Positions 1 through 64,000 of a stretch of DNA of 64,000 bases are shown here, one piece after another. Under the pieces are notes generated by a model. It was not told the DNA's origin, did no database searches, and was given only the letters and a program-made list of their open reading frames with translations. Each line of letters starts with the position of its first letter. Position 1 is the first letter of the stretch. The DNA is from Candidatus Eiseniibacteriota bacterium (GTDB lineage: Bacteria; Orphanbacterota; Orphanbacteria; Orphanbacterales; Orphanbacteraceae): the NCBI GenBank assembly GCA_029262235.1, contig JAJCZU010000004.1, positions 62,001 through 126,000 on the forward strand, given 5' to 3'. Made by a program: the position numbers and the translations under genes.

Positions 1-47
1 GGACGCAGTCACGTTCCAAGTACGGGACGAGAAAGCCGAAATCGTAG
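1..47 (+). CDS. rpsL: 30S ribosomal protein S12, 3' end only
   Basis: Read in the frame starting at base 3, the window opens with [14 protein letters not shown] followed by TAG at 45-47. This is the conserved basic C-terminus of ribosomal protein S12. The gene starts upstream of the window. Its stop codon lies one base before the ATG of rpsG, as expected for the str operon. Confidence 0.85.
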
Positions 48-48
48 G

Positions 49-519
49 ATGCCCAGAAAAAAGTATAAAAAGAAGTTCGAACTGAAGCCGGATCCGATGT
101 GCGGCAACCTGACCGTCGCCAAGTTCATCAACAGCATGATGTACGGCGGGAAGAAGAGCACGGCCGAGGGAATCGTTTACGGTTCGTTCCAGATTATCGA
201 AGAGCGCACGGGCCAGACCGGCCTCGCGATCTTCAAGCAGGCCCTTACGAACGCGAAGCCCGTGGTGGAAGTGAAGTCACGGCGCGTCGGGGGTGCCACG
301 TATCAGGTCCCGGTCGAAGTGCGGCCTGAGCGCCGTACGTCGCTCGCAATGCGCTGGCTGATCACGTTCGCGAAAGCCCGGTCGGAGAAGTCCATGACCG
401 AGAGGCTGGCCGCCGAGCTGATCGCAGCATCAAAACGGGAAGGGAACACGATCAAGAAACGGGAAGACACGCACCGTATGGCCGAGGCGAACAAAGCCTT
501 CGCCCACTACCGCTGGTAG
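49..519 (+). CDS. rpsG: 30S ribosomal protein S7
   Basis: Encodes 156 residues, the usual S7 length, starting [10 protein letters not shown] and containing the conserved stretch [17 protein letters not shown] (about residues 80-96) and the C-terminal [21 protein letters not shown]7 nucleates assembly of the 3' domain of 16S rRNA and lies at the E site. It sits between rpsL and fusA as in the classic str operon. Confidence 0.97.
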
Positions 520-611
520 GCGTCTCTTACGTTTTTGTTTCGCGCGTTCCTTGCAATCGACCACGAGGCGTTCGACGTCCGTTCCAGTCGAGGCGAGAGT
601 GAGAAGGATTC

Positions 612-2696
612 ATGAGTCGGGACTATCCGCTGAACAGAGTGCGGAATATCGGCATCATGGCGCACATCGATGCCGGAAAGACGACAACGACTGAGCGGAT
701 CCTTTTCTATACAGGTCGGCTTCATCGCATGGGCGAGGTTCACGACGGAACCGCCACGATGGACTGGATGGACCTGGAACGTGAACGTGGAATCACGATT
801 ACTTCCGCAGCAACGACCAGTCACTGGCACGACTGCAGAATCAATATTATCGACACGCCCGGTCACGTCGACTTTACGGTCGAGGTGGAACGATCACTCC
901 GGGTGTTGGACGGCGCGGTTGCCGTCTTCTGTTCGGTCGGCGGCGTAGAGCCGCAGTCCGAAACGGTCTGGCGGCAGGCCGACAAATACGAAGTTCCCCG
1001 GATCGCGTTCGTCAATAAGATGGACCGGACAGGGGCCGACTTCTCCCACGTCCTGCAAATGTTGCGGGAAAAGCTGGGCGCCCACGCGGTGCCGTTACAG
1101 CTTCCGGTTGGAGAGGGCGAGGAATTTCGGGGTCTGATCGACCTCGTGCGGATGAAGTTCCTTGTATGGGACATTGAGTCGCTCGGCGTGCAGTTCCAGG
1201 AAGAAGAAATTCCCGGAGAACACCGATCGAGCGCGGAGGAGGCACGGAACGAGCTGATTGATGCCGTTTCGGAGTACGACGACCGGTTTACCGAGAAATA
1301 TCTCGAAGGTCGTGAGCTGACAGAAGAGGATTTCCATCGCGCCATTCGCGCGGGAACTCTGTCCGGGGGTTTCTTCCCGGTCCTGCTCGGCACTGCTCTG
1401 AAAAACGTGGGTATCCAAAAGCTTCTCGACGCTATCGTCGCGTACCTGCCTTCGCCTCTCGATGTACCACCAGTACAAGGTCTGAATCCGAACACGAATA
1501 AAGAAGAAAGCCGGAAGCCAAGCGACAAGGAACCGTTCGCGGCTCTGAGTTTCAAGGTGGCGGCCGACGCGTATGTCGGCAAGCTGAACTACTTCCGGGT
1601 TTACTCCGGGACGCTCAAAGTCGGCGATCAGGTCGTCAACGCGCGCACCGGAAAGAAAGAGCGGGTCGGGCGCATCCTTCTGATGCACGCCAACAAGCGC
1701 GAAGAGATTCCGGAGATTTTTTCCGGGGAGATCGCAGCCGCCGTCGGCCTCAAGGCCGTGGCGACGGGCGACACACTCGCCGACCCGAAACGGCCGATCG
1801 TGCTCGAGTCGATGACCTTTCCGAATCCGGTCATCAGCGTCGCGATCGAAGCGAAGACCGGGGGCGACGAGGCGAAACTGCTCGCCGCGCTCGAACGGCT
1901 CGCGGAAGAGGACCCGACGTTTCGACACTTCGTCGATGACGAAACGGGCCAGACAATCATCTCGGGGATGGGTGAGCTTCATCTCGAAGTCATCACGAGC
2001 CGGATGAAGCGCGAGTTCAAGGTCGACGCGAATGTCGGGAAGCCGCAGGTCGCGTATCGGGAAACGATTCGCACGAAGGCACGCGGCGAGAACAAGTTCG
2101 AGCGGGAAACGGGTGGCCGGGGCCACTTCGGACACGTGATCCTCGAGGTCGAACCGAGCGAAAACGGCGCGGGCTTCGAGTTCGAGAACCGGGTGTTACC
2201 GGAAACGATCCCGGCGCAGTTCATCCCCTTCATCGAGAAGGGGGCGAAGAACTCGATGGGAAGCGGAGTGATCGCGGGTTACGAACTGATGGGGATTCGC
2301 GTGAGTCTCGTCGGTGGTTCGTTCCACGAAATCGATTCCTCCGACCTCGCGTTCGAGACCGCGGCGGCCATGGCTTTTCATGACGCCACGGCAAAGGCGC
2401 ACCCGGTATTGCTCGAGCCGACGATGGAAGTGGAAGTCGTCGTGCCGGAAGATTTCGTAGGCGCCGTAATCGGCGACCTGAACGGCCGGCGCGGACAGAT
2501 AAACGGCACGGAACAGCGGGCGGACGCGAAAGTGATCACGGCCCATGTGCCACTCGTCGAGATGTTCGGTTACGCCACGGCGATTCGGTCGCTGACACAG
2601 GGCCGGGCGAGCCACTCGATGCAGTTTCTGAAATACGAAGAAGTGCCGAAGCGGATCGCCGAAGAAATGGTAGCCCGCATGCGAGGATACTTGTGA
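612..2696 (+). CDS. fusA: Elongation factor G
   Basis: A 694-residue translational GTPase that drives ribosomal translocation in the cytoplasm. The G-domain motifs are all visible: [15 protein letters not shown] (P-loop, about residue 17), [11 protein letters not shown] (switch I), DTPGHVDF (G3) and NKMDRTG (G4). Domains II-V follow, including GRGHFGHV and the C-terminal domain with [10 protein letters not shown]. Length is standard. The ATG at 612 follows a GAGAAGGA ribosome binding site. There is a 92-base gap after rpsG. The last four bases overlap the GTG of the next gene, so the two are probably translationally coupled. Confidence 0.97.
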
Positions 2697-3883
2697 TCCA
2701 ACCGGGCTCGCGTCCGGTCACTCTTCTTCTCCTGGGCCACGTGGACCACGGGAAGAGCACTTTACTTCGCACGATGCTCGGACTGCCCCGCGAAAGCGGG
2801 AGCATCGGGCCCGACCCGCGCGATCTGGCCGAGACGGAGATTCCACTCGGCTGGGGGCTCGTGCACCGAAGGGTCGAACGGATCGTGCAGACCGCGCGCC
2901 GCGAGTACCGGGTGATCGATTGCCCGGGACATCAGGACGCAGTCAAAGCGATCGCGACGGGCGCGTCGCGGCCGGACACGGCGCTTCTTATAGTAAGCGC
3001 GGTCGACGGTCCACTCGCTCAGACACGGGAACAACTCCTCCTTGCGGGGGAGGCGGGCATCGAGCTCGCGGCCGTGTTCCTGAGCAAGATCGACGCGACT
3101 TCGTCCGTGTCGGTCGTCGATCGGGTGGAGAAGGAAGTACGCGACCTTCTTCGTGATTGCGGTCACGACGGTGAACGGGGGGCCCTCGGGTCAGTACCGA
3201 TCGTGCGTGGCTCGGCGATGAGCGAGTCGTCCGTTTCGACACTGGTCGGAGCACTGGACGAGCGGATCCCGGATCCGCCGCCGGAAGAAGGGCCATTCCT
3301 CTTCCGTGTCGATTCGGTCATGGCCGACTCCGAGAGAGGGCTCGTTGCCACGGGCTTCGTCCTTCGGGGAGCAGTCGGTGCGGGGCAGGCGGTCGAAGCG
3401 ATCGGCTTTTCCCGCGAAGCGCCGCAGGCGTTCGTAGTCGGTCGGGTCGAAAGCGGCCGGCATCGACAGAAGCGGGCCCGCGCGGGCGACACCGTTGATC
3501 TCGTCTTCGAAGGCGGGGCGATCGGCGGTTTCGACCGGGGGACGGTTCTGGCGGCACCGAACACGATCGCCGCAGGCACCCGGTTCGAAGCGCTCGCGTA
3601 TCTGCGGGCGACGAGCGATGGCGGCATCGACGGCACGGTCAGCGGAACGTGGGAGCCGGAAATCGCTCTCTGGGGCGTCGAGATGAAGTCGCGGGTGCGG
3701 CTTCGCGAAGGCGCCGTTGCAACGGAAATGATAAAGCCGGGAGCTCCGGTTCGGATCGAAGTGGAGCTTGCAGTCCCGGTTGCCGTCGAGAGGCGGCTCA
3801 GGTTTGGAATAAAGGAAATCGGACGTACAGTCGGCGCCGGAACGGTCACACGGGTGACCGGCGAGCGCCGCGGAGGCTCCTGA
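2693..3883 (+). CDS. Divergent EF-Tu-like GTPase in the tuf position
   Basis: Encodes 396 residues, the length of EF-Tu, directly after fusA where tuf normally lies; the GTG start overlaps the fusA stop. Seen: a P-loop GHVDHGKST (15-23), DCPGHQD (76-82) with the catalytic-position histidine H80, a domain 2 beginning near residue 195 ([10 protein letters not shown]...[16 protein letters not shown]) and a domain 3 ending [21 protein letters not shown], all collinear with EF-Tu. Missing: the switch I motif RGITI (here the region reads [13 protein letters not shown]), the NKCD motif (SKID, 131-134) and the HRTPFF-type tRNA-contact segment. SelB is unlikely because the C-terminal winged-helix domains are absent. 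It may be a paralogue with a non-canonical or lost aminoacyl-tRNA delivery role, a genuine tuf being expected elsewhere. Function is not established. Confidence 0.8.
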
Positions 3884-3886
3884 GTT

Positions 3887-4195
<309 letters not shown>

Positions 4196-4215
4196 GGGAT
4201 CGGGAGTAAAGAACG

Positions 4216-4842
4216 ATGGCTGAAGCCAATCTGAAGAAATTAGACGGTAGCTCCGGCGGCAAAGTGAATCTGCCGGAGGGCGCGTTCGGGATCGAACCGA
4301 ATCGCCAGGCCGTTTACGAAGCCGTAAAAGGCATCCTTGCGAACCAGCGCCAGGGCACTTCCTCGGTGAAGACCCGGCACACGGTGAGCGGTACGACTGC
4401 AAAGCCGTTCCGCCAGAAGGGGACCGGACGCGCGCGCGCGGGTTCGAACAAGTCGCCTCTCTGGGTCGGTGGTGGTCGCATCCACGGTCCTTCGCCGCGT
4501 GATCACAGCGTGACGGTGCCGAAAAAGACGAAGCGCCTCGCGCTCCGCTCGGTCCTTTCGGACAAGGCGGCGCACGACAAGATCGACGTCATCGACGGCA
4601 CGCCGAAGATGGACGCGCCGAAGACGAAGGTGATGTCGGATCTGTACAACGCCCTCGCGCCGGGCGGCGAAAAGTGCCTGCTCGTCCTCGACAGGTACGA
4701 CGCGAATCTGTACCTGTCGGTGCGGAACCTGCCGCGGCTCTGGGTGACGACGGTGCGCGGACTGAATACGTATGACGCCCTGAACGTCGATCGCATCGTT
4801 CTCACGAACGACGCGCTCAAAGCACTCGAGGAAAGAGAGTAG
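4216..4842 (+). CDS. rplD: 50S ribosomal protein L4
   Basis: 208 residues with the L4 core: KTRHTVSGTTAKPFRQKGTGRARAG (the extended tunnel loop) followed by GGGRIHGPSPRDHSVTVPKK, and the C-terminal TYDALNVDRIVLTNDAL. L4 lines the peptide exit tunnel and, in some bacteria, represses its own operon. It directly follows rpsJ because rplC is absent, and precedes rplW by four bases. Confidence 0.96.
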   Translation: MAEANLKKLDGSSGGKVNLPEGAFGIEPNRQAVYEAVKGILANQRQGTSSVKTRHTVSGTTAKPFRQKGTGRARAGSNKSPLWVGGGRIHGPSPRDHSVTVPKKTKRLALRSVLSDKAAHDKIDVIDGTPKMDAPKTKVMSDLYNALAPGGEKCLLVLDRYDANLYLSVRNLPRLWVTTVRGLNTYDALNVDRIVLTNDALKALEERE

Positions 4843-4846
4843 AGCG

Positions 4847-5134
4847 ATGGAAGCCAGAAAGATCATCGTTCGCCCGATCGTTACGGAAAAGACGTCGAAC
4901 GCTCGTGAGCTGGAAAACAAGTACGTCTTCGAAGTATCGGAAGAGGCTAACAAGTACACGATTCGCACTGCGGTCGAAGAGATCTTCAAAGTGAAAGTCG
5001 TGAACGTGCACACGTGGCACGTGCGCGGCAAGAATCGCCGCCGCGGCATGTTCACCGGGAAGACGCCGGATCGCAAACGCGCTGCCGTACAGCTCAAGGA
5101 CGGCGATAAAATCGAGGTTTTCGAACAGGTTTAG
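4847..5134 (+). CDS. rplW: 50S ribosomal protein L23
   Basis: 95 residues, starting MEARKIIVRPIVTEKTSN, with NKYVFEVSEEANKYTIRTAVE and the basic loop GKNRRRGMFTGKTPDRKRA. L23 sits at the tunnel exit and docks trigger factor and SRP. Length and position between rplD and rplB are standard. Confidence 0.97.
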   Translation: MEARKIIVRPIVTEKTSNARELENKYVFEVSEEANKYTIRTAVEEIFKVKVVNVHTWHVRGKNRRRGMFTGKTPDRKRAAVQLKDGDKIEVFEQV

Positions 5135-5162
5135 CTTTCCATTTATTTAAGGGACGAAAGCA

Positions 5163-5996
5163 ATGGGTATTCGCAAATTCAAACCGAGAACGCCGTCTCT
5201 CCGGTACAAGGCGATTTCCGATTTCAAGGAAATCACGAAGAAGTCGCCGGAGAAATCGCTTCTCGAGCCGCTTACGAAAAGCGGTGGTCGCAATAACCAC
5301 GGCCGCATTACGAGCCGGCGTCGCGGAGGTGGTCACAAGCGCCGCTATCGCATCGTCGACTTCAAGCGGAACAAGGGTGGCGTGCCCGGGAAAGTGGAGG
5401 CGATCGAATACGATCCGAACCGCTCCGCGCGCCTCGCGCTGATTCTTTACGCGGACGGCGAACGCCGTTACATCATCGCGTCGAAGAACATGAACGTGGG
5501 CGACATGATCGAGGACGGGCCGAAGAGCGAGATCAAAGAGGGGAACGCCATGCCGCTCCGCCGGATCCCGCTCGGTACCGAAATCCACAATATCGAGATG
5601 CGCCCGGGCAAGGGTGCGCAGATGGCGCGGAGCGCGGGTTCGTACGCGCAGCTCGTCGCCAAGGAAGGTGACTACGCGTCGCTCCGGCTGCCGTCGGGTG
5701 AAGTGCGCAAGATTCACCTCGAATGCAGCGCCACGATCGGCCAGGTCGGCAACCTCACGCACGAGAATCAGGTAAGCGGCAAAGCAGGCCGTTCGCGCTG
5801 GCTCGGAAAACGCCCGAAAGTGCGCGGCGTCGCGATGAACCCGATCGACCATCCGCATGGCGGTGGCGAAGGCAAGACCTCGGGGGGCCGTCATCCGGTT
5901 TCGCCGTGGGGTCAGGCCACGAAGGGTTACAAGACACGGAAGAAAAAGAAGCAGTCGGACTCGATGATCGTACGCCGACGCAAGAAGAAGAGATAA
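5163..5996 (+). CDS. rplB: 50S ribosomal protein L2
   Basis: 277 residues. Conserved segments include [22 protein letters not shown], the [20 protein letters not shown] segment and the C-terminal [29 protein letters not shown] with the histidine implicated in the peptidyl transferase region. A GGGACGAAAG site precedes the ATG. Confidence 0.98.
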
Positions 5997-6016
5997 CCGC
6001 TTAAGCGGAGGAACGT

Positions 6017-6286
6017 ATGCCTCGTTCGCTGAAAAAAGGTCCTTACATCCAAGACTCTCTGAATAAGAAAGTCGAGCGCATGAACAAATCGGGAGACCGT
6101 CAGGTGATCAAGACCTGGTCACGACGTTCGACGATCTCTCCCGACTTTGTCGGACACACACTGGCCGTGCACAACGGCAACAAATTCATTCCGGTGTTCG
6201 TCACGGAAAACATGGTGGGCCATAAAGTCGGCGAGTTCGCGCCAACGCGTACTTACCGTGGCCATACGGGCGGCAAGAAGAAATAG
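6017..6286 (+). CDS. rpsS: 30S ribosomal protein S19
   Basis: 89 residues beginning [20 protein letters not shown], with the hallmark [22 protein letters not shown] and [15 protein letters not shown]19 pairs with S13 in the 30S head. Strong GGAGG precedes the ATG. Position between rplB and rplV is standard. Confidence 0.98.
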
Positions 6287-6308
6287 GTAACGAGTGAGGG
6301 TGAAAGGC

Positions 6309-6674
6309 ATGGAAGCATCAAAGGCATCGGCGCGCTATCAGCGGATTCAACCGCGTAAGCTCCGCATTGCCCTCGAAATGATTCGCGGCCTTCGCGTGAA
6401 CGAGTCGCTCGACATCATGTCGCAGGCTCATACCAAAGGCGCGAAGATCGTGCTCAAGGTGCTGCACGCGGCGATTGCAAACGCAGTCGACAAGGGCGAG
6501 AGCATGAAAGTGGAACCGGACCATCTGTTCGTTCAGAACGCATGGGTCGACGGTGGCCCCGTTACGAAACGGTTCCGCCCGCGCGCCATGGGCCGCGCCA
6601 CTCGCATTTTGAAACGAACCAGCCATTTGACGATCGTCCTCGGTATGGACGAGTCGAAAGCAGAGGAGGCTTAA
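6309..6674 (+). CDS. rplV: 50S ribosomal protein L22
   Basis: 121 residues from the ATG at 6309 (MEASKASARYQRIQPRKLRI). The reading frame also opens at a GTG at 6294, but the 6309 start matches family N-termini and is preceded by GAGGGTGAAAGG. The C-terminal loop VTKRFRPRAMGRATRILKRTSHLTIVL is the tunnel-lining hairpin. The stop is one base before rpsC. Confidence 0.95.
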   Translation: MEASKASARYQRIQPRKLRIALEMIRGLRVNESLDIMSQAHTKGAKIVLKVLHAAIANAVDKGESMKVEPDHLFVQNAWVDGGPVTKRFRPRAMGRATRILKRTSHLTIVLGMDESKAEEA

Positions 6675-6675
6675 G

Positions 6676-7395
6676 ATGGGTCAAAAGATCCACCCCAACG
6701 GCCTGCGGCTTGGCATCGTCAAGACCTGGGACTCGCGCTGGTTCTCGACGCGTAATTACGCGGACCTCCTCGAGGAGGATCTCAAGATCCGTCGCTATCT
6801 GAGGAAACGTCTTCAGAAAGCCGGCGTCTCGAAGATCGAGATCGATCGCGCCCCGAAGAAGGTCACGATCATGATTCATACGGCGCGGCCGGGGATCGTA
6901 ATCGGACGCAAGGGTCAGGAAGTCGACCAGCTCCGTGACGAGCTGCAGCAGGTCACGGGCAAAGAGATTTACATCAATATCAAGGAAGTCGATCGCGCGG
7001 AAACGTCCGCGCAGCTGATCGCCGACCACATCTCGCAGCAGCTTGTCGGCCGTATGGCCTTCCGCCGCGTGATGAAGAAGGCGGTCTCTTCGGCGATGCG
7101 CATGGGCGCGAAGGGAATCAAGGTCACGTGTGGCGGACGGCTCGGCGGCGCGGAAATGTCGCGGGTGGAAAGCTATAAAGACGGCCGGATTCCGCTTCAC
7201 ACGCTGCGCGCCGACATCGACTACGCGGCAACGACGGCCCACACCACGTACGGATGCATCGGCGTGAAAGTGTGGGTGTTCAAAGGCGAGATTCTCGGGA
7301 AGACGCGCGCCGAACGCCAGGAGGCGATGGTCGCAGCGGCCGAGCGCTCGTCCAAACCCACCGGCGGCCGCACACGAACCGGCGGACGCGGGTAA
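6676..7395 (+). CDS. rpsC: 30S ribosomal protein S3
   Basis: 239 residues starting MGQKIHPNGLRLGIVKTWDSRW. The KH domain GxxG equivalent is GRKGQEVDQL (about residues 77-86), and GGRLGGAEMSR with IDYAATTAHTTYGCIGVKVWVFKGE mark the C-terminal domain. S3 lies at the mRNA entry channel. The tail SSKPTGGRTRTGGRG is basic and low-complexity. Confidence 0.98.
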   Translation: MGQKIHPNGLRLGIVKTWDSRWFSTRNYADLLEEDLKIRRYLRKRLQKAGVSKIEIDRAPKKVTIMIHTARPGIVIGRKGQEVDQLRDELQQVTGKEIYINIKEVDRAETSAQLIADHISQQLVGRMAFRRVMKKAVSSAMRMGAKGIKVTCGGRLGGAEMSRVESYKDGRIPLHTLRADIDYAATTAHTTYGCIGVKVWVFKGEILGKTRAERQEAMVAAAERSSKPTGGRTRTGGRG

Positions 7396-7413
7396 CAAGG
7401 GAGGACGATCGCC

Positions 7414-7833
7414 ATGTTGATGCCAAAAAGAGTAAAGCGAAGAAAGACACAGCGCGGCCGGATGCGCGGGCTCGCCCAGCGCGGCAGCGAAATCAGCTTC
7501 GGCGATTTCGGTCTGCAGACGATGGAACCGGCCTGGATCACGAACCGGCAGATCGAAGCCGCTCGTGTTGCGATGACTCGTCACATCAAGCGTGGCGGGA
7601 AGATCTGGATTCGCATTTTCCCGGACAAGCCGCTTACCCAGAAGCCGGCTGAAACGCGCATGGGTAAGGGTAAAGGGAATCCGGAACATTGGGTCGCCCC
7701 GGTAAAGCCGGGTCGCGTGATGTTTGAGATTCAAGGTGTCACCCGTGAACTCGCGCAGGAAGCCATGCGGCTTGCGGCGGCGAAGCTCCCGGTGAAGACG
7801 CAATTCCTGGTTCGAGAGGATTGGTCGGAATAA
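7414..7833 (+). CDS. rplP: 50S ribosomal protein L16
   Basis: 139 residues: [24 protein letters not shown], then [25 protein letters not shown] and [24 protein letters not shown]16 organises the A-site region of the 50S subunit. AGGGAGGA precedes the ATG. It runs straight into rpmC. Confidence 0.98.
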
Positions 7834-7835
7834 TC

Positions 7836-8060
7836 ATGAAACCGTTTAAGCTTCGTGAAATGACACGCGATGAACTGGTGATTCGCAAAAGAGATTTGAC
7901 CGAGGAAATGTTCAACCTGCGCTTCGCTTCGTCGACGCGCGCGCTGGACAATCCGCTTCGCAAGCGCTCGGTCAGGCGCGAGATCGCCAGAATCAACACC
8001 GTGCTTCTTGAAGACGAGACCGGCATTCGCGGCCTCGGCGCGGAAGGCGGGAAGGAATAA
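7836..8060 (+). CDS. rpmC: 50S ribosomal protein L29
   Basis: 74 residues from the ATG at 7836 ([20 protein letters not shown]), two bases after the rplP stop; the frame is open further upstream but the ATG fits the family. [33 protein letters not shown] is the helical-hairpin core. The C-terminal tail is slightly long for L29. Confidence 0.95.
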
Positions 8061-8062
8061 CA

Positions 8063-8329
8063 ATGAGTACCGAGCGAGGATCGAGAAAGATTCGGACCGG
8101 AAGGGTCGTCAGCAACAAGCCCGACAAGACGGTAATCGTTGCGATTGAACGCCGCGTACCGCATCCGGTCTATCACAAGATCATCAAGACGACGAAGAAG
8201 ATCAGCGTGCACGACGAAAAGAACGAGGCGAACATCAATGACACTGTCAAAGTGATGGAAACCCGTCCGCTTTCGAAAACCAAACGCTGGCGCCTGATCG
8301 AAATCGTAAAACGCTTCGAGCAAGCGTAG
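8063..8329 (+). CDS. rpsQ: 30S ribosomal protein S17
   Basis: 88 residues with the OB-fold signature [30 protein letters not shown], then [34 protein letters not shown]. Primary 16S rRNA binding protein. Its ATG follows the rpmC stop by two bases. Confidence 0.97.
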
Positions 8330-8347
8330 TCCAGGGAGGATTGGGCC

Positions 8348-8716
8348 ATGGTGCAAGCGCAAACCATGCTGAACTGTGCCGATAATTCCGGCGCCAAAAG
8401 TATGATGTGCTTCAAAGTACTCGGCGGTTCACGCCGCCGGTACGCCAGCGTCGGCGACATCGTCGTCTGCGCTGTGAAGGACGCCCTCCCGAATGCGGGA
8501 GTGAAAAAGGGCGATGTCGTGAAAGCGGTCATTGTTCGTACGAAGAAAGAGATTCGTCGTCGAGACGGTTCTTACATCCGCTTCGATCAGAACGCGGCTG
8601 TGATCATCAACGATCAGAAAGAACCGAAAGGGACCCGCATCTTCGGTCCGGTGGCGCGGGAACTCCGCGACCGGGCGTTCATGCGCATCGTGTCTCTGGC
8701 GCCGGAAGTCATTTAG
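8348..8716 (+). CDS. rplN: 50S ribosomal protein L14
   Basis: 122 residues, exact family length, starting [21 protein letters not shown] and containing [31 protein letters not shown] and [26 protein letters not shown]. Contacts 16S helix 14 across the subunit interface. A CAGGGAGGA site precedes it. Confidence 0.98.
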
Positions 8717-8725
8717 GAGCGGGAC

Positions 8726-9031
8726 ATGAAGATCAAGAAAAACGACATGGTGATCGTCATCTCCGGGGCGGACAAAGGGAAGACCGGCAAGGTTCTCCAG
8801 GTCATTCCCGAGCGCACCAGAGTGATCGTGGAAGGCATAAACTTCGTCAAGCGGCACACGAAGGCGAGAGGCCAGGGCGAACAGGGCGGCATCCTCGAAA
8901 AGGAAGCGTCGCTTCATATCTCGAACGTGCAGCTGCTCTATAACGACGAGCCGACGAAAATCGGCTATCAGACTTTAGCCGACGGCAAGAAGGTTCGCGT
9001 CGCAAGACGGACCGGCGACACGATCGCATAG
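8726..9031 (+). CDS. rplX: 50S ribosomal protein L24
   Basis: 101 residues; the KOW motif is [33 protein letters not shown]. It continues with [31 protein letters not shown]24 is an assembly initiator of the 50S subunit. GGAGCGGG lies upstream of the ATG. Confidence 0.97.
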
Positions 9032-9056
9032 TGAGCCGGGAGCCAGGAGACAAGCA

Positions 9057-9602
9057 ATGAGCGCCAAGATGATTGAGCATTATAAATCCAGCGTGACGCC
9101 GGAACTGACGAAACAGTTCGGCTACGGGAACCCGATGCAGGTTCCGAAGCTGGAGAAGATCGTAATAAACATGGGCGTGAAAGAAGCGCCGAACGACGCG
9201 AAGCTGCTCGAGTCGCTGATGCGGGATCTTTCGATGATCAGCGGTCAGCGCCCGAGCGTTCGGCGGTCGCGCAAGGCCATCGCGAATTTCAAGATTCGCG
9301 AGAACATGCCGGTCGGTTGCGCGGTAACCCTGCGCGGACAGCGCATGTGGGACTTTTTCAGCCGCCTGGTCGGGACCGCGATTCCGCGAATCAGAGACTT
9401 TCGCGGCGTACCGACGAAGTCGTTTGACGGCCGTGGCTATTATTCGCTCGGCATTACAGAACAGATTGTGTTCCCCGAAATCGACTACGACAAAGTAGCC
9501 AAGGTTCAGGGGATGGATATTACCATCGTGACCACCGCGAAAACCGACGAGGAAGCGTTCGCGCTTCTGGCAGGCCTCGGCATGCCGTTCCGTCGCAAGT
9601 AG
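9057..9602 (+). CDS. rplE: 50S ribosomal protein L5
   Basis: 181 residues. Family landmarks are [54 protein letters not shown] and [31 protein letters not shown]5 binds 5S rRNA and contacts S13 and P-site tRNA. Confidence 0.98.
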
Positions 9603-9623
9603 CAGTGGGAAAGGAGTAGTTGG

Positions 9624-9809
9624 TTGGCGAAGAAAGCGCTGATCGAGAAGGCAAACCGCAAACCCAAGTTCGCTGTGCGCGGCTATCATCGATGCCGCCG
9701 CTGCGGCCGACCGCGGGGATTTCTCCGCAAGTTCGGCCTCTGTCGAATCTGTGTTCGCGAACTCGCGCACCGTGGCCTGATCCCAGGCATGGTGAAGTCG
9801 AGCTGGTAA
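9624..9809 (+). CDS. rpsN: 30S ribosomal protein S14, zinc-binding short form (type Z)
   Basis: 61 residues starting at TTG (9624) behind GGAAAGGAG. The sequence [33 protein letters not shown]...[22 protein letters not shown] has two CxxC pairs, the zinc ribbon of the type Z form. Initiation at TTG is one of three such starts in the operon. Confidence 0.96.
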
Positions 9810-9865
9810 CCATTACACCGCCTTCTCATATTGATTGAGACGAATAGAGCAAGGAGAACTGCACG

Positions 9866-10264
9866 ATGTCCATGACTGATCCCATCGCGGATATGCTCAC
9901 TCGGATTCGCAACGCGAGTCGAGCGAAGCACAATCGCGTGGACATACCAAAGTCAAAGGTCAAACTGGAGATCGCCAAGGCGCTCGCACGTGAAAAATTC
10001 GTGTCGCGCTACAAGGTGATCGACAGCGACCTTCAGGGCACGATTCGCGTCTACTTGAAGTACGGAAACGACGGCGTCGCCATCATCTCTGGCGTCAAGC
10101 GAATCAGTAAGCCCGGGCTTCGTAAGTATGTCGGTACGGGGGAAATTCCCCGCGTTTACGGTGGTATCGGCACTGCGATACTCTCCACGAGTCGTGGTGT
10201 CCTTACGGACAAGGAAGCTCGCACGCAGCATATCGGCGGCGAGATTCTTTGCTACATCTGGTAG
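9866..10264 (+). CDS. rpsH: 30S ribosomal protein S8
   Basis: 132 residues, starting MSMTDPIADMLTRIRNASRAKH and ending with the S8 signature TSRGVLTDKEARTQHIGGEILCYIW. In model bacteria S8 represses the spc operon by binding its own mRNA; whether that holds here cannot be seen. AAGGAGA precedes the ATG. Confidence 0.98.
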   Translation: MSMTDPIADMLTRIRNASRAKHNRVDIPKSKVKLEIAKALAREKFVSRYKVIDSDLQGTIRVYLKYGNDGVAIISGVKRISKPGLRKYVGTGEIPRVYGGIGTAILSTSRGVLTDKEARTQHIGGEILCYIW

Positions 10265-10282
10265 CGGAATCGGAGGAAGAAC

Positions 10283-10816
10283 ATGTCCCGCATTGGTAAA
10301 ATTCCGGTCCCGATTCCGTCCGGCGTCACGCTGACGATCAAAGACCGGCTGGTCGAAGCGAAGGGGCCGAAAGGCACCGAGACCTTCCGCCACCATGAAC
10401 AGATCAACGTGGAGCTGAAGGACGGCGAAGTCCATGTCACGCGTCCCGGTGAAGAGCGCATTCATCGCGCGCTTCACGGATTGACACGTACGCTGATCGC
10501 GAACCTCGTAGAGGGAGTGACCAGCGGTTACGTGCGACAGCTCGAGATCAACGGCGTCGGCTATCGTGCCAATGTCGAGGGTCCGAAGCTCGTCCTGAAT
10601 CTCGGATACGCATCCCCCATCGACTACGTGTATCCCAAAGGCATTCAGATCAGCGTCGAAAACAATCAGGTCAAAGTAGAGGGAACGAACAAGAAGACCG
10701 TCGGCGAAGTGGCCGCGAAGATTCGATCGTTCCGCAAGCCCGAGCCGTACAACGGCAAAGGCGTCAAATATCTGGAAGAAGTCATTGTCCGCAAGGCCGG
10801 TAAGGCCACGGCGTAA
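10283..10816 (+). CDS. rplF: 50S ribosomal protein L6
   Basis: 177 residues: MSRIGKIPVPIPSGVTLTI at the N-terminus, the GYVRQLEINGVGYRANVEG repeat junction, and the C-terminal KIRSFRKPEPYNGKGVKYLEE. L6 lies near the sarcin-ricin loop and the factor-binding site. GGAGGAAG precedes the ATG. Confidence 0.98.
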   Translation: MSRIGKIPVPIPSGVTLTIKDRLVEAKGPKGTETFRHHEQINVELKDGEVHVTRPGEERIHRALHGLTRTLIANLVEGVTSGYVRQLEINGVGYRANVEGPKLVLNLGYASPIDYVYPKGIQISVENNQVKVEGTNKKTVGEVAAKIRSFRKPEPYNGKGVKYLEEVIVRKAGKATA

Positions 10817-10828
10817 GGCGAGGAAGTC

Positions 10829-11200
10829 ATGCACGATCGAGCGAAAGAAAATCGCACAGGTAGAATCCGCCGGCACGCGCGCGTGCGCCGCAAATCGTTC
10901 GGAACGAGCGAGCGTCCGCGACTCGCCGTGTTCCGAAGCACGCAGCATATGACGGCGCAGATCATTAACGATACCGAGGGGAAAACGCTCCTGGGAGTCA
11001 CCACGTCTTCCAAGGAATTCCTGAAGCAGGCGAAGAAGGCGAACAAGATGGAGCGCTCGACCCTGCTCGGTAAACTCATCGCCGAAAAGGCGAAAGAGGC
11101 GGGGCTTTCCAAGGTCCAGTTCGACCGCGGCGGTTTTGCTTATCACGGCCGCGTCCGCGCCTTTGCGGAAGGCGCGCGCGAGGGAGGACTGGATTTCTAA
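10829..11200 (+). CDS. rplR: 50S ribosomal protein L18
   Basis: 123 residues beginning [40 protein letters not shown], with [26 protein letters not shown] at the C-terminus. 5S rRNA-binding protein. The stop codon shares its last base with the ATG of rpsE. Confidence 0.97.
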
Positions 11201-11760
11201 TGAAGATGTATAGAGGCAGAGGAATGGGCGGCAATCGTCGCCGCGAGCCGGAGGACGGGTTCCAGGAACGCGTGATCTTCATCAACCGTGTAGCCAAGGT
11301 CGTGAAGGGGGGGCGTCGCTTCAGCTTCACCGCCCTGGTTGCGGTCGGCGACGGCAAGGGCAAGGTCGGCACCGGGCTCGGCAAGGCACGCGAAGTCGCG
11401 GAAGCGATTCGCAAGGGGAACGAAAACGCGCGCAAGACGCTGAAAACGATCCCGCTCATCAACGGCACGCTCCCGCACGAGATCATCGGCCGCTTCAACG
11501 CGGGCCGGATCTGGATGAAGCCGGCATCGGAAGGTACCGGTGTGATCGCCGGTGGTCCGGTGCGCGCCATTCTCGAAGTGGCGGGCGTCAAGAACGTACT
11601 GACGAAGTGCATCGGCACGAACAATCCGCATAACGTCACGAAAGCGACGATGAACGGACTGAGTTCGCTCCGCCGGGCGCGCGACGTCGCGGCCAGCCGC
11701 GGCATGTCCCTGCGCCAGCTCTTCGGGATGGAGGAGCCCAGTCATGGCGAAGACGCTTAG
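11200..11760 (+). CDS. rpsE: 30S ribosomal protein S5
   Basis: 186 residues, with the double-stranded RNA binding domain [37 protein letters not shown] and the [27 protein letters not shown] segment (read as FNAGRIW). S5 lies at the mRNA entry and affects accuracy. It overlaps rplR by one base and rpmD by 17 bases, a dense coupling. Confidence 0.98.
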
Positions 11761-11926
11761 GATCACGCAGTTCCGCTCGGCGATCGGCCGTCTGAAAGTG
11801 CAGAAGATCACGCTCCGGACGCTCGGTATCAGAAAGCTGAACCATTCGGTGGAGCACAAGGATACGCCCCAGATCCGGGGCATGATCAACAGAGTCTCTC
11901 ACCTGGTTAAGGTTGAGGAGGTTTGA
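11744..11926 (+). CDS. rpmD: 50S ribosomal protein L30
   Basis: 60 residues: [59 protein letters not shown], a typical bacterial L30. The ATG lies inside the 3' end of rpsE, overlapping it by 17 bases. Confidence 0.97.
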
Positions 11927-11930
11927 TCGC

Positions 11931-12422
11931 ATGGAAGAGTTGAAACTCAATAATCTCGCGGCCAATCCCGGCGGCGTCAAAAAGCGGAACCGTGTCGGGC
12001 GTGGCCCGGGCAGCGGCAACGGCAAGACGTGCGGCAAAGGGCACGGCGGCCAGAATTCGCGTGGCTCCGGGAAGGTGGCGCCGTGGTTCGAAGGCGGCCA
12101 GATGCCGCTTCAGCGCCGCATTCCGAAGCGCGGCTTCACGAACATCTTCAAGACGGAATGGCAGCTCGTGAACGTGTCCGATATCAACCGCCTGCAGGGC
12201 GCGGCCGAGATCGATGCGGACGTCCTCGCGAAGAACGGTCTGATCCGAAACGCGACGAAGCTCGTGAAACTGCTCGGCGATGGCGAAGTGAAGGGGTCTT
12301 ACAAGATCACCGTCAACAAAGCCAGCAAGAGCGCCGTCGAGAAAATCGAAGCAGCGGGAGGGTCGGTCACGATCATTCCGATGAAGTCGAAAAAGCTCGA
12401 AAAGTTCAAAAAGAAGAAATAA
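11931..12422 (+). CDS. rplO: 50S ribosomal protein L15
   Basis: 163 residues from ATG 11931 (MEELKLNNLAANPGGVKKRN). The frame also opens at 11913, but the 11931 start fits the family and follows GAGGAGG in the 3' end of rpmD. GRGPGSGNGKTCGKGHGGQNSR is the extended L15 N-terminal loop. Confidence 0.95.
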   Translation: MEELKLNNLAANPGGVKKRNRVGRGPGSGNGKTCGKGHGGQNSRGSGKVAPWFEGGQMPLQRRIPKRGFTNIFKTEWQLVNVSDINRLQGAAEIDADVLAKNGLIRNATKLVKLLGDGEVKGSYKITVNKASKSAVEKIEAAGGSVTIIPMKSKKLEKFKKKK

Positions 12423-12446
12423 CGGTCGACCGGAGATAACGAATCG

Positions 12447-13772
12447 ATGATCGATAAGCTTCAAAATATATTCAAGATCCCGGAGCTCCGGCGGCGTGTG
12501 CTTTTCACGCTTTCGATTCTGGTGATCTACCGGCTCGGCAGTCACATTCCGAGTCCGGGCGTGAATTCCGCCGCGCTGGAGTTTTTCTTCCAGCAGAACG
12601 CGGGCACGCTCTTCGGGCTTTACGACATGTTCGCGGGTGGAAATCTGTCCAAGGCGACGATTTTCGCGCTCGGCATCATGCCCTACATCAGCGCCTCGAT
12701 TATTTTCCAGCTGCTGACGTCGGTCGTGCCGTTTTTCGAAAAGCTGCAGAAGGAAGGCGAAGAGGGCCGGAAGAAGATCACGCAGTACACGCGGTACGCG
12801 ACGGTCGTTCTCGCTTCCGTGCAGGCGTTCGGGATTGCGATCTTCCTCGAAAGCATTCAGGCGCAGGCGGCGGCGGAGATCGGTGGTCTCGCGACCAATT
12901 CCGGCCTCGGCTTCCGGTTGCTGACGGTCCTGACGCTCGTGGCCGGCACCATTTTCGTGATGTGGCTCGGTGAGCAGATCACGGAACGGGGCATCGGGAA
13001 CGGAATTTCGCTGATCATCTTCATCGGAATCGTGGCGCAGTATCCGAGCGACTTCCTGAAGACGATTCAGGTCGTGCGGGCCGGGACGCTTTCGCCGTTC
13101 CTGCTGGCGTTCGTACTCGTGCTGATGATAGGCGTGATCGCGGGTGTCATCCTGATAACACAGGGGCAGCGGCGGATTCCCGTGCAGTACGCGAAACGGA
13201 TCGTCGGCCGCAAGGTTTACGGCGGGCAGAGCACGCACATTCCGCTCCGTGTGAACACGTCGGGCGTGATCCCGATCATCTTCGCGCAGTCGCTGCTCAT
13301 GCTGCCGTCGACGGTGGCTACGATGTTCGGCGGCCAGGGCGCGTTTTTCGACGCGGTGAACGCGATTTTCTCGCCGACGGGCGTGTTCTATAACGTGCTC
13401 TACGCGGCCATCATCATCTTTTTCGCCTACTTTTATACGGCGATCATTTTCAACCCGGCCGACCTCGCAGACAACATGCGGAAGTACGGCGGGTTCATTC
13501 CCGGGATCCGTCCCGGGAAAAGGACATCGGAGTACATCGATCGCATCCTGACGCGGGTGACCCTTCCGGGCGCCGTGTTCCTGGCCGCCATCGCCATTCT
13601 CCCGATGTTCCTGATTGCGCAGTTTAATGTCCCGTTCTTCTTCGGAGGTACAGGACTGCTGATTGTCGTCGGTGTGGCGCTCGATACGCTGCAGCAGATC
13701 GAATCGCATCTGCTGATGCGGCACTACGACGGGTTCATGAAAAAAGGGCGTATGCGAGGTCGACGCGGTTAA
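12447..13772 (+). CDS. secY: Protein translocase subunit SecY
   Basis: 441 residues with ten hydrophobic segments, forming the channel of the Sec translocon in the inner membrane. Signatures: RVLFTLSILVIYRLGSHIPSPG (first transmembrane segment and plug-side loop), GIMPYISASIIFQLLTSVVP, GEQITERGIGNGISLIIFIGI, and the cytoplasmic loop RRIPVQYAKRIVGRKVYGGQ. It ends DTLQQIESHLLMRHYDGFMKKGRMRGRRG. The adk gene that often follows secY is absent, and map begins at the next base. Confidence 0.98.
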   Translation: MIDKLQNIFKIPELRRRVLFTLSILVIYRLGSHIPSPGVNSAALEFFFQQNAGTLFGLYDMFAGGNLSKATIFALGIMPYISASIIFQLLTSVVPFFEKLQKEGEEGRKKITQYTRYATVVLASVQAFGIAIFLESIQAQAAAEIGGLATNSGLGFRLLTVLTLVAGTIFVMWLGEQITERGIGNGISLIIFIGIVAQYPSDFLKTIQVVRAGTLSPFLLAFVLVLMIGVIAGVILITQGQRRIPVQYAKRIVGRKVYGGQSTHIPLRVNTSGVIPIIFAQSLLMLPSTVATMFGGQGAFFDAVNAIFSPTGVFYNVLYAAIIIFFAYFYTAIIFNPADLADNMRKYGGFIPGIRPGKRTSEYIDRILTRVTLPGAVFLAAIAILPMFLIAQFNVPFFFGGTGLLIVVGVALDTLQQIESHLLMRHYDGFMKKGRMRGRRG

Positions 13773-14528
13773 ATGATCGTCCTCAAGAGCCCTGACGAGA
13801 TCGAAAAGATGCGACGGGCCGGCGCAGTGGTCGCCGGCGCCCACAAGGCGGTTGCCGAGGCCGTGAAGCCCGGTATCACGACCATCGAACTCGATCAGAT
13901 CGCGGCGGAATACATCGCTTCGCAGGGAGCGAAAGCCGCCTTTCTGGGATACAACGGCTTTCCGGCCAGCATCTGCGCCTCGGTGAACGAAGAAGTCGTT
14001 CATGGAATTCCGGGTGACCGCGTGCTGGTGGAAGGCGACATCCTCGGCGTGGATATCGGATCCGTGCTCGAGGGATATTACGGAGACTGCGCTTACACGC
14101 TCCGCGTGGGCAATGTCTCCGATGAGGCCGACTTACTGCTCAACGTGACGCAGCGAGCCCTTGTGAAAGGGATCGAACAGGCGAGACCCGGCAACTTTCT
14201 GCAGGACATCTCGCACGCGGTGCAGCAGGAAGTGGAAGCGAACGGCCTCGCCGTGGTGCGCCAGCTGGTCGGCCACGGGATCGGAAGAAAAATGCACGAG
14301 GACCCGCAGGTACCGAACTACGGGAAACCGGGACGAGGCGTCATGCTGCAGGAAGGCATGGTCCTCGCGATCGAACCGATGGTGAATGTCGGCACGATCG
14401 ATGTCCGCGTGCTGGATGACGAATGGACGGTCGTCACGAAAGACGGATCGCTGAGCGCTCACTTCGAGCACACCGTGGCGATCCGGTCGGACGGTCCTGA
14501 CATTTTGACGCTGCAATTAGGAGACTGA
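13773..14528 (+). CDS. map: Methionine aminopeptidase type I
   Basis: 251 residues removing initiator methionine from nascent proteins. Metal ligands are visible as D in GVDIGSVLEGYYGDCAYT (two aspartates), H in VGHGIGRKMHEDPQVPNYG, E in MVLAIEPMVNVG and E in SAHFEHTVAIRSDG. Length is standard. Starts immediately after the secY stop and ends immediately before infA. Confidence 0.98.
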   Translation: MIVLKSPDEIEKMRRAGAVVAGAHKAVAEAVKPGITTIELDQIAAEYIASQGAKAAFLGYNGFPASICASVNEEVVHGIPGDRVLVEGDILGVDIGSVLEGYYGDCAYTLRVGNVSDEADLLLNVTQRALVKGIEQARPGNFLQDISHAVQQEVEANGLAVVRQLVGHGIGRKMHEDPQVPNYGKPGRGVMLQEGMVLAIEPMVNVGTIDVRVLDDEWTVVTKDGSLSAHFEHTVAIRSDGPDILTLQLGD

Positions 14529-14747
14529 ATGGCGAAAGAGCAGCCAGTTACTGTAGAGGGTACGGTCGTCGAGCCGCTTCCGAACGCGATGTTTCGGGTA
14601 GAGCTCGAGAACGGGCATAAAATTCTGGCCCACATTTCGGGCAAGATCCGCATGCATTTCATTCGGATTCTGCCTGGCGACAAAGTGACCGTGGAACTCT
14701 CTCCGTATGATTTATCACGCGGTCGCATTACGTATCGGTACAAATAG
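14529..14747 (+). CDS. infA: Translation initiation factor IF-1
   Basis: 72 residues, exact family length, one OB fold: [66 protein letters not shown]. Blocks the A site during initiation. Preceded by TTAGGAGACTGA and starting right at the map stop. Confidence 0.98.
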
Positions 14748-14774
14748 GATCGCGGAACCTCTCGGAGGCAGGAA

Positions 14775-14891
14775 ATGAAAGTCCGGGCATCGGTAAAGAA
14801 GATTTGTGAGCATTGCAAGGTCGTGAAGCGCCGCGGCGTGATTCGCGTCATCTGCAAGAAGAATCCACGTCATAAGCAGCGACAAGGCTAG
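14775..14891 (+). CDS. rpmJ: 50S ribosomal protein L36
   Basis: A 38-residue gene: [20 protein letters not shown], continuing [18 protein letters not shown]. The CxxC...C...H zinc ligands are intact (C11, C14, C27, H33), marking the zinc form. GGAGGCAGGAA precedes the ATG. Position between infA and rpsM is standard. Confidence 0.96.
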
Positions 14892-14906
14892 AGAAGGAGG
14901 GACCTC

Positions 14907-15278
14907 TTGGCCCGAATTGCGGGAGTTGACCTCCCTAACGAAAAACGAATGGAAGTCGCGTTGACGTACATTTTTGGAATCGGCCCGACCCTTTCCAAGA
15001 AGATTTGCGCCGACGCCGGTGTGAATCTCGATACGCGCGCGAAGAATCTGTCCGAAGAAGAGACGGCGAAGCTCCGTAACCTCATCGAAAACGACTACAA
15101 AGTCGAAGGGGCTCTGCGCAACGAAGTCTCGATGAACATCAAACGCATCATGGACATCGGCACGTACCGCGGACTGCGGCACCGCCGGTCGCTCCCGGTG
15201 CGCGGACAGCGCACGAGCACGAATGCACGCACGCGCAAAGGCCCGAAAAAGGGTCAGATCGCAAAGAAGAAGAAGTAA
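14907..15278 (+). CDS. rpsM: 30S ribosomal protein S13
   Basis: 123 residues from a TTG start at 14907 behind [36 protein letters not shown], then [30 protein letters not shown]13 forms intersubunit bridges and contacts P-site tRNA. The strong Shine-Dalgarno site compensates for the weak start codon. Confidence 0.97.
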
Positions 15279-15328
15279 CGCAAGGCAACACGAGAATCTC
15301 GTATCGCTTGCAATGAAGGAGGTACCTT

Positions 15329-15718
15329 TTGGCGCCACCGCGTAAAGGTAAGAAGAAGAAGGACAGGAAGGTCGAAGCTTACGGCGTCGCCCACATTTCC
15401 TCTACGTTCAACAACACGATCGTGACGATCACGGACGGGGCGGGGAACGTGGTTTCGTGGGCAAGCGCCGGTAAGATGGGCTTCAAGGGCTCGAAGAAGA
15501 GCACTCCCTTTGCCGCGCAGCTTGCTGCCGAAGATTCGGCTAAGACGGCCGTGACCATGGGAATGAAAAAGGTCGAGGTGAAGGTCAAGGGACCGGGTTC
15601 CGGTCGTGAGGCCGCCATCCGTTCGCTGCAGGCAGCGGGGCTCGATATTACGGCAATCCGTGACGTAACACCCATTCCGCACAACGGATGCCGTCCCCCG
15701 AAGAGACGCCGCGTCTAG
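15329..15718 (+). CDS. rpsK: 30S ribosomal protein S11
   Basis: 129 residues from a TTG at 15329 behind GAAGGAGGTACC. Signature blocks are [29 protein letters not shown] and [24 protein letters not shown]11 lies on the 30S platform. rpoA begins 63 bases after its stop, so rpsD, normally between them, is missing. Confidence 0.97.
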
Positions 15719-15781
15719 TTCGCCGTCGCTGCTCGTTTGTATTTGTGACACCATCGCGAGGATGGAAGGGGGTCGCTAATA

Positions 15782-16780
15782 ATGAAATGGAAAAGTCTCC
15801 AGATGCCGATCAAGATCGAACGGCAGGAGGAGACCTATACCGACACGTATGGGATGTTTATTGCCGAGCCGCTCGAACGCGGGTTCGGCATCACCATCGG
15901 GAACGCCCTTCGGCGTGTGCTGCTTTCGTCGCTTCAGGGCGCGGCCGTACGCTATGCGAAGATTCAGGGCGCCAAACACGAATTCTCGACGCTGCCTGGC
16001 GTTTATGAAGACGTGACCGATATCGTCCTGAACCTGAAGAACCTGGTTGTTCGCCTCGACGGCGATGAGCCGAAACCGATCTCGCTGGACGTTGAAGGTC
16101 CGGGCGAAGTGACGGCCGACCTGTTCGAAGTGCCGGCTGGTCTCGAGATCATCAACAAGAGCCTGCACATCGCGACGCTCGACGCCAACGCCAACCTGAA
16201 AATGGAAGTCGGGATCGGCGAAGGACGCGGGTTTACAGCGGGTGAGCATCAGGATAACGCCGAAGCCGGCATCGGCGTCGTGAACATCGACTCGTTCTAC
16301 TCACCGGTTCGCCGCGTGACGTACCGGGTCGAAGACACGCGCGTTGCCCAGAAAACGGATTACGACAAGCTCGTTCTCGAAGTCTGGACGAACGGCACGA
16401 TTTCACCGGAAGACGCCGTTTCGCACGCCGGCAAGATCCTCAAGGATCACCTGCTGCTGTTCATGAACTTTGACGTCGAGCCCAAAGAAGAAATCGAAGT
16501 CGTGGTTGATGAGGAATCCGAAAAGATTCGCGAACTCATGAATCGCAGCGTCGACGAACTCGAGCTTTCCGTGCGGTCGAGCAACTGCCTCCAGGCGGCA
16601 CAGATTCGTACGATCGGCGAACTCGTGACGAAGACCGAGAGCGAAATGCTCAAGTACCGGAACTTCGGACGCAAGTCGCTGAAGGAAATCTCGGATATTC
16701 TGAAGAACATGAACCTCGGGTTCGGCATGAACCTCGAAGAGATCATGAGCTCGCAGATGGAAGAAGAAGTCACGACTTAA
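15782..16780 (+). CDS. rpoA: DNA-directed RNA polymerase subunit alpha
   Basis: 332 residues. The N-terminal assembly domain includes YGMFIAEPLERGFGITIGNALRRVLLSSLQGAAV and the C-terminal domain includes LELSVRSSNCLQAAQIRTIGELV...RNFGRKSLKEISDILKNMNLGFGM (two HhH-like motifs that bind UP elements and activators). GGAAGGGGGTCG precedes the ATG. Confidence 0.98.
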   Translation: MKWKSLQMPIKIERQEETYTDTYGMFIAEPLERGFGITIGNALRRVLLSSLQGAAVRYAKIQGAKHEFSTLPGVYEDVTDIVLNLKNLVVRLDGDEPKPISLDVEGPGEVTADLFEVPAGLEIINKSLHIATLDANANLKMEVGIGEGRGFTAGEHQDNAEAGIGVVNIDSFYSPVRRVTYRVEDTRVAQKTDYDKLVLEVWTNGTISPEDAVSHAGKILKDHLLLFMNFDVEPKEEIEVVVDEESEKIRELMNRSVDELELSVRSSNCLQAAQIRTIGELVTKTESEMLKYRNFGRKSLKEISDILKNMNLGFGMNLEEIMSSQMEEEVTT

Positions 16781-16804
16781 TCAGTCGATAAGGGTCAGGA
16801 AGAC

Positions 16805-17284
16805 ATGAGACACAGAAAGCATGGACGCAGGCTGAACATGAAGACGGCGCATCGCAAGGCGATGTTCCGGAACATGGTGAGCTCGCTCTTTCAGCACAGA
16901 CGGATCGAGACGACCGACGCGAAAGCGAAGGAACTGCGGGCCGTTGCCGAGAAGCTGATCACATTCGCGAAGCGTGGCGATCTTCACGCGCGCAGACAAG
17001 TCCTCCGCTCCATCCCCGACCAGAAGGTCGTGCATGAGCTGTTCGAGACGATCGCGCCCGCAATGGCCGAACGCAACGGCGGCTACACGCGCATCATCAA
17101 GTCGCGCCGCCGGCCCGGCGACAACGCCGCCCTCTCCCTCGTCGAACTCGTCGGCCTCGAGCCGAAGATCGAGGAGCTGGAAGAGAAGCTGGAGACGAAA
17201 CGTCAGAAGCGCGAGAGCAAAGAGACCGCGATGCAGCAGCAGATGGCGGCGCAGCAGGCACAAACCGCGAAAGACGAAAAGTAG
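16805..17284 (+). CDS. rplQ: 50S ribosomal protein L17
   Basis: 159 residues, starting [45 protein letters not shown]-type L17 sequence, then [28 protein letters not shown]. The C-terminal 35 residues form a charged coiled-coil-like extension rich in E, K and Q ([15 protein letters not shown]...[11 protein letters not shown]), longer than in short L17 proteins. Last gene of the operon. Confidence 0.97.
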
Positions 17285-17371
17285 CACTGCGATCGGTCGG
17301 GGCTTTACACACCGGCTGAAGAGAAAAGAAGCATTTACGCAGAGGGATCAGTTCTCTCGCAGGTTCGGATG

Positions 17372-17484
17372 CGTAAGTAATACGCGAGGAGATCATTTCT
17401 CTCGATCTGTTCGGCCTGGCCAAATGGCCAAGTGGAGGCCGAACAGAATCCGAGAAACGATCTCCTCGCTTTTGCTTACGTATT
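17372..17484. repeat. Nested inverted-repeat element, copy 1 (TGGCCA core)
   Basis: A palindromic core TGGCCAAATGGCCA (17417-17430) is enclosed by four further pairs of complementary arms: TCTGTTCGGCC/GGCCGAACAGA, TTTCTC/GAGAAA, GCGAGGAGATC/GATCTCCTCGC and CGTAAG/CTTACG. The layout is the same as copies at 27901 and 44539, but the outer arms have unrelated sequences. It lies 90 bases after rplQ in the 393-base gap 17285-17677, in which I see no gene. Confidence 0.8.
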
Positions 17485-17590
17485 GGGAAGCAAGGGAACG
17501 GAAAGTCTGCGTAGGTGATTCGTTTGTATCGGCCGGGGTGAAAGCTCCCGGCCGTTTCTGTGTCTACTTTCGAGCGCGACGAGAAGAGGT

Positions 17591-17653
17591 ACGCAGAGGG
17601 AAGGGGTTCTCTTAGGCTGAACGGAATCCGAGAACCCCTACCCTTGCGTTTTT
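17591..17653. terminator. Long hairpin followed by T-run between convergent genes
   Basis: ACGCAGAGGGAAGGGGTTCTC (17591-17611) pairs with GAGAACCCCTACCCTTGCGT (17630-17649), followed by TTTTT. It could end transcription from the ribosomal operon and, read from the other strand, from the convergent gene at 17678. A second hairpin GGCCGGGG/CCCGGCC lies near 17533-17557. Confidence 0.65.
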
Positions 17654-17677
17654 CGTCTGTCGAAAAGCAAGACCGTT

Positions 17678-18304
17678 TCAGATCTTGTTAATGATGGCGT
17701 TGTCGGCGTCGTCCTTCTTCTTGAATGTACTTCCCGCAAGCTGCTCGGCCTGATTGTAGCGCGACATGAGATCCTGAATCTCCATGTTGCCGAGCTGTTC
17801 CTGGGATTCCAGGTCGTCGTAGTCGGAAAGCACGTGCTCGGCCTGCGCGCGCGGACCGCAGATCTCACGCAAAGTGCCGCGAAGAAGAGCGTCGGCCTGC
17901 GCGGATGGCAGATTGCGGGACTCCCGCACGATCACGTCGGCGGCGCCATCATAGTCACCGGAGCGAACCTGCCGGGCCAGCTGCGTAATCTTTGCGTCGA
18001 GTACGGCAGGAAGCTGTTTCGCCGGTTCGGCGATCGAGTCCGCCACCAGATTCCGTATCTCCTGATCACGCGGCGGCGGAAGCGGGGGAGTGTTCGTGCG
18101 CATCAGTTTCGAGACGTCGTTCTTCCGGATGCGCGCGAGGTTATCGGCCGTCCTGGCGTGATCGGGCGTTACGGGGTTCGGTTTCGCCCGCGCAGCTGCG
18201 CCCGACACTTTGCCTTCAGATGCACCGCCCGCCCGTCCTGCCTGTCCTGTCCGACCCCCTTCGGGGCTCAATGGCTGGGGATTCGGATTCCTTGTAATCT
18301 TCAC
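17678..18304 (-). CDS. Hypothetical protein, weakly FlgM-like
   Basis: 208 residues starting at GTG 18304 behind GGAGG. The first 70 residues are low-complexity (G, A, P rich); the rest is charged and predicted mostly helical, with no signal peptide or transmembrane segment. The segment KITQLARQVRSGDYDGAADVIVRESRNLPSAQADALLRG resembles in spacing the C-terminal sigma-28-binding part of FlgM anti-sigma factors, but this is only a pattern impression, and no flagellar gene is nearby. It is convergent with the ribosomal operon. Confidence 0.7.
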   Translation of the reverse strand: MKITRNPNPQPLSPEGGRTGQAGRAGGASEGKVSGAAARAKPNPVTPDHARTADNLARIRKNDVSKLMRTNTPPLPPPRDQEIRNLVADSIAEPAKQLPAVLDAKITQLARQVRSGDYDGAADVIVRESRNLPSAQADALLRGTLREICGPRAQAEHVLSDYDDLESQEQLGNMEIQDLMSRYNQAEQLAGSTFKKKDDADNAIINKI

Positions 18305-18537
18305 AATAACCTCCGTTCATGATTCATCGTCCGCTTCTCCTGCTATTGGTTCAGCCGCGAAGGGCTGCCAGAAACCGACAGGGGTGCGACGGAAAAAGCG
18401 CAGGCTGTGTGACATGCGTGCGGAGGATTTCGGCGGGGCAGTTCGTCTGGGGCGGCCCACGCTGCAGCCAGTGGTTCGTGTAGGTATGATAGAATATTAA
18501 TAACCATCGACACAAAGCATCACCAAGGGTTCCCGTT

Positions 18538-20898
18538 TTGAAAGCTCTGATCCGATATCTTGTCCCTGGAATTCTCTCCATCGTCCTCGTTACCGGCGCA
18601 GCGGTCCCTGTGTTTGCCGATGAATATGAAGTACTGACTGACGGTGTTACCGGACGCGTCACAGGACTCCGCCCCGTGACTTCCCCTGCCGATCCGGCTC
18701 CTACTGTTCAAGGCCTTCTTGGTGCGAAGATCAGCGCAATGGAACTGCTGACGACCCACAAAGAACTCCTCGCTTTGACCGACCCAGCCACAGAATTGAC
18801 TTTTGTTTCGGAGAAGGTCAGTAAGGCTGGGTTTCACCATGTTCGGTATCGCCAGGTACACATGGGCGTATCCGTGATGGGTGAAGCGATTGTCCACTTC
18901 GACGCCACGGGCAAGCTCCAGCTACTGAGCGTGAGTCTCGCAAGAGAATTGCCCGCAAGTGTTACTCCAGTCATCGATGAGACCGACGTCATGCGACTTG
19001 CGGAGGAGGCGGCACTCGAGGAAGCGGCTGAACCGAAGCCCTCTGCGATGATGGCTTCGAAACCTGAGCTCTTGATTGTGCCCCTTGACCTTATTGAGCG
19101 GACTAGTGCGCCAGACAGCCGGCTTGCCTGGAGAGTTCGCGTTGTCGACGAAGAGTTGGAGGGCAAGAGACACAGCGAGGACATCTATATTGACGCCAAC
19201 TCCGGTGCGGTCTTGCTTCGCCAGCCAAACAACCGGCACGCCATTCAGCAGTACATAAACGACTGTTCGGTCGACCAGCCACCATTTGACTGCGCGCGCG
19301 ACTATCCCATTGACTATGGTAACCCGCCGGTGACCTACTACCATGGTCGCAGCTTTGACCAGCCCGCCCGAGGACCTCACCCGGACGCCCAAACGGTGTA
19401 TTTTGGGAGTGGTGAGGTTGATGACAATTTTGACTATTTCGCACAGATTCATGACCTCGTATTCAGTTCCTTCGGCCTAGACGGTGCCAACGGGCAAGGC
19501 GGAACCCACGCGGACAGTGGCCTTGAGTTTGTCACCTCTTCGAGTGTGCACTTGGATGGGTTCGATCCAGGTGGTTGCGCGGGGCCCAGTGCCATAATGT
19601 ACGCGAATGGTACATTTGGGTTCTGTTTCGGTACGGTCGTACCGGACATTGTTGGTCACGAGTACGGCCACGCACTGGTCGAACACCAAGGCCCCTTGAC
19701 GTTCATCTACCAAGGAGAAACGGGGTCTTTGGAGGAATCCTACGGCGACGTTTTTGGCGAGTACGCAGAGAACGATATCTCGGGAACCAATAACTGGATT
19801 CTGTTCGACACATCGACTAGCCCTAGATATCGAAATCTAGCAGACCCTCACACAGCGTCGGGACCATCGGGGGTCCCATACCCGGACAGATATTTCGACG
19901 CGACTTTCGAATGTGGCAGCGGCGATCAATTTGGAGCCCACAAAAATAGCACCGTGGTCAGTCACGCCTTCTACTTATTCTCCGAGGGCGGCGAGCACAA
20001 CGGCTGTGAGATTCAGGCACAGGGCATTGAGGTCGCCAACCTAATCTACTTCGAGGCGCTCTCAAACTACTTCCACAACACCGAGAGTTTCAACCAAGCA
20101 TACATACATTCTCTTGCCGCCTGCACATCGGCCGGATACTCGTCTGCCGTCTGCGACGAACTCACCAAAGCCCTTCAGGCCGTAGAAATTGACCAGCCGG
20201 GCGGCGCCTGCTCCGGCAACACGGAAGTGGCGCCTCCCTGCGCCGTCAATCACACTGGCACAGCAGTCACGATCCGCTCCGACGCCACGCCGGTCACGAC
20301 GTTTCTGGCTGGCGAAGATGTCTGGCTTTCGTTCAGTGGCGCAACGCCTGGCCGCACGTTCGACTTTCAACTCCTTCCCGCCGATTCCGCCCGCCCTCTC
20401 TGGCAGGAGACAACTCCGCTTGCAATCGAACAGGGCTCGGGAACGATTTTGCCTGATGGTTCTCTCTCCGCGATGTTCTTCACCGCAGCCGTCGAAGACA
20501 CGTTCGACATTCTCATCGACGGCAACCGCGACGGCTTCTATCAGCCCTGGGCAGACCAGATCCTGACCATCGTCGTAGACGGGGTCGTGACCGCTGTCGA
20601 CAACCAGGCGCATTCGCTTCCAACCGGTATCCGGAGCATTGACCCGAACCCGGCCGTGCTCGGAGCCTCGTCGGTTCTATTTTCTCTGCGTGGTGATGCC
20701 CCAGTTGAACTTCGCATTTATGACATCGCCGGCCGGCGAGTGCGCACGCTCGAAAGCTCGCGGCTACGCGCTGGACAACACACACGTCATTGGGATGGAC
20801 GGAACGATTCCGGGGTCAGTGTCAGCTCGGGAATCTACTTCGTACACCTGTCGGCGGGTGCCGTTACAGAAACACAAAAGCTCATTACCATTCGCTGA
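18538..20898 (+). CDS. Secreted M4-like (thermolysin-family) metalloprotease with FlgD-type C-terminal domain
   Basis: 786 residues from TTG 18538 (AAGGG upstream). Residues 1-22 form a signal peptide (IRYLVPGILSIVLVTGAAVPVFA). An FTP/PepSY-like propeptide follows (VRYRQVHMGVSVMGEAIVHF, about 98-117; SEDIYIDANSGAVL near 213). The catalytic zinc motif is HEYGH (374-378), with the third ligand in EESYGD (E400), and GAHKNSTVVSHAFYLF corresponds to the thermolysin histidine segment (GVHINSG). The C-terminal 80 residues form a FlgD-like Ig domain (VELRIYDIAGRRVRTLE...GIYFVHLSAG) ending TETQKLITIR, taken as a cell-surface or secretion sorting domain. Probably an extracellular protease processed from a zymogen. 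The gene stands alone. Confidence 0.9.
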   Translation: MKALIRYLVPGILSIVLVTGAAVPVFADEYEVLTDGVTGRVTGLRPVTSPADPAPTVQGLLGAKISAMELLTTHKELLALTDPATELTFVSEKVSKAGFHHVRYRQVHMGVSVMGEAIVHFDATGKLQLLSVSLARELPASVTPVIDETDVMRLAEEAALEEAAEPKPSAMMASKPELLIVPLDLIERTSAPDSRLAWRVRVVDEELEGKRHSEDIYIDANSGAVLLRQPNNRHAIQQYINDCSVDQPPFDCARDYPIDYGNPPVTYYHGRSFDQPARGPHPDAQTVYFGSGEVDDNFDYFAQIHDLVFSSFGLDGANGQGGTHADSGLEFVTSSSVHLDGFDPGGCAGPSAIMYANGTFGFCFGTVVPDIVGHEYGHALVEHQGPLTFIYQGETGSLEESYGDVFGEYAENDISGTNNWILFDTSTSPRYRNLADPHTASGPSGVPYPDRYFDATFECGSGDQFGAHKNSTVVSHAFYLFSEGGEHNGCEIQAQGIEVANLIYFEALSNYFHNTESFNQAYIHSLAACTSAGYSSAVCDELTKALQAVEIDQPGGACSGNTEVAPPCAVNHTGTAVTIRSDATPVTTFLAGEDVWLSFSGATPGRTFDFQLLPADSARPLWQETTPLAIEQGSGTILPDGSLSAMFFTAAVEDTFDILIDGNRDGFYQPWADQILTIVVDGVVTAVDNQAHSLPTGIRSIDPNPAVLGASSVLFSLRGDAPVELRIYDIAGRRVRTLESSRLRAGQHTRHWDGRNDSGVSVSSGIYFVHLSAGAVTETQKLITIR

Positions 20899-20987
20899 TG
20901 TGTGGCTTCGCTGGGGACTGATGCAGTGTTCAGATCGGTCTTGCGAAACGCGTGCGAGGCGGGAGAGTCCCCGCCCCGCCCATGCAG

Positions 20988-22601
20988 CTAGTTCGCCTGC
21001 GCGGAAACGCGGGCGAGGTTCTTCTGGTAGAGCTCGAGGTTGTCGTCGCCGCTTTCCTTACCGAGGGCGACGGCCTTCGCGTAGTTTGCTCGGGCGTCAT
21101 CGACGCGGCCGGCCAGTTCGCATGCTTCGCCGAGACTGTCGAATGAGTTCGGATTCTCGTCGTACTTCTTCGCCGCGAATTCCAGGACGGCAATGGCGAG
21201 ATCGAAGTGCTCGTCGCCGAGGTAGCCGTAGCCGAGTCTGTTGACAGCGCTTTCGTCCGCAAATCCCGCTTTATCCAGATCGGCGAGCACGTCCTGGATC
21301 AGGCGTACGGCATTTTCCTCGGTCCCGGCATCGATCGCGGCCGTGACGGCGCGCAGACCGTCGTCGTAGTGCTTCTGTCCGTCAACGCGCAGGACGAGTT
21401 TGTCGAGCTCGCCTTTGTAGCCTTCGGCGGCTTCGGCGTCGCCGAGGAGCAGGGAGTATGCGTAGGCGGCGACTACATGTGTCACGGTGCCGGCGCTGTA
21501 GTCATTCGTGTTGGCAAATGCGGCGATGCCGATGCCGTGCTCGGGCAGGAACGACGTGTGCGCATGGAATCCTTCGTAACCGCCGAAGTGATGCATCATG
21601 CGCTCTTCGCCCATCGTCGCATGATAGATCCCGAGTCCGTACGCTTCGCGATGAAAGAGATAGAAATCGCGATCGGTATCGGCGAGCCGTTCGTGGGCGA
21701 GCGCGACTGCGGCGGCGGGCAGTACCTGCCTGCCGTCTAAGACACCGCCGTTCATGTTCGCGGTGAGCCAGCGGCACATGTCGTCGACCGTGCTCACGTG
21801 TCCGCCGGCGGCGTGCATCATGCCGTCGGTCTTGAGGTCGAGGCGCGTGTATGCATCGCCGTCCATGCGATACCCGTAGGCGATCTCGTCGGCTTCGGCT
21901 TCACTCATCGAAGCGGTGGTGCGCGTCATGCCCGCAGGGTCGAGAACGGTTCGCTTCACGATCGTCCTCCATGACTCGTCGTATTTCGCTTCGAGCACAT
22001 AACCGAAAATGTTGTACCCGAGGTTCGTATAGATGAAGCTGGTCGGGATCGCCTGCGTCTTGTCGCTGGCGAGCACTTGCATGAACTGCTCGCGCGGAAG
22101 CTCTCCCTTATAGGCGAGGTAAAACATCGCGTCGCGGTTCCCGATGCCGCTCGTGTGCGTCAGAAGATTCTTCAGCGTGATCGCGCCGGGATCGAACGGC
22201 GCGGGCAGTTTCATTTCAGGCAGAAACTGACTGACGGGCGCGCCCAGGTCGAGTTCGCCGCGGGTTGCGAGAACGGCCGCGGTCATGCCGGTCAGCCCCT
22301 TCGTACCCGAAGCAAGGTAGAACGCGGTGTTCGGCGTGGCGGGAAGCTTTTCTTCAACGTTGCGATACCCGAAACCTTTTCGATAGATGACTTTGCCGTC
22401 GCGCACGATGCCGATCGCGAGGCCGGGGAGTGCGGGAACGCGTTTCATTGCGTCTTCGATGAAGGCGTCGAGATCGCGGGTGAATACGCCATCGTCGGCG
22501 GTGGCGAGCGTCACACCGCCAGGTATCACGCCGCCAGGTATCGCGCCGCCAGGCCCCGCGGCCAGGGTCATTAGAATCAGTAGAGTCAGCCAGGTTTTCA
22601 T
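20988..22601 (-). CDS. Serine beta-lactamase-family hydrolase with C-terminal TPR-like repeats
   Basis: About 537 residues from ATG 22601 (GGGAG upstream); the frame is open 16 codons further, but this start leads straight into the signal peptide KTWLTLLILMTLAAGPGGA. A short decorated linker IPGGVIPGGV follows. The class C / PBP-like fold is shown by S98-G-T-K101 (SxxK nucleophile), Y191-T-N193 (YxN) and HHFGGYEGFHAH in the position of the third motif. The last 150 residues are helical repeats (YDENPNSFDSLGEACELAGRVDDARANYAKAV). Probably a periplasmic esterase or peptidase; antibiotic hydrolysis is not implied. Confidence 0.88.
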   Translation of the reverse strand: MKTWLTLLILMTLAAGPGGAIPGGVIPGGVTLATADDGVFTRDLDAFIEDAMKRVPALPGLAIGIVRDGKVIYRKGFGYRNVEEKLPATPNTAFYLASGTKGLTGMTAAVLATRGELDLGAPVSQFLPEMKLPAPFDPGAITLKNLLTHTSGIGNRDAMFYLAYKGELPREQFMQVLASDKTQAIPTSFIYTNLGYNIFGYVLEAKYDESWRTIVKRTVLDPAGMTRTTASMSEAEADEIAYGYRMDGDAYTRLDLKTDGMMHAAGGHVSTVDDMCRWLTANMNGGVLDGRQVLPAAAVALAHERLADTDRDFYLFHREAYGLGIYHATMGEERMMHHFGGYEGFHAHTSFLPEHGIGIAAFANTNDYSAGTVTHVVAAYAYSLLLGDAEAAEGYKGELDKLVLRVDGQKHYDDGLRAVTAAIDAGTEENAVRLIQDVLADLDKAGFADESAVNRLGYGYLGDEHFDLAIAVLEFAAKKYDENPNSFDSLGEACELAGRVDDARANYAKAVALGKESGDDNLELYQKNLARVSAQAN

Positions 22602-22692
22602 GCGGTTCTCCCTGCGGATGGTGACTGTGTTTCTCTTACCATCCCACAAGCTCTCTTGCTCGTATTGAACGGATCAAACATCATGTGCCGGG

Positions 22693-23433
22693 TCACAGAT
22701 TACGTGCGGCGGCTCGAAAGCGTCCCGGCGTGACCCCGGTCGATTTCTTGAAAACGCGGCACAGATGGCTTTGATCGGAGAAGCCGCACGAAGGCGCCAC
22801 GGCGGCCATCGGATCGTTGGATGAGGCGAGTTGATGTGCGGCCGCGCGCACCCGGACCTGGCTTCGATACCCCGTGATCGACGCGTGATAGTGGCGCCGG
22901 AACGCGCGTGTCAGATGAACAGGATGAACGCCGGCCTGCAATGCGAGTGCGGCCACGGAGTCGGTTCTCTCGGGGTCGTCGTGCAGCAGTTCGTGAATGC
23001 GTCGGAGCCAGTGGGGAGGGCGCGTCGAGTCGGCCCGCGCCGCGTGATTTTCGAGCGCCTCCAGCAGACGCCAGGCATGCTCTTCGAGTTCCGTTCCCGG
23101 CGCGCTACGGCGGTTCGCTTTCGCCGCGATAAACCGCGCCGCTGCCATGATCGCGGGCCCCCGGTGAATCCAGCGCCAGCGATCGAACAGCCCCGGCTCG
23201 TCCGTCACGATCGAAATGACCCTGGCCCCCTCGGGACCGAACCTCGTCTCGTGCGCCACGCCTGCGGGTTTTACGACCACGCTCGTGGCCGATCCGATCT
23301 CCTCGCTCCGGCCCACCGATTCCCAGATCGTACCCCGGACCACGATGCTCACCCGCGAGACCCGATCCTCGTGCGACGGCATATGACGGCCGGGATCGTA
23401 GGACGAGTCCAGAAAGCTCAACATGGCAGACAT
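22693..23433 (-). CDS. AraC-family transcriptional regulator
   Basis: About 246 residues from ATG 23433 (MSAMLSFLDSSYDPGRHMPSHEDRVSRVSIVVRG). The open frame extends 58 codons upstream, but that part reads as intergenic low-complexity sequence. The N-terminal half looks like a cupin sensing domain (KPAGVAHETRFGPEGARVISI). The C-terminal 100 residues carry both helix-turn-helix motifs of the family: VAALALQAGVHPVHLTRAFRRHYHASITGYR and MAAVAPSCGFSDQSHLCRVFKKSTGVTPGRFR. Effector and targets are unknown. The neighbouring hydrolase gene, same strand and 91 bases downstream, may be co-transcribed. Confidence 0.85.
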   Translation of the reverse strand: MSAMLSFLDSSYDPGRHMPSHEDRVSRVSIVVRGTIWESVGRSEEIGSATSVVVKPAGVAHETRFGPEGARVISIVTDEPGLFDRWRWIHRGPAIMAAARFIAAKANRRSAPGTELEEHAWRLLEALENHAARADSTRPPHWLRRIHELLHDDPERTDSVAALALQAGVHPVHLTRAFRRHYHASITGYRSQVRVRAAAHQLASSNDPMAAVAPSCGFSDQSHLCRVFKKSTGVTPGRFRAAARNL

Positions 23434-23619
23434 TGCGCGCGATCGACGCGTCCGGCCGCGGATCGAGCGCGGGCACAGTAATGTGGTAGTAAGTTCATAT
23501 AACTCATGACGAAAACCGCGCCGCCATAGTTTCCCCCTTATTCTGCCCCCCTTTCCTCCTCTTTCCCCCTCTTTTACTCCGTGTCGAGCGGCGACCGAGG
23601 CGGTCACAATCTGCAGGCG

Positions 23620-23865
23620 GAACGAGATCGAAAAGCGAGACCGAGAAGCGAGACCGAGAAAAGCGAAACCGAGAAAAGCGAAACCGAGAAGGAGGGTAAG
23701 GAGATGAAACCCGGGGCGGGTGGTGCGACGGACGGGGCCCCCGGTCGAGCCTGCCGAGACCGGGGAAGGGTCCGTCGTGACAGGACCCGCCCGGCCGCTT
23801 TCTCCCTTCTTCTCCGTCTCTTCTCCGTCTCTTTTCCGTCTCTTTTCCGTCTCTTCTCTTCTCTT
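23620..23865. repeat. Giant three-stage hairpin with purine and pyrimidine tandem-repeat arms
   Basis: The left arm is a purine-rich tandem array (units like GCGAGACCGAGAA and AGCGAAACCGAGAAA, about 23636-23695). The right arm is an 11-base pyrimidine array (CTTCTCCGTCT twice, CTTTTCCGTCT twice, about 23808-23860), broadly complementary to the left. Between them lie GCGGGT...GACGGAC / GTCCGTC...ACCCGC and, innermost, CCCCCGGTC/GACCGGGG. It fills the 23434-23872 gap immediately downstream of the minus-strand photolyase gene. I see no gene in it. Confidence 0.65.
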
Positions 23866-23872
23866 CTCTTTC

Positions 23873-25300
23873 CTACTTCAGATTCTTGAAAGCATCGATC
23901 GCACGCTCCCGGGCGCGTTTATGGTCGACGATCGGCTCCGGGTAATCGCACGCGGCGCGTTCAAGTGGCGTGAACTTCGCGACATTGTGCAGCTTCTTCG
24001 GATCGACGTCGGCGAGTTCGGGGCAGAACTTCTTGATGAACTTTGCGTCGGGATCGAAGCGCGCACTCTGGGAGTCGGGGTTGAAGATACGAAAGTAGGG
24101 GGCGGCGTCGGTGCCGGTGCTGGCGGACCACTGCCAGCCGCCGTTGTTCGCGGCGAGGTCGCCGTCGACGAGGTTCTGCATGAAGTGTCGCTCACCGAGG
24201 CGCCAGTCGAGAAAGAGATCCTTCGAGAAAAACATGGCGGTCACCATGCGCAGGCGGTTGTGCATCCAGCCGGTCTGTACGAGCTGGCGCTGGGCGGCGT
24301 CGACGATCGGGTAGCCGGTGCGCCCTTCGCGCCAGGCGTCGTAAAGTTCATCGCTTTCGTTCCAGATCAGGCGTTCGGTGTCGAGGCGGAACGGCCGGTG
24401 CATCGAGACGCGCGGATAGCTGTAGAGAATGTGCGTATAGAACTCGCGCCAGATGATCTCGGAGATCCAGGTCGCGATCCCCTTGCGTCCGCCCGCAATG
24501 CTTCCGTTGTTGGCGTCGCGCGCGGCTTCGAAGCACTGGCGCGGAGAGAGAACGCCGGCAGCAAGACAGGGCGATAGTGTTGAAGTACCGGCGACGGCGG
24601 GGAAGTCGCGCCGGTCATCATACCCTTCGATTTTTTCCTTCACGAAGCGCGAGAGCTTCTTCTTCGCGGCGGATTCGCCGGCGGGCCAGAGATCGGGGCG
24701 CGCGCTCGTGAAATCGAAACCGCGCACTTTCTCTGGCACATCATCGGAGGAAATGCCGCGCATCTTCTCCTGCTTACGCGCGCGCGGCAGCACGGAGGGT
24801 GCGGACTCGGAAGCGTGCTCGGTCCACTTCTTGCGATACGGCGTGAACACGGTGTACGGCGTGCCGCCGCCGGTCTCGATCGCGTCGGGCGCGAGGATCA
24901 CGCGGTCGGTAAACGCGAGGAACTTCCCGCCCTTCTTCTTGAGCGCTGCGCGCACGGCTTCGTCACGCCCTCGTTCGTTCACTTCATACTCGGCATTTAC
25001 ATAGAGCGCGTCGGCTTCTACTTCGGCCATGAGCTTCGTTATGAGTCGCGGGATCTGGTCGTAGCGCTTCGTCTCGCGCACGAGAAGCGGAATGTGCAGC
25101 GCTTCGAGCTCGGTTTTCAGTTCGCGCACGTTCTCGAGCCAGAAATGCACTTTGGCAGGCGCGTCGTCGTGCTCCTGCCACTGTTCGGGCGTAATAATGT
25201 AGAGCGCCACGACCGCGCGCCCCTTCTCGCTCGTCGCTTCGTAAAGCGCACTGTTGTCACGGACGCGCAGATCGCGCCGGAACCAGACGACGGTTTTCAT
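23873..25300 (-). CDS. phrB: Deoxyribodipyrimidine photolyase
   Basis: 475 residues from ATG 25300 (MKTVVWFRRDLRVRDNSALYEA), the length of class I CPD photolyases (E. coli PhrB 472). The N-terminal alpha/beta antenna-binding domain contains AVVALYIITPEQW. The C-terminal FAD domain contains ISEIIWREFYTHILYSYPRVS, GRTGYPIVDAAQRQLVQTGWMHNRLRM, and NNGGWQWSASTGTDAAPYFRIFNP with the electron-transfer tryptophans. It repairs UV cyclobutane dimers with blue light. It is divergent from the PrmA-like gene. The open frame upstream of 25300 overlaps the divergent promoter region and is not taken as coding. A (6-4) photolyase cannot be excluded, but the motif set favours CPD class I. Confidence 0.92.
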   Translation of the reverse strand: MKTVVWFRRDLRVRDNSALYEATSEKGRAVVALYIITPEQWQEHDDAPAKVHFWLENVRELKTELEALHIPLLVRETKRYDQIPRLITKLMAEVEADALYVNAEYEVNERGRDEAVRAALKKKGGKFLAFTDRVILAPDAIETGGGTPYTVFTPYRKKWTEHASESAPSVLPRARKQEKMRGISSDDVPEKVRGFDFTSARPDLWPAGESAAKKKLSRFVKEKIEGYDDRRDFPAVAGTSTLSPCLAAGVLSPRQCFEAARDANNGSIAGGRKGIATWISEIIWREFYTHILYSYPRVSMHRPFRLDTERLIWNESDELYDAWREGRTGYPIVDAAQRQLVQTGWMHNRLRMVTAMFFSKDLFLDWRLGERHFMQNLVDGDLAANNGGWQWSASTGTDAAPYFRIFNPDSQSARFDPDAKFIKKFCPELADVDPKKLHNVAKFTPLERAACDYPEPIVDHKRARERAIDAFKNLK

Positions 25301-25351
25301 ATGCGACCATCCGAATGCCGGGCCGGAGCCCATGAGACTGCCTTCATCGTA

Positions 25352-25378
25352 TTGCCTTCCTGCGCGAGCGCGTATACT
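25352..25378 (+). promoter_or_regulatory. Probable sigma-70 promoter of the PrmA-like gene
   Basis: TTGCCT (25352-25357) and TATACT (25373-25378) are spaced 15 bases apart, and 40 bases before the ATG at 25419. AAAAGGGAGAG serves as ribosome binding site. Confidence 0.5.
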
Positions 25379-25418
25379 GAAGAGTAACGCGTGGGCTGTT
25401 TTAGGAAAAGGGAGAGCG

Positions 25419-26291
25419 ATGGCGGAGGCATGGGTTCTGATCGTACGCTTCGAACCGGGGGAAAAAGACGACGTGATCGCGAGGCTTATCGCGGCGGGAG
25501 TCGAGAACTTCGTCGAAGGGAGCGGCGCGCTTTTGATGGAGCCGGAAGAGGACGTGATTACCGTGTACACGGCGTCGCCGGAAGAGACCCAGACGATTCG
25601 GGCGCGGCTGCAGAGCGCGCGGGCGACGGTGGAAACGGCGCCGCTCGAAGACGACGACTGGGCGACGGCGTGGAAGCGGCACTGGAAGCCGGTTACGATT
25701 GCGGACCGGCTGTTCGTGGCGCCGCACTGGCTTGACGCGCAGACACCGCCCGGGCTCATTCGCATTGCGATCGACACGACGCTCGCGTTCGGGACGGGCG
25801 CGCAGGAGACGACGCAGATCGCGCTTTCGCTTCTGGTGCGTGCGCTGGGTGATGCGCCGGAAGGGAGCGGCGGCGAGGCGCCTGGCTCGCGTGCGATACC
25901 GGACTCGCTCTACGACGTAGGCTGCGGATCGGGCATCCTGGCGATCGCGGCGCGCAAGCTCGGCGTCCCGCGCGTGGGCGGCCTCGACAACGACCCGACC
26001 GCCACCGAAACGTCGATCGACAACGCCGCGCGAAACGGCCTCGACGACATCGCATTCGAAACGCGTTCGGCCGACGCCATTCCCGGCACACACGACATCG
26101 TAATCTGCAACATGATCTCCTCGCGCCTTGACCGCTTTCTACCCCACCTGCACGCCGCAGTTGCTCCGGGCGGGCAGCTCATTCTGTCGGGGATCCTGCT
26201 GGAAGAATGGGACGCGTTCTCCGCACGCCACGGGCTGGGGGACGAAACGCTCACGGAAACGCGCGGTGACTGGATCGGAGCGCTTCTCTAG
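25419..26291 (+). CDS. prmA: Ribosomal protein L11 methyltransferase-like SAM enzyme
   Basis: 290 residues from ATG 25419 (MAEAWVLIVRFEPGEKDDVIARL), close to the 293 of E. coli PrmA. Order of parts: an N-terminal substrate-recognition domain of about 60 residues, DDDWATAWKRHWKPV (the PrmA linker signature), then FGTGAQETTQIAL, the SAM-binding motif YDVGCGSGILAIAARKLG and the CNMISSRL motif in place of the usual ANIL. The histidine of the canonical GTGxHxTT is glutamine here. An insertion APEGSGGEAPGSRA lies between the last two. Likely modifies L11, but a related methyltransferase is possible. Confidence 0.82.
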   Translation: MAEAWVLIVRFEPGEKDDVIARLIAAGVENFVEGSGALLMEPEEDVITVYTASPEETQTIRARLQSARATVETAPLEDDDWATAWKRHWKPVTIADRLFVAPHWLDAQTPPGLIRIAIDTTLAFGTGAQETTQIALSLLVRALGDAPEGSGGEAPGSRAIPDSLYDVGCGSGILAIAARKLGVPRVGGLDNDPTATETSIDNAARNGLDDIAFETRSADAIPGTHDIVICNMISSRLDRFLPHLHAAVAPGGQLILSGILLEEWDAFSARHGLGDETLTETRGDWIGALL

Positions 26292-26323
26292 GCGGGCGTC
26301 CCGGACCCCGACACACCTCATGC

Positions 26324-26329
26324 TACAAT
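26324..26329 (+). promoter_or_regulatory. Possible -10 box (TACAAT) upstream of the secreted toroid protein gene
   Basis: TACAAT lies 39 bases before the ATG at 26369, and GCAGGAGG gives the ribosome binding site. No convincing -35 hexamer is visible, so this is tentative. Confidence 0.35.
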
Positions 26330-26368
26330 CAGACGGTCTACCCAACACGAACTGCAGGAGGTCACCCC

Positions 26369-27892
26369 ATGCGCGTCGCGATCCTTGCGGCACTCGCCGC
26401 CGCACTCACTTTCTCGCTCGTCACACCCGCGTTCGCCACCGTTTACTGGACACCGGAAGACTGGCAGGCCGCCGAACGCGCACGAGCCGCGCGCGCTGCT
26501 GCGATCGCTGCGGGGGAGTTCGATGCACCGCGGGCGTTTCCCGGCGCGGACCAAAGCGCGGCGGGCGCAGGCACGGCTGGCGGCGCCACCGGCACCGCGG
26601 GCAAAACCGCGCAGGATTACTTTCAGGAATTTCACGACGCCGTCTGGTTCATCGCGGGCAAGCAGGTCACGGACTCCACGCTCGTTGCGTACGGCGGAAT
26701 TCGCGAAGCCGAGCATCTGCTGAGCATCATTCAAACCGATAACACGTCCGAATCGATCTGGATGTTCTCGCGCTACTACGAACTGACGGGCGACGCCTCG
26801 ATCCTGCCGTATCTCGACCGATCGTGGATCTATGTGAACAACCGCCCCGCCTATAATGAGGAAGGGGGGAGCGACGTTTTCGGCGGCTACTATCGCATGT
26901 ACAACTGCGGGTGGGCGCTCCGCGCAGCCCTCAAGTACGTCGAAGTCTTCGGCGACACACAATACGATACGTATGTCGACTCGTGCGCAAACTACATCGC
27001 GACCCACAACCTGCGACTGACCGGGCCGACGGGTCTCTTCAACGAAGTGAACCCGCCCGTTCTCGCCTGGGCCGCGCGCAATCTGCGTGACTACGGTAAC
27101 ACCTACGGCGATTCGCTCTGGCAGTTCCGTGCATGGAAGCGCGGCGAGCGCGTCAAGGGATGGGTCGAAGACGACATCCTCGTGATGGATCGCGAAGAGT
27201 GGGCCGTCTCACCCGGCATGACCGTCTGGGGACTGCTGGGCTCGTACTTCGACGAGTTCCCGGCCGAGGAGTCGCTCTGGGTCGCGACCTACGCCGCGCA
27301 GATGGACACGTTCGCCGAGCCCGACACCTGGGAGAACGCCCACCAGGCGTGGTACGCCCTCGGCATGAACGCGCTCGAAATTTCGACCGGCGACCCGGCG
27401 TGGGGAACCATGCACGCGAACATGACGAGCTACCTCGACGCCTTCGACGACACCGACCAGGACGGCGGCATCTACGGTCAGCCCGCCGACGCCGACACGA
27501 TGGACCACGCCTGGATCACGGCCTACATGGGGTTCATGTGCTACAACCCGTTCATTTCCGTTTCGACGAGTATTGCTGAGAACGACAGGCCAGGCGATGC
27601 GGGCGCAGTGCCCGGGCTCGCGCTGCTCGGAGACAATCGGCCGAATCCGTTCAACCCTCGCACGGTGATTCCGTTTCGCGTGGAGCGCGCGGGCGACGTG
27701 GTGCTCGAGATCATCGATCCCGCAGGTCGGCTCGTTGAGCGTGTCGTGAGCGGGCATCTGCCGGCCGGCGCGCACGAAGCCGAATGGCTCGGGCGCGACA
27801 GTCGCGGGCGTGCGGTTGCATCGAGCGTGTACTTCTATCGGTTGCGAGCAGGTACTTTTGAGGAAACAAGAAAGATGATATTGGTTAAGTAG
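26369..27892 (+). CDS. Secreted alpha/alpha-toroid-like protein with FlgD-type C-terminal domain
   Basis: 507 residues. A signal peptide spans 1-23 (ILAALAAALTFSLVTPAFA). After a low-complexity A/G/T-rich linker, residues about 75-390 show repeated helical-hairpin signatures (SESIWMFSRYYELTGDASILPYLDRSW, NCGWALRAALKYVEVFGD, NAHQAWYALGMNALEISTGD, DHAWITAYMGFM). These resemble the six-hairpin glycosidase or terpene-cyclase-like toroid, but I see no definite catalytic residues. The C-terminal 85 residues are the FlgD-like domain (NRPNPFNPRTVIPFRVERAGDVVLEI...SSVYFYRLRAG) ending ETRKMILVK. Probably exported and surface-bound, possibly acting on polysaccharide. Confidence 0.8.
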   Translation: MRVAILAALAAALTFSLVTPAFATVYWTPEDWQAAERARAARAAAIAAGEFDAPRAFPGADQSAAGAGTAGGATGTAGKTAQDYFQEFHDAVWFIAGKQVTDSTLVAYGGIREAEHLLSIIQTDNTSESIWMFSRYYELTGDASILPYLDRSWIYVNNRPAYNEEGGSDVFGGYYRMYNCGWALRAALKYVEVFGDTQYDTYVDSCANYIATHNLRLTGPTGLFNEVNPPVLAWAARNLRDYGNTYGDSLWQFRAWKRGERVKGWVEDDILVMDREEWAVSPGMTVWGLLGSYFDEFPAEESLWVATYAAQMDTFAEPDTWENAHQAWYALGMNALEISTGDPAWGTMHANMTSYLDAFDDTDQDGGIYGQPADADTMDHAWITAYMGFMCYNPFISVSTSIAENDRPGDAGAVPGLALLGDNRPNPFNPRTVIPFRVERAGDVVLEIIDPAGRLVERVVSGHLPAGAHEAEWLGRDSRGRAVASSVYFYRLRAGTFEETRKMILVK

Positions 27893-27900
27893 GAGTCGTG

Positions 27901-28007
27901 TTGAGGTACGGGCTGCTTGTACTTCCCGCAGCCCGCTCGTCCTGGCCAAATGGCCAGGTACGGAGGCCGAGCGGGCTTCCGGGAAGCACATCGCAGCCCT
28001 TACTCAA
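27901..28007. repeat. Nested inverted-repeat element, copy 2 (CTGGCCA core)
   Basis: Core CCTGGCCAAATGGCCAGG (27941-27958) is framed by AGCCCGCTCG/CGAGCGGGCT, then CTTCCCG/CGGGAAG, then GGGCTGC/GCAGCCC (27910-27916 and 27993-27999), and outermost TTGAG/CTCAA. The central GGCCAAATGGCC and the trailing ACGGAGGC are shared with copies 1 and 3 while the outer arms differ. It starts eight bases after the stop of the preceding secreted-protein gene. Confidence 0.82.
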
Positions 28008-28023
28008 ACGGCTCTTGTCGCGA

Positions 28024-28175
28024 ATGGAAGGATAAGAGTAGGAACAAGAGCAAGAAGAGAGGAAAAGGCGAAAGAAAAGAGAGAGAAGAGGAGACAGGAG
28101 AAAGAGGAAGAGAAGAGGGGAGGGGAATAAGAAGCCGGAAGGGGGAGAGAAGGAGCAAAGAGCCAGGCCGGGGCA
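28024..28175 (+). other. Polypurine tract upstream of the DoxX-like gene
   Basis: About 150 bases of almost pure A/G on the + strand. The 3' side of the same gene carries a matching pyrimidine tract (about 28690-28770), so the gene lies between broadly complementary arms. The tract is open in one frame, giving a K/E/R-rich upstream extension of the DoxX-like gene, which I do not take as coding. Confidence 0.6.
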
Positions 28176-28201
28176 AGTGTCTCGAGCGGGAGTGTGGGTC
28201 G

Positions 28202-28663
28202 ATGCGTTTCGGACGCGACAAAGTGCGAAGGTTCGACGACCGCGTGATCGCGCTCTTTTCGCGTTACGGCCATCGCCTGCATCGGATTTCACTCGGCACG
28301 ATTTTCATCTGGTTCGGCCTGCTGAAACCGTTCGGGCACAAGACGACGACATCGCTTCTCGCCCACACGGTGTACTGGGGGAATCCGGAAAGTGTCGTGC
28401 CGGTTCTCGGCTGGTGGGAGGTGGCGATCGGAATTACGATGCTCGTTCGACCGCTGCTGCGCGTTTCTCTGCTTCTACTTCTCGTGCGTCTGCCCGGCAC
28501 GCTGCTCGCGTTCATTCTGCTTCCCGACATCTGCTTCCGTCATATTCCGTTCGTGCCGACGCCGGAAGGGCAGTACCTGATCAAAGACCTCATTCTGATC
28601 TTTGCGGCCATCGCGATCGTCGGAAGCGTCCGCGACGAAGAACCCCGCCACCGCCTGCACTGA
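28202..28663 (+). CDS. DoxX/DUF417-like small membrane protein
   Basis: 153 residues from ATG 28202. It has about four hydrophobic segments: ISLGTIFIWFGLLKPF, VVPVLGWWEVAIGITMLV, LLLLLVRLPGTLLAFILL and LIKDLILIFAAIAIVG. The FIWFGLLK start of the first segment, the conserved polar turn TPEGQYLIKDLIL and the overall layout match the YkgB/DUF417 branch of the DoxX superfamily. Function in this family is mostly unknown; a redox or thiol-stress role is proposed for some DoxX members. No obvious ribosome binding site is seen, since the upstream sequence is the polypurine tract. Confidence 0.72.
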   Translation: MRFGRDKVRRFDDRVIALFSRYGHRLHRISLGTIFIWFGLLKPFGHKTTTSLLAHTVYWGNPESVVPVLGWWEVAIGITMLVRPLLRVSLLLLLVRLPGTLLAFILLPDICFRHIPFVPTPEGQYLIKDLILIFAAIAIVGSVRDEEPRHRLH

Positions 28664-28781
28664 CCGCCCGCGCCCACTGGTTTGCGGCCCGCTCCGACTC
28701 ATCCCTTCTCTGTCCTGTCCTTCTTTCTTCCCCTCTTCTCCTTCCTCCTCGCTTTCCCTTCCGCCCCCTCCAACGTGTAAC

Positions 28782-28975
28782 GTGGGCGTGTGTCCGGCCG
28801 GGGATCGGGTGGCGCGAGGCGCGCGAGACCCATTGAGCGGGACAGGCTTCGGCGCACCGGCATCCCGTTCCAATACTCGCAACAGAAGTCCCGTACACCG
28901 CCACCCACCATCTCACTCGTCAAGACGTCCCGCCAGGTCTCGCCGTCTCGCACCACCCGACCCCGGCCGGCCCAC
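28782..28975. repeat. ~190 bp palindromic direct repeat, copy R1
   Basis: This is about 90% identical by eye to R2 (30075-30272) in the same orientation. It is itself an imperfect palindrome: GTGGGC...CCGGCCGGGGATCGGGTGG near the left end pairs with CCACCCGACCCCGGCCGG...GCCCAC at the right, and CGCGCGAGACC pairs imperfectly with GGTCTCGCCGTCTCG. It lies between the convergent DoxX-like and MDR genes (28664-29008), which otherwise hold only a pyrimidine tract. Confidence 0.8.
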
Positions 28976-29008
28976 AGTCTTCGTTCCGCTCCCCCATCCC
29001 CTCTCTCT

Positions 29009-30034
29009 TTACTTCTCTACCATCATCTTCCCAGTGTTCTCCCCGACGAACAACCCGCAGAGCGCATTCGGCAGCTGGTCGAATCCCTTGATCTTGGTTT
29101 CGCGGTACTTGATCTTGCCGTCGCGCAGGAGCGGCTGCATTGCGGTCAGCATTTCGTCCATGCGATTCGTATAGTCGCGCGCGAGAATTCCCTGCAGAAA
29201 GGCGCGCTTGTATAGAAAGTGGTGCAGAAGGCGCGGGCCGCTCGCGGGGTCGTCGAGGCCGCCCTGGTACTGACTGATCTGACCGCATACGACGATGCGC
29301 GCGCGCAGGTTCATGTTCAGGATCATCGCGTCGGTGATGTAGCCGCCGGTGTTGTCGAAGTAGACGTCGATACCCTGCGGGCACTGCTGTGCAAGCGCCC
29401 GGCTCATGGGTTCGAGCGAATCGTTCTCCTTATAATTGATGGCGGAATGAAAGCCGAGTTCGCCCGTGATCCAGTCGGCCTTGGCCTGCGAACCGACGAC
29501 GCCCACGACATGCAGGCCCGCGAGCCGCCCGAGCTGGCCCACGATGGACCCGACGGCGCCGGCCGCGCCGCTTACGAGCAGAGTTTCGCCGGCGACCGGG
29601 CGCCCGGCCTCGCGCAGCCCGAAAAACGCGGTGCGCCCGGGCATGCCGAGTATGTGGAGCGCGGTCGACGGAGGGGCGATGGCCGGGTCGAGCCTGCGAC
29701 AGGCATCGGCCTTGCGCACGCCATGCGTCTGCCAGCCCATGTAGGTCTCGACCCAGTCGCCGTCTGCGAGGCCCTCGGCATGAGCGCCGGCGCGCAGCAC
29801 GCGTCCGACGACGGCGCTCCCCTGCACTGCGTTCAATGGATGCGGCGCTTCCCATGTGTGTTTGGCGCTCTGCTGAATGCGCATGTACGGATCGACGGAC
29901 CAGAACTCGCCTTCGACGAGAACTTCGTCGTCGGCCACTTCTTCGGCGATCGATACGTCATGGTGTTCGTAGCAGTCCGGCGTCAGATCGCCCTTCGGCC
30001 GTTTCGCGTAAATCCATTGCGATCCATTGATCAT
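29009..30034 (-). CDS. NADP-dependent MDR-family oxidoreductase (CurA/PTGR-like)
   Basis: 341 residues from ATG 30034, with GGGGGAGG upstream. Conserved parts of the zinc-free medium-chain branch: VEGEFWSVDPYMRIQQS (the SVDPYMR motif), LHILGMPGRTAFFGL (the GMPG-TA motif), the Rossmann glycine stretch VSGAAGAVGSIVGQLGRLAG, and DVYFDNTGGYITDAM. The C-terminal ILARDYTNRMDEML...KIKYRETKIKGFDQLPNALCGLF is also typical. The family reduces the double bond of alpha,beta-unsaturated ketones and aldehydes with NADPH, so a detoxifying enone reductase is likely. The gene is flanked by R1 and R2. Confidence 0.92.
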   Translation of the reverse strand: MINGSQWIYAKRPKGDLTPDCYEHHDVSIAEEVADDEVLVEGEFWSVDPYMRIQQSAKHTWEAPHPLNAVQGSAVVGRVLRAGAHAEGLADGDWVETYMGWQTHGVRKADACRRLDPAIAPPSTALHILGMPGRTAFFGLREAGRPVAGETLLVSGAAGAVGSIVGQLGRLAGLHVVGVVGSQAKADWITGELGFHSAINYKENDSLEPMSRALAQQCPQGIDVYFDNTGGYITDAMILNMNLRARIVVCGQISQYQGGLDDPASGPRLLHHFLYKRAFLQGILARDYTNRMDEMLTAMQPLLRDGKIKYRETKIKGFDQLPNALCGLFVGENTGKMMVEK

Positions 30035-30074
30035 GGGAACCTCCCCCGCCTTGCAGCGCGCTCTTCCTGGAATA

Positions 30075-30272
30075 CGTGGGCGTGCGCCCGGGCGGGGATC
30101 GGGTGGCGCGAGGCGCGCGAGACCCATTGAGCAGGACAGGCTTCGGCGCACCGACATCCCATTCCACTAACCGCAACAGAAGTCCCGTACACCGCCACCC
30201 ACCACCTCACACATTAAGACGTCCCGCCAGGTCTCGCCGTCTCGCACCACCCGACCCCGGCCGGGTTCCCGC
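30075..30272. repeat. ~190 bp palindromic direct repeat, copy R2
   Basis: Second copy of R1. The two share, among others, GGCGGGGATCGGGTGGCGCG-type left arms, GACAGGCTTCGGCGCACC in the middle, AGAAGTCCCGTACACCGCC, and GTCCCGCCAGGTCTCGCCG with the right arm CACCACCCGACCCCGGCCGG. It occupies the whole gap between the clsA-like stop and the 5' region of the MDR gene. No gene is visible in it. Confidence 0.8.
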
Positions 30273-31712
30273 CTACAGAAGCGGAGCCAGCAGTCGAACG
30301 GCGTTCTCGAGCAGGCGCCGCGCGAACGGCGGACGCGCCGGCGCGATCATCGGCTTCGAGTCGGCGATGTAGTCGAGCTGCAGTTTGCGAAGATCGCGTG
30401 TGAAGGCGCGATCGTAAACGGCCACGGTGATTTCGAAATTGAGATGAAGGCTGCGCGCGTCGAGGTTCAGCGATCCGAAAAGGGAGTAGCGCTCGTCGAC
30501 CGTAATCGATTTCGTGTGCAGCAGTCCCTTCTGGTAGAGCAGCACGCTGACACCCGCTTCGAGCAGATCATTCAGGTACGGAGCGCTGGCCAGTTGCACG
30601 AGACGTGAGTCGACCTTCTCGGGAACGATGAGCGTCACCTCCACGCCGCGCCGCGCGGCGGCAAGCATGGCGAGTTGCAGGTTTTCGTCGGGCACATAAT
30701 AGGGCGTGGTCAGGACGAGCCGACCGGACGCGCCGTAAATCGCGTTGATGATGATCTGCTTCGCGACGTCGCGGGCGAGTGTGGGGCCGGTCGGGATCAC
30801 CTGCACGATGGCCGCCTTCTTCGATATCGTGGGGGTCGCCTGAATCGCGCGCTCGAGCTGCTCGATGCCGGACCCCGTTTCGAGCTGCCAGTCGCTCAGG
30901 AACGTCACGAGCAACGCTTCGGCCGCCTCCCCTTCGACCCGCACCATCGCGTCGACCCATTGGCCGACGCCCTTCTCCGTCTTGAAAGTACTCGGATCGG
31001 CCATGTTCTGGCTGCCCGTGTAGCCGACCCCTTCGTCGATGACCACGATCTTGCGATGGAGTCGCAGATCCCATCGTCGAAAACGCGCCTGCAGAAGGCC
31101 GACCGGCAGTCCCGAGTGAACCTGCACGCCCCCTTCGCGCAGTCTGCGGCCCGACCGGGTGCGCTTGAAGCCGCGGCTGCCGACGTCGTCGACGAGCACG
31201 CGGCAGTCGATGCCGCGGTCGGCCGCCTCGAGGAGCGCGTCGACCACGCGATCCACGACGCCGCCTTCCTGCCAGATGTAAAATTCGAGGTAGCACGCCC
31301 GCTTTGCGGCCGCAATATCGACCACGAGCGCGTCGACGAAGTCGCTTGCGCTTTCGATCAGTGTGACGCGGTTCCCGGGGAGCGCAGGCACCCCGACCGT
31401 ATTCAGGACCATCGTGCTGAGCGCGCGCTCCTCTTCCTGCCCTTCCGGCCATTCGCTGATGGTTCGGGGGGCGACATCGAGCAGCCAGCGCTCGAATACG
31501 GGCCGTACGCGCTTCATCCATTGCGAGCGCCGCCTTCCCGTAAGTGCTTCACCGAACCAGAGATAGAGGAATGTGCCCGCGAACGGGAAAAGGAGGATGA
31601 GGCCCATCCAGGCGAGGGATTCGCTGACGTTGGACCGCTTCGAGATGACGCGCACGGAGACGCCGATCTTCAGGAGCCATTCCGCGAATACCAGAAACAG
31701 GGCCCAGGTCAT
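30273..31712 (-). CDS. cls: Cardiolipin synthase-like phospholipase D protein
   Basis: 479 residues. Two N-terminal transmembrane segments (WALFLVFAEWLLKIGV and LAWMGLILLFPFAGTFLYLWFG) are followed by two HKD catalytic motifs: HRKIVVIDEGVGYTGSQNMAD (H219, K221, D226) and HTKSITVDERYSLFGSLNLDAR (H399, K401, D406). This is the ClsA layout. The enzyme condenses two phosphatidylglycerols to cardiolipin at the inner membrane. Length is close to E. coli ClsA (486). Divergent from the EEP hydrolase gene 68 bases away. Confidence 0.9.
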   Translation of the reverse strand: MTWALFLVFAEWLLKIGVSVRVISKRSNVSESLAWMGLILLFPFAGTFLYLWFGEALTGRRRSQWMKRVRPVFERWLLDVAPRTISEWPEGQEEERALSTMVLNTVGVPALPGNRVTLIESASDFVDALVVDIAAAKRACYLEFYIWQEGGVVDRVVDALLEAADRGIDCRVLVDDVGSRGFKRTRSGRRLREGGVQVHSGLPVGLLQARFRRWDLRLHRKIVVIDEGVGYTGSQNMADPSTFKTEKGVGQWVDAMVRVEGEAAEALLVTFLSDWQLETGSGIEQLERAIQATPTISKKAAIVQVIPTGPTLARDVAKQIIINAIYGASGRLVLTTPYYVPDENLQLAMLAAARRGVEVTLIVPEKVDSRLVQLASAPYLNDLLEAGVSVLLYQKGLLHTKSITVDERYSLFGSLNLDARSLHLNFEITVAVYDRAFTRDLRKLQLDYIADSKPMIAPARPPFARRLLENAVRLLAPLL

Positions 31713-31768
31713 GGATCATCTCCCGGCTGCAGGTCAGACTGCATGAGGCCGCGGCCGCGCATTCGGTG

Positions 31769-31774
31769 TACAAT
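31769..31774 (+). promoter_or_regulatory. -10 box TACAAT six bases before the start codon
   Basis: TACAAT ends six bases before the ATG at 31781, so transcription would start at or next to the start codon and give a leaderless mRNA. The same spacing is seen at 36025 for the second kinase gene. Confidence 0.45.
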
Positions 31775-31780
31775 CGTCGC

Positions 31781-32509
31781 ATGCGGTTCCGTGTTGTATC
31801 TTACAACATTCACAAGTGCATTGGCGGGGTCGATCGCCGGTACAGCGCCGAGCGGATCGTGGACACGATCGCGCATTACGACCCCGATCTCGTGCTGCTC
31901 CAGGAAGTCGACGACGGGAAGCCCGGCGCGCGCAATCACCGCCAGGTCAACACGATTGCCGACGGCCTCGGGTTCCGCTACCGCACGTTTCAGGGAAATG
32001 TGCTTCTGCGCCTCGGGAAGTACGGCAACGCGATTCTGAGCCGCCATCCGATCAAAGCGCCCCGCAGTATCGACCTCACGATTCCGCTCAAGAAACGTCG
32101 CCGCGCACAGCTCGTCAAACTCACGATGATGGACGGGGCGCGCCGCCATTCACTCGTGATCGCAAACGTGCATCTGGGACTCGCGGCTTTCGAACGCCGC
32201 ATGCAGATGCGGAAGCTGCTCAGAAGTTCCACGATTACGCGCATTCGATCGACCACGCCCCTCATTCTCGGCGGCGACTTCAACGACGTCTTCGGCCGCC
32301 TCCAGAAACTCATCATCGAGCCCGCCGGTTTTACCGCCACGACAGGACCTCTCCCCACATTCCCCGCCGCCATGCCGATGCAGCCACTTGACCGCATCTA
32401 TTATCGCGGGCCGCTGGCCGTCGAGTCGGCGTTCGTCGGACACACGATCGGCGCTCGCCAGGCATCGGACCATCGCCCGATCATCGCGGATTTCGTGCTG
32501 AAACGGTGA
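31781..32509 (+). CDS. Endonuclease/exonuclease/phosphatase (EEP) family hydrolase
   Basis: 242 residues. EEP fold motifs in order: RVVSYNIHKCIGG (N/H), DLVLLQEVDDG (metal-binding Glu), YGNAILSRHPI, VIANVHLGL (H), LILGGDFNDVFG (GDFN) and ASDHRPIIADF (SDH). Members cleave phosphodiesters in DNA, RNA or lipid headgroups; substrate cannot be told. It lies divergent from the cardiolipin synthase-like gene, and several EEP homologues in other bacteria are encoded beside cls, so a membrane-lipid role is possible. Confidence 0.85.
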   Translation: MRFRVVSYNIHKCIGGVDRRYSAERIVDTIAHYDPDLVLLQEVDDGKPGARNHRQVNTIADGLGFRYRTFQGNVLLRLGKYGNAILSRHPIKAPRSIDLTIPLKKRRRAQLVKLTMMDGARRHSLVIANVHLGLAAFERRMQMRKLLRSSTITRIRSTTPLILGGDFNDVFGRLQKLIIEPAGFTATTGPLPTFPAAMPMQPLDRIYYRGPLAVESAFVGHTIGARQASDHRPIIADFVLKR

Positions 32510-32616
32510 GGTGAGGTCGATTTGTTGTCCGCTTTTCCCGTGCATGTCGCGTTACGGGCAAAGCGTAGATTAACGAACGCGACACTCGAATCAAAACTCG
32601 AACAGGACAGAAAGAG

Positions 32617-35418
32617 ATGACGACTCCCCATCCACCATCCGCCGAACAGCTGTTTTACGAGTGCCTGGATATCGCGGAAAGCGAACGCGCCGCGTACTTA
32701 GGCGAGAAGTGCGGAGACGATGCCGCGCTTCGAGCGGAAGTCGAGTCGCTCCTCAAGGCACACGAGAAGGGCAAGCTGGTATTCGACGATCCGACCGTTC
32801 CGACGCACGAAGCTCCCACAATGGACTCCGAGCGGTTTGAACGACTGAAGGAAATGCTCCTCGAGGCGCTGGAGCGACCGAGCGGGGAGAGGAACGCCTT
32901 TCTGGAGAACACGTGCGGAGACGACTCTGATCTTCTTGCCGAAGCACGCCGAAAGCTCGGGCGTCTGGCAGAGGATCCCGGCATCTTGAAGAGTGTCGGT
33001 ATCGGCGCTTTCCTGAGCATGGAGGGCGGGGGGGCAGCGGCGGCTCTCCCTCACGAAGGCGGGTCCATGATCGGCCCGTATCGGATCATCGATCGCATCG
33101 GCGAGGGGGGAATGGGGGTTGTTTATCTGGCCGAGCAGGAGCAGCCGATCCGGCGCCGCGTCGCGCTCAAGGTCATTCGGCTCGGTATGGACACCGAGGA
33201 TGTAATCGCGCGCTTCGAGGCCGAAAGGCAGGCGCTCGCGATCATGGAGCATCCGAATATCGCACGCGTTTTCGATGCGGGCGCGACCGAGCGCGGCCGG
33301 CCGTACTTCGTCATGGAGTACGTGGACGGCATTCCGATCACGCGCTATTGCGATCGCGAAAAGCTCCCGACCGCGTCCCGGCTGGAGCTGTTTGCGACGA
33401 CCTGTCGTGCAATCCAGCACGCACACCAGCGCGGCATCATCCATCGCGACATCAAGCCTTCGAACGTGCTCGTGGCCGAAATCGGCGGGGAACGGGTCGT
33501 CAAGGTGATCGATTTCGGCATCGCGAAAGCGACAGACCCGAAGTCGCAGGAGCGGACCTTTTTCACGGAGAAAGGGCAGCTTGTCGGGACGCCGGAATAT
33601 ATGAGCCCCGAGCAGGCGGATACGGGAGTCGATGACATCGATACGACGACCGATGTCTATTCGCTCGGCGTCATGCTGTACGAACTGTTGACGGGACTCC
33701 TGCCGTTCGATTCCAAATGGCTGCGCGAGCAGGGGTGGCTCGAGATCCAGCGCGTGATCCGTGAAAGTGAACCGCCCCGCCCGAGCACGCGGATCAGCGG
33801 TGTCGGGAACGATGCGAAGACCCTCGCCGCGAATCGCAAGACCGATCTCGGTTCCCTGCTGCGCGAACTTCGCGGTGAACTCGACTGGGTCATTTTGAAA
33901 GCGATGGAGAAGGATCGTCGCCGTCGCTACGCATCGGCTTCGGAATTCGCCGAGGATGTGCAGCGCTACCTGCGCCGCGAGCCGGTGACCGCCCGCCCGC
34001 CGAGCGCCTGGTACACGCTGCGAAAGCTGGCCTCACGCTATCGCGCCGGCTTCACCGTTGCCGGTGCGATCGTGATTCTCATCGTGGGGTTCGGAGCGTG
34101 GGTCAGCGTGCTCTATACGCGTGCCGAAGCCGCGCGCCAGGATGCCGTAGTCGCGCGGGACGAAGCCGAGTCCGTGACGATGTTTCTGACGGACATGCTC
34201 TCTGCTGTGAATCCGCGCAAGGGGGACAAAGACGTCACGGTCCGCGCGGTGCTCGACGAGGCGGCCGAGTCCGTACAGGGTGAATTCGAGAACGCGCCGA
34301 TCGTCCGCTCGCGCGTCCTGGCCACGATCGGCGGCGTCTACACGGAGCTCGGCGGATATGATGAGGCCCGCCCGCTTCACGAGGAGGCGCTTCGGATCAC
34401 TGAGGAGCACCTCGGCAGTGATCATCCCACCACGGCGGCACGCATCGCGAACTTCGGAAAATTCCTGACGAAAACGGGCGATTACGAAAATGGCGCCGCG
34501 GAATTCGAGCGGGCGATTGCGATTCAGCAGTCCGCTCTCCCGCCGGATCACCCGGATCTGGTTTCGAGTCTGCAGGACCTGGCGGTACTGAAGCGTCTTG
34601 CAGGTGACTTTCCGCGATCGATGGATCTTTTCGAGCAGGTGCTGGAACTCCAGGAGGCGCGCTTCGGCCCGGACCATCTCGAAGTTGCGGAAGCGGCGAT
34701 CAACCTCTCGACAGTTCTCGGGAACCTCGGCGAAACCAAAAGACGGCGCGAGCTGATCGAACGGGCGCTCGTGATTCAGGAGCGGGAGTTCGACCCCGGC
34801 CATCCCGATCTCGCGAACGCGAAGGAGAATCTCGCGATTGCGTACTCTGACGACGGCGAGTACCAGCGGGCGCGTGAACTGCACGAGTCGGCGATTTCGA
34901 TATTGGAGCAGGCGCTTTCGCCCGATCATCCGGATGTCGCGCTGAGTCTCAGTAACCTCGCGCTGACTCTGGGCAAGCTCGAAGAGTATGAAGAGGCGGT
35001 TCGTACGTCGAAACGTGCGCTTGCGATTCAGGAGAAAACGCTCGGGCCGAATCATCCGGCTCTCGGCGCGATGTCGCTCAACCATTCGGAGTACATCGCG
35101 AGCACAGGTGATTACGACGAAGCGTTCACTTACGCCGAGCGTGCACGCACCATCTTCACGAACGCACTCCCGCCCGGGCACCCGTTTCATGGGTTCGGGC
35201 TTGCGAACCTGGCTGTTCTGCACCGTGACACGGGAGACTACGCGATGTCTGAGCGCTTGTTCCAAGAGGCGATTCCGATCTTAGAGGGCGCGCTTCCGCC
35301 GGACCATCCGAACCTCGTCGGTTACAAGAGAGAGTTTGCGGAACTTTACCGGCGTATGGGTGAAGGAGAGAAAGCGGCGGCGATCGAAGCCGGGCTGCCT
35401 GCGGAGGCGGGCGACTAG
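32617..35418 (+). CDS. Membrane Ser/Thr protein kinase with C-terminal TPR array (1)
   Basis: 933 residues. Residues 8-52 and 70-114 are two related helical segments (FYECLDIAESERAAYLGEKC..., then LLEALERPSGERNAFLENTC...). The kinase domain spans about 152-452, with GEGGMG (161-166), the VALKV lysine K185, HRDIKPSN (H276-D278), VIDFGIAK (D299) and GTPEYMSPEQ. All catalytic residues are present. A transmembrane helix at about 478-500 (FTVAGAIVILIVGFGAWVSVL) leads to about 400 residues of TPR_12-type repeats with LGPDHP-like turns. The predicted topology is cytoplasmic kinase and extracytoplasmic TPR domain. It ends four bases inside the convergent ECF sigma gene. Confidence 0.93.
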   Translation: MTTPHPPSAEQLFYECLDIAESERAAYLGEKCGDDAALRAEVESLLKAHEKGKLVFDDPTVPTHEAPTMDSERFERLKEMLLEALERPSGERNAFLENTCGDDSDLLAEARRKLGRLAEDPGILKSVGIGAFLSMEGGGAAAALPHEGGSMIGPYRIIDRIGEGGMGVVYLAEQEQPIRRRVALKVIRLGMDTEDVIARFEAERQALAIMEHPNIARVFDAGATERGRPYFVMEYVDGIPITRYCDREKLPTASRLELFATTCRAIQHAHQRGIIHRDIKPSNVLVAEIGGERVVKVIDFGIAKATDPKSQERTFFTEKGQLVGTPEYMSPEQADTGVDDIDTTTDVYSLGVMLYELLTGLLPFDSKWLREQGWLEIQRVIRESEPPRPSTRISGVGNDAKTLAANRKTDLGSLLRELRGELDWVILKAMEKDRRRRYASASEFAEDVQRYLRREPVTARPPSAWYTLRKLASRYRAGFTVAGAIVILIVGFGAWVSVLYTRAEAARQDAVVARDEAESVTMFLTDMLSAVNPRKGDKDVTVRAVLDEAAESVQGEFENAPIVRSRVLATIGGVYTELGGYDEARPLHEEALRITEEHLGSDHPTTAARIANFGKFLTKTGDYENGAAEFERAIAIQQSALPPDHPDLVSSLQDLAVLKRLAGDFPRSMDLFEQVLELQEARFGPDHLEVAEAAINLSTVLGNLGETKRRRELIERALVIQEREFDPGHPDLANAKENLAIAYSDDGEYQRARELHESAISILEQALSPDHPDVALSLSNLALTLGKLEEYEEAVRTSKRALAIQEKTLGPNHPALGAMSLNHSEYIASTGDYDEAFTYAERARTIFTNALPPGHPFHGFGLANLAVLHRDTGDYAMSERLFQEAIPILEGALPPDHPNLVGYKREFAELYRRMGEGEKAAAIEAGLPAEAGD

Positions 35419-36002
35419 GCGGGACTTTCCCCCGCGATCTCACGATAGAGCCACGCCTGCGTATAGCTCCAGTAACGACGCACCGTGCGTGTCGAAACGT
35501 CGAGATGCTTTGCGGTTTCCTCGCTCGACAGGCCGGCGAAGTAGCGCAACTCGACAACGCGGGCCTTGTCGGGATGTTCTTCGGCAAGTTTTGAAAGCGC
35601 GCGATCGAGCGCGAGTACGCGGTCGTGATCGCGGTCGAGCGTGATCGGTTCGACGAATTCGAGCGATACGTGCTCGGCGCTGCCCCCGCGTTTCTTTCGT
35701 TTTTTGCCGCGCGCGTGATCGACCAGGATGCGCCTCATGGCCTGTCCGGCAACGGCAAAGAAGTGTCCGCGATCGTGCCAGTCAACCGAGGCCTGATCGA
35801 TCAGCTTGAGGTACACTTCGTGAACCAGTGCCGTCGCCTGCAGTGTGTGATCGCCCCGCTCCATCGCGAGTTTCGCGCGCGCGAGCCCGCGGAGTTCGTC
35901 GTAGACCATCGGAAACAGGCGTTCGACCGCTCCGGGCGCACCCGCCGTCGCCCGCTTCAGAATCGTCGTGACGTCCGTATTTCTGTCCGGCGAATTGCTC
36001 AT
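35415..36002 (-). CDS. ECF-family RNA polymerase sigma factor
   Basis: 195 residues from ATG 36002. Region 2 is AVERLFPMVYDELRGLARAKLAMERGDHTLQATALVHEVYLKLIDQ, with DRGHFFAVAGQAMRRILVDHARGKKRKKRGG. Region 4 is LDRALSKLAEEHPDKARVVELRYFAGLSSEETAKHLDVSTRTVRRYWSYTQAWLYREI. This subgroup is often encoded beside TPR-containing Pkn kinases and has no canonical anti-sigma gene; phosphorylation by the partner kinase is the suspected control. Here it is between two such kinases, divergent from one and overlapping the 3' end of the other. Confidence 0.93.
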   Translation of the reverse strand: MSNSPDRNTDVTTILKRATAGAPGAVERLFPMVYDELRGLARAKLAMERGDHTLQATALVHEVYLKLIDQASVDWHDRGHFFAVAGQAMRRILVDHARGKKRKKRGGSAEHVSLEFVEPITLDRDHDRVLALDRALSKLAEEHPDKARVVELRYFAGLSSEETAKHLDVSTRTVRRYWSYTQAWLYREIAGESPA

Positions 36003-36024
36003 ACTGCAAGGATAACACTTTCGG

Positions 36025-36030
36025 TATACT
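36025..36030 (+). promoter_or_regulatory. -10 box TATACT six bases before kinase 2
   Basis: TATACT ends six bases before the ATG at 36037, inside the 34-base divergent gap with the sigma factor gene. It implies a leaderless or near-leaderless mRNA. Confidence 0.45.
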
Positions 36031-36036
36031 CAAATC

Positions 36037-38835
36037 ATGCCTGATCAGTCTCCCCGAACTCCTGAAGAGATCTTCTACGAATGCCTCGAGCGCTCTCCCG
36101 ATTCGCGCGCGGCGTTTCTCGACGCTGTTTGTAAGTCGAAAGGCGTGCGCGCGGAGGTCGAGTCATTGCTCGCCGCGCATGAAAAGGGGCGGCAGGCGTT
36201 TCGTGTACCCGCGACCCAGGGAGGCCCCACGACCGCGACCGGCGAGTCCGGTGATTCCGTCAAGGGGCGAACGATCGGCCCGTACACACTTGTTCGCCTG
36301 ATCGGCCATGGCGGCTTCGGCGTGGTTTACGAGGCGGAACAGAAGGACCCTCGCCGTGCCGTTGCACTCAAGGTAATGCGCGGAGGGGCGTATCTGGACG
36401 AGCTGTCCGTGAAGCTCTTTCAGCGGGAAGCGAGAGCGCTCGCGCGCCTCAAGCATCCGGCCATCGCCGCGATTTACGAAGCGGGGCGGACCGAGGAAGG
36501 CGAGCACTTCTTCGCGATGGAGCTCGTGCGCGGTCGTGCCCTGACCGATCACGTTCGCGCGCAATCAATGTCCCTTCAGGCGAAACTCGATCTCTTCAGC
36601 GAGATCTGCGGCGCGATTCAGTACGCGCATCAGCGCGGTGTAATGCACCGTGATCTGAAGCCGGGAAACATCCTCGTCGACACAGGCGGTCGCCCCAAAA
36701 TCCTCGACTTCGGGCTTGCGAAGATTACCGATGCGGACGTTACGCTGACAAGCGTGGTGACCGAGCCGGGCCGCGTACAGGGAACGCTTCCGTACATGAG
36801 CCCCGAACAGGCGCGCGGGGAGGCGGACGCCGTCGACGTGCGGAGCGACGTCTATTCGCTCGGTGTGATTCTTTACGAAATGCTGACCGATTCGCTCCCG
36901 TACGACGTCCACCGTGCAATGCTGCACGAGGCCGTGCGCGTCATATGCGAGGAACCGCCGAAGCGGCCGAGTACGATTGCGCACGCGATTCGCGGCGACC
37001 TCGAAACGATCGTACTCAAGGCGCTCGCGAAGGAACCGGACCGACGATATGGGAGCGCCGCGGGATTCGCCGACGATCTGCAGCGCTATCGTACGAACCA
37101 GCCGATTACCGCCCGTCCGCCGAGCGCCGGCTACCAGTTCCGCAAACTCGTCGCGCGCAACAAGCTGCCGTTCGGGTTTGCGGGTGCGCTCGCGCTTCTT
37201 CTCATCGCCTTCGGCGCCTGGATGAGCGTTCTCTATGCGCGCGCGGAATCCCTGCGGGCGGATGCCGACGAAGCACGCCTCGAGGCGCAGCAACGCGCAA
37301 CCGATCTCGAGCAGGTTACGCGCTTCCAGACATCGATGCTCGAGGACCTCGATCCCGAACGGCTCGGGCTTTCCCTGCGAGCCGATATGAGTCAGAGACT
37401 TAGGACGGCGCTTCAGGCCGAGGGGATGGCGCCGGGCGCGATCGACGTGGCGGTTCAGGATCTCGACCGAATCTGGCTCAGGGTGAACGCCACCGACACT
37501 GCGCTCGAACTCGTCGAGACCGAAATTTTCGACCGGGCAGAGAAGGCAATCGCGACGGAGTTCGCGGATCAGCCGTCCGTCCGGGCCGCCCTTCGGTTGT
37601 CGCTCGGGGCCCTCGTGCACGAACTGGGTCTCAACGACCGTGCGGCGGCGCTCCTCGATTCGTCGATTGCGACGCGGGTGAAGCTCTACGGCCCGGACGA
37701 CCCGCAGACGTTGCGCGCGATGACCGTGCGCGGCGTCGTCGCGTATTTTTCCGGGGATCTCGATCTCGCCGAGGAGACGTTGCTTCGTGCGCGGGCGGGG
37801 CTCAACCAGGCGCTCGGGGAAGAACATCCCGACGCTGTGGAGGCGGCGGGTAACCTGGCGTCTGCCTACACTGAGCAAGGTCGTTACGAAGAGGCGGAAT
37901 CGATTCTTCGCAGGGCCATGGAAATATGGCTCCGGGACTATGGCGAGGAGGACCTCCGCACTCTCAGCGCGATGGACCGTCTCGGGATCGCTCTTTTCTG
38001 GCAGGGCAAGACAGAAGAAGCTCGTGAATGGTACGAACGCTCGACCGATGCGTACGTCCGTATATACGGGGAGGGGCATGGTGTTACGAATTTCGCGATG
38101 AACAATCTCGCGCAGCTTCTGATCGACATCGGCGAGCTTGAAGAGGCTGAGCAATACGCGAGGAAAGCGTACGAAGGGTCGCGCGTCGCGCTGGGAGACA
38201 ACCACAGCCATACTCTCACGTACGCAAACGGCATCGGCGTACTTTACGCGAACATGGGGCGGTTCGATGACGCGGAGATCGTGTTTCGGAAAGTCGTCGA
38301 CGGGAGAATGAAGACTCATGGTGAGGATCACCACGAGACACTGGGCGCACTGAATAATCTGGGCTTCGTACTCGACGCGTCCGGGCGATCGGAAGAAGCC
38401 GTTCCGCTTTATGAACGTGCCCTTTCAGGACTCAGGCGCACGCTCGGAAACGAGCACGTCCACACACAGAACGCTCTTTCCAATCTCGCTCGCGTCACGT
38501 TCCACTCGGGTCGCCCCGAAGAAGCGCTCGCACTTCTCGAGCCGGCCGAAGAAACGCGCCGGAAATTGAGCGAAAGTGCGAGCCCATCGTCCCTCGCACG
38601 CTTCCTCACGCATCTCGGGCGCTGCCGCGCGGCAGTCGGACGCTTCGAAGAGGCGCAGAACGATCTCGTGGAGGCGCGCACGATTTACGAAGAGATCGAT
38701 GCGTATACGGGGCGTAACGCGAAGGAAATCACCGACGGTTTCGTCGAACTGTACGAAGCCCGGCACAGGGCCGAGCCCGGACGCGGCTACGACGCCGATG
38801 CCGCCAAGTGGCGCGAAGAGCGTAGCAAGCTCTAG
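36037..38835 (+). CDS. Membrane Ser/Thr protein kinase with C-terminal TPR array (2)
   Basis: 932 residues, paralogous to the kinase at 32617. Residues 9-51 carry a single copy of the helical segment (EEIFYECLERSPDSRAAFLDAVC...VESLLAAHEKG). The kinase domain, about 81-350, has GHGGFG (90-95), ALKV (K112), HRDLKPGN (H204-D206), LDFGLAK (D224) and TLPYMSPEQ. A transmembrane helix lies at about 380-400 (GFAGALALLLIAFGAWMSVLY). The remaining ~500 residues are TPR_12-like repeats. The PSAGYQFRKLVARN segment before the membrane mirrors PSAWYTLRKLASRY in kinase 1, so both come from a shared ancestor. Confidence 0.93.
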   Translation: MPDQSPRTPEEIFYECLERSPDSRAAFLDAVCKSKGVRAEVESLLAAHEKGRQAFRVPATQGGPTTATGESGDSVKGRTIGPYTLVRLIGHGGFGVVYEAEQKDPRRAVALKVMRGGAYLDELSVKLFQREARALARLKHPAIAAIYEAGRTEEGEHFFAMELVRGRALTDHVRAQSMSLQAKLDLFSEICGAIQYAHQRGVMHRDLKPGNILVDTGGRPKILDFGLAKITDADVTLTSVVTEPGRVQGTLPYMSPEQARGEADAVDVRSDVYSLGVILYEMLTDSLPYDVHRAMLHEAVRVICEEPPKRPSTIAHAIRGDLETIVLKALAKEPDRRYGSAAGFADDLQRYRTNQPITARPPSAGYQFRKLVARNKLPFGFAGALALLLIAFGAWMSVLYARAESLRADADEARLEAQQRATDLEQVTRFQTSMLEDLDPERLGLSLRADMSQRLRTALQAEGMAPGAIDVAVQDLDRIWLRVNATDTALELVETEIFDRAEKAIATEFADQPSVRAALRLSLGALVHELGLNDRAAALLDSSIATRVKLYGPDDPQTLRAMTVRGVVAYFSGDLDLAEETLLRARAGLNQALGEEHPDAVEAAGNLASAYTEQGRYEEAESILRRAMEIWLRDYGEEDLRTLSAMDRLGIALFWQGKTEEAREWYERSTDAYVRIYGEGHGVTNFAMNNLAQLLIDIGELEEAEQYARKAYEGSRVALGDNHSHTLTYANGIGVLYANMGRFDDAEIVFRKVVDGRMKTHGEDHHETLGALNNLGFVLDASGRSEEAVPLYERALSGLRRTLGNEHVHTQNALSNLARVTFHSGRPEEALALLEPAEETRRKLSESASPSSLARFLTHLGRCRAAVGRFEEAQNDLVEARTIYEEIDAYTGRNAKEITDGFVELYEARHRAEPGRGYDADAAKWREERSKL

Positions 38836-38996
38836 TTCACGCGCTCGACCCAGCGTTCACGTCCACGTCTCTGCCTGCGCCGGCAATCGGCGCCCCCACT
38901 CTCGTGAAATTCCACGAATAAACTGTCCGCTTTCTCCCGGTTTCGTCGCGTAGAACGACGAAAGCCGAATCACACCCTCCAATCGGGAGAAAGCCC

Positions 38997-39560
38997 ATGG
39001 GAACGAGACCCCGTTCGACGGGCGTCGTCAAGACAGCCACGCTCTTGTCGACCCTTCTACTGTTGTCTGCCGGAATCGCCGGCGCTTACGAGCTCGAGCG
39101 CGCGATCCTGGGGGCCGCCGCGGTCGATCAGACGGACGGCACTTACCACGCCAGGGGAACGCTGGGCATTGCGGCTGCGCCGGATCAGACCGACGGCACG
39201 TACGCGGCCGGTGTCGGGTTCTGGAACGTACTTTACTTCGACACCTACACCGGCGTGCCGGGTGAGGACCCCGCAGTGCCGGCGGCGCCTCCCGCGCGGC
39301 TCGAGCTCTTCCCCAACAGCCCGAACCCGTTCAATCCGACGACGAAGATTCCGTTCGCGCTGCCGCAAGCTACGCACGCAACGATGAAGATCTACGACCT
39401 GTCGGGACGCGAAGTCGTGACGCTGCTCGATCGCGAGATGCCGGCCGGGCATCACTCGCTCGTGCTGAACTCGAACGAGCTGGCGAGCGGGATTTACTTT
39501 TATCGCCTTACGACGACTGACGGCAAAACGATGTCGCGTCGCATGACACTCGTGAAATAG
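38997..39560 (+). CDS. Small secreted protein with paired DQTDGTY repeats and FlgD-type C-terminus
   Basis: 187 residues. An N-terminal signal peptide (VVKTATLLSTLLLLSAGIAGA) is followed by a double motif VDQTDGTYHARGTLGIAAAPDQTDGTY, then AAGVGFW. The spacing recalls known secreted proteins with a GGGY...GTIGQP...GGY...GGFW pattern. The C-terminal 90 residues are a FlgD-like domain (FPNSPNPFNPTTKIPFALP...GIYFYRLTTTDGKT) ending MSRRMTLVK. Function is unknown. It heads a run of four closely spaced co-directional secreted-protein genes. Confidence 0.82.
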   Translation: MGTRPRSTGVVKTATLLSTLLLLSAGIAGAYELERAILGAAAVDQTDGTYHARGTLGIAAAPDQTDGTYAAGVGFWNVLYFDTYTGVPGEDPAVPAAPPARLELFPNSPNPFNPTTKIPFALPQATHATMKIYDLSGREVVTLLDREMPAGHHSLVLNSNELASGIYFYRLTTTDGKTMSRRMTLVK

Positions 39561-39638
39561 GAGAAGTCCCAGGTGAACACACGCAATACGAAACACTCGA
39601 TATTACACTCGATATCACATCAAACCCGGAGAAATCAC

Positions 39639-41642
39639 ATGGACCGCAATCCCCTTTTCGCGCTGCTTTTTACGATGCTCGTGTTCGCCGGCGCGGCGTT
39701 CGCCGACCCTCCGACGACACTCAGCTTCCAGGCGATGATCACCGACGGCGGCGGGCCTGTCTCGGACACGCTCGACCTCACGTTTGCCGTCTACGACACG
39801 TCCGACGCGGGGATTGCGCTCTGGACCGAAACGATTCCGAATGTGCCGATCGAAGTCGGTCTCGCGAACGTGATTCTCGGCAAGATCAACCCGCTGAACC
39901 TCGCGTTCGACGACACGTACTGGATCGGCCTCATGGTCGGCGCGAATCCTGAGATGACACCGCGTACCGAACTCACCGCAAGCCCGTACGCGCGGGCGCT
40001 TTCACCCGGCGGCGCGGTGACAAGCCTGAACGGGAAGACTGACGACGTCACGCTGCTCCCCGGCATTGGCGTCACCCTTTCGACATTGGGGAACACGATC
40101 ACGGTCCATGCGCCGGCCGCGGCGGGTGGCGGCTGGTACGTAAACGGCAACGACATCGCCTCGAACGTCCCGGGCGGCGTTGCGATCGGCGATTCCGTGC
40201 CCGAGGCGAAGCTGCACGTGAACGGCGGCTCCGCAAGCGCCGGTCCGTGGGCGCTCATTAAAGGAGGCGGCAGCGTCTTCGACAACGTGGCGCTCCGTTT
40301 ATACGACACGGGGGGCGCGGCGGGGAATCGCACGTTTCTCGAGTGGGCGCATCGGGGCGAGACCGCAGCAGCTCCGGTCGGTCGTATCTACACCCGCTCG
40401 TACGGGTCTAACGCCTCGGATGGCGCCGACTTCATCTTCGAGTCCGCGAACGACAATGTCGGCGGCTTCACGCAGAACCAGCTCGTGCTGAAACGGAACG
40501 GCCGCGTCAGCGTCGGCGGTGTCGGCGGTCCGATCACGACGTTCGATGTCGGCGGTTCGATCCACGCGGCCGACTCCATCATGGCGGACTATCTCGAACT
40601 CGAAGACGGCGCGGGCACCGTGATGTTGCAGCTTGTGGGAGAAGATCCGGGCCCCGGCCTCGGTCCCCATCTTTCGATGAAGAATCTGGCGGGCGACGAA
40701 ACCGTTTTCCTTGACGGGAACTACGGGTCGTCCGCCTCCGGCCTGCTCCTGCGAGGCCCGGGGGAGGAACTGCGCGTTCAGCTCGAATCGAGGGATGGAG
40801 GGACGGGAAGTGGTGCGAGTCTTCGACTGTTTGATGAAAACAACTACGAAACCGTTCGCCTGGACGCAGAGGAAGACGGTGCCGGTGGCGGATATTTCTC
40901 GCTTCGGAACGAAGTGGGCAACAAAACCTTCGAGCTGAAATCAGAGGAAGGGCCCGGCTTCGCGTCCGTCATTCGGTTCCTCAGGAACGATCAAACGACC
41001 GTGCTCGAACACGAGGCGCACGAGGGTGGCATTGCCGCGAACGGCGCGACTTCCTCGTACTACAACACATTGGGAACGCGCACGGTCAGTATTCGTTCGA
41101 GCGGTTCGCCGCAGAGCGGCGAGATCGTGCTCTACGATTCGTCGGGATCGGCGACGCTCTGGATCGACGCGGACCGGAACGGCTCGAGCCGGATCGAAGT
41201 CGACGTGCTCGAATTGAACGGTGCGGATCTCTCCGAACGCTTCGACGTGACGGATACGGATCGCGAGATCGAGCCCGGGACGGTCGTCAGTATCGACCCG
41301 AACTCGCCGGGCGACCTCCGCATCTGTGACAACGCATACGATCGTCGCGTCGCCGGCATCATCGCCGGGGCGGGTGGCGTGCGAACCGGCTTGATTATGG
41401 GACACGACGGCACGGAAGCAGACGGCGAGCATCCGGTCGCTCTCACGGGCCGTGTTTACTGCTTCGTCGACGCCACGCACGGCCCGATCGAACCGGGCGA
41501 TCTCCTGACGACATCGGACGTTCCCGGACACGCGATGAAAGTCGAAGATCACGAAAAAGCGACCGGCGCCATTCTGGGCAAGGCGATGACGGGACTCGCG
41601 AGCGGCCGGGGCATGGTCCTGGTTCTCGTGAGCCTGCAGTAG
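39639..41642 (+). CDS. Secreted tail-fibre/peptidase G2-like protein
   Basis: About 667 residues from ATG 39639 (CGGAGAAAT upstream; the frame opens 22 codons earlier). The signal peptide is NPLFALLFTMLVFAGAAFA. Residues ~25-135 (TTLSFQAMITDGGGPVSDTLDLTFAVYD...PRTELTASPYARAL) form a collagen- or fibre-like head domain seen in surface proteins of these phyla. The middle is glycine-rich beta repeats. The C-terminus (GTVVSIDPNSPGDLRICDNAYDRRVAGIIAG...PVALTGRVYCFVDATHGPIEPGDLL) matches the intramolecular-processing G2-type fold of tail fibres. Catalytic residues were not identified. Confidence 0.78.
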   Translation: MDRNPLFALLFTMLVFAGAAFADPPTTLSFQAMITDGGGPVSDTLDLTFAVYDTSDAGIALWTETIPNVPIEVGLANVILGKINPLNLAFDDTYWIGLMVGANPEMTPRTELTASPYARALSPGGAVTSLNGKTDDVTLLPGIGVTLSTLGNTITVHAPAAAGGGWYVNGNDIASNVPGGVAIGDSVPEAKLHVNGGSASAGPWALIKGGGSVFDNVALRLYDTGGAAGNRTFLEWAHRGETAAAPVGRIYTRSYGSNASDGADFIFESANDNVGGFTQNQLVLKRNGRVSVGGVGGPITTFDVGGSIHAADSIMADYLELEDGAGTVMLQLVGEDPGPGLGPHLSMKNLAGDETVFLDGNYGSSASGLLLRGPGEELRVQLESRDGGTGSGASLRLFDENNYETVRLDAEEDGAGGGYFSLRNEVGNKTFELKSEEGPGFASVIRFLRNDQTTVLEHEAHEGGIAANGATSSYYNTLGTRTVSIRSSGSPQSGEIVLYDSSGSATLWIDADRNGSSRIEVDVLELNGADLSERFDVTDTDREIEPGTVVSIDPNSPGDLRICDNAYDRRVAGIIAGAGGVRTGLIMGHDGTEADGEHPVALTGRVYCFVDATHGPIEPGDLLTTSDVPGHAMKVEDHEKATGAILGKAMTGLASGRGMVLVLVSLQ

Positions 41643-41651
41643 GAGAGAACA

Positions 41652-43112
41652 ATGAAACGCATGACGAACACCAGATTAGTTCTCGGGCTTGTGGGACTTC
41701 TTCTGCTCGGCGCTTCGACCGGGCGCGCCGTTGCGCGGACCATCGATCTGCTCCCCGACGTGGCTGCGGCTTCGAACAAGTTCGCGCCTTCACCGGGTGA
41801 GGGCGTCGAACGCCAGCGGCTTACGGAAGTAGCCTTGAACGCGCTGCTGGAAGAACCTGTGCGCGCCGGCGATCGCATCACGTTCCGGCTCTTTCCCGAC
41901 GCGGAACTGGAAGGCGTGATCGAAACAGTCGAGGAAGAAGGCGGGCGACGCACTTCGATCGGCGGAAGCATCCCGGGCTATCCGATGAGTCATTTCCGGC
42001 TCGTCGTTCATAACGATGTGGTGATCGGAAACATTCAGAAGGACCCGCACGAAGGTTACGAGCTGCGCCTCACTCCGGGTGGTGAACCGATCGTCCGCCA
42101 GGTCACGTCACACCACCCGCACGGCTGCGCCGTCACGGAGGCCATGATCGAAGAGGCCTACGAAAGTGCACCGCCCCGGATCGATTCGGGCAATGACAAA
42201 GCAAAGTCAGGCGAGCCCATCGACGTCTTCGTGTTCTGGACGCGGGCGGCGCAGGACTCGGCCGGGGGCAGAAACGCGATCAAGGCCATCATCAGACTCG
42301 CGTTTATCGAGGCGCGCGATGCGAACCATATCAGCAGCATAAGCTACGACCTGCTGCTCGCGGGATTCGCGTACACGGATTACGAGGAGGGAGGCAATTC
42401 GTACCAGACACATCTGGAGGGGCTTCAGAATCCGTTCGACGGCGCAGTCAACGAGATGCCACAGGTCCGGAACGACAGCGGCGCCGATATCGTGTCGCTC
42501 TTCGTGCACGACACCGGCGCGTGCGGGATTGCCTACATTAACGGGGCATGGGACGAGAACTACGCGTTCAACGTCGTGCACTGGAACTGCGCGGCGGCGG
42601 TGAACAGCTGGTCATTCGCGCACGAACTCGGTCACAACATGGGTTCCGGTCACGAGGTCGGCGACGGTGGCGGCATCACGAACTACGCGCGCGGTCACAA
42701 GTTCACGGGTAACTCCGGTTCCGTCTGGCGAACGATCATGGTGACCAATAGCGTGAACAGCACGCGCATCCAGTACTTTTCAAATCCGACCAAGATCTTT
42801 GACGGGCAGTTTACGGGAGTCATTGTCGGGCAGCCGGGCGAAGCGGACAATCATAGCGTGTTTGCGAACACGGCCCCGACAATCTCGAACTATACACCCA
42901 TGTGGCCGCTCGAAATCTGGGTGGACTTCAATCATGTCGGCTTCGAGTTCGGCACAGAAACAGACCCGTTCACGAGCATCACGGAGGCGATCGATGACAT
43001 CCACTTCGGAGGAACGGTCCGCGTCCGGAACTCCTCCCCCGAGACGATCACAACCGAGGACAAACAGGTGCGACTGATTTCCTGGATCGGCGATGCCGTG
43101 ATCGGGAAGTGA
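41652..43112 (+). CDS. Secreted reprolysin-like (M12B-type) zinc metalloprotease
   Basis: 486 residues with a signal peptide (RLVLGLVGLLLLGASTGRAVA). The zinc motif is HELGHNMGSGH (324-334), the HExxHxxGxxH consensus of metzincins. A propeptide-like region with GYPMSHFRLVVHNDVVIGNI precedes it. IDVFVFWTRAAQDSAGGRNAIKAII opens the catalytic domain. No FlgD domain is present; the tail has beta-strand repeats (DPFTSITEAIDDIHFGGTVRVRN). The stop is next to the next open frame. Likely an extracellular protease. Confidence 0.88.
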   Translation: MKRMTNTRLVLGLVGLLLLGASTGRAVARTIDLLPDVAAASNKFAPSPGEGVERQRLTEVALNALLEEPVRAGDRITFRLFPDAELEGVIETVEEEGGRRTSIGGSIPGYPMSHFRLVVHNDVVIGNIQKDPHEGYELRLTPGGEPIVRQVTSHHPHGCAVTEAMIEEAYESAPPRIDSGNDKAKSGEPIDVFVFWTRAAQDSAGGRNAIKAIIRLAFIEARDANHISSISYDLLLAGFAYTDYEEGGNSYQTHLEGLQNPFDGAVNEMPQVRNDSGADIVSLFVHDTGACGIAYINGAWDENYAFNVVHWNCAAAVNSWSFAHELGHNMGSGHEVGDGGGITNYARGHKFTGNSGSVWRTIMVTNSVNSTRIQYFSNPTKIFDGQFTGVIVGQPGEADNHSVFANTAPTISNYTPMWPLEIWVDFNHVGFEFGTETDPFTSITEAIDDIHFGGTVRVRNSSPETITTEDKQVRLISWIGDAVIGK

Positions 43113-43190
43113 GTGACAATCAGGCTGATGCCAGGAAAAACGAGAACTGGAACACGCAGATCGAACACATCAAGAGAAATGAGGGATGAA

Positions 43191-43730
43191 ATGAGCGCAC
43201 GATACAGAATGCAGGGAACGCGGAACAGCAAGCTGGTGCTGGCCATTGGGATGACGCTTGCGGTCATGGTGTCACCAATGGCTTTCGCGAACGAAATCAC
43301 CGTGGTCCTCGACGCAACAGAGCATGGAAGCCCCAGCTTCGACTTTCCGCCCCTGCTTGTTCCGGTGACGGCCGGGACCTACGAGTGCACGATCGTTGAC
43401 AGCATGGATGGGCAGCCGTCCGCGAAGGCGTGGAGCTTCGCGTTCGGAAATCCGGGAACCTGGCGAACGACCTACGAGTGCCGGCGTCAGGACGGAACCG
43501 TCTACACCGGCGGCGAGGCAACCGAGGCCGATTCGGCCGACGAAGCGTTCATTCAGACAACTGCGAAGACGATCATCATCGAGGTGCCGGTGGATCAGGA
43601 CCTGCGTTTTAACGTGCAGGACAACAAGGTCATCGACAACCATGGTGGCGTCACGCTTCGGCTCTGCAAGATGACGCCGACCGCAACCGAGACTTCAAGC
43701 TGGGGCAACGTGAAGGATCTGTTCCGGTAG
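43191..43730 (+). CDS. Small secreted protein ending in SSWGNVKDLFR
   Basis: 179 residues from ATG 43191 (GAGGG upstream; the frame is open from GTG 43113 but the ATG leads into the signal peptide KLVLAIGMTLAVMVSPMAFA). The mature part is about 150 residues, rich in beta strands, with one cysteine pair (YECTIVD, TYECRRQDGTVY) and no recognisable domain. Its last residues TSSWGNVKDLFR match the ends of the genes at 43782 and 49434, a candidate sorting tag. It follows the M12B-like gene on the same strand. Confidence 0.75.
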   Translation: MSARYRMQGTRNSKLVLAIGMTLAVMVSPMAFANEITVVLDATEHGSPSFDFPPLLVPVTAGTYECTIVDSMDGQPSAKAWSFAFGNPGTWRTTYECRRQDGTVYTGGEATEADSADEAFIQTTAKTIIIEVPVDQDLRFNVQDNKVIDNHGGVTLRLCKMTPTATETSSWGNVKDLFR

Positions 43731-43781
43731 CAAGTTGAGATCATGATAATGACGCTTCGAGAACGCAGGAGAGAATTCAGA

Positions 43782-44411
43782 ATGAAACGGTTGTTTTCCA
43801 CGATCATATGGACAGCGCTGTTCGCCGCACCATCCTTCGGGCAGGTGCTCGGCATGGACCGGAACGGGAACCTGATCTGCGAGAGCGGTGAGATGGGGAT
43901 CACGAACGCGGTTCAGGGTCAGGAGTACAGCATCGACTTTGTTGTCGACTATGACTTGATTGTGGCCCTCGCTTTCGTTTTGGGCACGCTCGATTCCAGT
44001 GCGATTTCGAACGTTTCGTTCGAGTATGTCCCCTATCCCACCTGGCAGACCGAGGACATTCGAGTCCCGGAAGATGACGAGTTGAGTTCCGGATTCCTGA
44101 CGTACAAAACACCCGGCGGAAAGGCATGGGTCCTGTACGGTGCCGACTATACGTTCCAGGGCACCGCGATTTCCGTGCTCGGAACGCTGACGTTCACGGC
44201 CGAGAAGAACGGCTGTATCGCGTTCGGAATCGATCCCGGCTCGATCGACGGGGAAGGCGTCATTCGCGGATCGGCCCTGGTCGACAAATGGTTCTTCAGC
44301 GTTGTCCCTCTGTCGACCTGTGCGCCGGGTGTCTGCGAGGTCGCGACCGGAGTCGCACACGCTCGCACCGAAGCGACCAGCTGGAGCGCGATCAAAGATC
44401 TGTTCCGGTAG
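43782..44411 (+). CDS. Small secreted protein ending in TSWSAIKDLFR
   Basis: 209 residues from ATG 43782 (GCAGGAGAGA upstream; the frame opens at 43743). Signal peptide RLFSTIIWTALFAAPSFG. The mature region (MGITNAVQGQEYSIDFVVDYDLIVALAFVLGTLDSS...FTAEKNGCIAFGIDPGSI) has the strand pattern and length of cohesin-like or carbohydrate-binding beta sandwiches, a low-confidence guess. It ends ATSWSAIKDLFR, the shared tag. A strong hairpin follows the stop directly. Confidence 0.76.
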   Translation: MKRLFSTIIWTALFAAPSFGQVLGMDRNGNLICESGEMGITNAVQGQEYSIDFVVDYDLIVALAFVLGTLDSSAISNVSFEYVPYPTWQTEDIRVPEDDELSSGFLTYKTPGGKAWVLYGADYTFQGTAISVLGTLTFTAEKNGCIAFGIDPGSIDGEGVIRGSALVDKWFFSVVPLSTCAPGVCEVATGVAHARTEATSWSAIKDLFR

Positions 44412-44464
44412 CAGCCCGCCGCTTCCCGCCGCTCATGCCCTCCAGGCAGGCGGGAAGCGGGCTG
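44412..44464 (+). terminator. Strong hairpin directly after the stop codon
   Basis: CAGCCCGCCGCTTCCCGCC pairs with GGCGGGAAGCGGGCTG, starting at the base after the stop at 44411. There is no long T-run, so it may act as a stabilising 3' end rather than as an intrinsic terminator. Confidence 0.55.
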
Positions 44465-44538
44465 TACTCCGTGCGTGCGGGGAGTGATCGAGGTGCCTCC
44501 CCACCACCCCCCCCAGCGAAGTGAAGTCGATCGTGAGC

Positions 44539-44634
44539 CCACGAAGAAAGGCCGGTCCTCGTAGCCCGCTCGACCTCCGTAGTTGGCCAGTTTGGCCAGG
44601 GCGAGCGGGCCGAGACAACTCGGCCTTCTTCGTG
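44539..44634. repeat. Nested inverted-repeat element, copy 3 (reverse orientation)
   Basis: CCACGAAGAAAGGCCG (44539-) pairs with CGGCCTTCTTCGTGG (-44634); inside, GCCCGCTCG pairs with CGAGCGGGC. The core, read on the minus strand, is CCTGGCCAAACTGGCCA followed by ACTACGGAGG, the same core and tail as copies 1 and 2 with unrelated outer arms. It lies in the 429-base gap between the convergent genes ending at 44411 and 44841. Confidence 0.8.
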
Positions 44635-44698
44635 GTATCCAATCCGTCTTCTCTTCTCTTCTTCCTTCCGCCTCTTCCCCTCTTCTCTATCCCTGATT

Positions 44699-44814
44699 CC
44701 CCTCTCACATGAAAGTGAAAAAGGCCGGTCCCCGAAGCCCCGAGCCCCATTGGCCGTCAGCCAGGGCGAGGGGCGGAGGGGATCCGGCCTCTTTCTCTTC
44801 CATCGTGAGAGGGG
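44699..44814. repeat. Nested inverted-repeat element, copy 4 (divergent core)
   Basis: CCCCTCTCAC at the left edge pairs with GTGAGAGGGG at the right. Next come AGGCCGG/CCGGCCT and TCCCC/GGGGA, then GCCCCG.../CGAGGGGC around a weak core ATTGGCCGTCAGCCAGGG. The layout is that of copies 1-3 but the core is degraded. A pyrimidine tract (44647-44705) separates it from copy 3. Confidence 0.7.
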
Positions 44815-44840
44815 ACTACCACCCACTCTTATTCTTCTTC

Positions 44841-45971
44841 CTATCCCTCGATCATCTCAACGTTGGCGCGCGGCATCAGCGCTTCTTCGCCGTCTTCGAA
44901 CTTCGCCTTCAGGACGCGCACCATGGTTTCGGAGTCGACCTTCGTGAGTTCCGCGGGCAGTTCGGTCACGGTCGCGAGCTGGCCGAAGCGCGGTTCGCGA
45001 ATGACGCGGATGACGGATCCGACCATGAGGCCGCCGCTTGCGTGATGAATGCTCTCGGCGTCTTCCTTGCTCATCTTCTGGCCGAGCGGAATGATGATCT
45101 CGGGGCGCATGACGCCGGCGCGGATCTGGGTCGCGCCGTTGATGCAGACTTTCTTTCCTTCGAAGCTCTTGAGCATGGCGAAGGTCTTGCCTGCCATCTT
45201 CATGTCGCCGAATCCTTCGGTCTGAATCAGCGTGAGGCCGATTTTCTCGCCGCCCGTAATCGCGACGCCGAGGTCGTAGCCGAGAATGCGCCGGAGGTCC
45301 GAGTCTTTGAAGCCGCCGACGATGATGCCGCGGACGCCCGCGTCGATCGCCTTCTTGATGACGTCGTACGTGACGTACGCACCGGCCACTACGATTTTGT
45401 CGCGCAGGTCGGGCGTGATCTTGTCCGCCGTCAGTTCATCTGAGGCTTTGTCGGCGACCATCTTGAGCTCGCCCGATACTTCGCCGCCGATTCCGAAGAT
45501 GCCCTGCACGAAGCCGCCTGCGGTTTCGATCACGACGCCTTCATTCGGCAGTACCTTGCTGACCCAGCCGTCGATATACGCCGCGACTTCGACCGGAATC
45601 GACGCGCCGCGCATGATGACCTGGCCCGTGACAGCCGAGATCTCTTCGATCGTGCCGTCGGCGGGCGCCATGACCTTATTCTTGAAGACGCCGAAGAACG
45701 AACTGACCATCGCGATCTCATCGCCCTTCTTGACGTGGTCGCCCTTCTTGACGAGCATCGCCTCGCCGAGATCTTCGGGCGTGATGCCGAGAATGGACGC
45801 GGCTTTGACGATCTGCACGTTCCCGGGCAGGTTCGTCCGCGCGACGATGTCTTCGGCTTTCACTTCAGCGCCGATTTCGACAAGCACTTCACCGGTGAGC
45901 GGAAGGCGCCGTTCGCGCTCGATCAGGGTCTTCTCGGTGACGCGAAGGCCGGGTGTATATGCGTGAGCCAT
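44841..45971 (-). CDS. Biotinyl/lipoyl-like sandwich protein paired with GlmL-type gene
   Basis: 376 residues. No signal peptide or membrane segment. The N-terminal half has repeated barrel-sandwich-hybrid (biotinyl/lipoyl-like) strands: LTGEVLVEIGAEVKAEDIVARTNLPG, LVKKGDHVKKGDEIAMVSSFFG, APADGTIEEISAVTG. The classic MKM/DKA lysine is not seen, so it is probably not lipoylated or biotinylated. The centre (KIVVAGAYVTYDVIKKAIDAGVRGIIVGGFKDSDLRRILG) looks like a nucleotide-binding fold. It follows the GlmL-like gene by 12 bases, and this pairing, which I recall from other bacteria, suggests a joint role. Confidence 0.78.
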   Translation of the reverse strand: MAHAYTPGLRVTEKTLIERERRLPLTGEVLVEIGAEVKAEDIVARTNLPGNVQIVKAASILGITPEDLGEAMLVKKGDHVKKGDEIAMVSSFFGVFKNKVMAPADGTIEEISAVTGQVIMRGASIPVEVAAYIDGWVSKVLPNEGVVIETAGGFVQGIFGIGGEVSGELKMVADKASDELTADKITPDLRDKIVVAGAYVTYDVIKKAIDAGVRGIIVGGFKDSDLRRILGYDLGVAITGGEKIGLTLIQTEGFGDMKMAGKTFAMLKSFEGKKVCINGATQIRAGVMRPEIIIPLGQKMSKEDAESIHHASGGLMVGSVIRVIREPRFGQLATVTELPAELTKVDSETMVRVLKAKFEDGEEALMPRANVEMIEG

Positions 45972-45983
45972 TCTGCAAAACTC

Positions 45984-47792
45984 CTATGCGGGATAGAGGC
46001 CGAGTTCGGCCTCCCATTTCTTGAGACAACGTACGCGCTCGGTCTTCTCTTCCGTCATCGTGAACGGGCGGCCGCGGGCATCGATGATGAGGCCGACAAC
46101 GCCGCCGCTCAGTTTGCCCGTTACCTGTTTGCCGTTGCCGTCGCCCATGTCGAAGTGCTTCGCGGGCGTGATCGTGGCCGTGATCTCTTCGCCGAATTCC
46201 ATCGGAATGAGCGCCATGTCGCCGTAGGCCACGTCGCGGTCGATCGTTTCGCCGTTTCGCGTGTACTTGACGTTGACGCACGGGTCGCCCTGCTTCTTCC
46301 CGTTCCCGACGGGCGCGATGCACTCGCCGAGATGAATGAGGCAGTCCTTTTCGAATACGTCCGTCGCCGGCGTCGGGTACTCCGACGCGAGCACGCCGAG
46401 CTGCGGCATCATGAAGATGGAGTCGACGGCGAGCTTCGTGACGTATTCGGGCATGAACGCGTCGATCAGCATCGCGGCCGACTGGGCGCGGCGCGGCGCA
46501 TGCGAGAGCACGCCGCCCGAACCGACGAGCAGGTCGAGCGTCTGCATGTTGATGATCGTGCGTCCCGACGAACTCTGGTCGAACGCATCCGAAATCGTGC
46601 GCTCCTGCTGCACACCCTTGAGGCCGACCGCGAGCGCTTTGTGCTGCACGAACGCGAGGCGCAGCGCTTCCCGCGCAATCGCCTGCTCCACTTTGAGCTC
46701 GTTCAGCGAACTCGGAATCGTGGTCGGGCGAATCATCTTGTTCTTGATGCGGTCGCGCAGGTCCGCTTCGTCCATGTCGAACGGAACCCAGCGCATCACG
46801 TTCGGAAGCCCCGTCTCGGCGAGCACGTTCGAAATCGAATAACTCATGCCGAGGTTCGCGGACACCGTGCGATTGAAGACTTTCTGAAAGACCGAGAACA
46901 CGTCCGTTGTGGCGCCGCCGATGTCGACGCCCACCACTTCGATGCCGCGCTGTTCAGCCACGCGCTCGATAATGTAACCGACCGCGGCCGGCGTGGGCAT
47001 GATCGGGAGCGACGTCCAGCCCATGAGCTTCGAGTAGCCCGGCGCCTGCGCCATCACGTGTTCCATGAACAGGTCGTGGATCATGTGGCGCGCCGGCATC
47101 AGGTTTTCGACTTCGAGCGTCGGGCGGATGTTTTCGGTGATCTCGAGTGCGCTTTTCGAGCCCAGGCGCTCGGCCACGATGTCCTGCGCTTTGTTGTTGC
47201 CGGCGTAGATGATGGGCAGGTTGTACTCGGACCCGAGGCGCGGGCGCGGTTCGGCCGCGGCGATGATTTCGGCGAGCTCGGCCACGTGCGTCTTCGAGCC
47301 GCCGTCGATGCCGCCCGAAAGCAGAATCATGTCGGGGCGAAGCTCACGGATGCGCGCGATCTTTTCGTGCGGGGCGCGTCCGTCGTTCGACGCGATCACG
47401 TCCATCACGATCGCGCCCGCTCCGAGCGCCGCGCGTTCCGCACTTTCGCCCGTCATCTGGCGCACGACCCCGGACACCATCATCTGGAGCCCGCCGCCCG
47501 CGCTTGATGTCGACAGATAGACGTCAACGCCCTCGGCGCTGTCGCCTTCGCCCGTCTGCGGCGTGATGATTTTCTCGCCGTCGAGAAGTTTCCGTCCGCG
47601 CAGCTCTTCAATTTCCATGATGGCGTTCAGCACGCCGCGCGTCACGTCTTCGAAGGGCGCTTCGACCGTGGTCGGCGCTTCGCCGCGCGTAACGAGGCGG
47701 TACTCGTCGCCCCTCTTTTCGATCAGGATTGCCTTGGTGGTCGTGCTCCCGCAGTCAGTTGCGAGGACGGACCGGACTGGTTTCTCGGCCAT
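45984..47792 (-). CDS. GlmL/MutL-type ASKHA-fold protein
   Basis: 602 residues from ATG 47792 (AAGGA upstream; the frame opens 31 codons earlier). The N-terminus VLATDCGSTTTKAILIEKRG is the phosphate-1 motif of the ASKHA ATPases. EVVGVDIGGATTDVFSVF is the second ATP-binding motif, and MILLSGGIDGGSKTHVAEL a third. The family (GlmL of glutamate mutase, and homologues in the ornithine aminomutase cluster) protects or reactivates adenosylcobalamin-dependent mutases, but no mutase subunit is in this window. Transcribed with the sandwich protein gene. Confidence 0.85.
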   Translation of the reverse strand: MAEKPVRSVLATDCGSTTTKAILIEKRGDEYRLVTRGEAPTTVEAPFEDVTRGVLNAIMEIEELRGRKLLDGEKIITPQTGEGDSAEGVDVYLSTSSAGGGLQMMVSGVVRQMTGESAERAALGAGAIVMDVIASNDGRAPHEKIARIRELRPDMILLSGGIDGGSKTHVAELAEIIAAAEPRPRLGSEYNLPIIYAGNNKAQDIVAERLGSKSALEITENIRPTLEVENLMPARHMIHDLFMEHVMAQAPGYSKLMGWTSLPIMPTPAAVGYIIERVAEQRGIEVVGVDIGGATTDVFSVFQKVFNRTVSANLGMSYSISNVLAETGLPNVMRWVPFDMDEADLRDRIKNKMIRPTTIPSSLNELKVEQAIAREALRLAFVQHKALAVGLKGVQQERTISDAFDQSSSGRTIINMQTLDLLVGSGGVLSHAPRRAQSAAMLIDAFMPEYVTKLAVDSIFMMPQLGVLASEYPTPATDVFEKDCLIHLGECIAPVGNGKKQGDPCVNVKYTRNGETIDRDVAYGDMALIPMEFGEEITATITPAKHFDMGDGNGKQVTGKLSGGVVGLIIDARGRPFTMTEEKTERVRCLKKWEAELGLYPA

Positions 47793-47882
47793 GGATTTCG
47801 CGTTCCTTCTACTATTAATGGGTGTGTCTCGACAGAGACTGGACACAGAACGGTAAGTGTCCCATTCCGGTTCCGATTCTGT

Positions 47883-48000
47883 CAAGTAGAGGCGGCGCGG
47901 GGAACAGGGGGGCCGTGTGGGGCGGGCGCCGGCAGGGGCGGGGCGGTTGGTGGGGCGGGCGGCCGGGGCGTTCGGGCCGGCGAAAACGGGGACGCCTGAA
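47883..48000 (+). other. G-run-rich tract with G-quadruplex potential
   Basis: From about 47888 to 47993 the + strand carries many runs of three to six G (CGGGG, AGGGGGG, TGGGGCGGGCG, AGGGGCGGGGCGG, TGGTGGGGCGGGCGG, CGGGG), enough for several four-tract quadruplexes. It lies in the 344-base gap between the divergent GlmL-like gene and the gene at 48137; no gene is seen there. Confidence 0.55.
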
Positions 48001-48054
48001 CCGGAATCACGGACTTTTCGGGCTCCGGAGCCCCACAGGCGGTTCCAGTCCTGC

Positions 48055-48060
48055 TATAAT
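48055..48060 (+). promoter_or_regulatory. -10 box TATAAT upstream of the lectin-like gene
   Basis: A perfect TATAAT lies 76 bases before the ATG at 48137, just after a GGCTCCGGAGCC palindrome. A -35 hexamer is not clear. The gene's own ribosome binding site is weak (GGAGTGG). Confidence 0.5.
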
Positions 48061-48136
48061 TGGGAAACACTGCCCGAATTCAGTCATATTGAAATCCCTA
48101 CATCATCTCAAACACGAGATAGCGGAGTGGTCCACC

Positions 48137-49180
48137 ATGCATCGACTGATTCGATCCGTTTCCCTGATCACGGTCATTCTCGCCATCTCGGCCGGGAGCG
48201 CGATCGCCACAACCACACTCCTCGACGCCGACTTCCAGGCCCACACCGTGGATGATCCGATCGGCACCGGCGGCCCGACAGTCGGCGAACCGATTGCAAT
48301 CACCAACATGGACGCGATAATCAAGAACGGGGTCCCGTTCGGGAGCAAGTACCTCCAGCTTCGCGATCGAAGCACGTTGAACGAAACGATACGATTCGGC
48401 TTTCTGAATGAAGCGAAGGTCGACACGGGAACACTGTCGATCTCGTTCGATCTCGCTGTGGGGAATCAGGATTTGTTCATGACTTTCTCCAACCAGATCC
48501 CGGGGCAGGGCGGCTCTCCGATTCTGCTGCGGTTCGACGCGGACTCGGACTCGATGGAGATTACGGGAAACGGCGGGCCCGTCCACTACGCCGCTCCCTA
48601 TGTGGAGCAGCAGGTCTACTCGTTTCGTTTCGATTTCTTCCACGACTTTGATTTCTGTGACGTCTATATCGACGCCGTGCCGTGGGTCACGGGAGCGCCG
48701 TTCAACGATACGACCCCGATGACGGCCGAAGTCGCCATCACGCTTCTCAACGATCCCGACTCGACCGGCGTTGTCGGCATCGACAATATTCTCGCTACGA
48801 TTGCCGAAGACGAGTACGTGGGGGTTGCGGGGGGAGCCGACGACGCGGGCGGGGCCGATGCGCGCTCGGGCTCTTCGGGGCTCCATCTCGCCGTCGGCCC
48901 GAACCCGACGCGCGGCGCGACCGGGATCGCCTGGGCGCTGGGCACGGGCAGTGCAGGCAGTGCGGGCGGCGTGGCGTCGATCGCGGTTTATGACATGAGC
49001 GGCCGCCTGGTGCGCGAACTCGCGTCCGGATCGCCGCTGGCTGCAGGGGGCACGGCGCATGGCACTGCGCACTGGGACGGGCGCGACGCGGGCGGCCGCA
49101 GGGTGCCGAGCGGCGTCTACTTCGTGCGCCTCGACTCCGGCGATCGGACCGAGACGCGCCGACTCTCGCTCGTGCGCTGA
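48137..49180 (+). CDS. Secreted lectin-like protein with FlgD-type C-terminal domain
   Basis: 347 residues from ATG 48137. Signal peptide LIRSVSLITVILAISAGSAIA. Residues 25-230 (LLDADFQAHTVDDPIG...SISFDLAVGNQDLFMTFSNQIPGQGG...YSFRFDFFHDFDFCDVYID) have the strand pattern of a concanavalin-like sandwich. The C-terminal domain (AVYDMSGRLVRELASG...GVYFVRLDSGDRTETRRLSLVR) is the FlgD-like type, and is joined by a G/A-rich linker. Likely an exported surface adhesin or lectin. Transcribed away from the GlmL pair. Confidence 0.78.
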   Translation: MHRLIRSVSLITVILAISAGSAIATTTLLDADFQAHTVDDPIGTGGPTVGEPIAITNMDAIIKNGVPFGSKYLQLRDRSTLNETIRFGFLNEAKVDTGTLSISFDLAVGNQDLFMTFSNQIPGQGGSPILLRFDADSDSMEITGNGGPVHYAAPYVEQQVYSFRFDFFHDFDFCDVYIDAVPWVTGAPFNDTTPMTAEVAITLLNDPDSTGVVGIDNILATIAEDEYVGVAGGADDAGGADARSGSSGLHLAVGPNPTRGATGIAWALGTGSAGSAGGVASIAVYDMSGRLVRELASGSPLAAGGTAHGTAHWDGRDAGGRRVPSGVYFVRLDSGDRTETRRLSLVR

Positions 49181-49275
49181 TCGGTGCGCCCCACAGGTGC
49201 TTTCGCCCGTGAATTCCAATTTAACCAAAAGGTGAAATTGCCTGAAACCGCCACGTGCGGGTCTGAATCCGGCAC

Positions 49276-49308
49276 GCCGGGCCCTTATCGGGGGCTCGGC
49301 CTTTTTTT
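49276..49308 (+). terminator. Rho-independent terminator
   Basis: GCCGGGCCC and GGGGGCTCGGC form a GC-rich imperfect stem with loop TTATC, followed by CTTTTTTT. It lies 96 bases after the lectin-like gene. Between it and the next gene (49434) I see nothing else. Confidence 0.75.
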
Positions 49309-49433
49309 CAGCCACTTTTCGTGAGGGTGGGCACCCCCGGTCTGCGCATTACCAGGTAGAGGGACTTCAGGACAACAAACCCAGTCCGAGTCGAAGACCC
49401 GGGCGACACACACCACCAGAGAGAGGTACAGAA

Positions 49434-50087
49434 ATGAAAAAGGGACTCATGATGATGCTGGCGGCAGCGCTGATGGCCGCACCGGCGGCGGAAGCCACGG
49501 TGCTCACCTTCGACACGGCGAATGGATTCGGCCCGGACTACGGGGACCGCGTTTCGGACTACACAGAGGGTGATTACAATTACGATGACTATGTCGGATG
49601 GACGCCGAACGTCACGATCGAGTACGTGACCGACGCGAACAGTTCGCTTTCGATCGAAGGCGGGTACGGCAATCTCGATAACGCGCTCCGCATGACCTCG
49701 ACGGACACGAACACGGAAGGCTACCAGATCATTCTGCGCGCCGACCCGGGCTACTATGTTGCGTTCTACGGCTTGAATGCCGTGACCAACAGCGGCGTGT
49801 TCGCGACCTCGGAAATCGCCGTCGCGAATACATGGGACGTCGTCATCGGCGGTGAAGACATTCAGGTCAGCAACACGGCGTCCTGGCTGGGCGGCTCCTA
49901 CCCGATCCTGAGCCGCGAATTCACGATCCGTGTCGGCTTCTACACGCCGGAAACGAACGGATTCCCGGTCGGCATCGACGACATCACGTTCGGCCAGGTC
50001 AAGCGTCGCGGCTTCGAGCAGGGCCAGCTGAAAGGCGGCGCGGTCGAAGAGAGCAGCTGGTCGGATGTGAAGGGGCTGTTCCGGTAA
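49434..50087 (+). CDS. Secreted beta-sandwich protein ending in SSWSDVKGLFR
   Basis: 217 residues. Signal peptide MMMLAAALMAAPAAEA. The mature part (VLTFDTANGFGPDYGDRVSDYTEGDYNYDDYVGWTPNVTIEYVTD...LSREFTIRVGFYTPETNGFPVGIDDITFGQ) resembles the PEP-CTERM-like or lectin-like sandwich group of exported proteins. The last residues ESSWSDVKGLFR match the ends of the genes at 43191 and 43782. GAGAGAGGTACAG precedes the ATG. A hairpin terminator follows at 50122. Confidence 0.78.
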   Translation: MKKGLMMMLAAALMAAPAAEATVLTFDTANGFGPDYGDRVSDYTEGDYNYDDYVGWTPNVTIEYVTDANSSLSIEGGYGNLDNALRMTSTDTNTEGYQIILRADPGYYVAFYGLNAVTNSGVFATSEIAVANTWDVVIGGEDIQVSNTASWLGGSYPILSREFTIRVGFYTPETNGFPVGIDDITFGQVKRRGFEQGQLKGGAVEESSWSDVKGLFR

Positions 50088-50121
50088 GTTTGCTTTTAGA
50101 AGACAGCAATGAACTCCATAC

Positions 50122-50152
50122 AAAAAGGGCGCGACGTGAGTCGTGCCCTTTT
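50122..50152. terminator. Bidirectional terminator
   Basis: AAAAAGGGC...CGAC GTGA GTCG...GCCCTTTT forms a stem with A/T-rich flanks and lies between two convergent genes (stops at 50087 and 50181), so it can serve both strands. Confidence 0.7.
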
Positions 50153-50180
50153 CGTGCGTCTAGGTTTCTCCTGGAGTCCT

Positions 50181-51110
50181 CTATTTATTCAGGATGACCT
50201 TCTGCGTCGACCGGAAATTTCCTGCTTCAACTTTCACGAAGTATACACCAGACGGAAGACTTCCGCGCTGATTACTTTTTCCGTTCCACGTCACCGTGTG
50301 CTGCCCCGCCGAGAACACGCGGTTCGCGAGATTGTCGACGAGTCGACCGCGCACATCATACACGGAGAGGTCGACCTGCCCGGACTGCGCGAGATTGAAA
50401 CGAATGTTCGTCGACTGCGAAAACGGGTTCGGCTCGGGGCGCGCAACCGCTACCGGCACGTTCGTCACGACGAACTCTTCGACATCCGTCGACACGCAGT
50501 TCACCTGGCGATACGTGACCTCGACGACCCAGTCGCCCGAAACACCCGCGGCGCACGCGTCGATCCAGCCGCCCGGGATCGCGAAGATCACGTTGCGCCC
50601 GGGGATGCATCCGTTGCCGTCATGCACCATCGAGGGTGAGAAGATCTGACCCGAGTTGTTATTCAGAAACTCGAGCACCACCGTGAACGTGTCGGTTACG
50701 ATGATCTGACCCGGCAGCGGTTCGACATCGAACGTGTTGATGAAGCCGTCCGTCATGATCGGCCCCGGCAGCGTGAAGATCGCGGCGCCCGGGTTCGGCA
50801 GTCCGCCCTGGTAGATCTTGATCGCCTGTTCCTGGGATTGTGGTGTGCCCCCGAACTGCGACCCCCAGCCGATGCCCACTTTCAGGATTTCGATCGGAAA
50901 GAGCGAGTCGGGAATCGTGACAAATGTTGCCCCCGCACGCTCGCCCGGCACGAAGCACGGGCAGACCACCGAGCCGCCGCCCTGATGACTCTGGAACGGT
51001 CCCAGTGTCGGGCACTGTGCCGCAGCGTTGTTCGGGATGACGAAGGAGACGAGCAAGGCGAAGGAAAGTATCGCAAGGAGCGGGAACGATCGGAACGAGA
51101 GTGACCGCAT
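50181..51110 (-). CDS. Secreted protein with FlgD-type C-terminal domain
   Basis: 309 residues. Signal peptide FPLLAILSFALLVSFVIPNNAAA. The mature part contains four cysteines (QCPTLGPF, VVCPCFVPGERAG, VNC) and beta-rich sequence (IKIYQGGLPNPGAAIFTLPGPIMTDGF...GDWVVEVTYRQVN). The C-terminal domain (NPFSQSTNIRFNLAQSGQVDLSVYDVRGRLVDNLANRVFSAG...GVYFVKVEAG) ends RSTQKVILNK, the FlgD-like sorting type. Function is unknown. It is followed by the shared terminator at 50122. Confidence 0.82.
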   Translation of the reverse strand: MRSLSFRSFPLLAILSFALLVSFVIPNNAAAQCPTLGPFQSHQGGGSVVCPCFVPGERAGATFVTIPDSLFPIEILKVGIGWGSQFGGTPQSQEQAIKIYQGGLPNPGAAIFTLPGPIMTDGFINTFDVEPLPGQIIVTDTFTVVLEFLNNNSGQIFSPSMVHDGNGCIPGRNVIFAIPGGWIDACAAGVSGDWVVEVTYRQVNCVSTDVEEFVVTNVPVAVARPEPNPFSQSTNIRFNLAQSGQVDLSVYDVRGRLVDNLANRVFSAGQHTVTWNGKSNQRGSLPSGVYFVKVEAGNFRSTQKVILNK

Positions 51111-51287
51111 GAAGACCTCCAGATGATTCGTTTGGCGTCCACAATAAGATTATCATAACGGGAGAGGGCCGGCATGTAGTTCTTCTGCGCACGGCGGCGC
51201 AAAGAATAGTAATATGGTCACTTAACGCGTGAGACAGTTTGTGCATTTTCTGTGCATTTATACGAATTCCTGGAGGAAAACGAAAAG

Positions 51288-52715
51288 ATGAACGGGTTTC
51301 TGTCGAGGGTTGCGGCTTCGGTTGCCGGGGTGATGGTGGTTCTATGCGGAGTGGCCGTGCCGGCACTCGCCCAGGACGCCGGCGGCGGAGTGGCCGCGAA
51401 CGATACGGTAGAGAGCGTGCCTTACGTAGTCGGTGCTGACAGTGTCGTCGCTGACAATGCCGTCGCTGACAGTGTCGTCGCCGAGGCAGATGCCGCCGAC
51501 ACCAGCCAGACCGAACCGTCGGCGATAGATTCGAGCAGCACCGACATACCCGACGCCGCCGATGCGAGTGACACACCCGAGGTCGGCGGCGCAAGTGACA
51601 CGGGTGCCGCCGCGCCTGCCTCTGCAATGCCGACTGGAATATCCGTCGAACAGCCCGGTGTAACGCGCGCCGGCAAGTCCGCTGCGAAGTCTTCCACGAA
51701 ACCTGCGCCCGTCGTCTACTCCACCCCCGGCGACGTGCCTCTGCCCGCCGCCAAGTTCGCCGGCATGCGCCGCGCGCTCGTCTTCGATCACTTCCCGAAT
51801 CCCGTGAGCGCGTCGACCGATCCCGACCAGCCGGGTCTTCACTTCTGGAAGCACAACACCGCGCTCATGAGCGAATCCGAAGACGTAACGCTCGAAGAAG
51901 CCGGCTCCTACATCTATTACAACGATCAGTGGAACCTGCGCGTCACGTTCACGCCCGAGGAATTCGCCGCGCGCTTCGCATGCCCGAACGCGCTCATGAA
52001 AGCCGGGCAGCCTTACACCTGGAACGACAACTGGCGCACCGACGAACGGCTGTACGGCGGGTGGGCGTGCTACTACGCCATCGGCGTCACGGCAAGCGGC
52101 GAGCGCGTTTACGGCGCCGGTCCGATCGAAACCACCGGGCACATTTACTACCGCGAGCAGAAGTGGACCGTAAACGCGGCCTCGAGCAGCGCCGGCTGGA
52201 CCGGCAGCGCCGAATTCAATGACTTCACGATCGACGGCACGCTCGCCGTCATGTCCGGAAGCGTCATCGCCAAAGGCACGAGCGTACTTCGCGGTGAAAT
52301 CATCTTCGACATGGCGAGCATGGCGTCCGGCGTCGACGGCGTCGTCGCGCATCTCATGAACGCCGACTTCTTCGAAGTCAAGACGTTCCCCTACGCCGTC
52401 TTCAATCTCACCGAGCCCGTTGCGCTCAGCAAAAGCGGCGGCGTCGCGCGCGGCCAACTCCGGCTGAAGGGCGTGTTGAAGCCCGTAGAGGTCACATTCA
52501 CCGAGCTCTTCATCCAGGACGACGAAGGCGTGCCCGCCCGCATGATCGCCCGCGGCGAAACGACAATCGACCGCACCGACTTCGGCGTCACCTTCGGAAG
52601 CGCCACATTCTTCCCCGACGCCGGCGAGCACGCCGTAGCCGACAACATCCAGTTTCGGTTCGATCTCGTACTCGAACAGGTGGCCGAGGGCGCGTCCGCG
52701 AACAACAGCCAGTAG
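51288..52715 (+). CDS. Secreted protein with C-terminal YceI-like lipocalin domain
   Basis: 475 residues from ATG 51288 (CTGGAGGAAAACGAAAAG upstream). Signal peptide VAGVMVVLCGVAVPALA. Residues ~50-110 are low-complexity, with imperfect 18-base repeats encoding ADSVVADNAVADSVVAEA. The last 190 residues match the YceI beta-barrel (WTGSAEFNDFTIDGTLAVMSGSVIAKGTSVLRGEIIFDMASMASGVDGVVAHLMNADFFEVKTFPYAVF-type), which binds isoprenoid-like lipids, ending ADNIQFRFDLVLEQ. Probably a periplasmic or surface lipid-binding protein. Confidence 0.85.
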   Translation: MNGFLSRVAASVAGVMVVLCGVAVPALAQDAGGGVAANDTVESVPYVVGADSVVADNAVADSVVAEADAADTSQTEPSAIDSSSTDIPDAADASDTPEVGGASDTGAAAPASAMPTGISVEQPGVTRAGKSAAKSSTKPAPVVYSTPGDVPLPAAKFAGMRRALVFDHFPNPVSASTDPDQPGLHFWKHNTALMSESEDVTLEEAGSYIYYNDQWNLRVTFTPEEFAARFACPNALMKAGQPYTWNDNWRTDERLYGGWACYYAIGVTASGERVYGAGPIETTGHIYYREQKWTVNAASSSAGWTGSAEFNDFTIDGTLAVMSGSVIAKGTSVLRGEIIFDMASMASGVDGVVAHLMNADFFEVKTFPYAVFNLTEPVALSKSGGVARGQLRLKGVLKPVEVTFTELFIQDDEGVPARMIARGETTIDRTDFGVTFGSATFFPDAGEHAVADNIQFRFDLVLEQVAEGASANNSQ

Positions 52716-52808
52716 AGTGAGGGACGCTCGTCCGCGGGGCACCGTGTAACCCCCCGAAACCGCCCCCTCACGGCCGCTCCGTACATCCCGAATGAGCGCT
52801 CCAAGATC

Positions 52809-52838
52809 TTGACAGGAACGACCCTGTTTCCCTATGCT
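52809..52838 (+). promoter_or_regulatory. Possible second promoter upstream of tRNA-Asn
   Basis: TTGACA (52809-52814) and TATGCT (52833-52838) are 18 bases apart, 80 bases before the tRNA gene. Only sequence match supports it. Confidence 0.4.
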
Positions 52839-52871
52839 TTCCCATCCCGGTGCAAACGTGTCGAATCCCGA

Positions 52872-52900
52872 TTCACACCACCTCGCCGGCCCTATATAAT
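52872..52900 (+). promoter_or_regulatory. Promoter of tRNA-Asn
   Basis: TTCACA (52872-52877) and a perfect TATAAT (52895-52900) are 17 bases apart, and the tRNA starts 17 bases after the -10 box. Confidence 0.7.
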
Positions 52901-52917
52901 GATAGCAACCAGTTTAT

Positions 52918-52993
52918 TCCTCGGTAGCTCAGCTGGTAGAGCAAGCGGCTGTTAACCGCTGGGTCGTAGGTTCGAGTCCTACCCGGGGAGCCA
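52918..52993 (+). tRNA. tRNA-Asn (anticodon GUU)
   Basis: The 76-base cloverleaf has acceptor stem TCCTCGG/CCGGGGA (one G-T pair), D arm GCTC-GAGC, anticodon arm with loop CTGTTAA giving GUU, T arm GTAGG TTCGAGT CCTAC, discriminator G, and a genome-encoded CCA (52991-52993). A terminator follows immediately. tRNA genes are common integration sites, and gene content and base composition change just downstream. Confidence 0.95.
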
Positions 52994-52998
52994 GAGTT

Positions 52999-53033
52999 GG
53001 AGACCTCGCAGGGTTGCGGGGTCTCCTTTTTTT
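52999..53033 (+). terminator. Terminator of tRNA-Asn
   Basis: GGAGACC pairs with GGTCTCC (with a further CGCA/TGCG inside), followed by TTTTTTT. Confidence 0.85.
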
Positions 53034-53034
53034 G

Positions 53035-53378
53035 TGGGATGCTCTGTGTTGGCCTACGTCCCGCTCCACAGGCGAAGTGGGGAATCGCGCTCCCATCCCT
53101 CGGCCCTGTGGAAAGGGCAGGTCGCTCCGCTCTCAGGCCACCTGTCTCGATGTCTCTTGAGCAGAGACCCCACAGCCCCTCGGCCAGCCCCCTTGTGGAA
53201 AGGAGAGGTGAGCGCCTTTCCCGCTTAATGTCTCATTGTCTCGGGGGAGAGCTCGCAGGACACCTCGAAGAACTTGAGTTGGCCGCAGCCACGTAACCGA
53301 GGCTCCGGGATAACCGGGGCAGTTCAATTGTGATAGAGTCTTGGACGTGGATTTAGCGTCGATGGGTACTAAAAGAGG
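53035..53378. other. Gene-free boundary region after tRNA-Asn
   Basis: About 345 bases without a gene I can support. It carries two or three short copies of CCACAG and TGTGGAAAGG (near 53068, 53107 and 53192) that also occur near 56408, 60108 and 60408. There is no second copy of the tRNA 3' end to serve as att site. Confidence 0.5.
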
Positions 53379-54737
53379 ATGCCTCGATATGCGTCGGCAA
53401 CCAGTTACATGAAGCAAGAACAATGGTCTGAGCGTGTTGGGACGATGTTCAGCCCAACTCCTCGCATTGGCCCATCCTCCAAGGGAACGTTTTGGGTTGA
53501 GCGGCAAGATTATCTGCAGGACTTCTCCGACCTCATAGCTCAACCGTATACTCATGTTTGCCTGGACGGTCCGACAGGATCTGGGAAGACGTCACTTGCA
53601 TTGACCTGCCTGCGTTTGGCCAAGGTTCGTCATTCCGTCGTTGAGGTGACCGCATCGATGAGCTGGGCTGATCTCTGTCGCCAGATTCTCGATCCACACC
53701 ATAGCGAGGAGTCCTCAATAGATGCCGAGATAGCTTTTGGTGCTCGCGGCATTATTCCTGAGTTCATGTTCAAGTTGGGGGCTGGAGATCGCAGGAAAGC
53801 TCTCGACAGTGAAAAATTGCGAAACGAACGCATCTCGACAGCAACTGAACATGACATGGCCAAACACCTAGTCCGGTCAAAATCTGTTCTCGTTTTGGAT
53901 GACGCAGAACGCGCAACACGTGTATTGCTGAAGAGAGTAGCCGACCTTTGCAAGGTGTTGACTGGAACAAATTCCCATCCCAGGGCGAGGGTACTGCTCA
54001 TTGGTTCGGGAGATATCTATCGCACGGTTGCTCAAGATCATCCGGCTCTTGAGGATCGCCTCGTTCGATTTTCGTTGGGAGGATTTCGAACACCTGAAGA
54101 CTCGGTCAGCCTCATTGCCTCGGGGCTAAACGAATTAGGACTGCGCCATCCACTACAACACGAAGCGAACCAACCGGAAGACAGAGCAACCTGCGAGATG
54201 CATATTTGGAGGGCGGCGAACGGGCTACTGAAGCGTCTTAATCGTTTGGGTTACGAAATCGCAAGGGCAATGTTTGGGCGCAAGGTTGTCGAACCGGCAG
54301 ACATTCTCAAGGCAACAAATGTGATGATAGAGAAACAGTGGCGAGAACTTGCGGGAGAATACGGCAACATAATCCAGTATGTCATTTCTTCAAGAGTTGC
54401 AGAGAACGTTCTCCGTACGCTTTGTGAACAAGGCACATCGCTATCACACTCTGTTCCGGAGATCATAAACAGGGTAAGGGCCAGCACACCGGATGTTACT
54501 TTGGGCGCCGTCGAGCAATCTCTGAAAGCCTTTGTTATGCAGGGTGTCCTGATCCGAACTGGAAAGGTGAGTGAAACAATCTTCTTTCGAAGACCCTCGC
54601 TCGCACACATGATGGGTGTTGCAATGGAAGACATGAGCAGGTTCAAAGCGCTAGCATTGAGAAATGAAATACGTGAGAACCTTAAACCAAAACCGGTCGG
54701 GTTCGAAGATGATGAACGGTTCTTTGTGGGAGAATAG
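53379..54737 (+). CDS. AAA-type ATPase with winged-helix tail
   Basis: 452 residues. Walker A is GPTGSGKTS (about residues 64-72), Walker B is SVLVLDDAE, and a sensor-like ARVLLIGSGDIYRT follows. The segment DRLVRFSLGGFRTPEDSVSLIASGLNELGL is the lid, and the C-terminal 150 residues look like winged-helix sequence (VAENVLRTLCEQGTSLSHSVPEIINRV...LKAFVMQGVLIRTGKVSETIFFRRP). The overall layout recalls the TniB/ExeA and ORC/Cdc6-type NTPases of mobile elements and defence loci. GC content is lower than in the core genes. It precedes gdhA by about 100 bases. No clear ribosome binding site is spaced correctly for the chosen start, so the start may lie at ATG 53409. Confidence 0.8.
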   Translation: MPRYASATSYMKQEQWSERVGTMFSPTPRIGPSSKGTFWVERQDYLQDFSDLIAQPYTHVCLDGPTGSGKTSLALTCLRLAKVRHSVVEVTASMSWADLCRQILDPHHSEESSIDAEIAFGARGIIPEFMFKLGAGDRRKALDSEKLRNERISTATEHDMAKHLVRSKSVLVLDDAERATRVLLKRVADLCKVLTGTNSHPRARVLLIGSGDIYRTVAQDHPALEDRLVRFSLGGFRTPEDSVSLIASGLNELGLRHPLQHEANQPEDRATCEMHIWRAANGLLKRLNRLGYEIARAMFGRKVVEPADILKATNVMIEKQWRELAGEYGNIIQYVISSRVAENVLRTLCEQGTSLSHSVPEIINRVRASTPDVTLGAVEQSLKAFVMQGVLIRTGKVSETIFFRRPSLAHMMGVAMEDMSRFKALALRNEIRENLKPKPVGFEDDERFFVGE

Positions 54738-54833
54738 CCTGAGTGTCCCAGGAACAGGTCCCTCAAAGCAAAGCTGCCGTTGGCCGTTTCTTGCTCAATT
54801 CTATTGATCGCACATTCGACCGGAGATTCTTGT

Positions 54834-56210
54834 ATGACCAAAATACAATCAAGTGCCTTCTTAGGCGATCTGCTCATGAAGGTAAAGGCGAGAGATCCCC
54901 AAGAAGCTGAATTCCATCAATCAATAGCGGAAGTTTTCAGCTCGATCTTGCCGGTCTTGGAGGTTCACTCTGAGTACGTGTCATCAGGAATTCTAGAGCG
55001 GCTAGTGGAACCTGAGCGTGTACTCATGTTTCGCGTCCCGTGGGTAGATGATGCTGGACACGTTCAAGTCAATCGCGGCTATCGTATCGAAATGAATAGC
55101 GCGGTCGGACCGTACAAGGGTGGGTTGAGATTCCACCCATCCGTTTCAATTGGGATCTTAAAGTTCCTGGCATTTGAGCAAGTCTTCAAGAATGCATTGA
55201 CCACATTGCAGATGGGCGGTGGAAAGGGTGGAGCGGATTTTGACCCAAAGGGAAAGACCGATGGCGAGGTCATGAGGTTTTGCCAAAGCTTCATGACCGA
55301 GTTGGCGCGGCACATAGGTCCAAATACCGACATCCCTGGAGGCGATATTGGTGTTGGGGGGCGAGAGATTGGATACCTATTTGGCCAGTATCGAAGGATA
55401 CGCAATCAATTCAATGGGGTCTTGACAGGCAAGGCGTTGAACTGGGGAGGGTCTCTCTTGCGCCCCGAGGCCACAGGATACGGATGTGTCTACTTTGCGA
55501 GGGAAATGCTCGCCGCACACAGTGATCAACTTGATGGAAAGACGTGCCTGGTTTCGGGAAGTGGAAATGTCGCGCAGTACACCTTAGAAAAGCTAGTGCA
55601 CTTAGGGGCAAAACCCGTAACAGTCTCGGATTCACAGGGTTTCATCTACGATGCGGATGGAATTGATCAGGAGAAGATCGAATGGATCATGGAGCTAAAG
55701 AACAATCGACGAGCAAGAATATCGCAGTATGTTGAGAAGTTCCCGAAAGCAGAGTACGTTGCTGCGGACCCAAGGCTCCCTTACAATCCACTTTGGAGTA
55801 TTCGTGCAGATTGCGCATTCCCTTGCGCGACTCAGAATGAGATAGCCGCGGAGGATGCGACGCAACTGATTGAGAACGGCATTGTCTTAGTATGCGAGGG
55901 GTCAAATATGCCAACGACGCCAGATGCAGTTCGAATTATTATTGAGGCGAGCGTTCTATATGGGCCAGCAAAGGCTGCAAACGCCGGAGGCGTTGCAACG
56001 TCCGGGCTGGAGATGGCTCAGAACCGACTAGGGCTTAGCTGGGCTCGAAGCGATATTGATGCGCAGCTACAGGCTGTCATGAAATCAATACATGAGACGT
56101 GTTACTTCACCGCAGAGCGATACGGAAGTCCCAACAATCTGCTAGCAGGTGCGAATATTGCAGCTTTCGTACGTGTGGCTGACGCTATGCTAGATCAGGG
56201 CGTCATTTAG
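54834..56210 (+). CDS. gdhA: NADP-specific glutamate dehydrogenase
   Basis: 458 residues from ATG 54834 (CGGAG upstream). The hexameric GdhA signatures are complete: GPYKGGLRFHPSVSIGILKFLAFEQVFKNALTTLQMGGGKGGADFDP (catalytic lysine in the GGGKGG segment), PGGDIGVGGREIGYLFGQYR, the dinucleotide-binding CLVSGSGNVAQYTLEKL and PCATQNEI. It catalyses reductive amination of 2-oxoglutarate with NADPH. It has the lower GC and AT-rich codon ends of the island, unlike core genes, so probably transferred. Its place next to an ATPase of mobile-element type is odd for a metabolic gene. Confidence 0.95.
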   Translation: MTKIQSSAFLGDLLMKVKARDPQEAEFHQSIAEVFSSILPVLEVHSEYVSSGILERLVEPERVLMFRVPWVDDAGHVQVNRGYRIEMNSAVGPYKGGLRFHPSVSIGILKFLAFEQVFKNALTTLQMGGGKGGADFDPKGKTDGEVMRFCQSFMTELARHIGPNTDIPGGDIGVGGREIGYLFGQYRRIRNQFNGVLTGKALNWGGSLLRPEATGYGCVYFAREMLAAHSDQLDGKTCLVSGSGNVAQYTLEKLVHLGAKPVTVSDSQGFIYDADGIDQEKIEWIMELKNNRRARISQYVEKFPKAEYVAADPRLPYNPLWSIRADCAFPCATQNEIAAEDATQLIENGIVLVCEGSNMPTTPDAVRIIIEASVLYGPAKAANAGGVATSGLEMAQNRLGLSWARSDIDAQLQAVMKSIHETCYFTAERYGSPNNLLAGANIAAFVRVADAMLDQGVI

Positions 56211-56228
56211 AGTCCTCTGACCCGTTAG

Positions 56229-56340
56229 TGTTCGAAAACTCGACCGACCTCAAACCTGGCGACTTATGGTGCCTGCGCTAAGCTCATCCAATGAGCTCCA
56301 CAATCCAACTCCAACTACTCCGGGTTACAATCGCGGGGCC
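56229..56340 (+). mobile_element. Truncated 5' end of an IS element related to the one at 60718
   Basis: AGTGTTCGAAAACTCGACCG through CGGGTTACAATCGC resembles the left end of the IS at 60718, including the inverted repeat and the first 16 codons of the transposase (MSSTIQLQLLRVTIAG vs MSATIQLQLLLITFAG, ATG at 56291). Similarity stops near 56335 in GC-rich sequence, so only the promoter/start portion remains. Confidence 0.75.
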
Positions 56341-56434
56341 AACTAGCCACCACCCCGCCCCGCGCCTCCACAGGGGGGAGGGGGGATGGGTCTGGCGGCT
56401 CGCGGGCTGTGGAAAGGGCGGTGAGATCCCCATT

Positions 56435-56594
56435 TCGCATCACGCAACAAACAGTCTGAGTGAGCATGCGGTATAGTAAAGGCAAGATCGGTGTGGCAAA
56501 ACGGAATCGTGCGGCCCGCAGATTTGAGGGATAGTGGCCTATAGCTGGAGGCACGAAGTGTCCCATTTTGCCTGACGACGTACAGTTGCACCAT
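56435..56594 (+). promoter_or_regulatory. Leader A: conserved promoter/leader homologous to 61930-62137
   Basis: TCGCATCACGCAACAAAC, the box TATAGT (56472-56477) and about 120 bases after it align with the sequence upstream of the ORF at 62141. Best-conserved: CCCGC..A..TGAGGGA.AGTG.C.T...TAGCT. Similarity is near 60% before the box and 65-70% after. It precedes a 50-codon ORF at 56595. It may be a regulatory leader or a small RNA. Confidence 0.55.
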
Positions 56595-56747
56595 ATGTTT
56601 TGCAACATGACCGGTGTTCCACTTTCAGTTCTGATTGGCGGGAACGGCGATCGGTTGCTCGGTACGTACTGGGGAGAACCCGTTGGAGCTACTGAGAGGC
56701 AACTTGATGAGAATACGCTTGTTAGAGAGGTATTCCCTCGCTTCTGA
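56595..56747 (+). CDS. Small open frame after leader A
   Basis: 50 codons: MFCNMTGVPLSVLIGGNGDR, then LLGTYWGEPVGATERQLDENTLVREVFPRF. No ribosome binding site and no recognised domain. The frame is open from 56535 without ATG. It may be a remnant left between the truncated IS and the HEAT-like gene, or a real small gene; I cannot decide. Confidence 0.3.
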   Translation: MFCNMTGVPLSVLIGGNGDRLLGTYWGEPVGATERQLDENTLVREVFPRF

Positions 56748-56812
56748 GAACTCACATTCAACTGCGAAGTACCAGGGCTAGGAAGCGATCGGAGCGTTTG
56801 CGCCAACCGCGC

Positions 56813-59023
56813 CTAATCGATAAGTGAATCGTCTACTTGTTCGAAAGTCCGTCTTGCACAATCTCGCACCAGCCAGGAACGATCTGAGAGTCCTCTGTCT
56901 CGAAGGCCACCCTGGCCTTTGCTCTCCTCGCCACGAAGTCCCGTGGCTACCACAGCGATTCTGGTGAGACGACGACCTTCGCTAAGCAAGGTACTGAGGC
57001 GATCAATAATGGTGTCATAACCTGTTAGGCTTGGGGCCTTGGTCCAGTCGAAGGCGTCAAGCACGCCCTGAACAACGTTCTCCTCAGGATCGAAGAGGCC
57101 AGCAGCCAATATCGATTCGTAAGATAACTGCGCGCTATCTGTAGAAGCGCCCAAGCTGGCTCGGAGGATTAACTCTCGGACTCTCTGGTCTGGAGACCTT
57201 GCCAATTTTTGAAGATGGGCCTGATTGACTGCATGCGCTTGCAAATCAAGTGCTAAGCTAATCTTCGCTGCTTGGATCAACTCCGGTTCGGTTCTCAGAA
57301 AAGACATAGACGCCCCAGCTATAGGAAACTCTTCCATGATCTCTTGTGCCGAGGCCGAGAACAAGCTCTTGCGGGCGAGGGCGCCTAGCGCTTCAATTGC
57401 CTGAAGTCGAATGTTGCTTGGAACCTGGTGATCGCCAGCGATTTCTCTGAGAACCGAGGCTGACTCCGGATCTCTAAGAGAGCGAATAGCACGAACCAGT
57501 GGCGAAACGGGAGATTGACCGATCCGTTGTCGGCCCATCTTTGCCTCATGTACATAGGCTCTTAGCTCGCCAACCAAGAGAGGAACTATTCGTGAAAGCG
57601 TCTTCTCGTCGACAACATGAGGAGCAAGGTCCGATACGTTTGCAATTGTCGTTGGAGTGCTGTTAACAACATGCTCAAATACTCTTTCTCTCTGGGAGTC
57701 GTCACCTGCAAGCAATGAACATGTGATAACTAGCGATGGCAAAGGTCCTTCATGCGACAATAGTCGGAGGCCAGATTCAAAAATCCTATCAGATGACCGT
57801 CGAGATAGCCTGGCCGAAATGAATGGGGTCACACCTTGTAGAACCCCCTGTGCCTGCGATTCAGTTAGGCGATCTAGCTTGTCATCCCAGATACTCTTTA
57901 GACGAACACTCAGCAGTGCCCAGAGACTTGCTTGGGTTTGGGCAACAGGGTGGTCGCTATAAACGGGGTAAAAATCATCCAGCAGCTTTGCGGCTCTATC
58001 TATAGAGAGCAGATCCCAGCACTCGCGAAGGATCTCGAAAGATGCCGGAGCCAATCTTCTTCCGAGAGCTCCCTTCCGAATCAGTATTCGTGCAAGGTAG
58101 TCCCCCGACATATCGTCAAACGATCGTTCCGCGTAATCCAAGACCGTAGATAGCTGGGAACCTCCACTTAGCGTCCACATCGCAACTCCATTGGATGACT
58201 CCGTAGGAGTGGGCCTGGCCTGAAGCAGCAGTTTTGCCGCTAGCTGCTTTCGCAAAGTCCGCCTAAGCCCGAGGGCTCCGGCCCATGTGCTCTGGGTATC
58301 CGCGATTTGAAGGCTATCCGCAGCTGTGCCCATGCTCCAGTGCACCGTCCAAGGGGAGCGCGCGCGTGCTGTCAACATCGAAGAGAGCAGATTGGCTGAC
58401 CCCTCATTGGCGAGATGTTGAATCCAAGGATAGCGAGACAAAGAGTCTGGAGTTAATGACTGGGAAAGGTCCGATCCAATTGCGTGCTCACGTATCGACT
58501 CTGGGGGAAGTAGATTCATGGCTTCAATTGCAATGAGATTTCCGATGTAAGAGTCCCCCAAGCCGATCTTGACAGCTTCCCCAAGCAATGTCTCAACGTG
58601 CTCGTCCCAGCGATGGTCGAGTGCATTGAAGATGAGCTTCGCAATAATCCGCAGACACGCATCGGTGTCTTGCAGTCTAACCAAGGCTTGGGTAGCTTTT
58701 ACCAAATGGGTTGGTTCCAGAGTAGATGGGGCCCAAGACTGCAAACACAGTGCAAGCAACTGCGACCAATCATCGTCCTGATTTGAGATTTCTGCCCAGT
58801 GTCGATTGGCTTGGTCAGCATTCCCGTTCAACTCCTCGTATACACCAATGGCAGCCAAGCCAAGCGTGTCAGGCTCATCACCGAGTTTACTTAGATCAAT
58901 CGGGTAATAACTGAATGCCCGAAGGAACTGTTGAGCACTGGGAGAGTTATCAGATCTTAAGGAGGGTACATCCCAGAAAAGGGCGGCCTTAACAATGCGC
59001 TGAGTATCCCTAGCGGAGCTCAT
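56813..59023 (-). CDS. HEAT/ARM-like repeat protein, second gene of candidate defence pair
   Basis: 736 residues from ATG 59023 with GGGAG five bases upstream (an upstream GTG at 59035 is possible). The whole protein is helical. Repeats with the HEAT pattern are clearest in the C-terminal half (SVLREIAGDHQVPSNIRLQAIEALGALARKSLFSAS; VRELILRASLGASTDSAQLSYESILAAGLFDPEENVVQGVLDAF; DRSWLVRDCARRTFEQVDD). No enzymatic motif, signal peptide or membrane segment. The start overlaps the end of the TIR/DUF4062-like gene by 14 bases, so the two are translationally coupled. Such helical proteins often act as scaffold or sensor in antiphage systems. Function here is inference. Confidence 0.75.
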   Translation of the reverse strand: MSSARDTQRIVKAALFWDVPSLRSDNSPSAQQFLRAFSYYPIDLSKLGDEPDTLGLAAIGVYEELNGNADQANRHWAEISNQDDDWSQLLALCLQSWAPSTLEPTHLVKATQALVRLQDTDACLRIIAKLIFNALDHRWDEHVETLLGEAVKIGLGDSYIGNLIAIEAMNLLPPESIREHAIGSDLSQSLTPDSLSRYPWIQHLANEGSANLLSSMLTARARSPWTVHWSMGTAADSLQIADTQSTWAGALGLRRTLRKQLAAKLLLQARPTPTESSNGVAMWTLSGGSQLSTVLDYAERSFDDMSGDYLARILIRKGALGRRLAPASFEILRECWDLLSIDRAAKLLDDFYPVYSDHPVAQTQASLWALLSVRLKSIWDDKLDRLTESQAQGVLQGVTPFISARLSRRSSDRIFESGLRLLSHEGPLPSLVITCSLLAGDDSQRERVFEHVVNSTPTTIANVSDLAPHVVDEKTLSRIVPLLVGELRAYVHEAKMGRQRIGQSPVSPLVRAIRSLRDPESASVLREIAGDHQVPSNIRLQAIEALGALARKSLFSASAQEIMEEFPIAGASMSFLRTEPELIQAAKISLALDLQAHAVNQAHLQKLARSPDQRVRELILRASLGASTDSAQLSYESILAAGLFDPEENVVQGVLDAFDWTKAPSLTGYDTIIDRLSTLLSEGRRLTRIAVVATGLRGEESKGQGGLRDRGLSDRSWLVRDCARRTFEQVDDSLID

Positions 59024-59636
59024 GAAAGCTCCCACTTTGAGGGGCTGATGTTGCGCCTAGTAGTATTGATACAAGATTCTGCAAAAGCAGCAGCCACCCA
59101 TCTTCAGAGTCTGGGTCTTGCAAATGAGCGAACAATAGATCGTTTTGGCGTGTTCGAAGGAAGTCCGCCACCTCCGAGTTCTTCTGGGTGGGCGCCCAAA
59201 GGACAATCAACTCAGGAGGTTTTGATGGGAGCACAGCAAGAATCTCTTCCTCTGTACCCTTACCAATCTTGTCATGGAGGATGGCGATCACCCAGTTTGA
59301 TTGTCTGGCCTGTTCAACAAAAATGTCGTTGGTCTTGGCCCCGGTACTTGCCTTTTGTGCGGCAGCTCTTTCCCATCTGCGTGCTTCAAAACGGACTGGA
59401 ATCTGCGCGTCGCGGAGTTGAGGGTTAAATACTTGCACGAGAACGCGCTCTACTCGATTTCGCAATGCAACGGCATCGTCGCCCGATGAGATAAACACAC
59501 TGTATGTTCGTACAGATAAAGGCAGCCCAACCAGAGACTCAAGGGAGAGATTCTCTGGGCCAGCCGTCGCCAGGTCTCTCTTGCGCCGGGGCAATAGCAA
59601 TCCGAGCAATCGCTTTACAACGCGACCTAGCCCCAT
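59010..59636 (-). CDS. TIR/DUF4062-like protein, first gene of candidate defence pair
   Basis: 208 residues from ATG 59636. The N-terminus MGLGRVVKRLLGLLLPRRKR is a basic amphipathic helix that could target membrane. Residues ~45-130 (YSVFISSGDDAVALRNRVERVLVQVF...RRWERAAAQKAS...NDIFVEQARQSNWVIAILHDKIGKGTEEEI) have the VFISS start, the NDIFV strand and GTEEEI acidic patch typical of the DUF4062/TIR-like fold. In canonical TIR effectors a Glu is needed for NAD cleavage; whether an equivalent is present is unclear. With the overlapping HEAT-like gene it forms a two-gene unit. Confidence 0.7.
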   Translation of the reverse strand: MGLGRVVKRLLGLLLPRRKRDLATAGPENLSLESLVGLPLSVRTYSVFISSGDDAVALRNRVERVLVQVFNPQLRDAQIPVRFEARRWERAAAQKASTGAKTNDIFVEQARQSNWVIAILHDKIGKGTEEEILAVLPSKPPELIVLWAPTQKNSEVADFLRTRQNDLLFAHLQDPDSEDGWLLLLQNLVSILLGATSAPQSGSFHELR

Positions 59637-59848
59637 TTTGACAATTCCCCAGTATCGCGCTCTGTCTCCCTCGGATAGGGCTCAACAGTCAACTCGTTTC
59701 GCAGGCTCAAGTTTGGACTCTGCGATTCCATGCAATCACCATATCCACTTCGTTGTGCGCGTCGGAAGTCGAGACAGTGTCTCTTGTGACTCGAAATGAT
59801 CACATGTCTTGCTACGTAAGTGAAAGAAGACTTCATCTCCAAGCAATG

Positions 59849-60157
59849 CTAAGGAAGAATCGCTGGCGCGTCCAGGAATGCTGAGTCGCCAGCGTGCGCC
59901 CGGCACCGTTCGCTGTTACTTAGGTTCTGACGTAGAACACCCTCCTGAATCTCCGGGGCCAGATTTGCCAGATTCTCAATCTGCGTGACACGCGTACGAC
60001 TGAGTCCATACCTGCGAGCAATCTCAGCATGCGTCGTCTCACCCGCCCGTAGCATCCGCTCAAGGTGAATGGCCAGTGCCATCAACCTCGCGATCCTCGG
60101 CACCTTTTCCACAGGGGTGGCGGGGGAGCGGGGAGATTTACGTCCGAATGATACCAT
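59849..60157 (-). CDS. HTH protein, downstream tandem copy (short)
   Basis: 102 residues: MVSFGRKSPRSPATPVEKVPRIARLMALAIHLERMLRAGETTHAEIARRYGLSRTRVTQIENLANLAPEIQEGVL. The HTH is HAEIARRYGLSRTRVTQIENLA. It is a tandem paralogue of 60138-60548, similar over about 75 residues, lacking the ~30-residue N-terminal part, with a start that overlaps the end of that gene. Such ParB/KorB-like HTH modules are often found near recombinase and IS genes. It may be a degenerating duplicate. Confidence 0.6.
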   Translation of the reverse strand: MVSFGRKSPRSPATPVEKVPRIARLMALAIHLERMLRAGETTHAEIARRYGLSRTRVTQIENLANLAPEIQEGVLRQNLSNSERCRAHAGDSAFLDAPAILP

Positions 60158-60548
60158 GGGCTAGTTGCTGAGCCCAAGAATCCTGAGTCGCAAGCCAGCG
60201 GAGGTCACGCTCAGTATGCAAGGAATCTCCAAGAAGAATCCTTTCTTGGATCGCGGGGGCCAGATTTGTCAGGTTCACGATTTGGGTCACACGCGCGCGA
60301 CTCAGCCCGTACCGGCGCGCGATCTCCACGTGTGTGGTGTGGCCCGACCGCAATACCCCCTCGAAGTAGATAGCCAACGCCATCAACCTCGCAATCCTCG
60401 GCACCTCTTCCACAGGGGCGGGGGGGCGTAGATCTTTACGTCCGAATGATACCACGCGGGCGATATTGTCGAGTCCTGTTATCGTGAGCCGCTCATCGCC
60501 GTTGGATTCGTTCGATGGTTCGGAGATCACCAAGGGGATACTCCCCAT
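60138..60548 (-). CDS. HTH protein, upstream tandem copy
   Basis: 136 residues. The N-terminus MGSIPLVISEPSNESNGDERLTITGLDNIARVVSFGRKDLRPPAPVEEVPRIARL precedes the HTH HVEIARRYGLSRARVTQIVNLTNLAPAIQERIL. Overlaps the downstream copy by 20 bases. No transmembrane segment or further domain. Likely a DNA-binding protein of unknown target, associated with the mobile region. Confidence 0.65.
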   Translation of the reverse strand: MGSIPLVISEPSNESNGDERLTITGLDNIARVVSFGRKDLRPPAPVEEVPRIARLMALAIYFEGVLRSGHTTHVEIARRYGLSRARVTQIVNLTNLAPAIQERILLGDSLHTERDLRWLATQDSWAQQLAHGIIRT

Positions 60549-60717
60549 TTTACAGTGGGAGATTGGTCTGAAAGTTCAGGCGGACGAAACCTGTTGAAGG
60601 AGTTGATTGATCACCAGTGGCTTCCAAACCAACCCAAGTTCTGAGTTCTCTCCCAACCTGCCTGAATAAATACCCAGGAACTTTGTTGATGGGTAAGCTG
60701 CAATCACGTAACCCCGT

Positions 60718-61873
60718 AGTGTCCGAAAAGTCAAACGACCTCAAACCGCACGACTTACAACCCTCTGCTAAGCTCGTCCGATGAGCGCCACGATCCAACT
60801 ACAGCTACTCCTGATCACCTTCGCCGGCTGGATTGGCCGACAACAGACAGAGGTGATCCAATATCTGGTCGAAGAAAACCGCGTCCTCAAGGAACAGATC
60901 GAGTCCAGCGGTAAGCGAATGCGCCTGACCGATGGCCAGCGTCGTCGGCTGGCCGCCAAGGGGAAGCTTCTAGGCCGAAAGGTATTGCAGCAGATCGCCC
61001 CGATCGTTACGCCCGATACGATTCTGGCGTGGCACCGGCGGCTCATTGCCGCTAGGTGGACCTATCCGCAGAAGCGTCTCGGTCGTCCTGGCGTGATGAA
61101 GGAGATTCGACGCCTGATTGTCGAGATGGCGGAGAGCAATCCGAGTTGGGGTATGCTCGCATCCAGGGTGCCCTGAAGCATCTGAATCATCGCGTTGCCC
61201 GCAGCACGATCGCCAAGACGCTCAAAGAGAACGGGATGAAACCCGCACCGGACCGCCCCATGAGCTGGTCGACGTTCGTGCGCTCCCACGCCCACTTGAT
61301 CGCGGCGGTCGACTTCTTTACGACAGAGGTGTGGACGGCTCGGGGGCTGGTGACTCACTACACCCTCGTCGTGATCGATATCGCGACACGCCGGGTGTAT
61401 CTCGCTGGCACGACGCCGAATCCCGTGTCGGAGTTCATGCAGCAGATCGCCCGAAACCTGACTGATTGCGAAGACGGATTCCTCCTCGGGAAGCGGTTCC
61501 TAATCCACGATCGGGACACGGTCTTCTCGTCGGCATTCCGATCAATCCTTGCCAGCGCGGGCGTGAAGGCCCTGCTCACATCCTACCAGGCTCCGAACAT
61601 GAACGCGTACGCCGAGAGGTTCATCCGGTCGATCAAGTCGGAGTGTCTCGGACAGATGATCTTTGTTGGCCAACGCTCTCTCGATCGAGCCATCAAGGAG
61701 TTCGTGGAGCACTATCATGACGAGCGCAGCCACCAGGGTATCGGGAACCGGCTCATCAGCGGGGCGGGGCCACAATGCATGGGCAGCGTTCAGGGGCGGC
61801 AGCGATTGGGCGGAGTGCTGAGCTACTACCACCAGGAGGCCGCGTGAACGAGTGGTTTGAGTTTTCGGATGCT
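60718..61873 (+). mobile_element. Insertion sequence with rve-type transposase
   Basis: Left end AGTGTCCGAAAAGTCAAAC (60718-60736) and right end GTTTGAGTTTTCGGATGCT (61855-61873) are imperfect terminal inverted repeats of 19 bases. The element is about 1156 bases and carries one transposase frame, broken by a frameshift. A truncated relative of its left end lies at 56229. Target-site duplication is not obvious. Confidence 0.8.
60781..61847 (+). pseudogene. Integrase-core (rve, DDE) transposase with frameshift near 61150
   Basis: The first frame (60781-61176) encodes an N-terminal HTH part (MSATIQLQLLLITFAGWIGRQQ ... TWRHRR-like DTILAWHRRLIAARWTYPQKR) and stops after SNPSWGMLASRVP. The next frame continues with YARIQGALKHLNHRVARSTIAKTLKENGMKPAPDRP, then AAVDFFTTEVW (D), FLIHDRDTVF (D) and AYAERFIRSIKSECL (E), the DDE triad of the IS481/IS3-like rve family. 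The break is at TTGGGGT (61146-61152): one missing base, or programmed -1 slippage in the G run. Called pseudogene because most relatives have a single frame; slippage cannot be ruled out. Confidence 0.8.
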
Positions 61874-61929
61874 TCGGGGGTGAAATGCGGTCAGGAAATT
61901 CGCACCATGTCATAAGCAGGGCAAGGGAT

Positions 61930-62140
61930 CGCATCGCATCAAACGTCAAACATTGAGGGAACGAAAAGTGCTATAGTCAGGGGAGGCTGGGCGGCGCGAA
62001 GCGCAATCATGGGCCCGCTGAACTGAGGGAAAGTGTCTTTTAGCTGAGTGCGTGGAGAGTCTCATCTTCTTTGATGAGGGACAGCGATTGCAGTACCGCT
62101 TTTGATCAGAAAGAGTGTTGGATCTGGAGGCTGTTGACGG
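61930..62140 (+). promoter_or_regulatory. Leader B: conserved promoter/leader upstream of the ORF at 62141
   Basis: Contains TCGCATC, TATAGT (61972-61977) and a ~130-base segment homologous to leader A. GGAGG at 62126-62130 lies ten bases before TTG 62141. It follows the IS right end by about 60 bases. I see no terminator hairpin in it. Confidence 0.55.
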
Positions 62141-64000
62141 TTGTCTGCCTTTCGCTCTGATTTTGCTGTGACGTTGGCGCGTGATCCAGTGCGTCTCTTT
62201 GCTGCTGCGCGTTATTGGGTTAATCAGTTCGAGCAGGATAGTGCGGTGCACGGGACAACTCTGCCGTCTTTTCTCTTCCCTCCCCTTCAGACCCCGGCAA
62301 ACGGGATACAGAGCCTTTCAGAGTATCTTACTCGGTACCGGCGGCTCTGGGAGCATCCGCGGACTTCGTGGCGATTGTACGTGTTTGGACAGAACCGACA
62401 CGGTTTTGATGAAACCCTAAAGCAGTCGGATTGCCTCCTGTCTCTAGTGGAACTTGCGGAGCATGTTGGTGCGCCCTCTTCCACGGAATTGCTGACTTCT
62501 GTGGAACAATTTCTCGCCCTAGCCGAAAAGCCGCCTTCTGCCCTGCAGAACCTCACGGAAGATGAGATCTTCCGCATGGCTCAAGCAATACGCGGAACTC
62601 GAGAGCTACTAGACCTATTGAGACGCATTCGCTTTGCCCAACTCAACAGCAACAACGAGACAAGTGTTGCCGAATGTCTCGCGCTACACCGTTGGGAGGG
62701 AGCATTCACGTTGCCGCCCTCGATGAACAGCATGCGCCATGCCCCGTTTGTCATCACGAAGAAAGGAACATGTCGAACCCCCGAGACCACTGCAGGCGAT
62801 ATGACGATTTCCCGTGAGGGGTTCATGTTGCGTGTTCCCGTAGATGACTTCGATACTATTGGCCGTACATCGTTCGACCTCAGCGCACACCTCCTACGAG
62901 CAAACCTCGTTACCCAGGCCGGACTTGACCGAATTGCAAACAACCACCTCGACAGTCATTTTTTCGATGAAAGCGTTCGTTGTATCATTTCCGCTTTCTA
63001 CTACGGCGATCTTCGCGAACAACTCACGACAGCACTTCAACCCCTATTCCCAAGCATCACAACAGTCGGCCCCGAGGCACCAAGTCAGAACCAGATGCGG
63101 TGGTTCATTCTCCAATTCCTGCCCAACCTGCTCATACACGACATCGACCAAATGGAATCACCCCGGAGTCTCTCCTACCATCTTGAGAGGATCGTTAACC
63201 GTGCCGCGCGTCTACTGAATTGGCACGAAGCAACCCCTGTGCCGTTGCCCGTACGCTCTGGCCCCATTTATCTTTTGGGAGATGACCGAGCGCATGCAGC
63301 TCGCGAAACTCTCGCCCTGCAAAGTGAGTGGTTCAGTTCACGCCGAAGCCTCCACACTATCCTTAGTCACACTGATCGGCCAGCATACACAAACGTCACT
63401 CCGCTCACCCCTTTCATGACTTACCTCCGATTCAACGCAGGCGACGAAATTTTCATGGGAATTCTCCTGCGCACGCTCGTACAAGCCTGGCCCAAACTCC
63501 TCAAATATTGGAAGTCCAAGGGACAAAGCACATCTGTCCCTGCGAAAGCACGACAAGAAGTAAGAAACGCACTTGACGCAACACCCAGTCCCACACTCAC
63601 GCAAGAAGAAGTAGCAACTCTCAAACAAGCGCTCGATCATTGGCGCACAAGTGTCCACTCAAGCTGTCCGCCAAAGGACGCCCGGAACCCCAATCACCGG
63701 GGCAAGACCTACTGGGGAAGCATCGGACTCATTGACATGCTCCAAACGCAGGACCATATGGCTTGGCTTGGAAGGGCCTTTGCGACAGCTGATGAATTTG
63801 TTGCGTTTTGGAGGGCCACATCGTGGAAAGCTCGCAGCACAGGACGCATATATCTAAGCGCCGATCAAAGAGATTGGGACCTCTGCCCCCGGCAACCCCC
63901 ACGATGGACTCCGCAAGAAGGGGAAAACCACCGAAATACGCTCCTGACTACTGCGGAGTACGCACGCAATACAGTTGACCTTCTTCAAGCTAAACATCTC
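62141..64000 (+). CDS. Large protein of unknown function, open to window end
   Basis: An uninterrupted frame of 620 codons from TTG 62141 (GGAGG ten bases upstream) to the last base of the window; an in-frame TGA at 62135 limits the 5' extent and GTG 62168 is an alternative start. Starts MSAFRSDFAVTLARDPVRLF and continues AAARYWVNQFEQDSAVHGTTL. Mostly helical, with W- and R-rich stretches (RYRRLWEHPRTSWRLYVFG; NNHLDSHFFDESVRCIISAFYYGDLREQL; MRWFILQFLPNLLIHDIDQME). I recognise no catalytic motif, P-loop or membrane segment. The 3' end is outside the window. Codon use is the lower-GC island type. Confidence 0.65.
   Translation, partial: MSAFRSDFAVTLARDPVRLFAAARYWVNQFEQDSAVHGTTLPSFLFPPLQTPANGIQSLSEYLTRYRRLWEHPRTSWRLYVFGQNRHGFDETLKQSDCLLSLVELAEHVGAPSSTELLTSVEQFLALAEKPPSALQNLTEDEIFRMAQAIRGTRELLDLLRRIRFAQLNSNNETSVAECLALHRWEGAFTLPPSMNSMRHAPFVITKKGTCRTPETTAGDMTISREGFMLRVPVDDFDTIGRTSFDLSAHLLRANLVTQAGLDRIANNHLDSHFFDESVRCIISAFYYGDLREQLTTALQPLFPSITTVGPEAPSQNQMRWFILQFLPNLLIHDIDQMESPRSLSYHLERIVNRAARLLNWHEATPVPLPVRSGPIYLLGDDRAHAARETLALQSEWFSSRRSLHTILSHTDRPAYTNVTPLTPFMTYLRFNAGDEIFMGILLRTLVQAWPKLLKYWKSKGQSTSVPAKARQEVRNALDATPSPTLTQEEVATLKQALDHWRTSVHSSCPPKDARNPNHRGKTYWGSIGLIDMLQTQDHMAWLGRAFATADEFVAFWRATSWKARSTGRIYLSADQRDWDLCPRQPPRWTPQEGENHRNTLLTTAEYARNTVDLLQAKHL

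Follow-up and report, generated by a model that had tools for sequence, protein, structure and literature searches.

The 64,000-nt window analyzed here (the whole stretch, positions 62001-126000 of contig C4 of the source genome, G000) carries copies of an imperfect hairpin element. G001 is the one available congener, R1 is a covariance model of 23 copies, and R2 is a model of type II copies. The features of the window are as follows.

17362..17487, + strand: type I hairpin element after rplQ; core TGGCCAAATGGCCA at 17417-17430; R1 match 17383-17470
17530..17554, + strand: ordinary intrinsic terminator, CGGCCGGG..CCCGGCCG then TTTCTG, downstream of the rplQ element; conserved in G001
17593..17648, + strand: core-less relative with arms TTCTCT ... 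GGAATCCGAGAA, then TTTTTCG; weak model match (21.2 bits, E 0.0037)
27897..28010, + strand: type I hairpin element; core at 27943-27956; R1 match 27909-27999
44541..44634, - strand: type I hairpin element; core TGGCCAAACTGGCCA at 44584-44598; sense to the gene at 44841-45971 (-)
44715..44797, - strand: type II hairpin element with a CCTGGC..GGCCAATGGGG core; 43 nt past the stop codon of the gene at 44841-45971 (-)

The three type I copies have in common TGGCCAAA(C)TGGCCA and a GGAGG-type tail, and their outer arms are unrelated, yet paired. Each lies in a space between convergent genes, beyond the 3' ends. The copy at 27897-28010 adjoins the stop codon of the gene at 26369-27892, and its model match begins 16 nt past that stop. 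The first-pass annotation had claimed this combination of a shared core and tail with unrelated but paired arms, and the claim was confirmed. R1 gave 84.0 bits (17383-17470), 82.2 bits (27909-27999), and 61.8 bits (44541-44634), the first two being among the copies from which R1 was built. Single-strand fold z-scores were -9.3, -6.8, and -6.6 (200 dinucleotide shuffles, none as good), and outer arms gave a mean pairing score of 11.0 with their own partner versus 1.7 with arms of other copies, a control whose high tail consists of related copies. The type II copy at 44715-44797 scored 29.8 bits with R1 and was the best G000 match of R2 (96.2 bits), a model whose training included this copy.

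As the ordinary terminator at 17530-17554 is downstream of the rplQ element, that element lies inside the rplQ 3' UTR. The core-less relative at 17593-17648 folds better than its shuffles (z -4.3) and is probably a deletion remnant. A search of G001 with the 25.5-45.4 kb part of the window found no orthologous contig. In an Rfam scan of the window plus 72 kb of type III loci the elements had no match above gathering score and an Rfam family was rejected for them. That scan returned only tRNAs and, elsewhere, a molybdenum cofactor riboswitch (RF01055, L178:8265-8386, 66.6 bits).

Anatomy, distribution, and siting of the family

Each copy is an imperfect hairpin of 115-170 nt. Its arms mostly span 44-52 columns, and its tip is conserved and belongs to type I, II, or III. 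The type I module is a self-complementary piece of ~60 nt, TTCCC..TGGCCAAATGGCCA AGTACGGAGG..GGGAA, with the detailed tip TTCYC-TCGA-CCGCTCG-GCC-TGGCCAAATGGCCA-AGTACGGA-GGC..CGCGG-ATCC-GRGAA. The type II center carries GTACG between TGGC and GCCA (TGGC-GTACG-GCCA-AT-GGG). The type III module, of ~95 nt, is CCCTGTCGGACC..GGTCCTCCAATGGGGCTC, and its tip is larger than those of the other types, at 85-95 nt (in detail CGCCCTGTCGGACC ... GAAAC ... GCCGTGCCCCCGGTCCTCCAATGGGGCTC). Four G.U pairs of this tip, read in the sense strand, are nearly invariant (columns 25-116, 30-111, 40-99, and 41-98) and would be compatible with a putative RNA role of the tip. The junction between the tip and the variable outer arms is TTCYC/GRGAA-like in all types. 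At the hairpin bases no base is more than 54% conserved, and the outer ends vary among copies and have no common terminal repeat. Type III copies often have a tandem duplication in the 5' arm, in the form of a short direct repeat (L182, L187, L097, L179, L204, L208, and L185), with no counterpart noticed in the 3' arm.

A further hairpin family, 'type IV' (GGCGGGTCCTGTCGCGCC..CACCCCTGCC..), occurs in similar spaces of both genomes (L099:3045, L101, L116, and L188 in G000; L197, L216, L220, and L222 in G001). Its 5' half stands directly before a type II element at C4:1017695 and at C8:333536, at the former site without the other half.

The family occupies ~110 places in G000, including the three copies of the window, and at least 18 (a few dozen at most) in G001, the assembly of which is incomplete. 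R1 found ~78 distinct G000 places at E<=0.1 and R2 added ~38 places beyond those of R1, the third type among them; E-values of both models are rough owing to a shortened calibration and the scoring of 150 candidates per genome. The 14-nt type I core occurs 29 times in G000 versus none for the reversed control. Whereas type I copies are common in G000, G001 has hardly any (three to four R1 matches). Copies also occur in tandem arrays (C8:128924/129086/129249 and C4:4923/5089), and one block with elements is present at two loci (C7:123.7-124.5 and C8:381.2-382.0). Several contigs of G000 end within or beside element arrays (C3:631716-631961, C6:70-312, C10:120472-121007, and C7:187463) and the copy number is therefore a lower bound; contigs C3 and C6 may join at an element array. 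Not all copies are independent: some are tandem, and subfamilies have longer symmetric arm pieces in common.

Searches with R1 and R2 did not find the repeats in five other genomes of the taxonomic family, and the type III model (R3), run with stricter filters across 290 genomes (283 of them prokaryotes from outside the taxonomic family), matched in G000 and G001 only. Strict sequence patterns gave no matches in GTDB contigs and viral contigs. The comparison set for the phylum consisted of seven genomes, all of one family. For the RpoA protein encoded in the window, the top identity was 98%, with 'Gemmatimonadetes bacterium SS_bin_27' (JABDJQ), the contig of which matches G001; the next identities were 74% (DeMMO4_6) and ~55% (Zixiibacteriota).

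By gene positions from a simple codon-usage gene caller, 63 of 93 elements have a same-sense gene on their 5' side (versus 30 with an opposite one). Within 130 nt of the element there were 41 same-sense stop codons versus 10 starts of opposite genes, and the usual element start is 15-130 nt past the stop codon of a same-sense gene. The siting beyond 3' ends put forward by the first-pass annotation thus holds genome-wide as well as for the three window copies. Strict siting between convergent genes is not a genome-wide rule, the better rule being a position just past a same-sense stop codon. Two elements in one convergent space usually point toward each other, and each of them follows a different gene of the pair. 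A GC stem directly followed by a U-tract is found in several copies (e.g., L091 and window 44715-44797) but not in others. T is more frequent in the 3' arm than in the purine-rich sequence downstream. Polypurine tracts (G+A ~70-75%) start directly past the 3' arm in most elements, for example at window 28030-28150. An intrinsic-terminator scan of the 14-32 kb region did not call the elements, and its output was not above that of shuffles.

Covariation, symmetric blocks, and orthologous sites

In the alignment of 23 type I copies, 14 pairs were changed on both sides versus 8.0 +/- 1.0 in shuffles, and two-sided changes numbered 66 versus 21.0. The covariation score was 0.339 versus 0.128 for shuffled alignments, none of 500 shuffles reached the observed value, and slid structures scored 0.07-0.12. 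The test proposed in the first-pass annotation, a covariance model, a genome-wide search for more copies, and covariation above background (here in 23 copies), therefore came out in its favor. The changes were almost wholly two-sided, as only 2 cells showed one-sided changes between standard pairs versus the 66 two-sided. Past the first two positions, the outer arms held 39 G.T and 37 A.C mismatches. RNA tolerates G.U but not A.C, and thus the equality indicates that one-strand RNA selection was not the main shaper of the arms.

Copies from separate loci resemble each other over a core-centered piece that ends at equal depth on the two arms (34/34, 16/17, 13/14, 36/35, 32/30, and 25/25). Over 790 copy pairs, mean identity was 86% within a block of 59 nt and 30% in the next 15 nt outside; note that local-alignment (BLAST) ends exaggerate the sharpness of the boundary and lower the outside identity, although the symmetry is unaffected. 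Outside the block, 81% of positions were Watson-Crick paired within each copy, and the offset correlation of the 790 pairs was 0.87. In some pairs the 60-nt centers are 100% identical and the outer arms unrelated, a pattern that does not come from gradual compensatory change. In ten pairs with 96-100% identical centers (few independent loci) the outer arms hold 19% mismatches and hence look older than the shared center, rather than freshly copied or in slow divergence from one ancestral arm. Other dispersed copies, C8:129249 and C8:269177, are alike over the whole hairpin down to the base.

Contigs of G001 that carry elements align to G000 element loci at ~80-93% nucleotide identity, indicating that many places, mostly of type III, predate the split. 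Ortholog pairs showed ~10 double changes that preserve Watson-Crick pairing versus ~1.4 expected, together with ~36 single changes (all of these figures are estimates). Given these pair-preserving changes, structural maintenance of the stems may make some contribution. The L175/L202 orthologs differ in length by 5 nt at equal depth on both arms.

Two lineage-specific insertions of small hairpins into family hairpins were seen in these comparisons. In the G000 copy at C8:8096 (L176), ~23 nt containing GGCCGGATTCCCTCCGGCC interrupt a type II tip that is continuous in the G001 ortholog (L195), and elsewhere in G001 (L210) GGCCGGATTCCCTCCGGCC forms a plain terminator-like hairpin. The G001 rplQ copy carries within its arm a 26-nt palindromic insertion, GTGCAGCCTCCGGCTGCAC, that is absent in G000.

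At the G000 type I and II sites checked, the G001 counterpart was mostly without the element, and in some counterparts a plain hairpin occupies the position instead (L210, L211, and L226). At L091/L210 this plain G001 hairpin is AAAGGGCCGG-ATTCCCT-CCGGCCCTTTTTTT. As L210 retains a module part, TTCCCTCC, it is better read as what a deletion left behind than as a site that never held the module, which argues for loss as well as gain of elements. At L101/L225 G001 has the outer arms without the inner hairpin, and either gain or loss is possible. Among the orthologous sites examined, we did not find a clean never-filled insertion site with a target duplication.

Origin of the hairpins and their place among known elements

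The reading that we prefer is that a palindromic module sits as a block at the apex of an unrelated 3'-end hairpin, many of the hosts being terminator-like (a GC stem, then a U-rich stretch). The unrelated paired outer arms would then be the arms of the host hairpin and not an evolving stem of the module itself. Blocks would arrive by insertion at hairpin tips, either as folded single-stranded DNA or during replication, and would be removed by deletion between short repeats, with the outer arms being kept by a terminator or mRNA 3'-end role of the host. Taken jointly with the view that the elements are a genus-specific family of palindromic repeat modules, we regard this reading as evenly poised between right and wrong. 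That the modules form a class of mobile DNA targeting hairpin tips, in which folded single-stranded modules enter the apices of terminators or of earlier copies and nest layer by layer without a dedicated transposase of known kind, is a tentative proposal that we doubt somewhat more than we believe.

Several observations count against the apex-insertion reading. Neither conserved ends nor a target-site duplication came to light, nor did a transposase in a search with the Y1 profile PF01797, and the type II element at C4:1017695 follows the lone half of a type IV hairpin. Gene conversion of cores among old copies could also give identical centers with unrelated arms, and the pair-preserving changes between orthologs point to some maintenance of stems. 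Moreover, the near-identical pairs come from few independent loci and the boundary sharpness is overstated by BLAST ends.

In replication template switching (quasipalindrome correction or snap-back copying; mechanism as in PMC8794818), the polymerase folds back at the hairpin and, with one arm as its template, rewrites or extends the opposite arm as the reverse complement, and mutation suffices without selection. The near absence of one-sided changes, the strand symmetry of the mismatches, the coordinated 5-nt length difference at L175/L202, and the frequent tandem duplication of the type III 5' arm are all in keeping with it. However, newly copied arms are expected to be almost perfect, whereas those around 96-100% identical centers have 19% mismatches, and template switching alone does not spread one core to ~110 places. 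We consider it unlikely as the explanation, although it may add to arm maintenance.

Selection on structure was the explanation given in the first-pass annotation. The excess of ortholog double changes (~10 versus ~1.4) may leave it a part, but the symmetric blocks, the 2 versus 66 ratio, and the 39:37 mismatch count argue against it as the best account. Its RNA version, a structured 3'-UTR RNA acting as terminator or mRNA stabilizer with a compensatory stem and a constrained protein-binding tip, gains from the strong covariation, the sense-strand siting 15-130 nt past stop codons, the nearly invariant G.U pairs of the type III tip, and the same double changes. Yet one-sided pair changes are nearly absent, outer-arm G.T equals A.C, arms change en bloc at symmetric boundaries about identical centers, and at rplQ an ordinary terminator follows the copy. 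This version seems to us distinctly unlikely.

Old immobile hairpins with cores homogenized by gene conversion and arms left to diverge fit the identical 60-nt cores at distant loci and the many places common to the two species at ~80-93% identity, but are a poor prospect as the full account given the near absence of type I from G001, the lack of the element at most of the type I/II sites checked in G001, and the dispersed copies alike down to the base; core conversion still has to be taken seriously as an alternative source of part of the pattern.

Among known systems, MITEs have constant terminal inverted repeats, whereas the outer ends differ among copies here. Integron attC sites are also imperfect hairpins past genes in which structure is kept while arm sequence varies, but they have conserved outer ends (R'/R''), a variable tip, and a cassette array. 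The family has the reverse plan, a constant tip with variable ends, and its copies are scattered. Loss of SbcCD as a reason for the survival of long palindromes was uninformative, as the seven genomes of the taxonomic family are alike in having only a sub-threshold SbcD match (7/7).

REP/BIME/REPIN elements with RAYT (Y1) transposases are likewise dispersed high-copy palindromes, often past coding regions and in tandem or opposed pairs (PMC3733652, PMC3116915). A REP stem spans 5-13 bp and carries GTAG or CGTC on one of its ends (PMC3733652). In contrast, the family has arms mostly of 44-52 columns that differ among most copies and unconserved ends without a GTAG/CGTC-type motif. A Y1 transposase profile (PF01797) had no match in G000 (95.5% complete) or G001 (82%), which rules out a REP/RAYT system. 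Four relatives without the element have a PF01797 match. The GC clusters and hairpin elements of yeast and sponge mitochondria also spread without a known enzyme, with palindromes that merge and shuffle and a conserved stem structure (PMC4478555, PMC2800124). These elements are short and organellar with conserved stems and varying loops, whereas the family is in a bacterial chromosome, 115-170 nt long, with a constant tip, variable stems, and sense siting past genes. Of the known systems, these mitochondrial elements (PMC4478555, PMC2800124) and the REP elements (PMC3733652) come closest in behavior, and the defining features tested for REP, MITE, and attC were not found.

Like intrinsic terminators and 3'-end stem-loops (PMC1590033), the elements lie just past stops and between convergent genes and many have an A-rich/U-rich stem extension, but they are far longer, have a conserved repeated tip, and at rplQ stand upstream of a separate ordinary terminator. 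Hairpins made by template switching (PMC8794818) share the multi-base pairing-preserving changes with few intermediates; these are products of a mutation process and not a repeat family, which leaves ~110 copies of one tip unexplained. In the open-licence literature we did not find a bacterial case in which hairpin arms are described as replaced in a symmetric, nested fashion.

Stems that are unrelated in sequence and still pair usually count as proof that RNA structure is under selection. In this family such a statistical signal comes with symmetric block boundaries and without G.U intermediates, suggesting that nested insertion or template switching can mimic compensatory evolution. The family offers a natural test case for the origin of long hairpins. 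If it is true that the modules target hairpin tips, their choice of target would be unusual and would make the ends of genes more variable.
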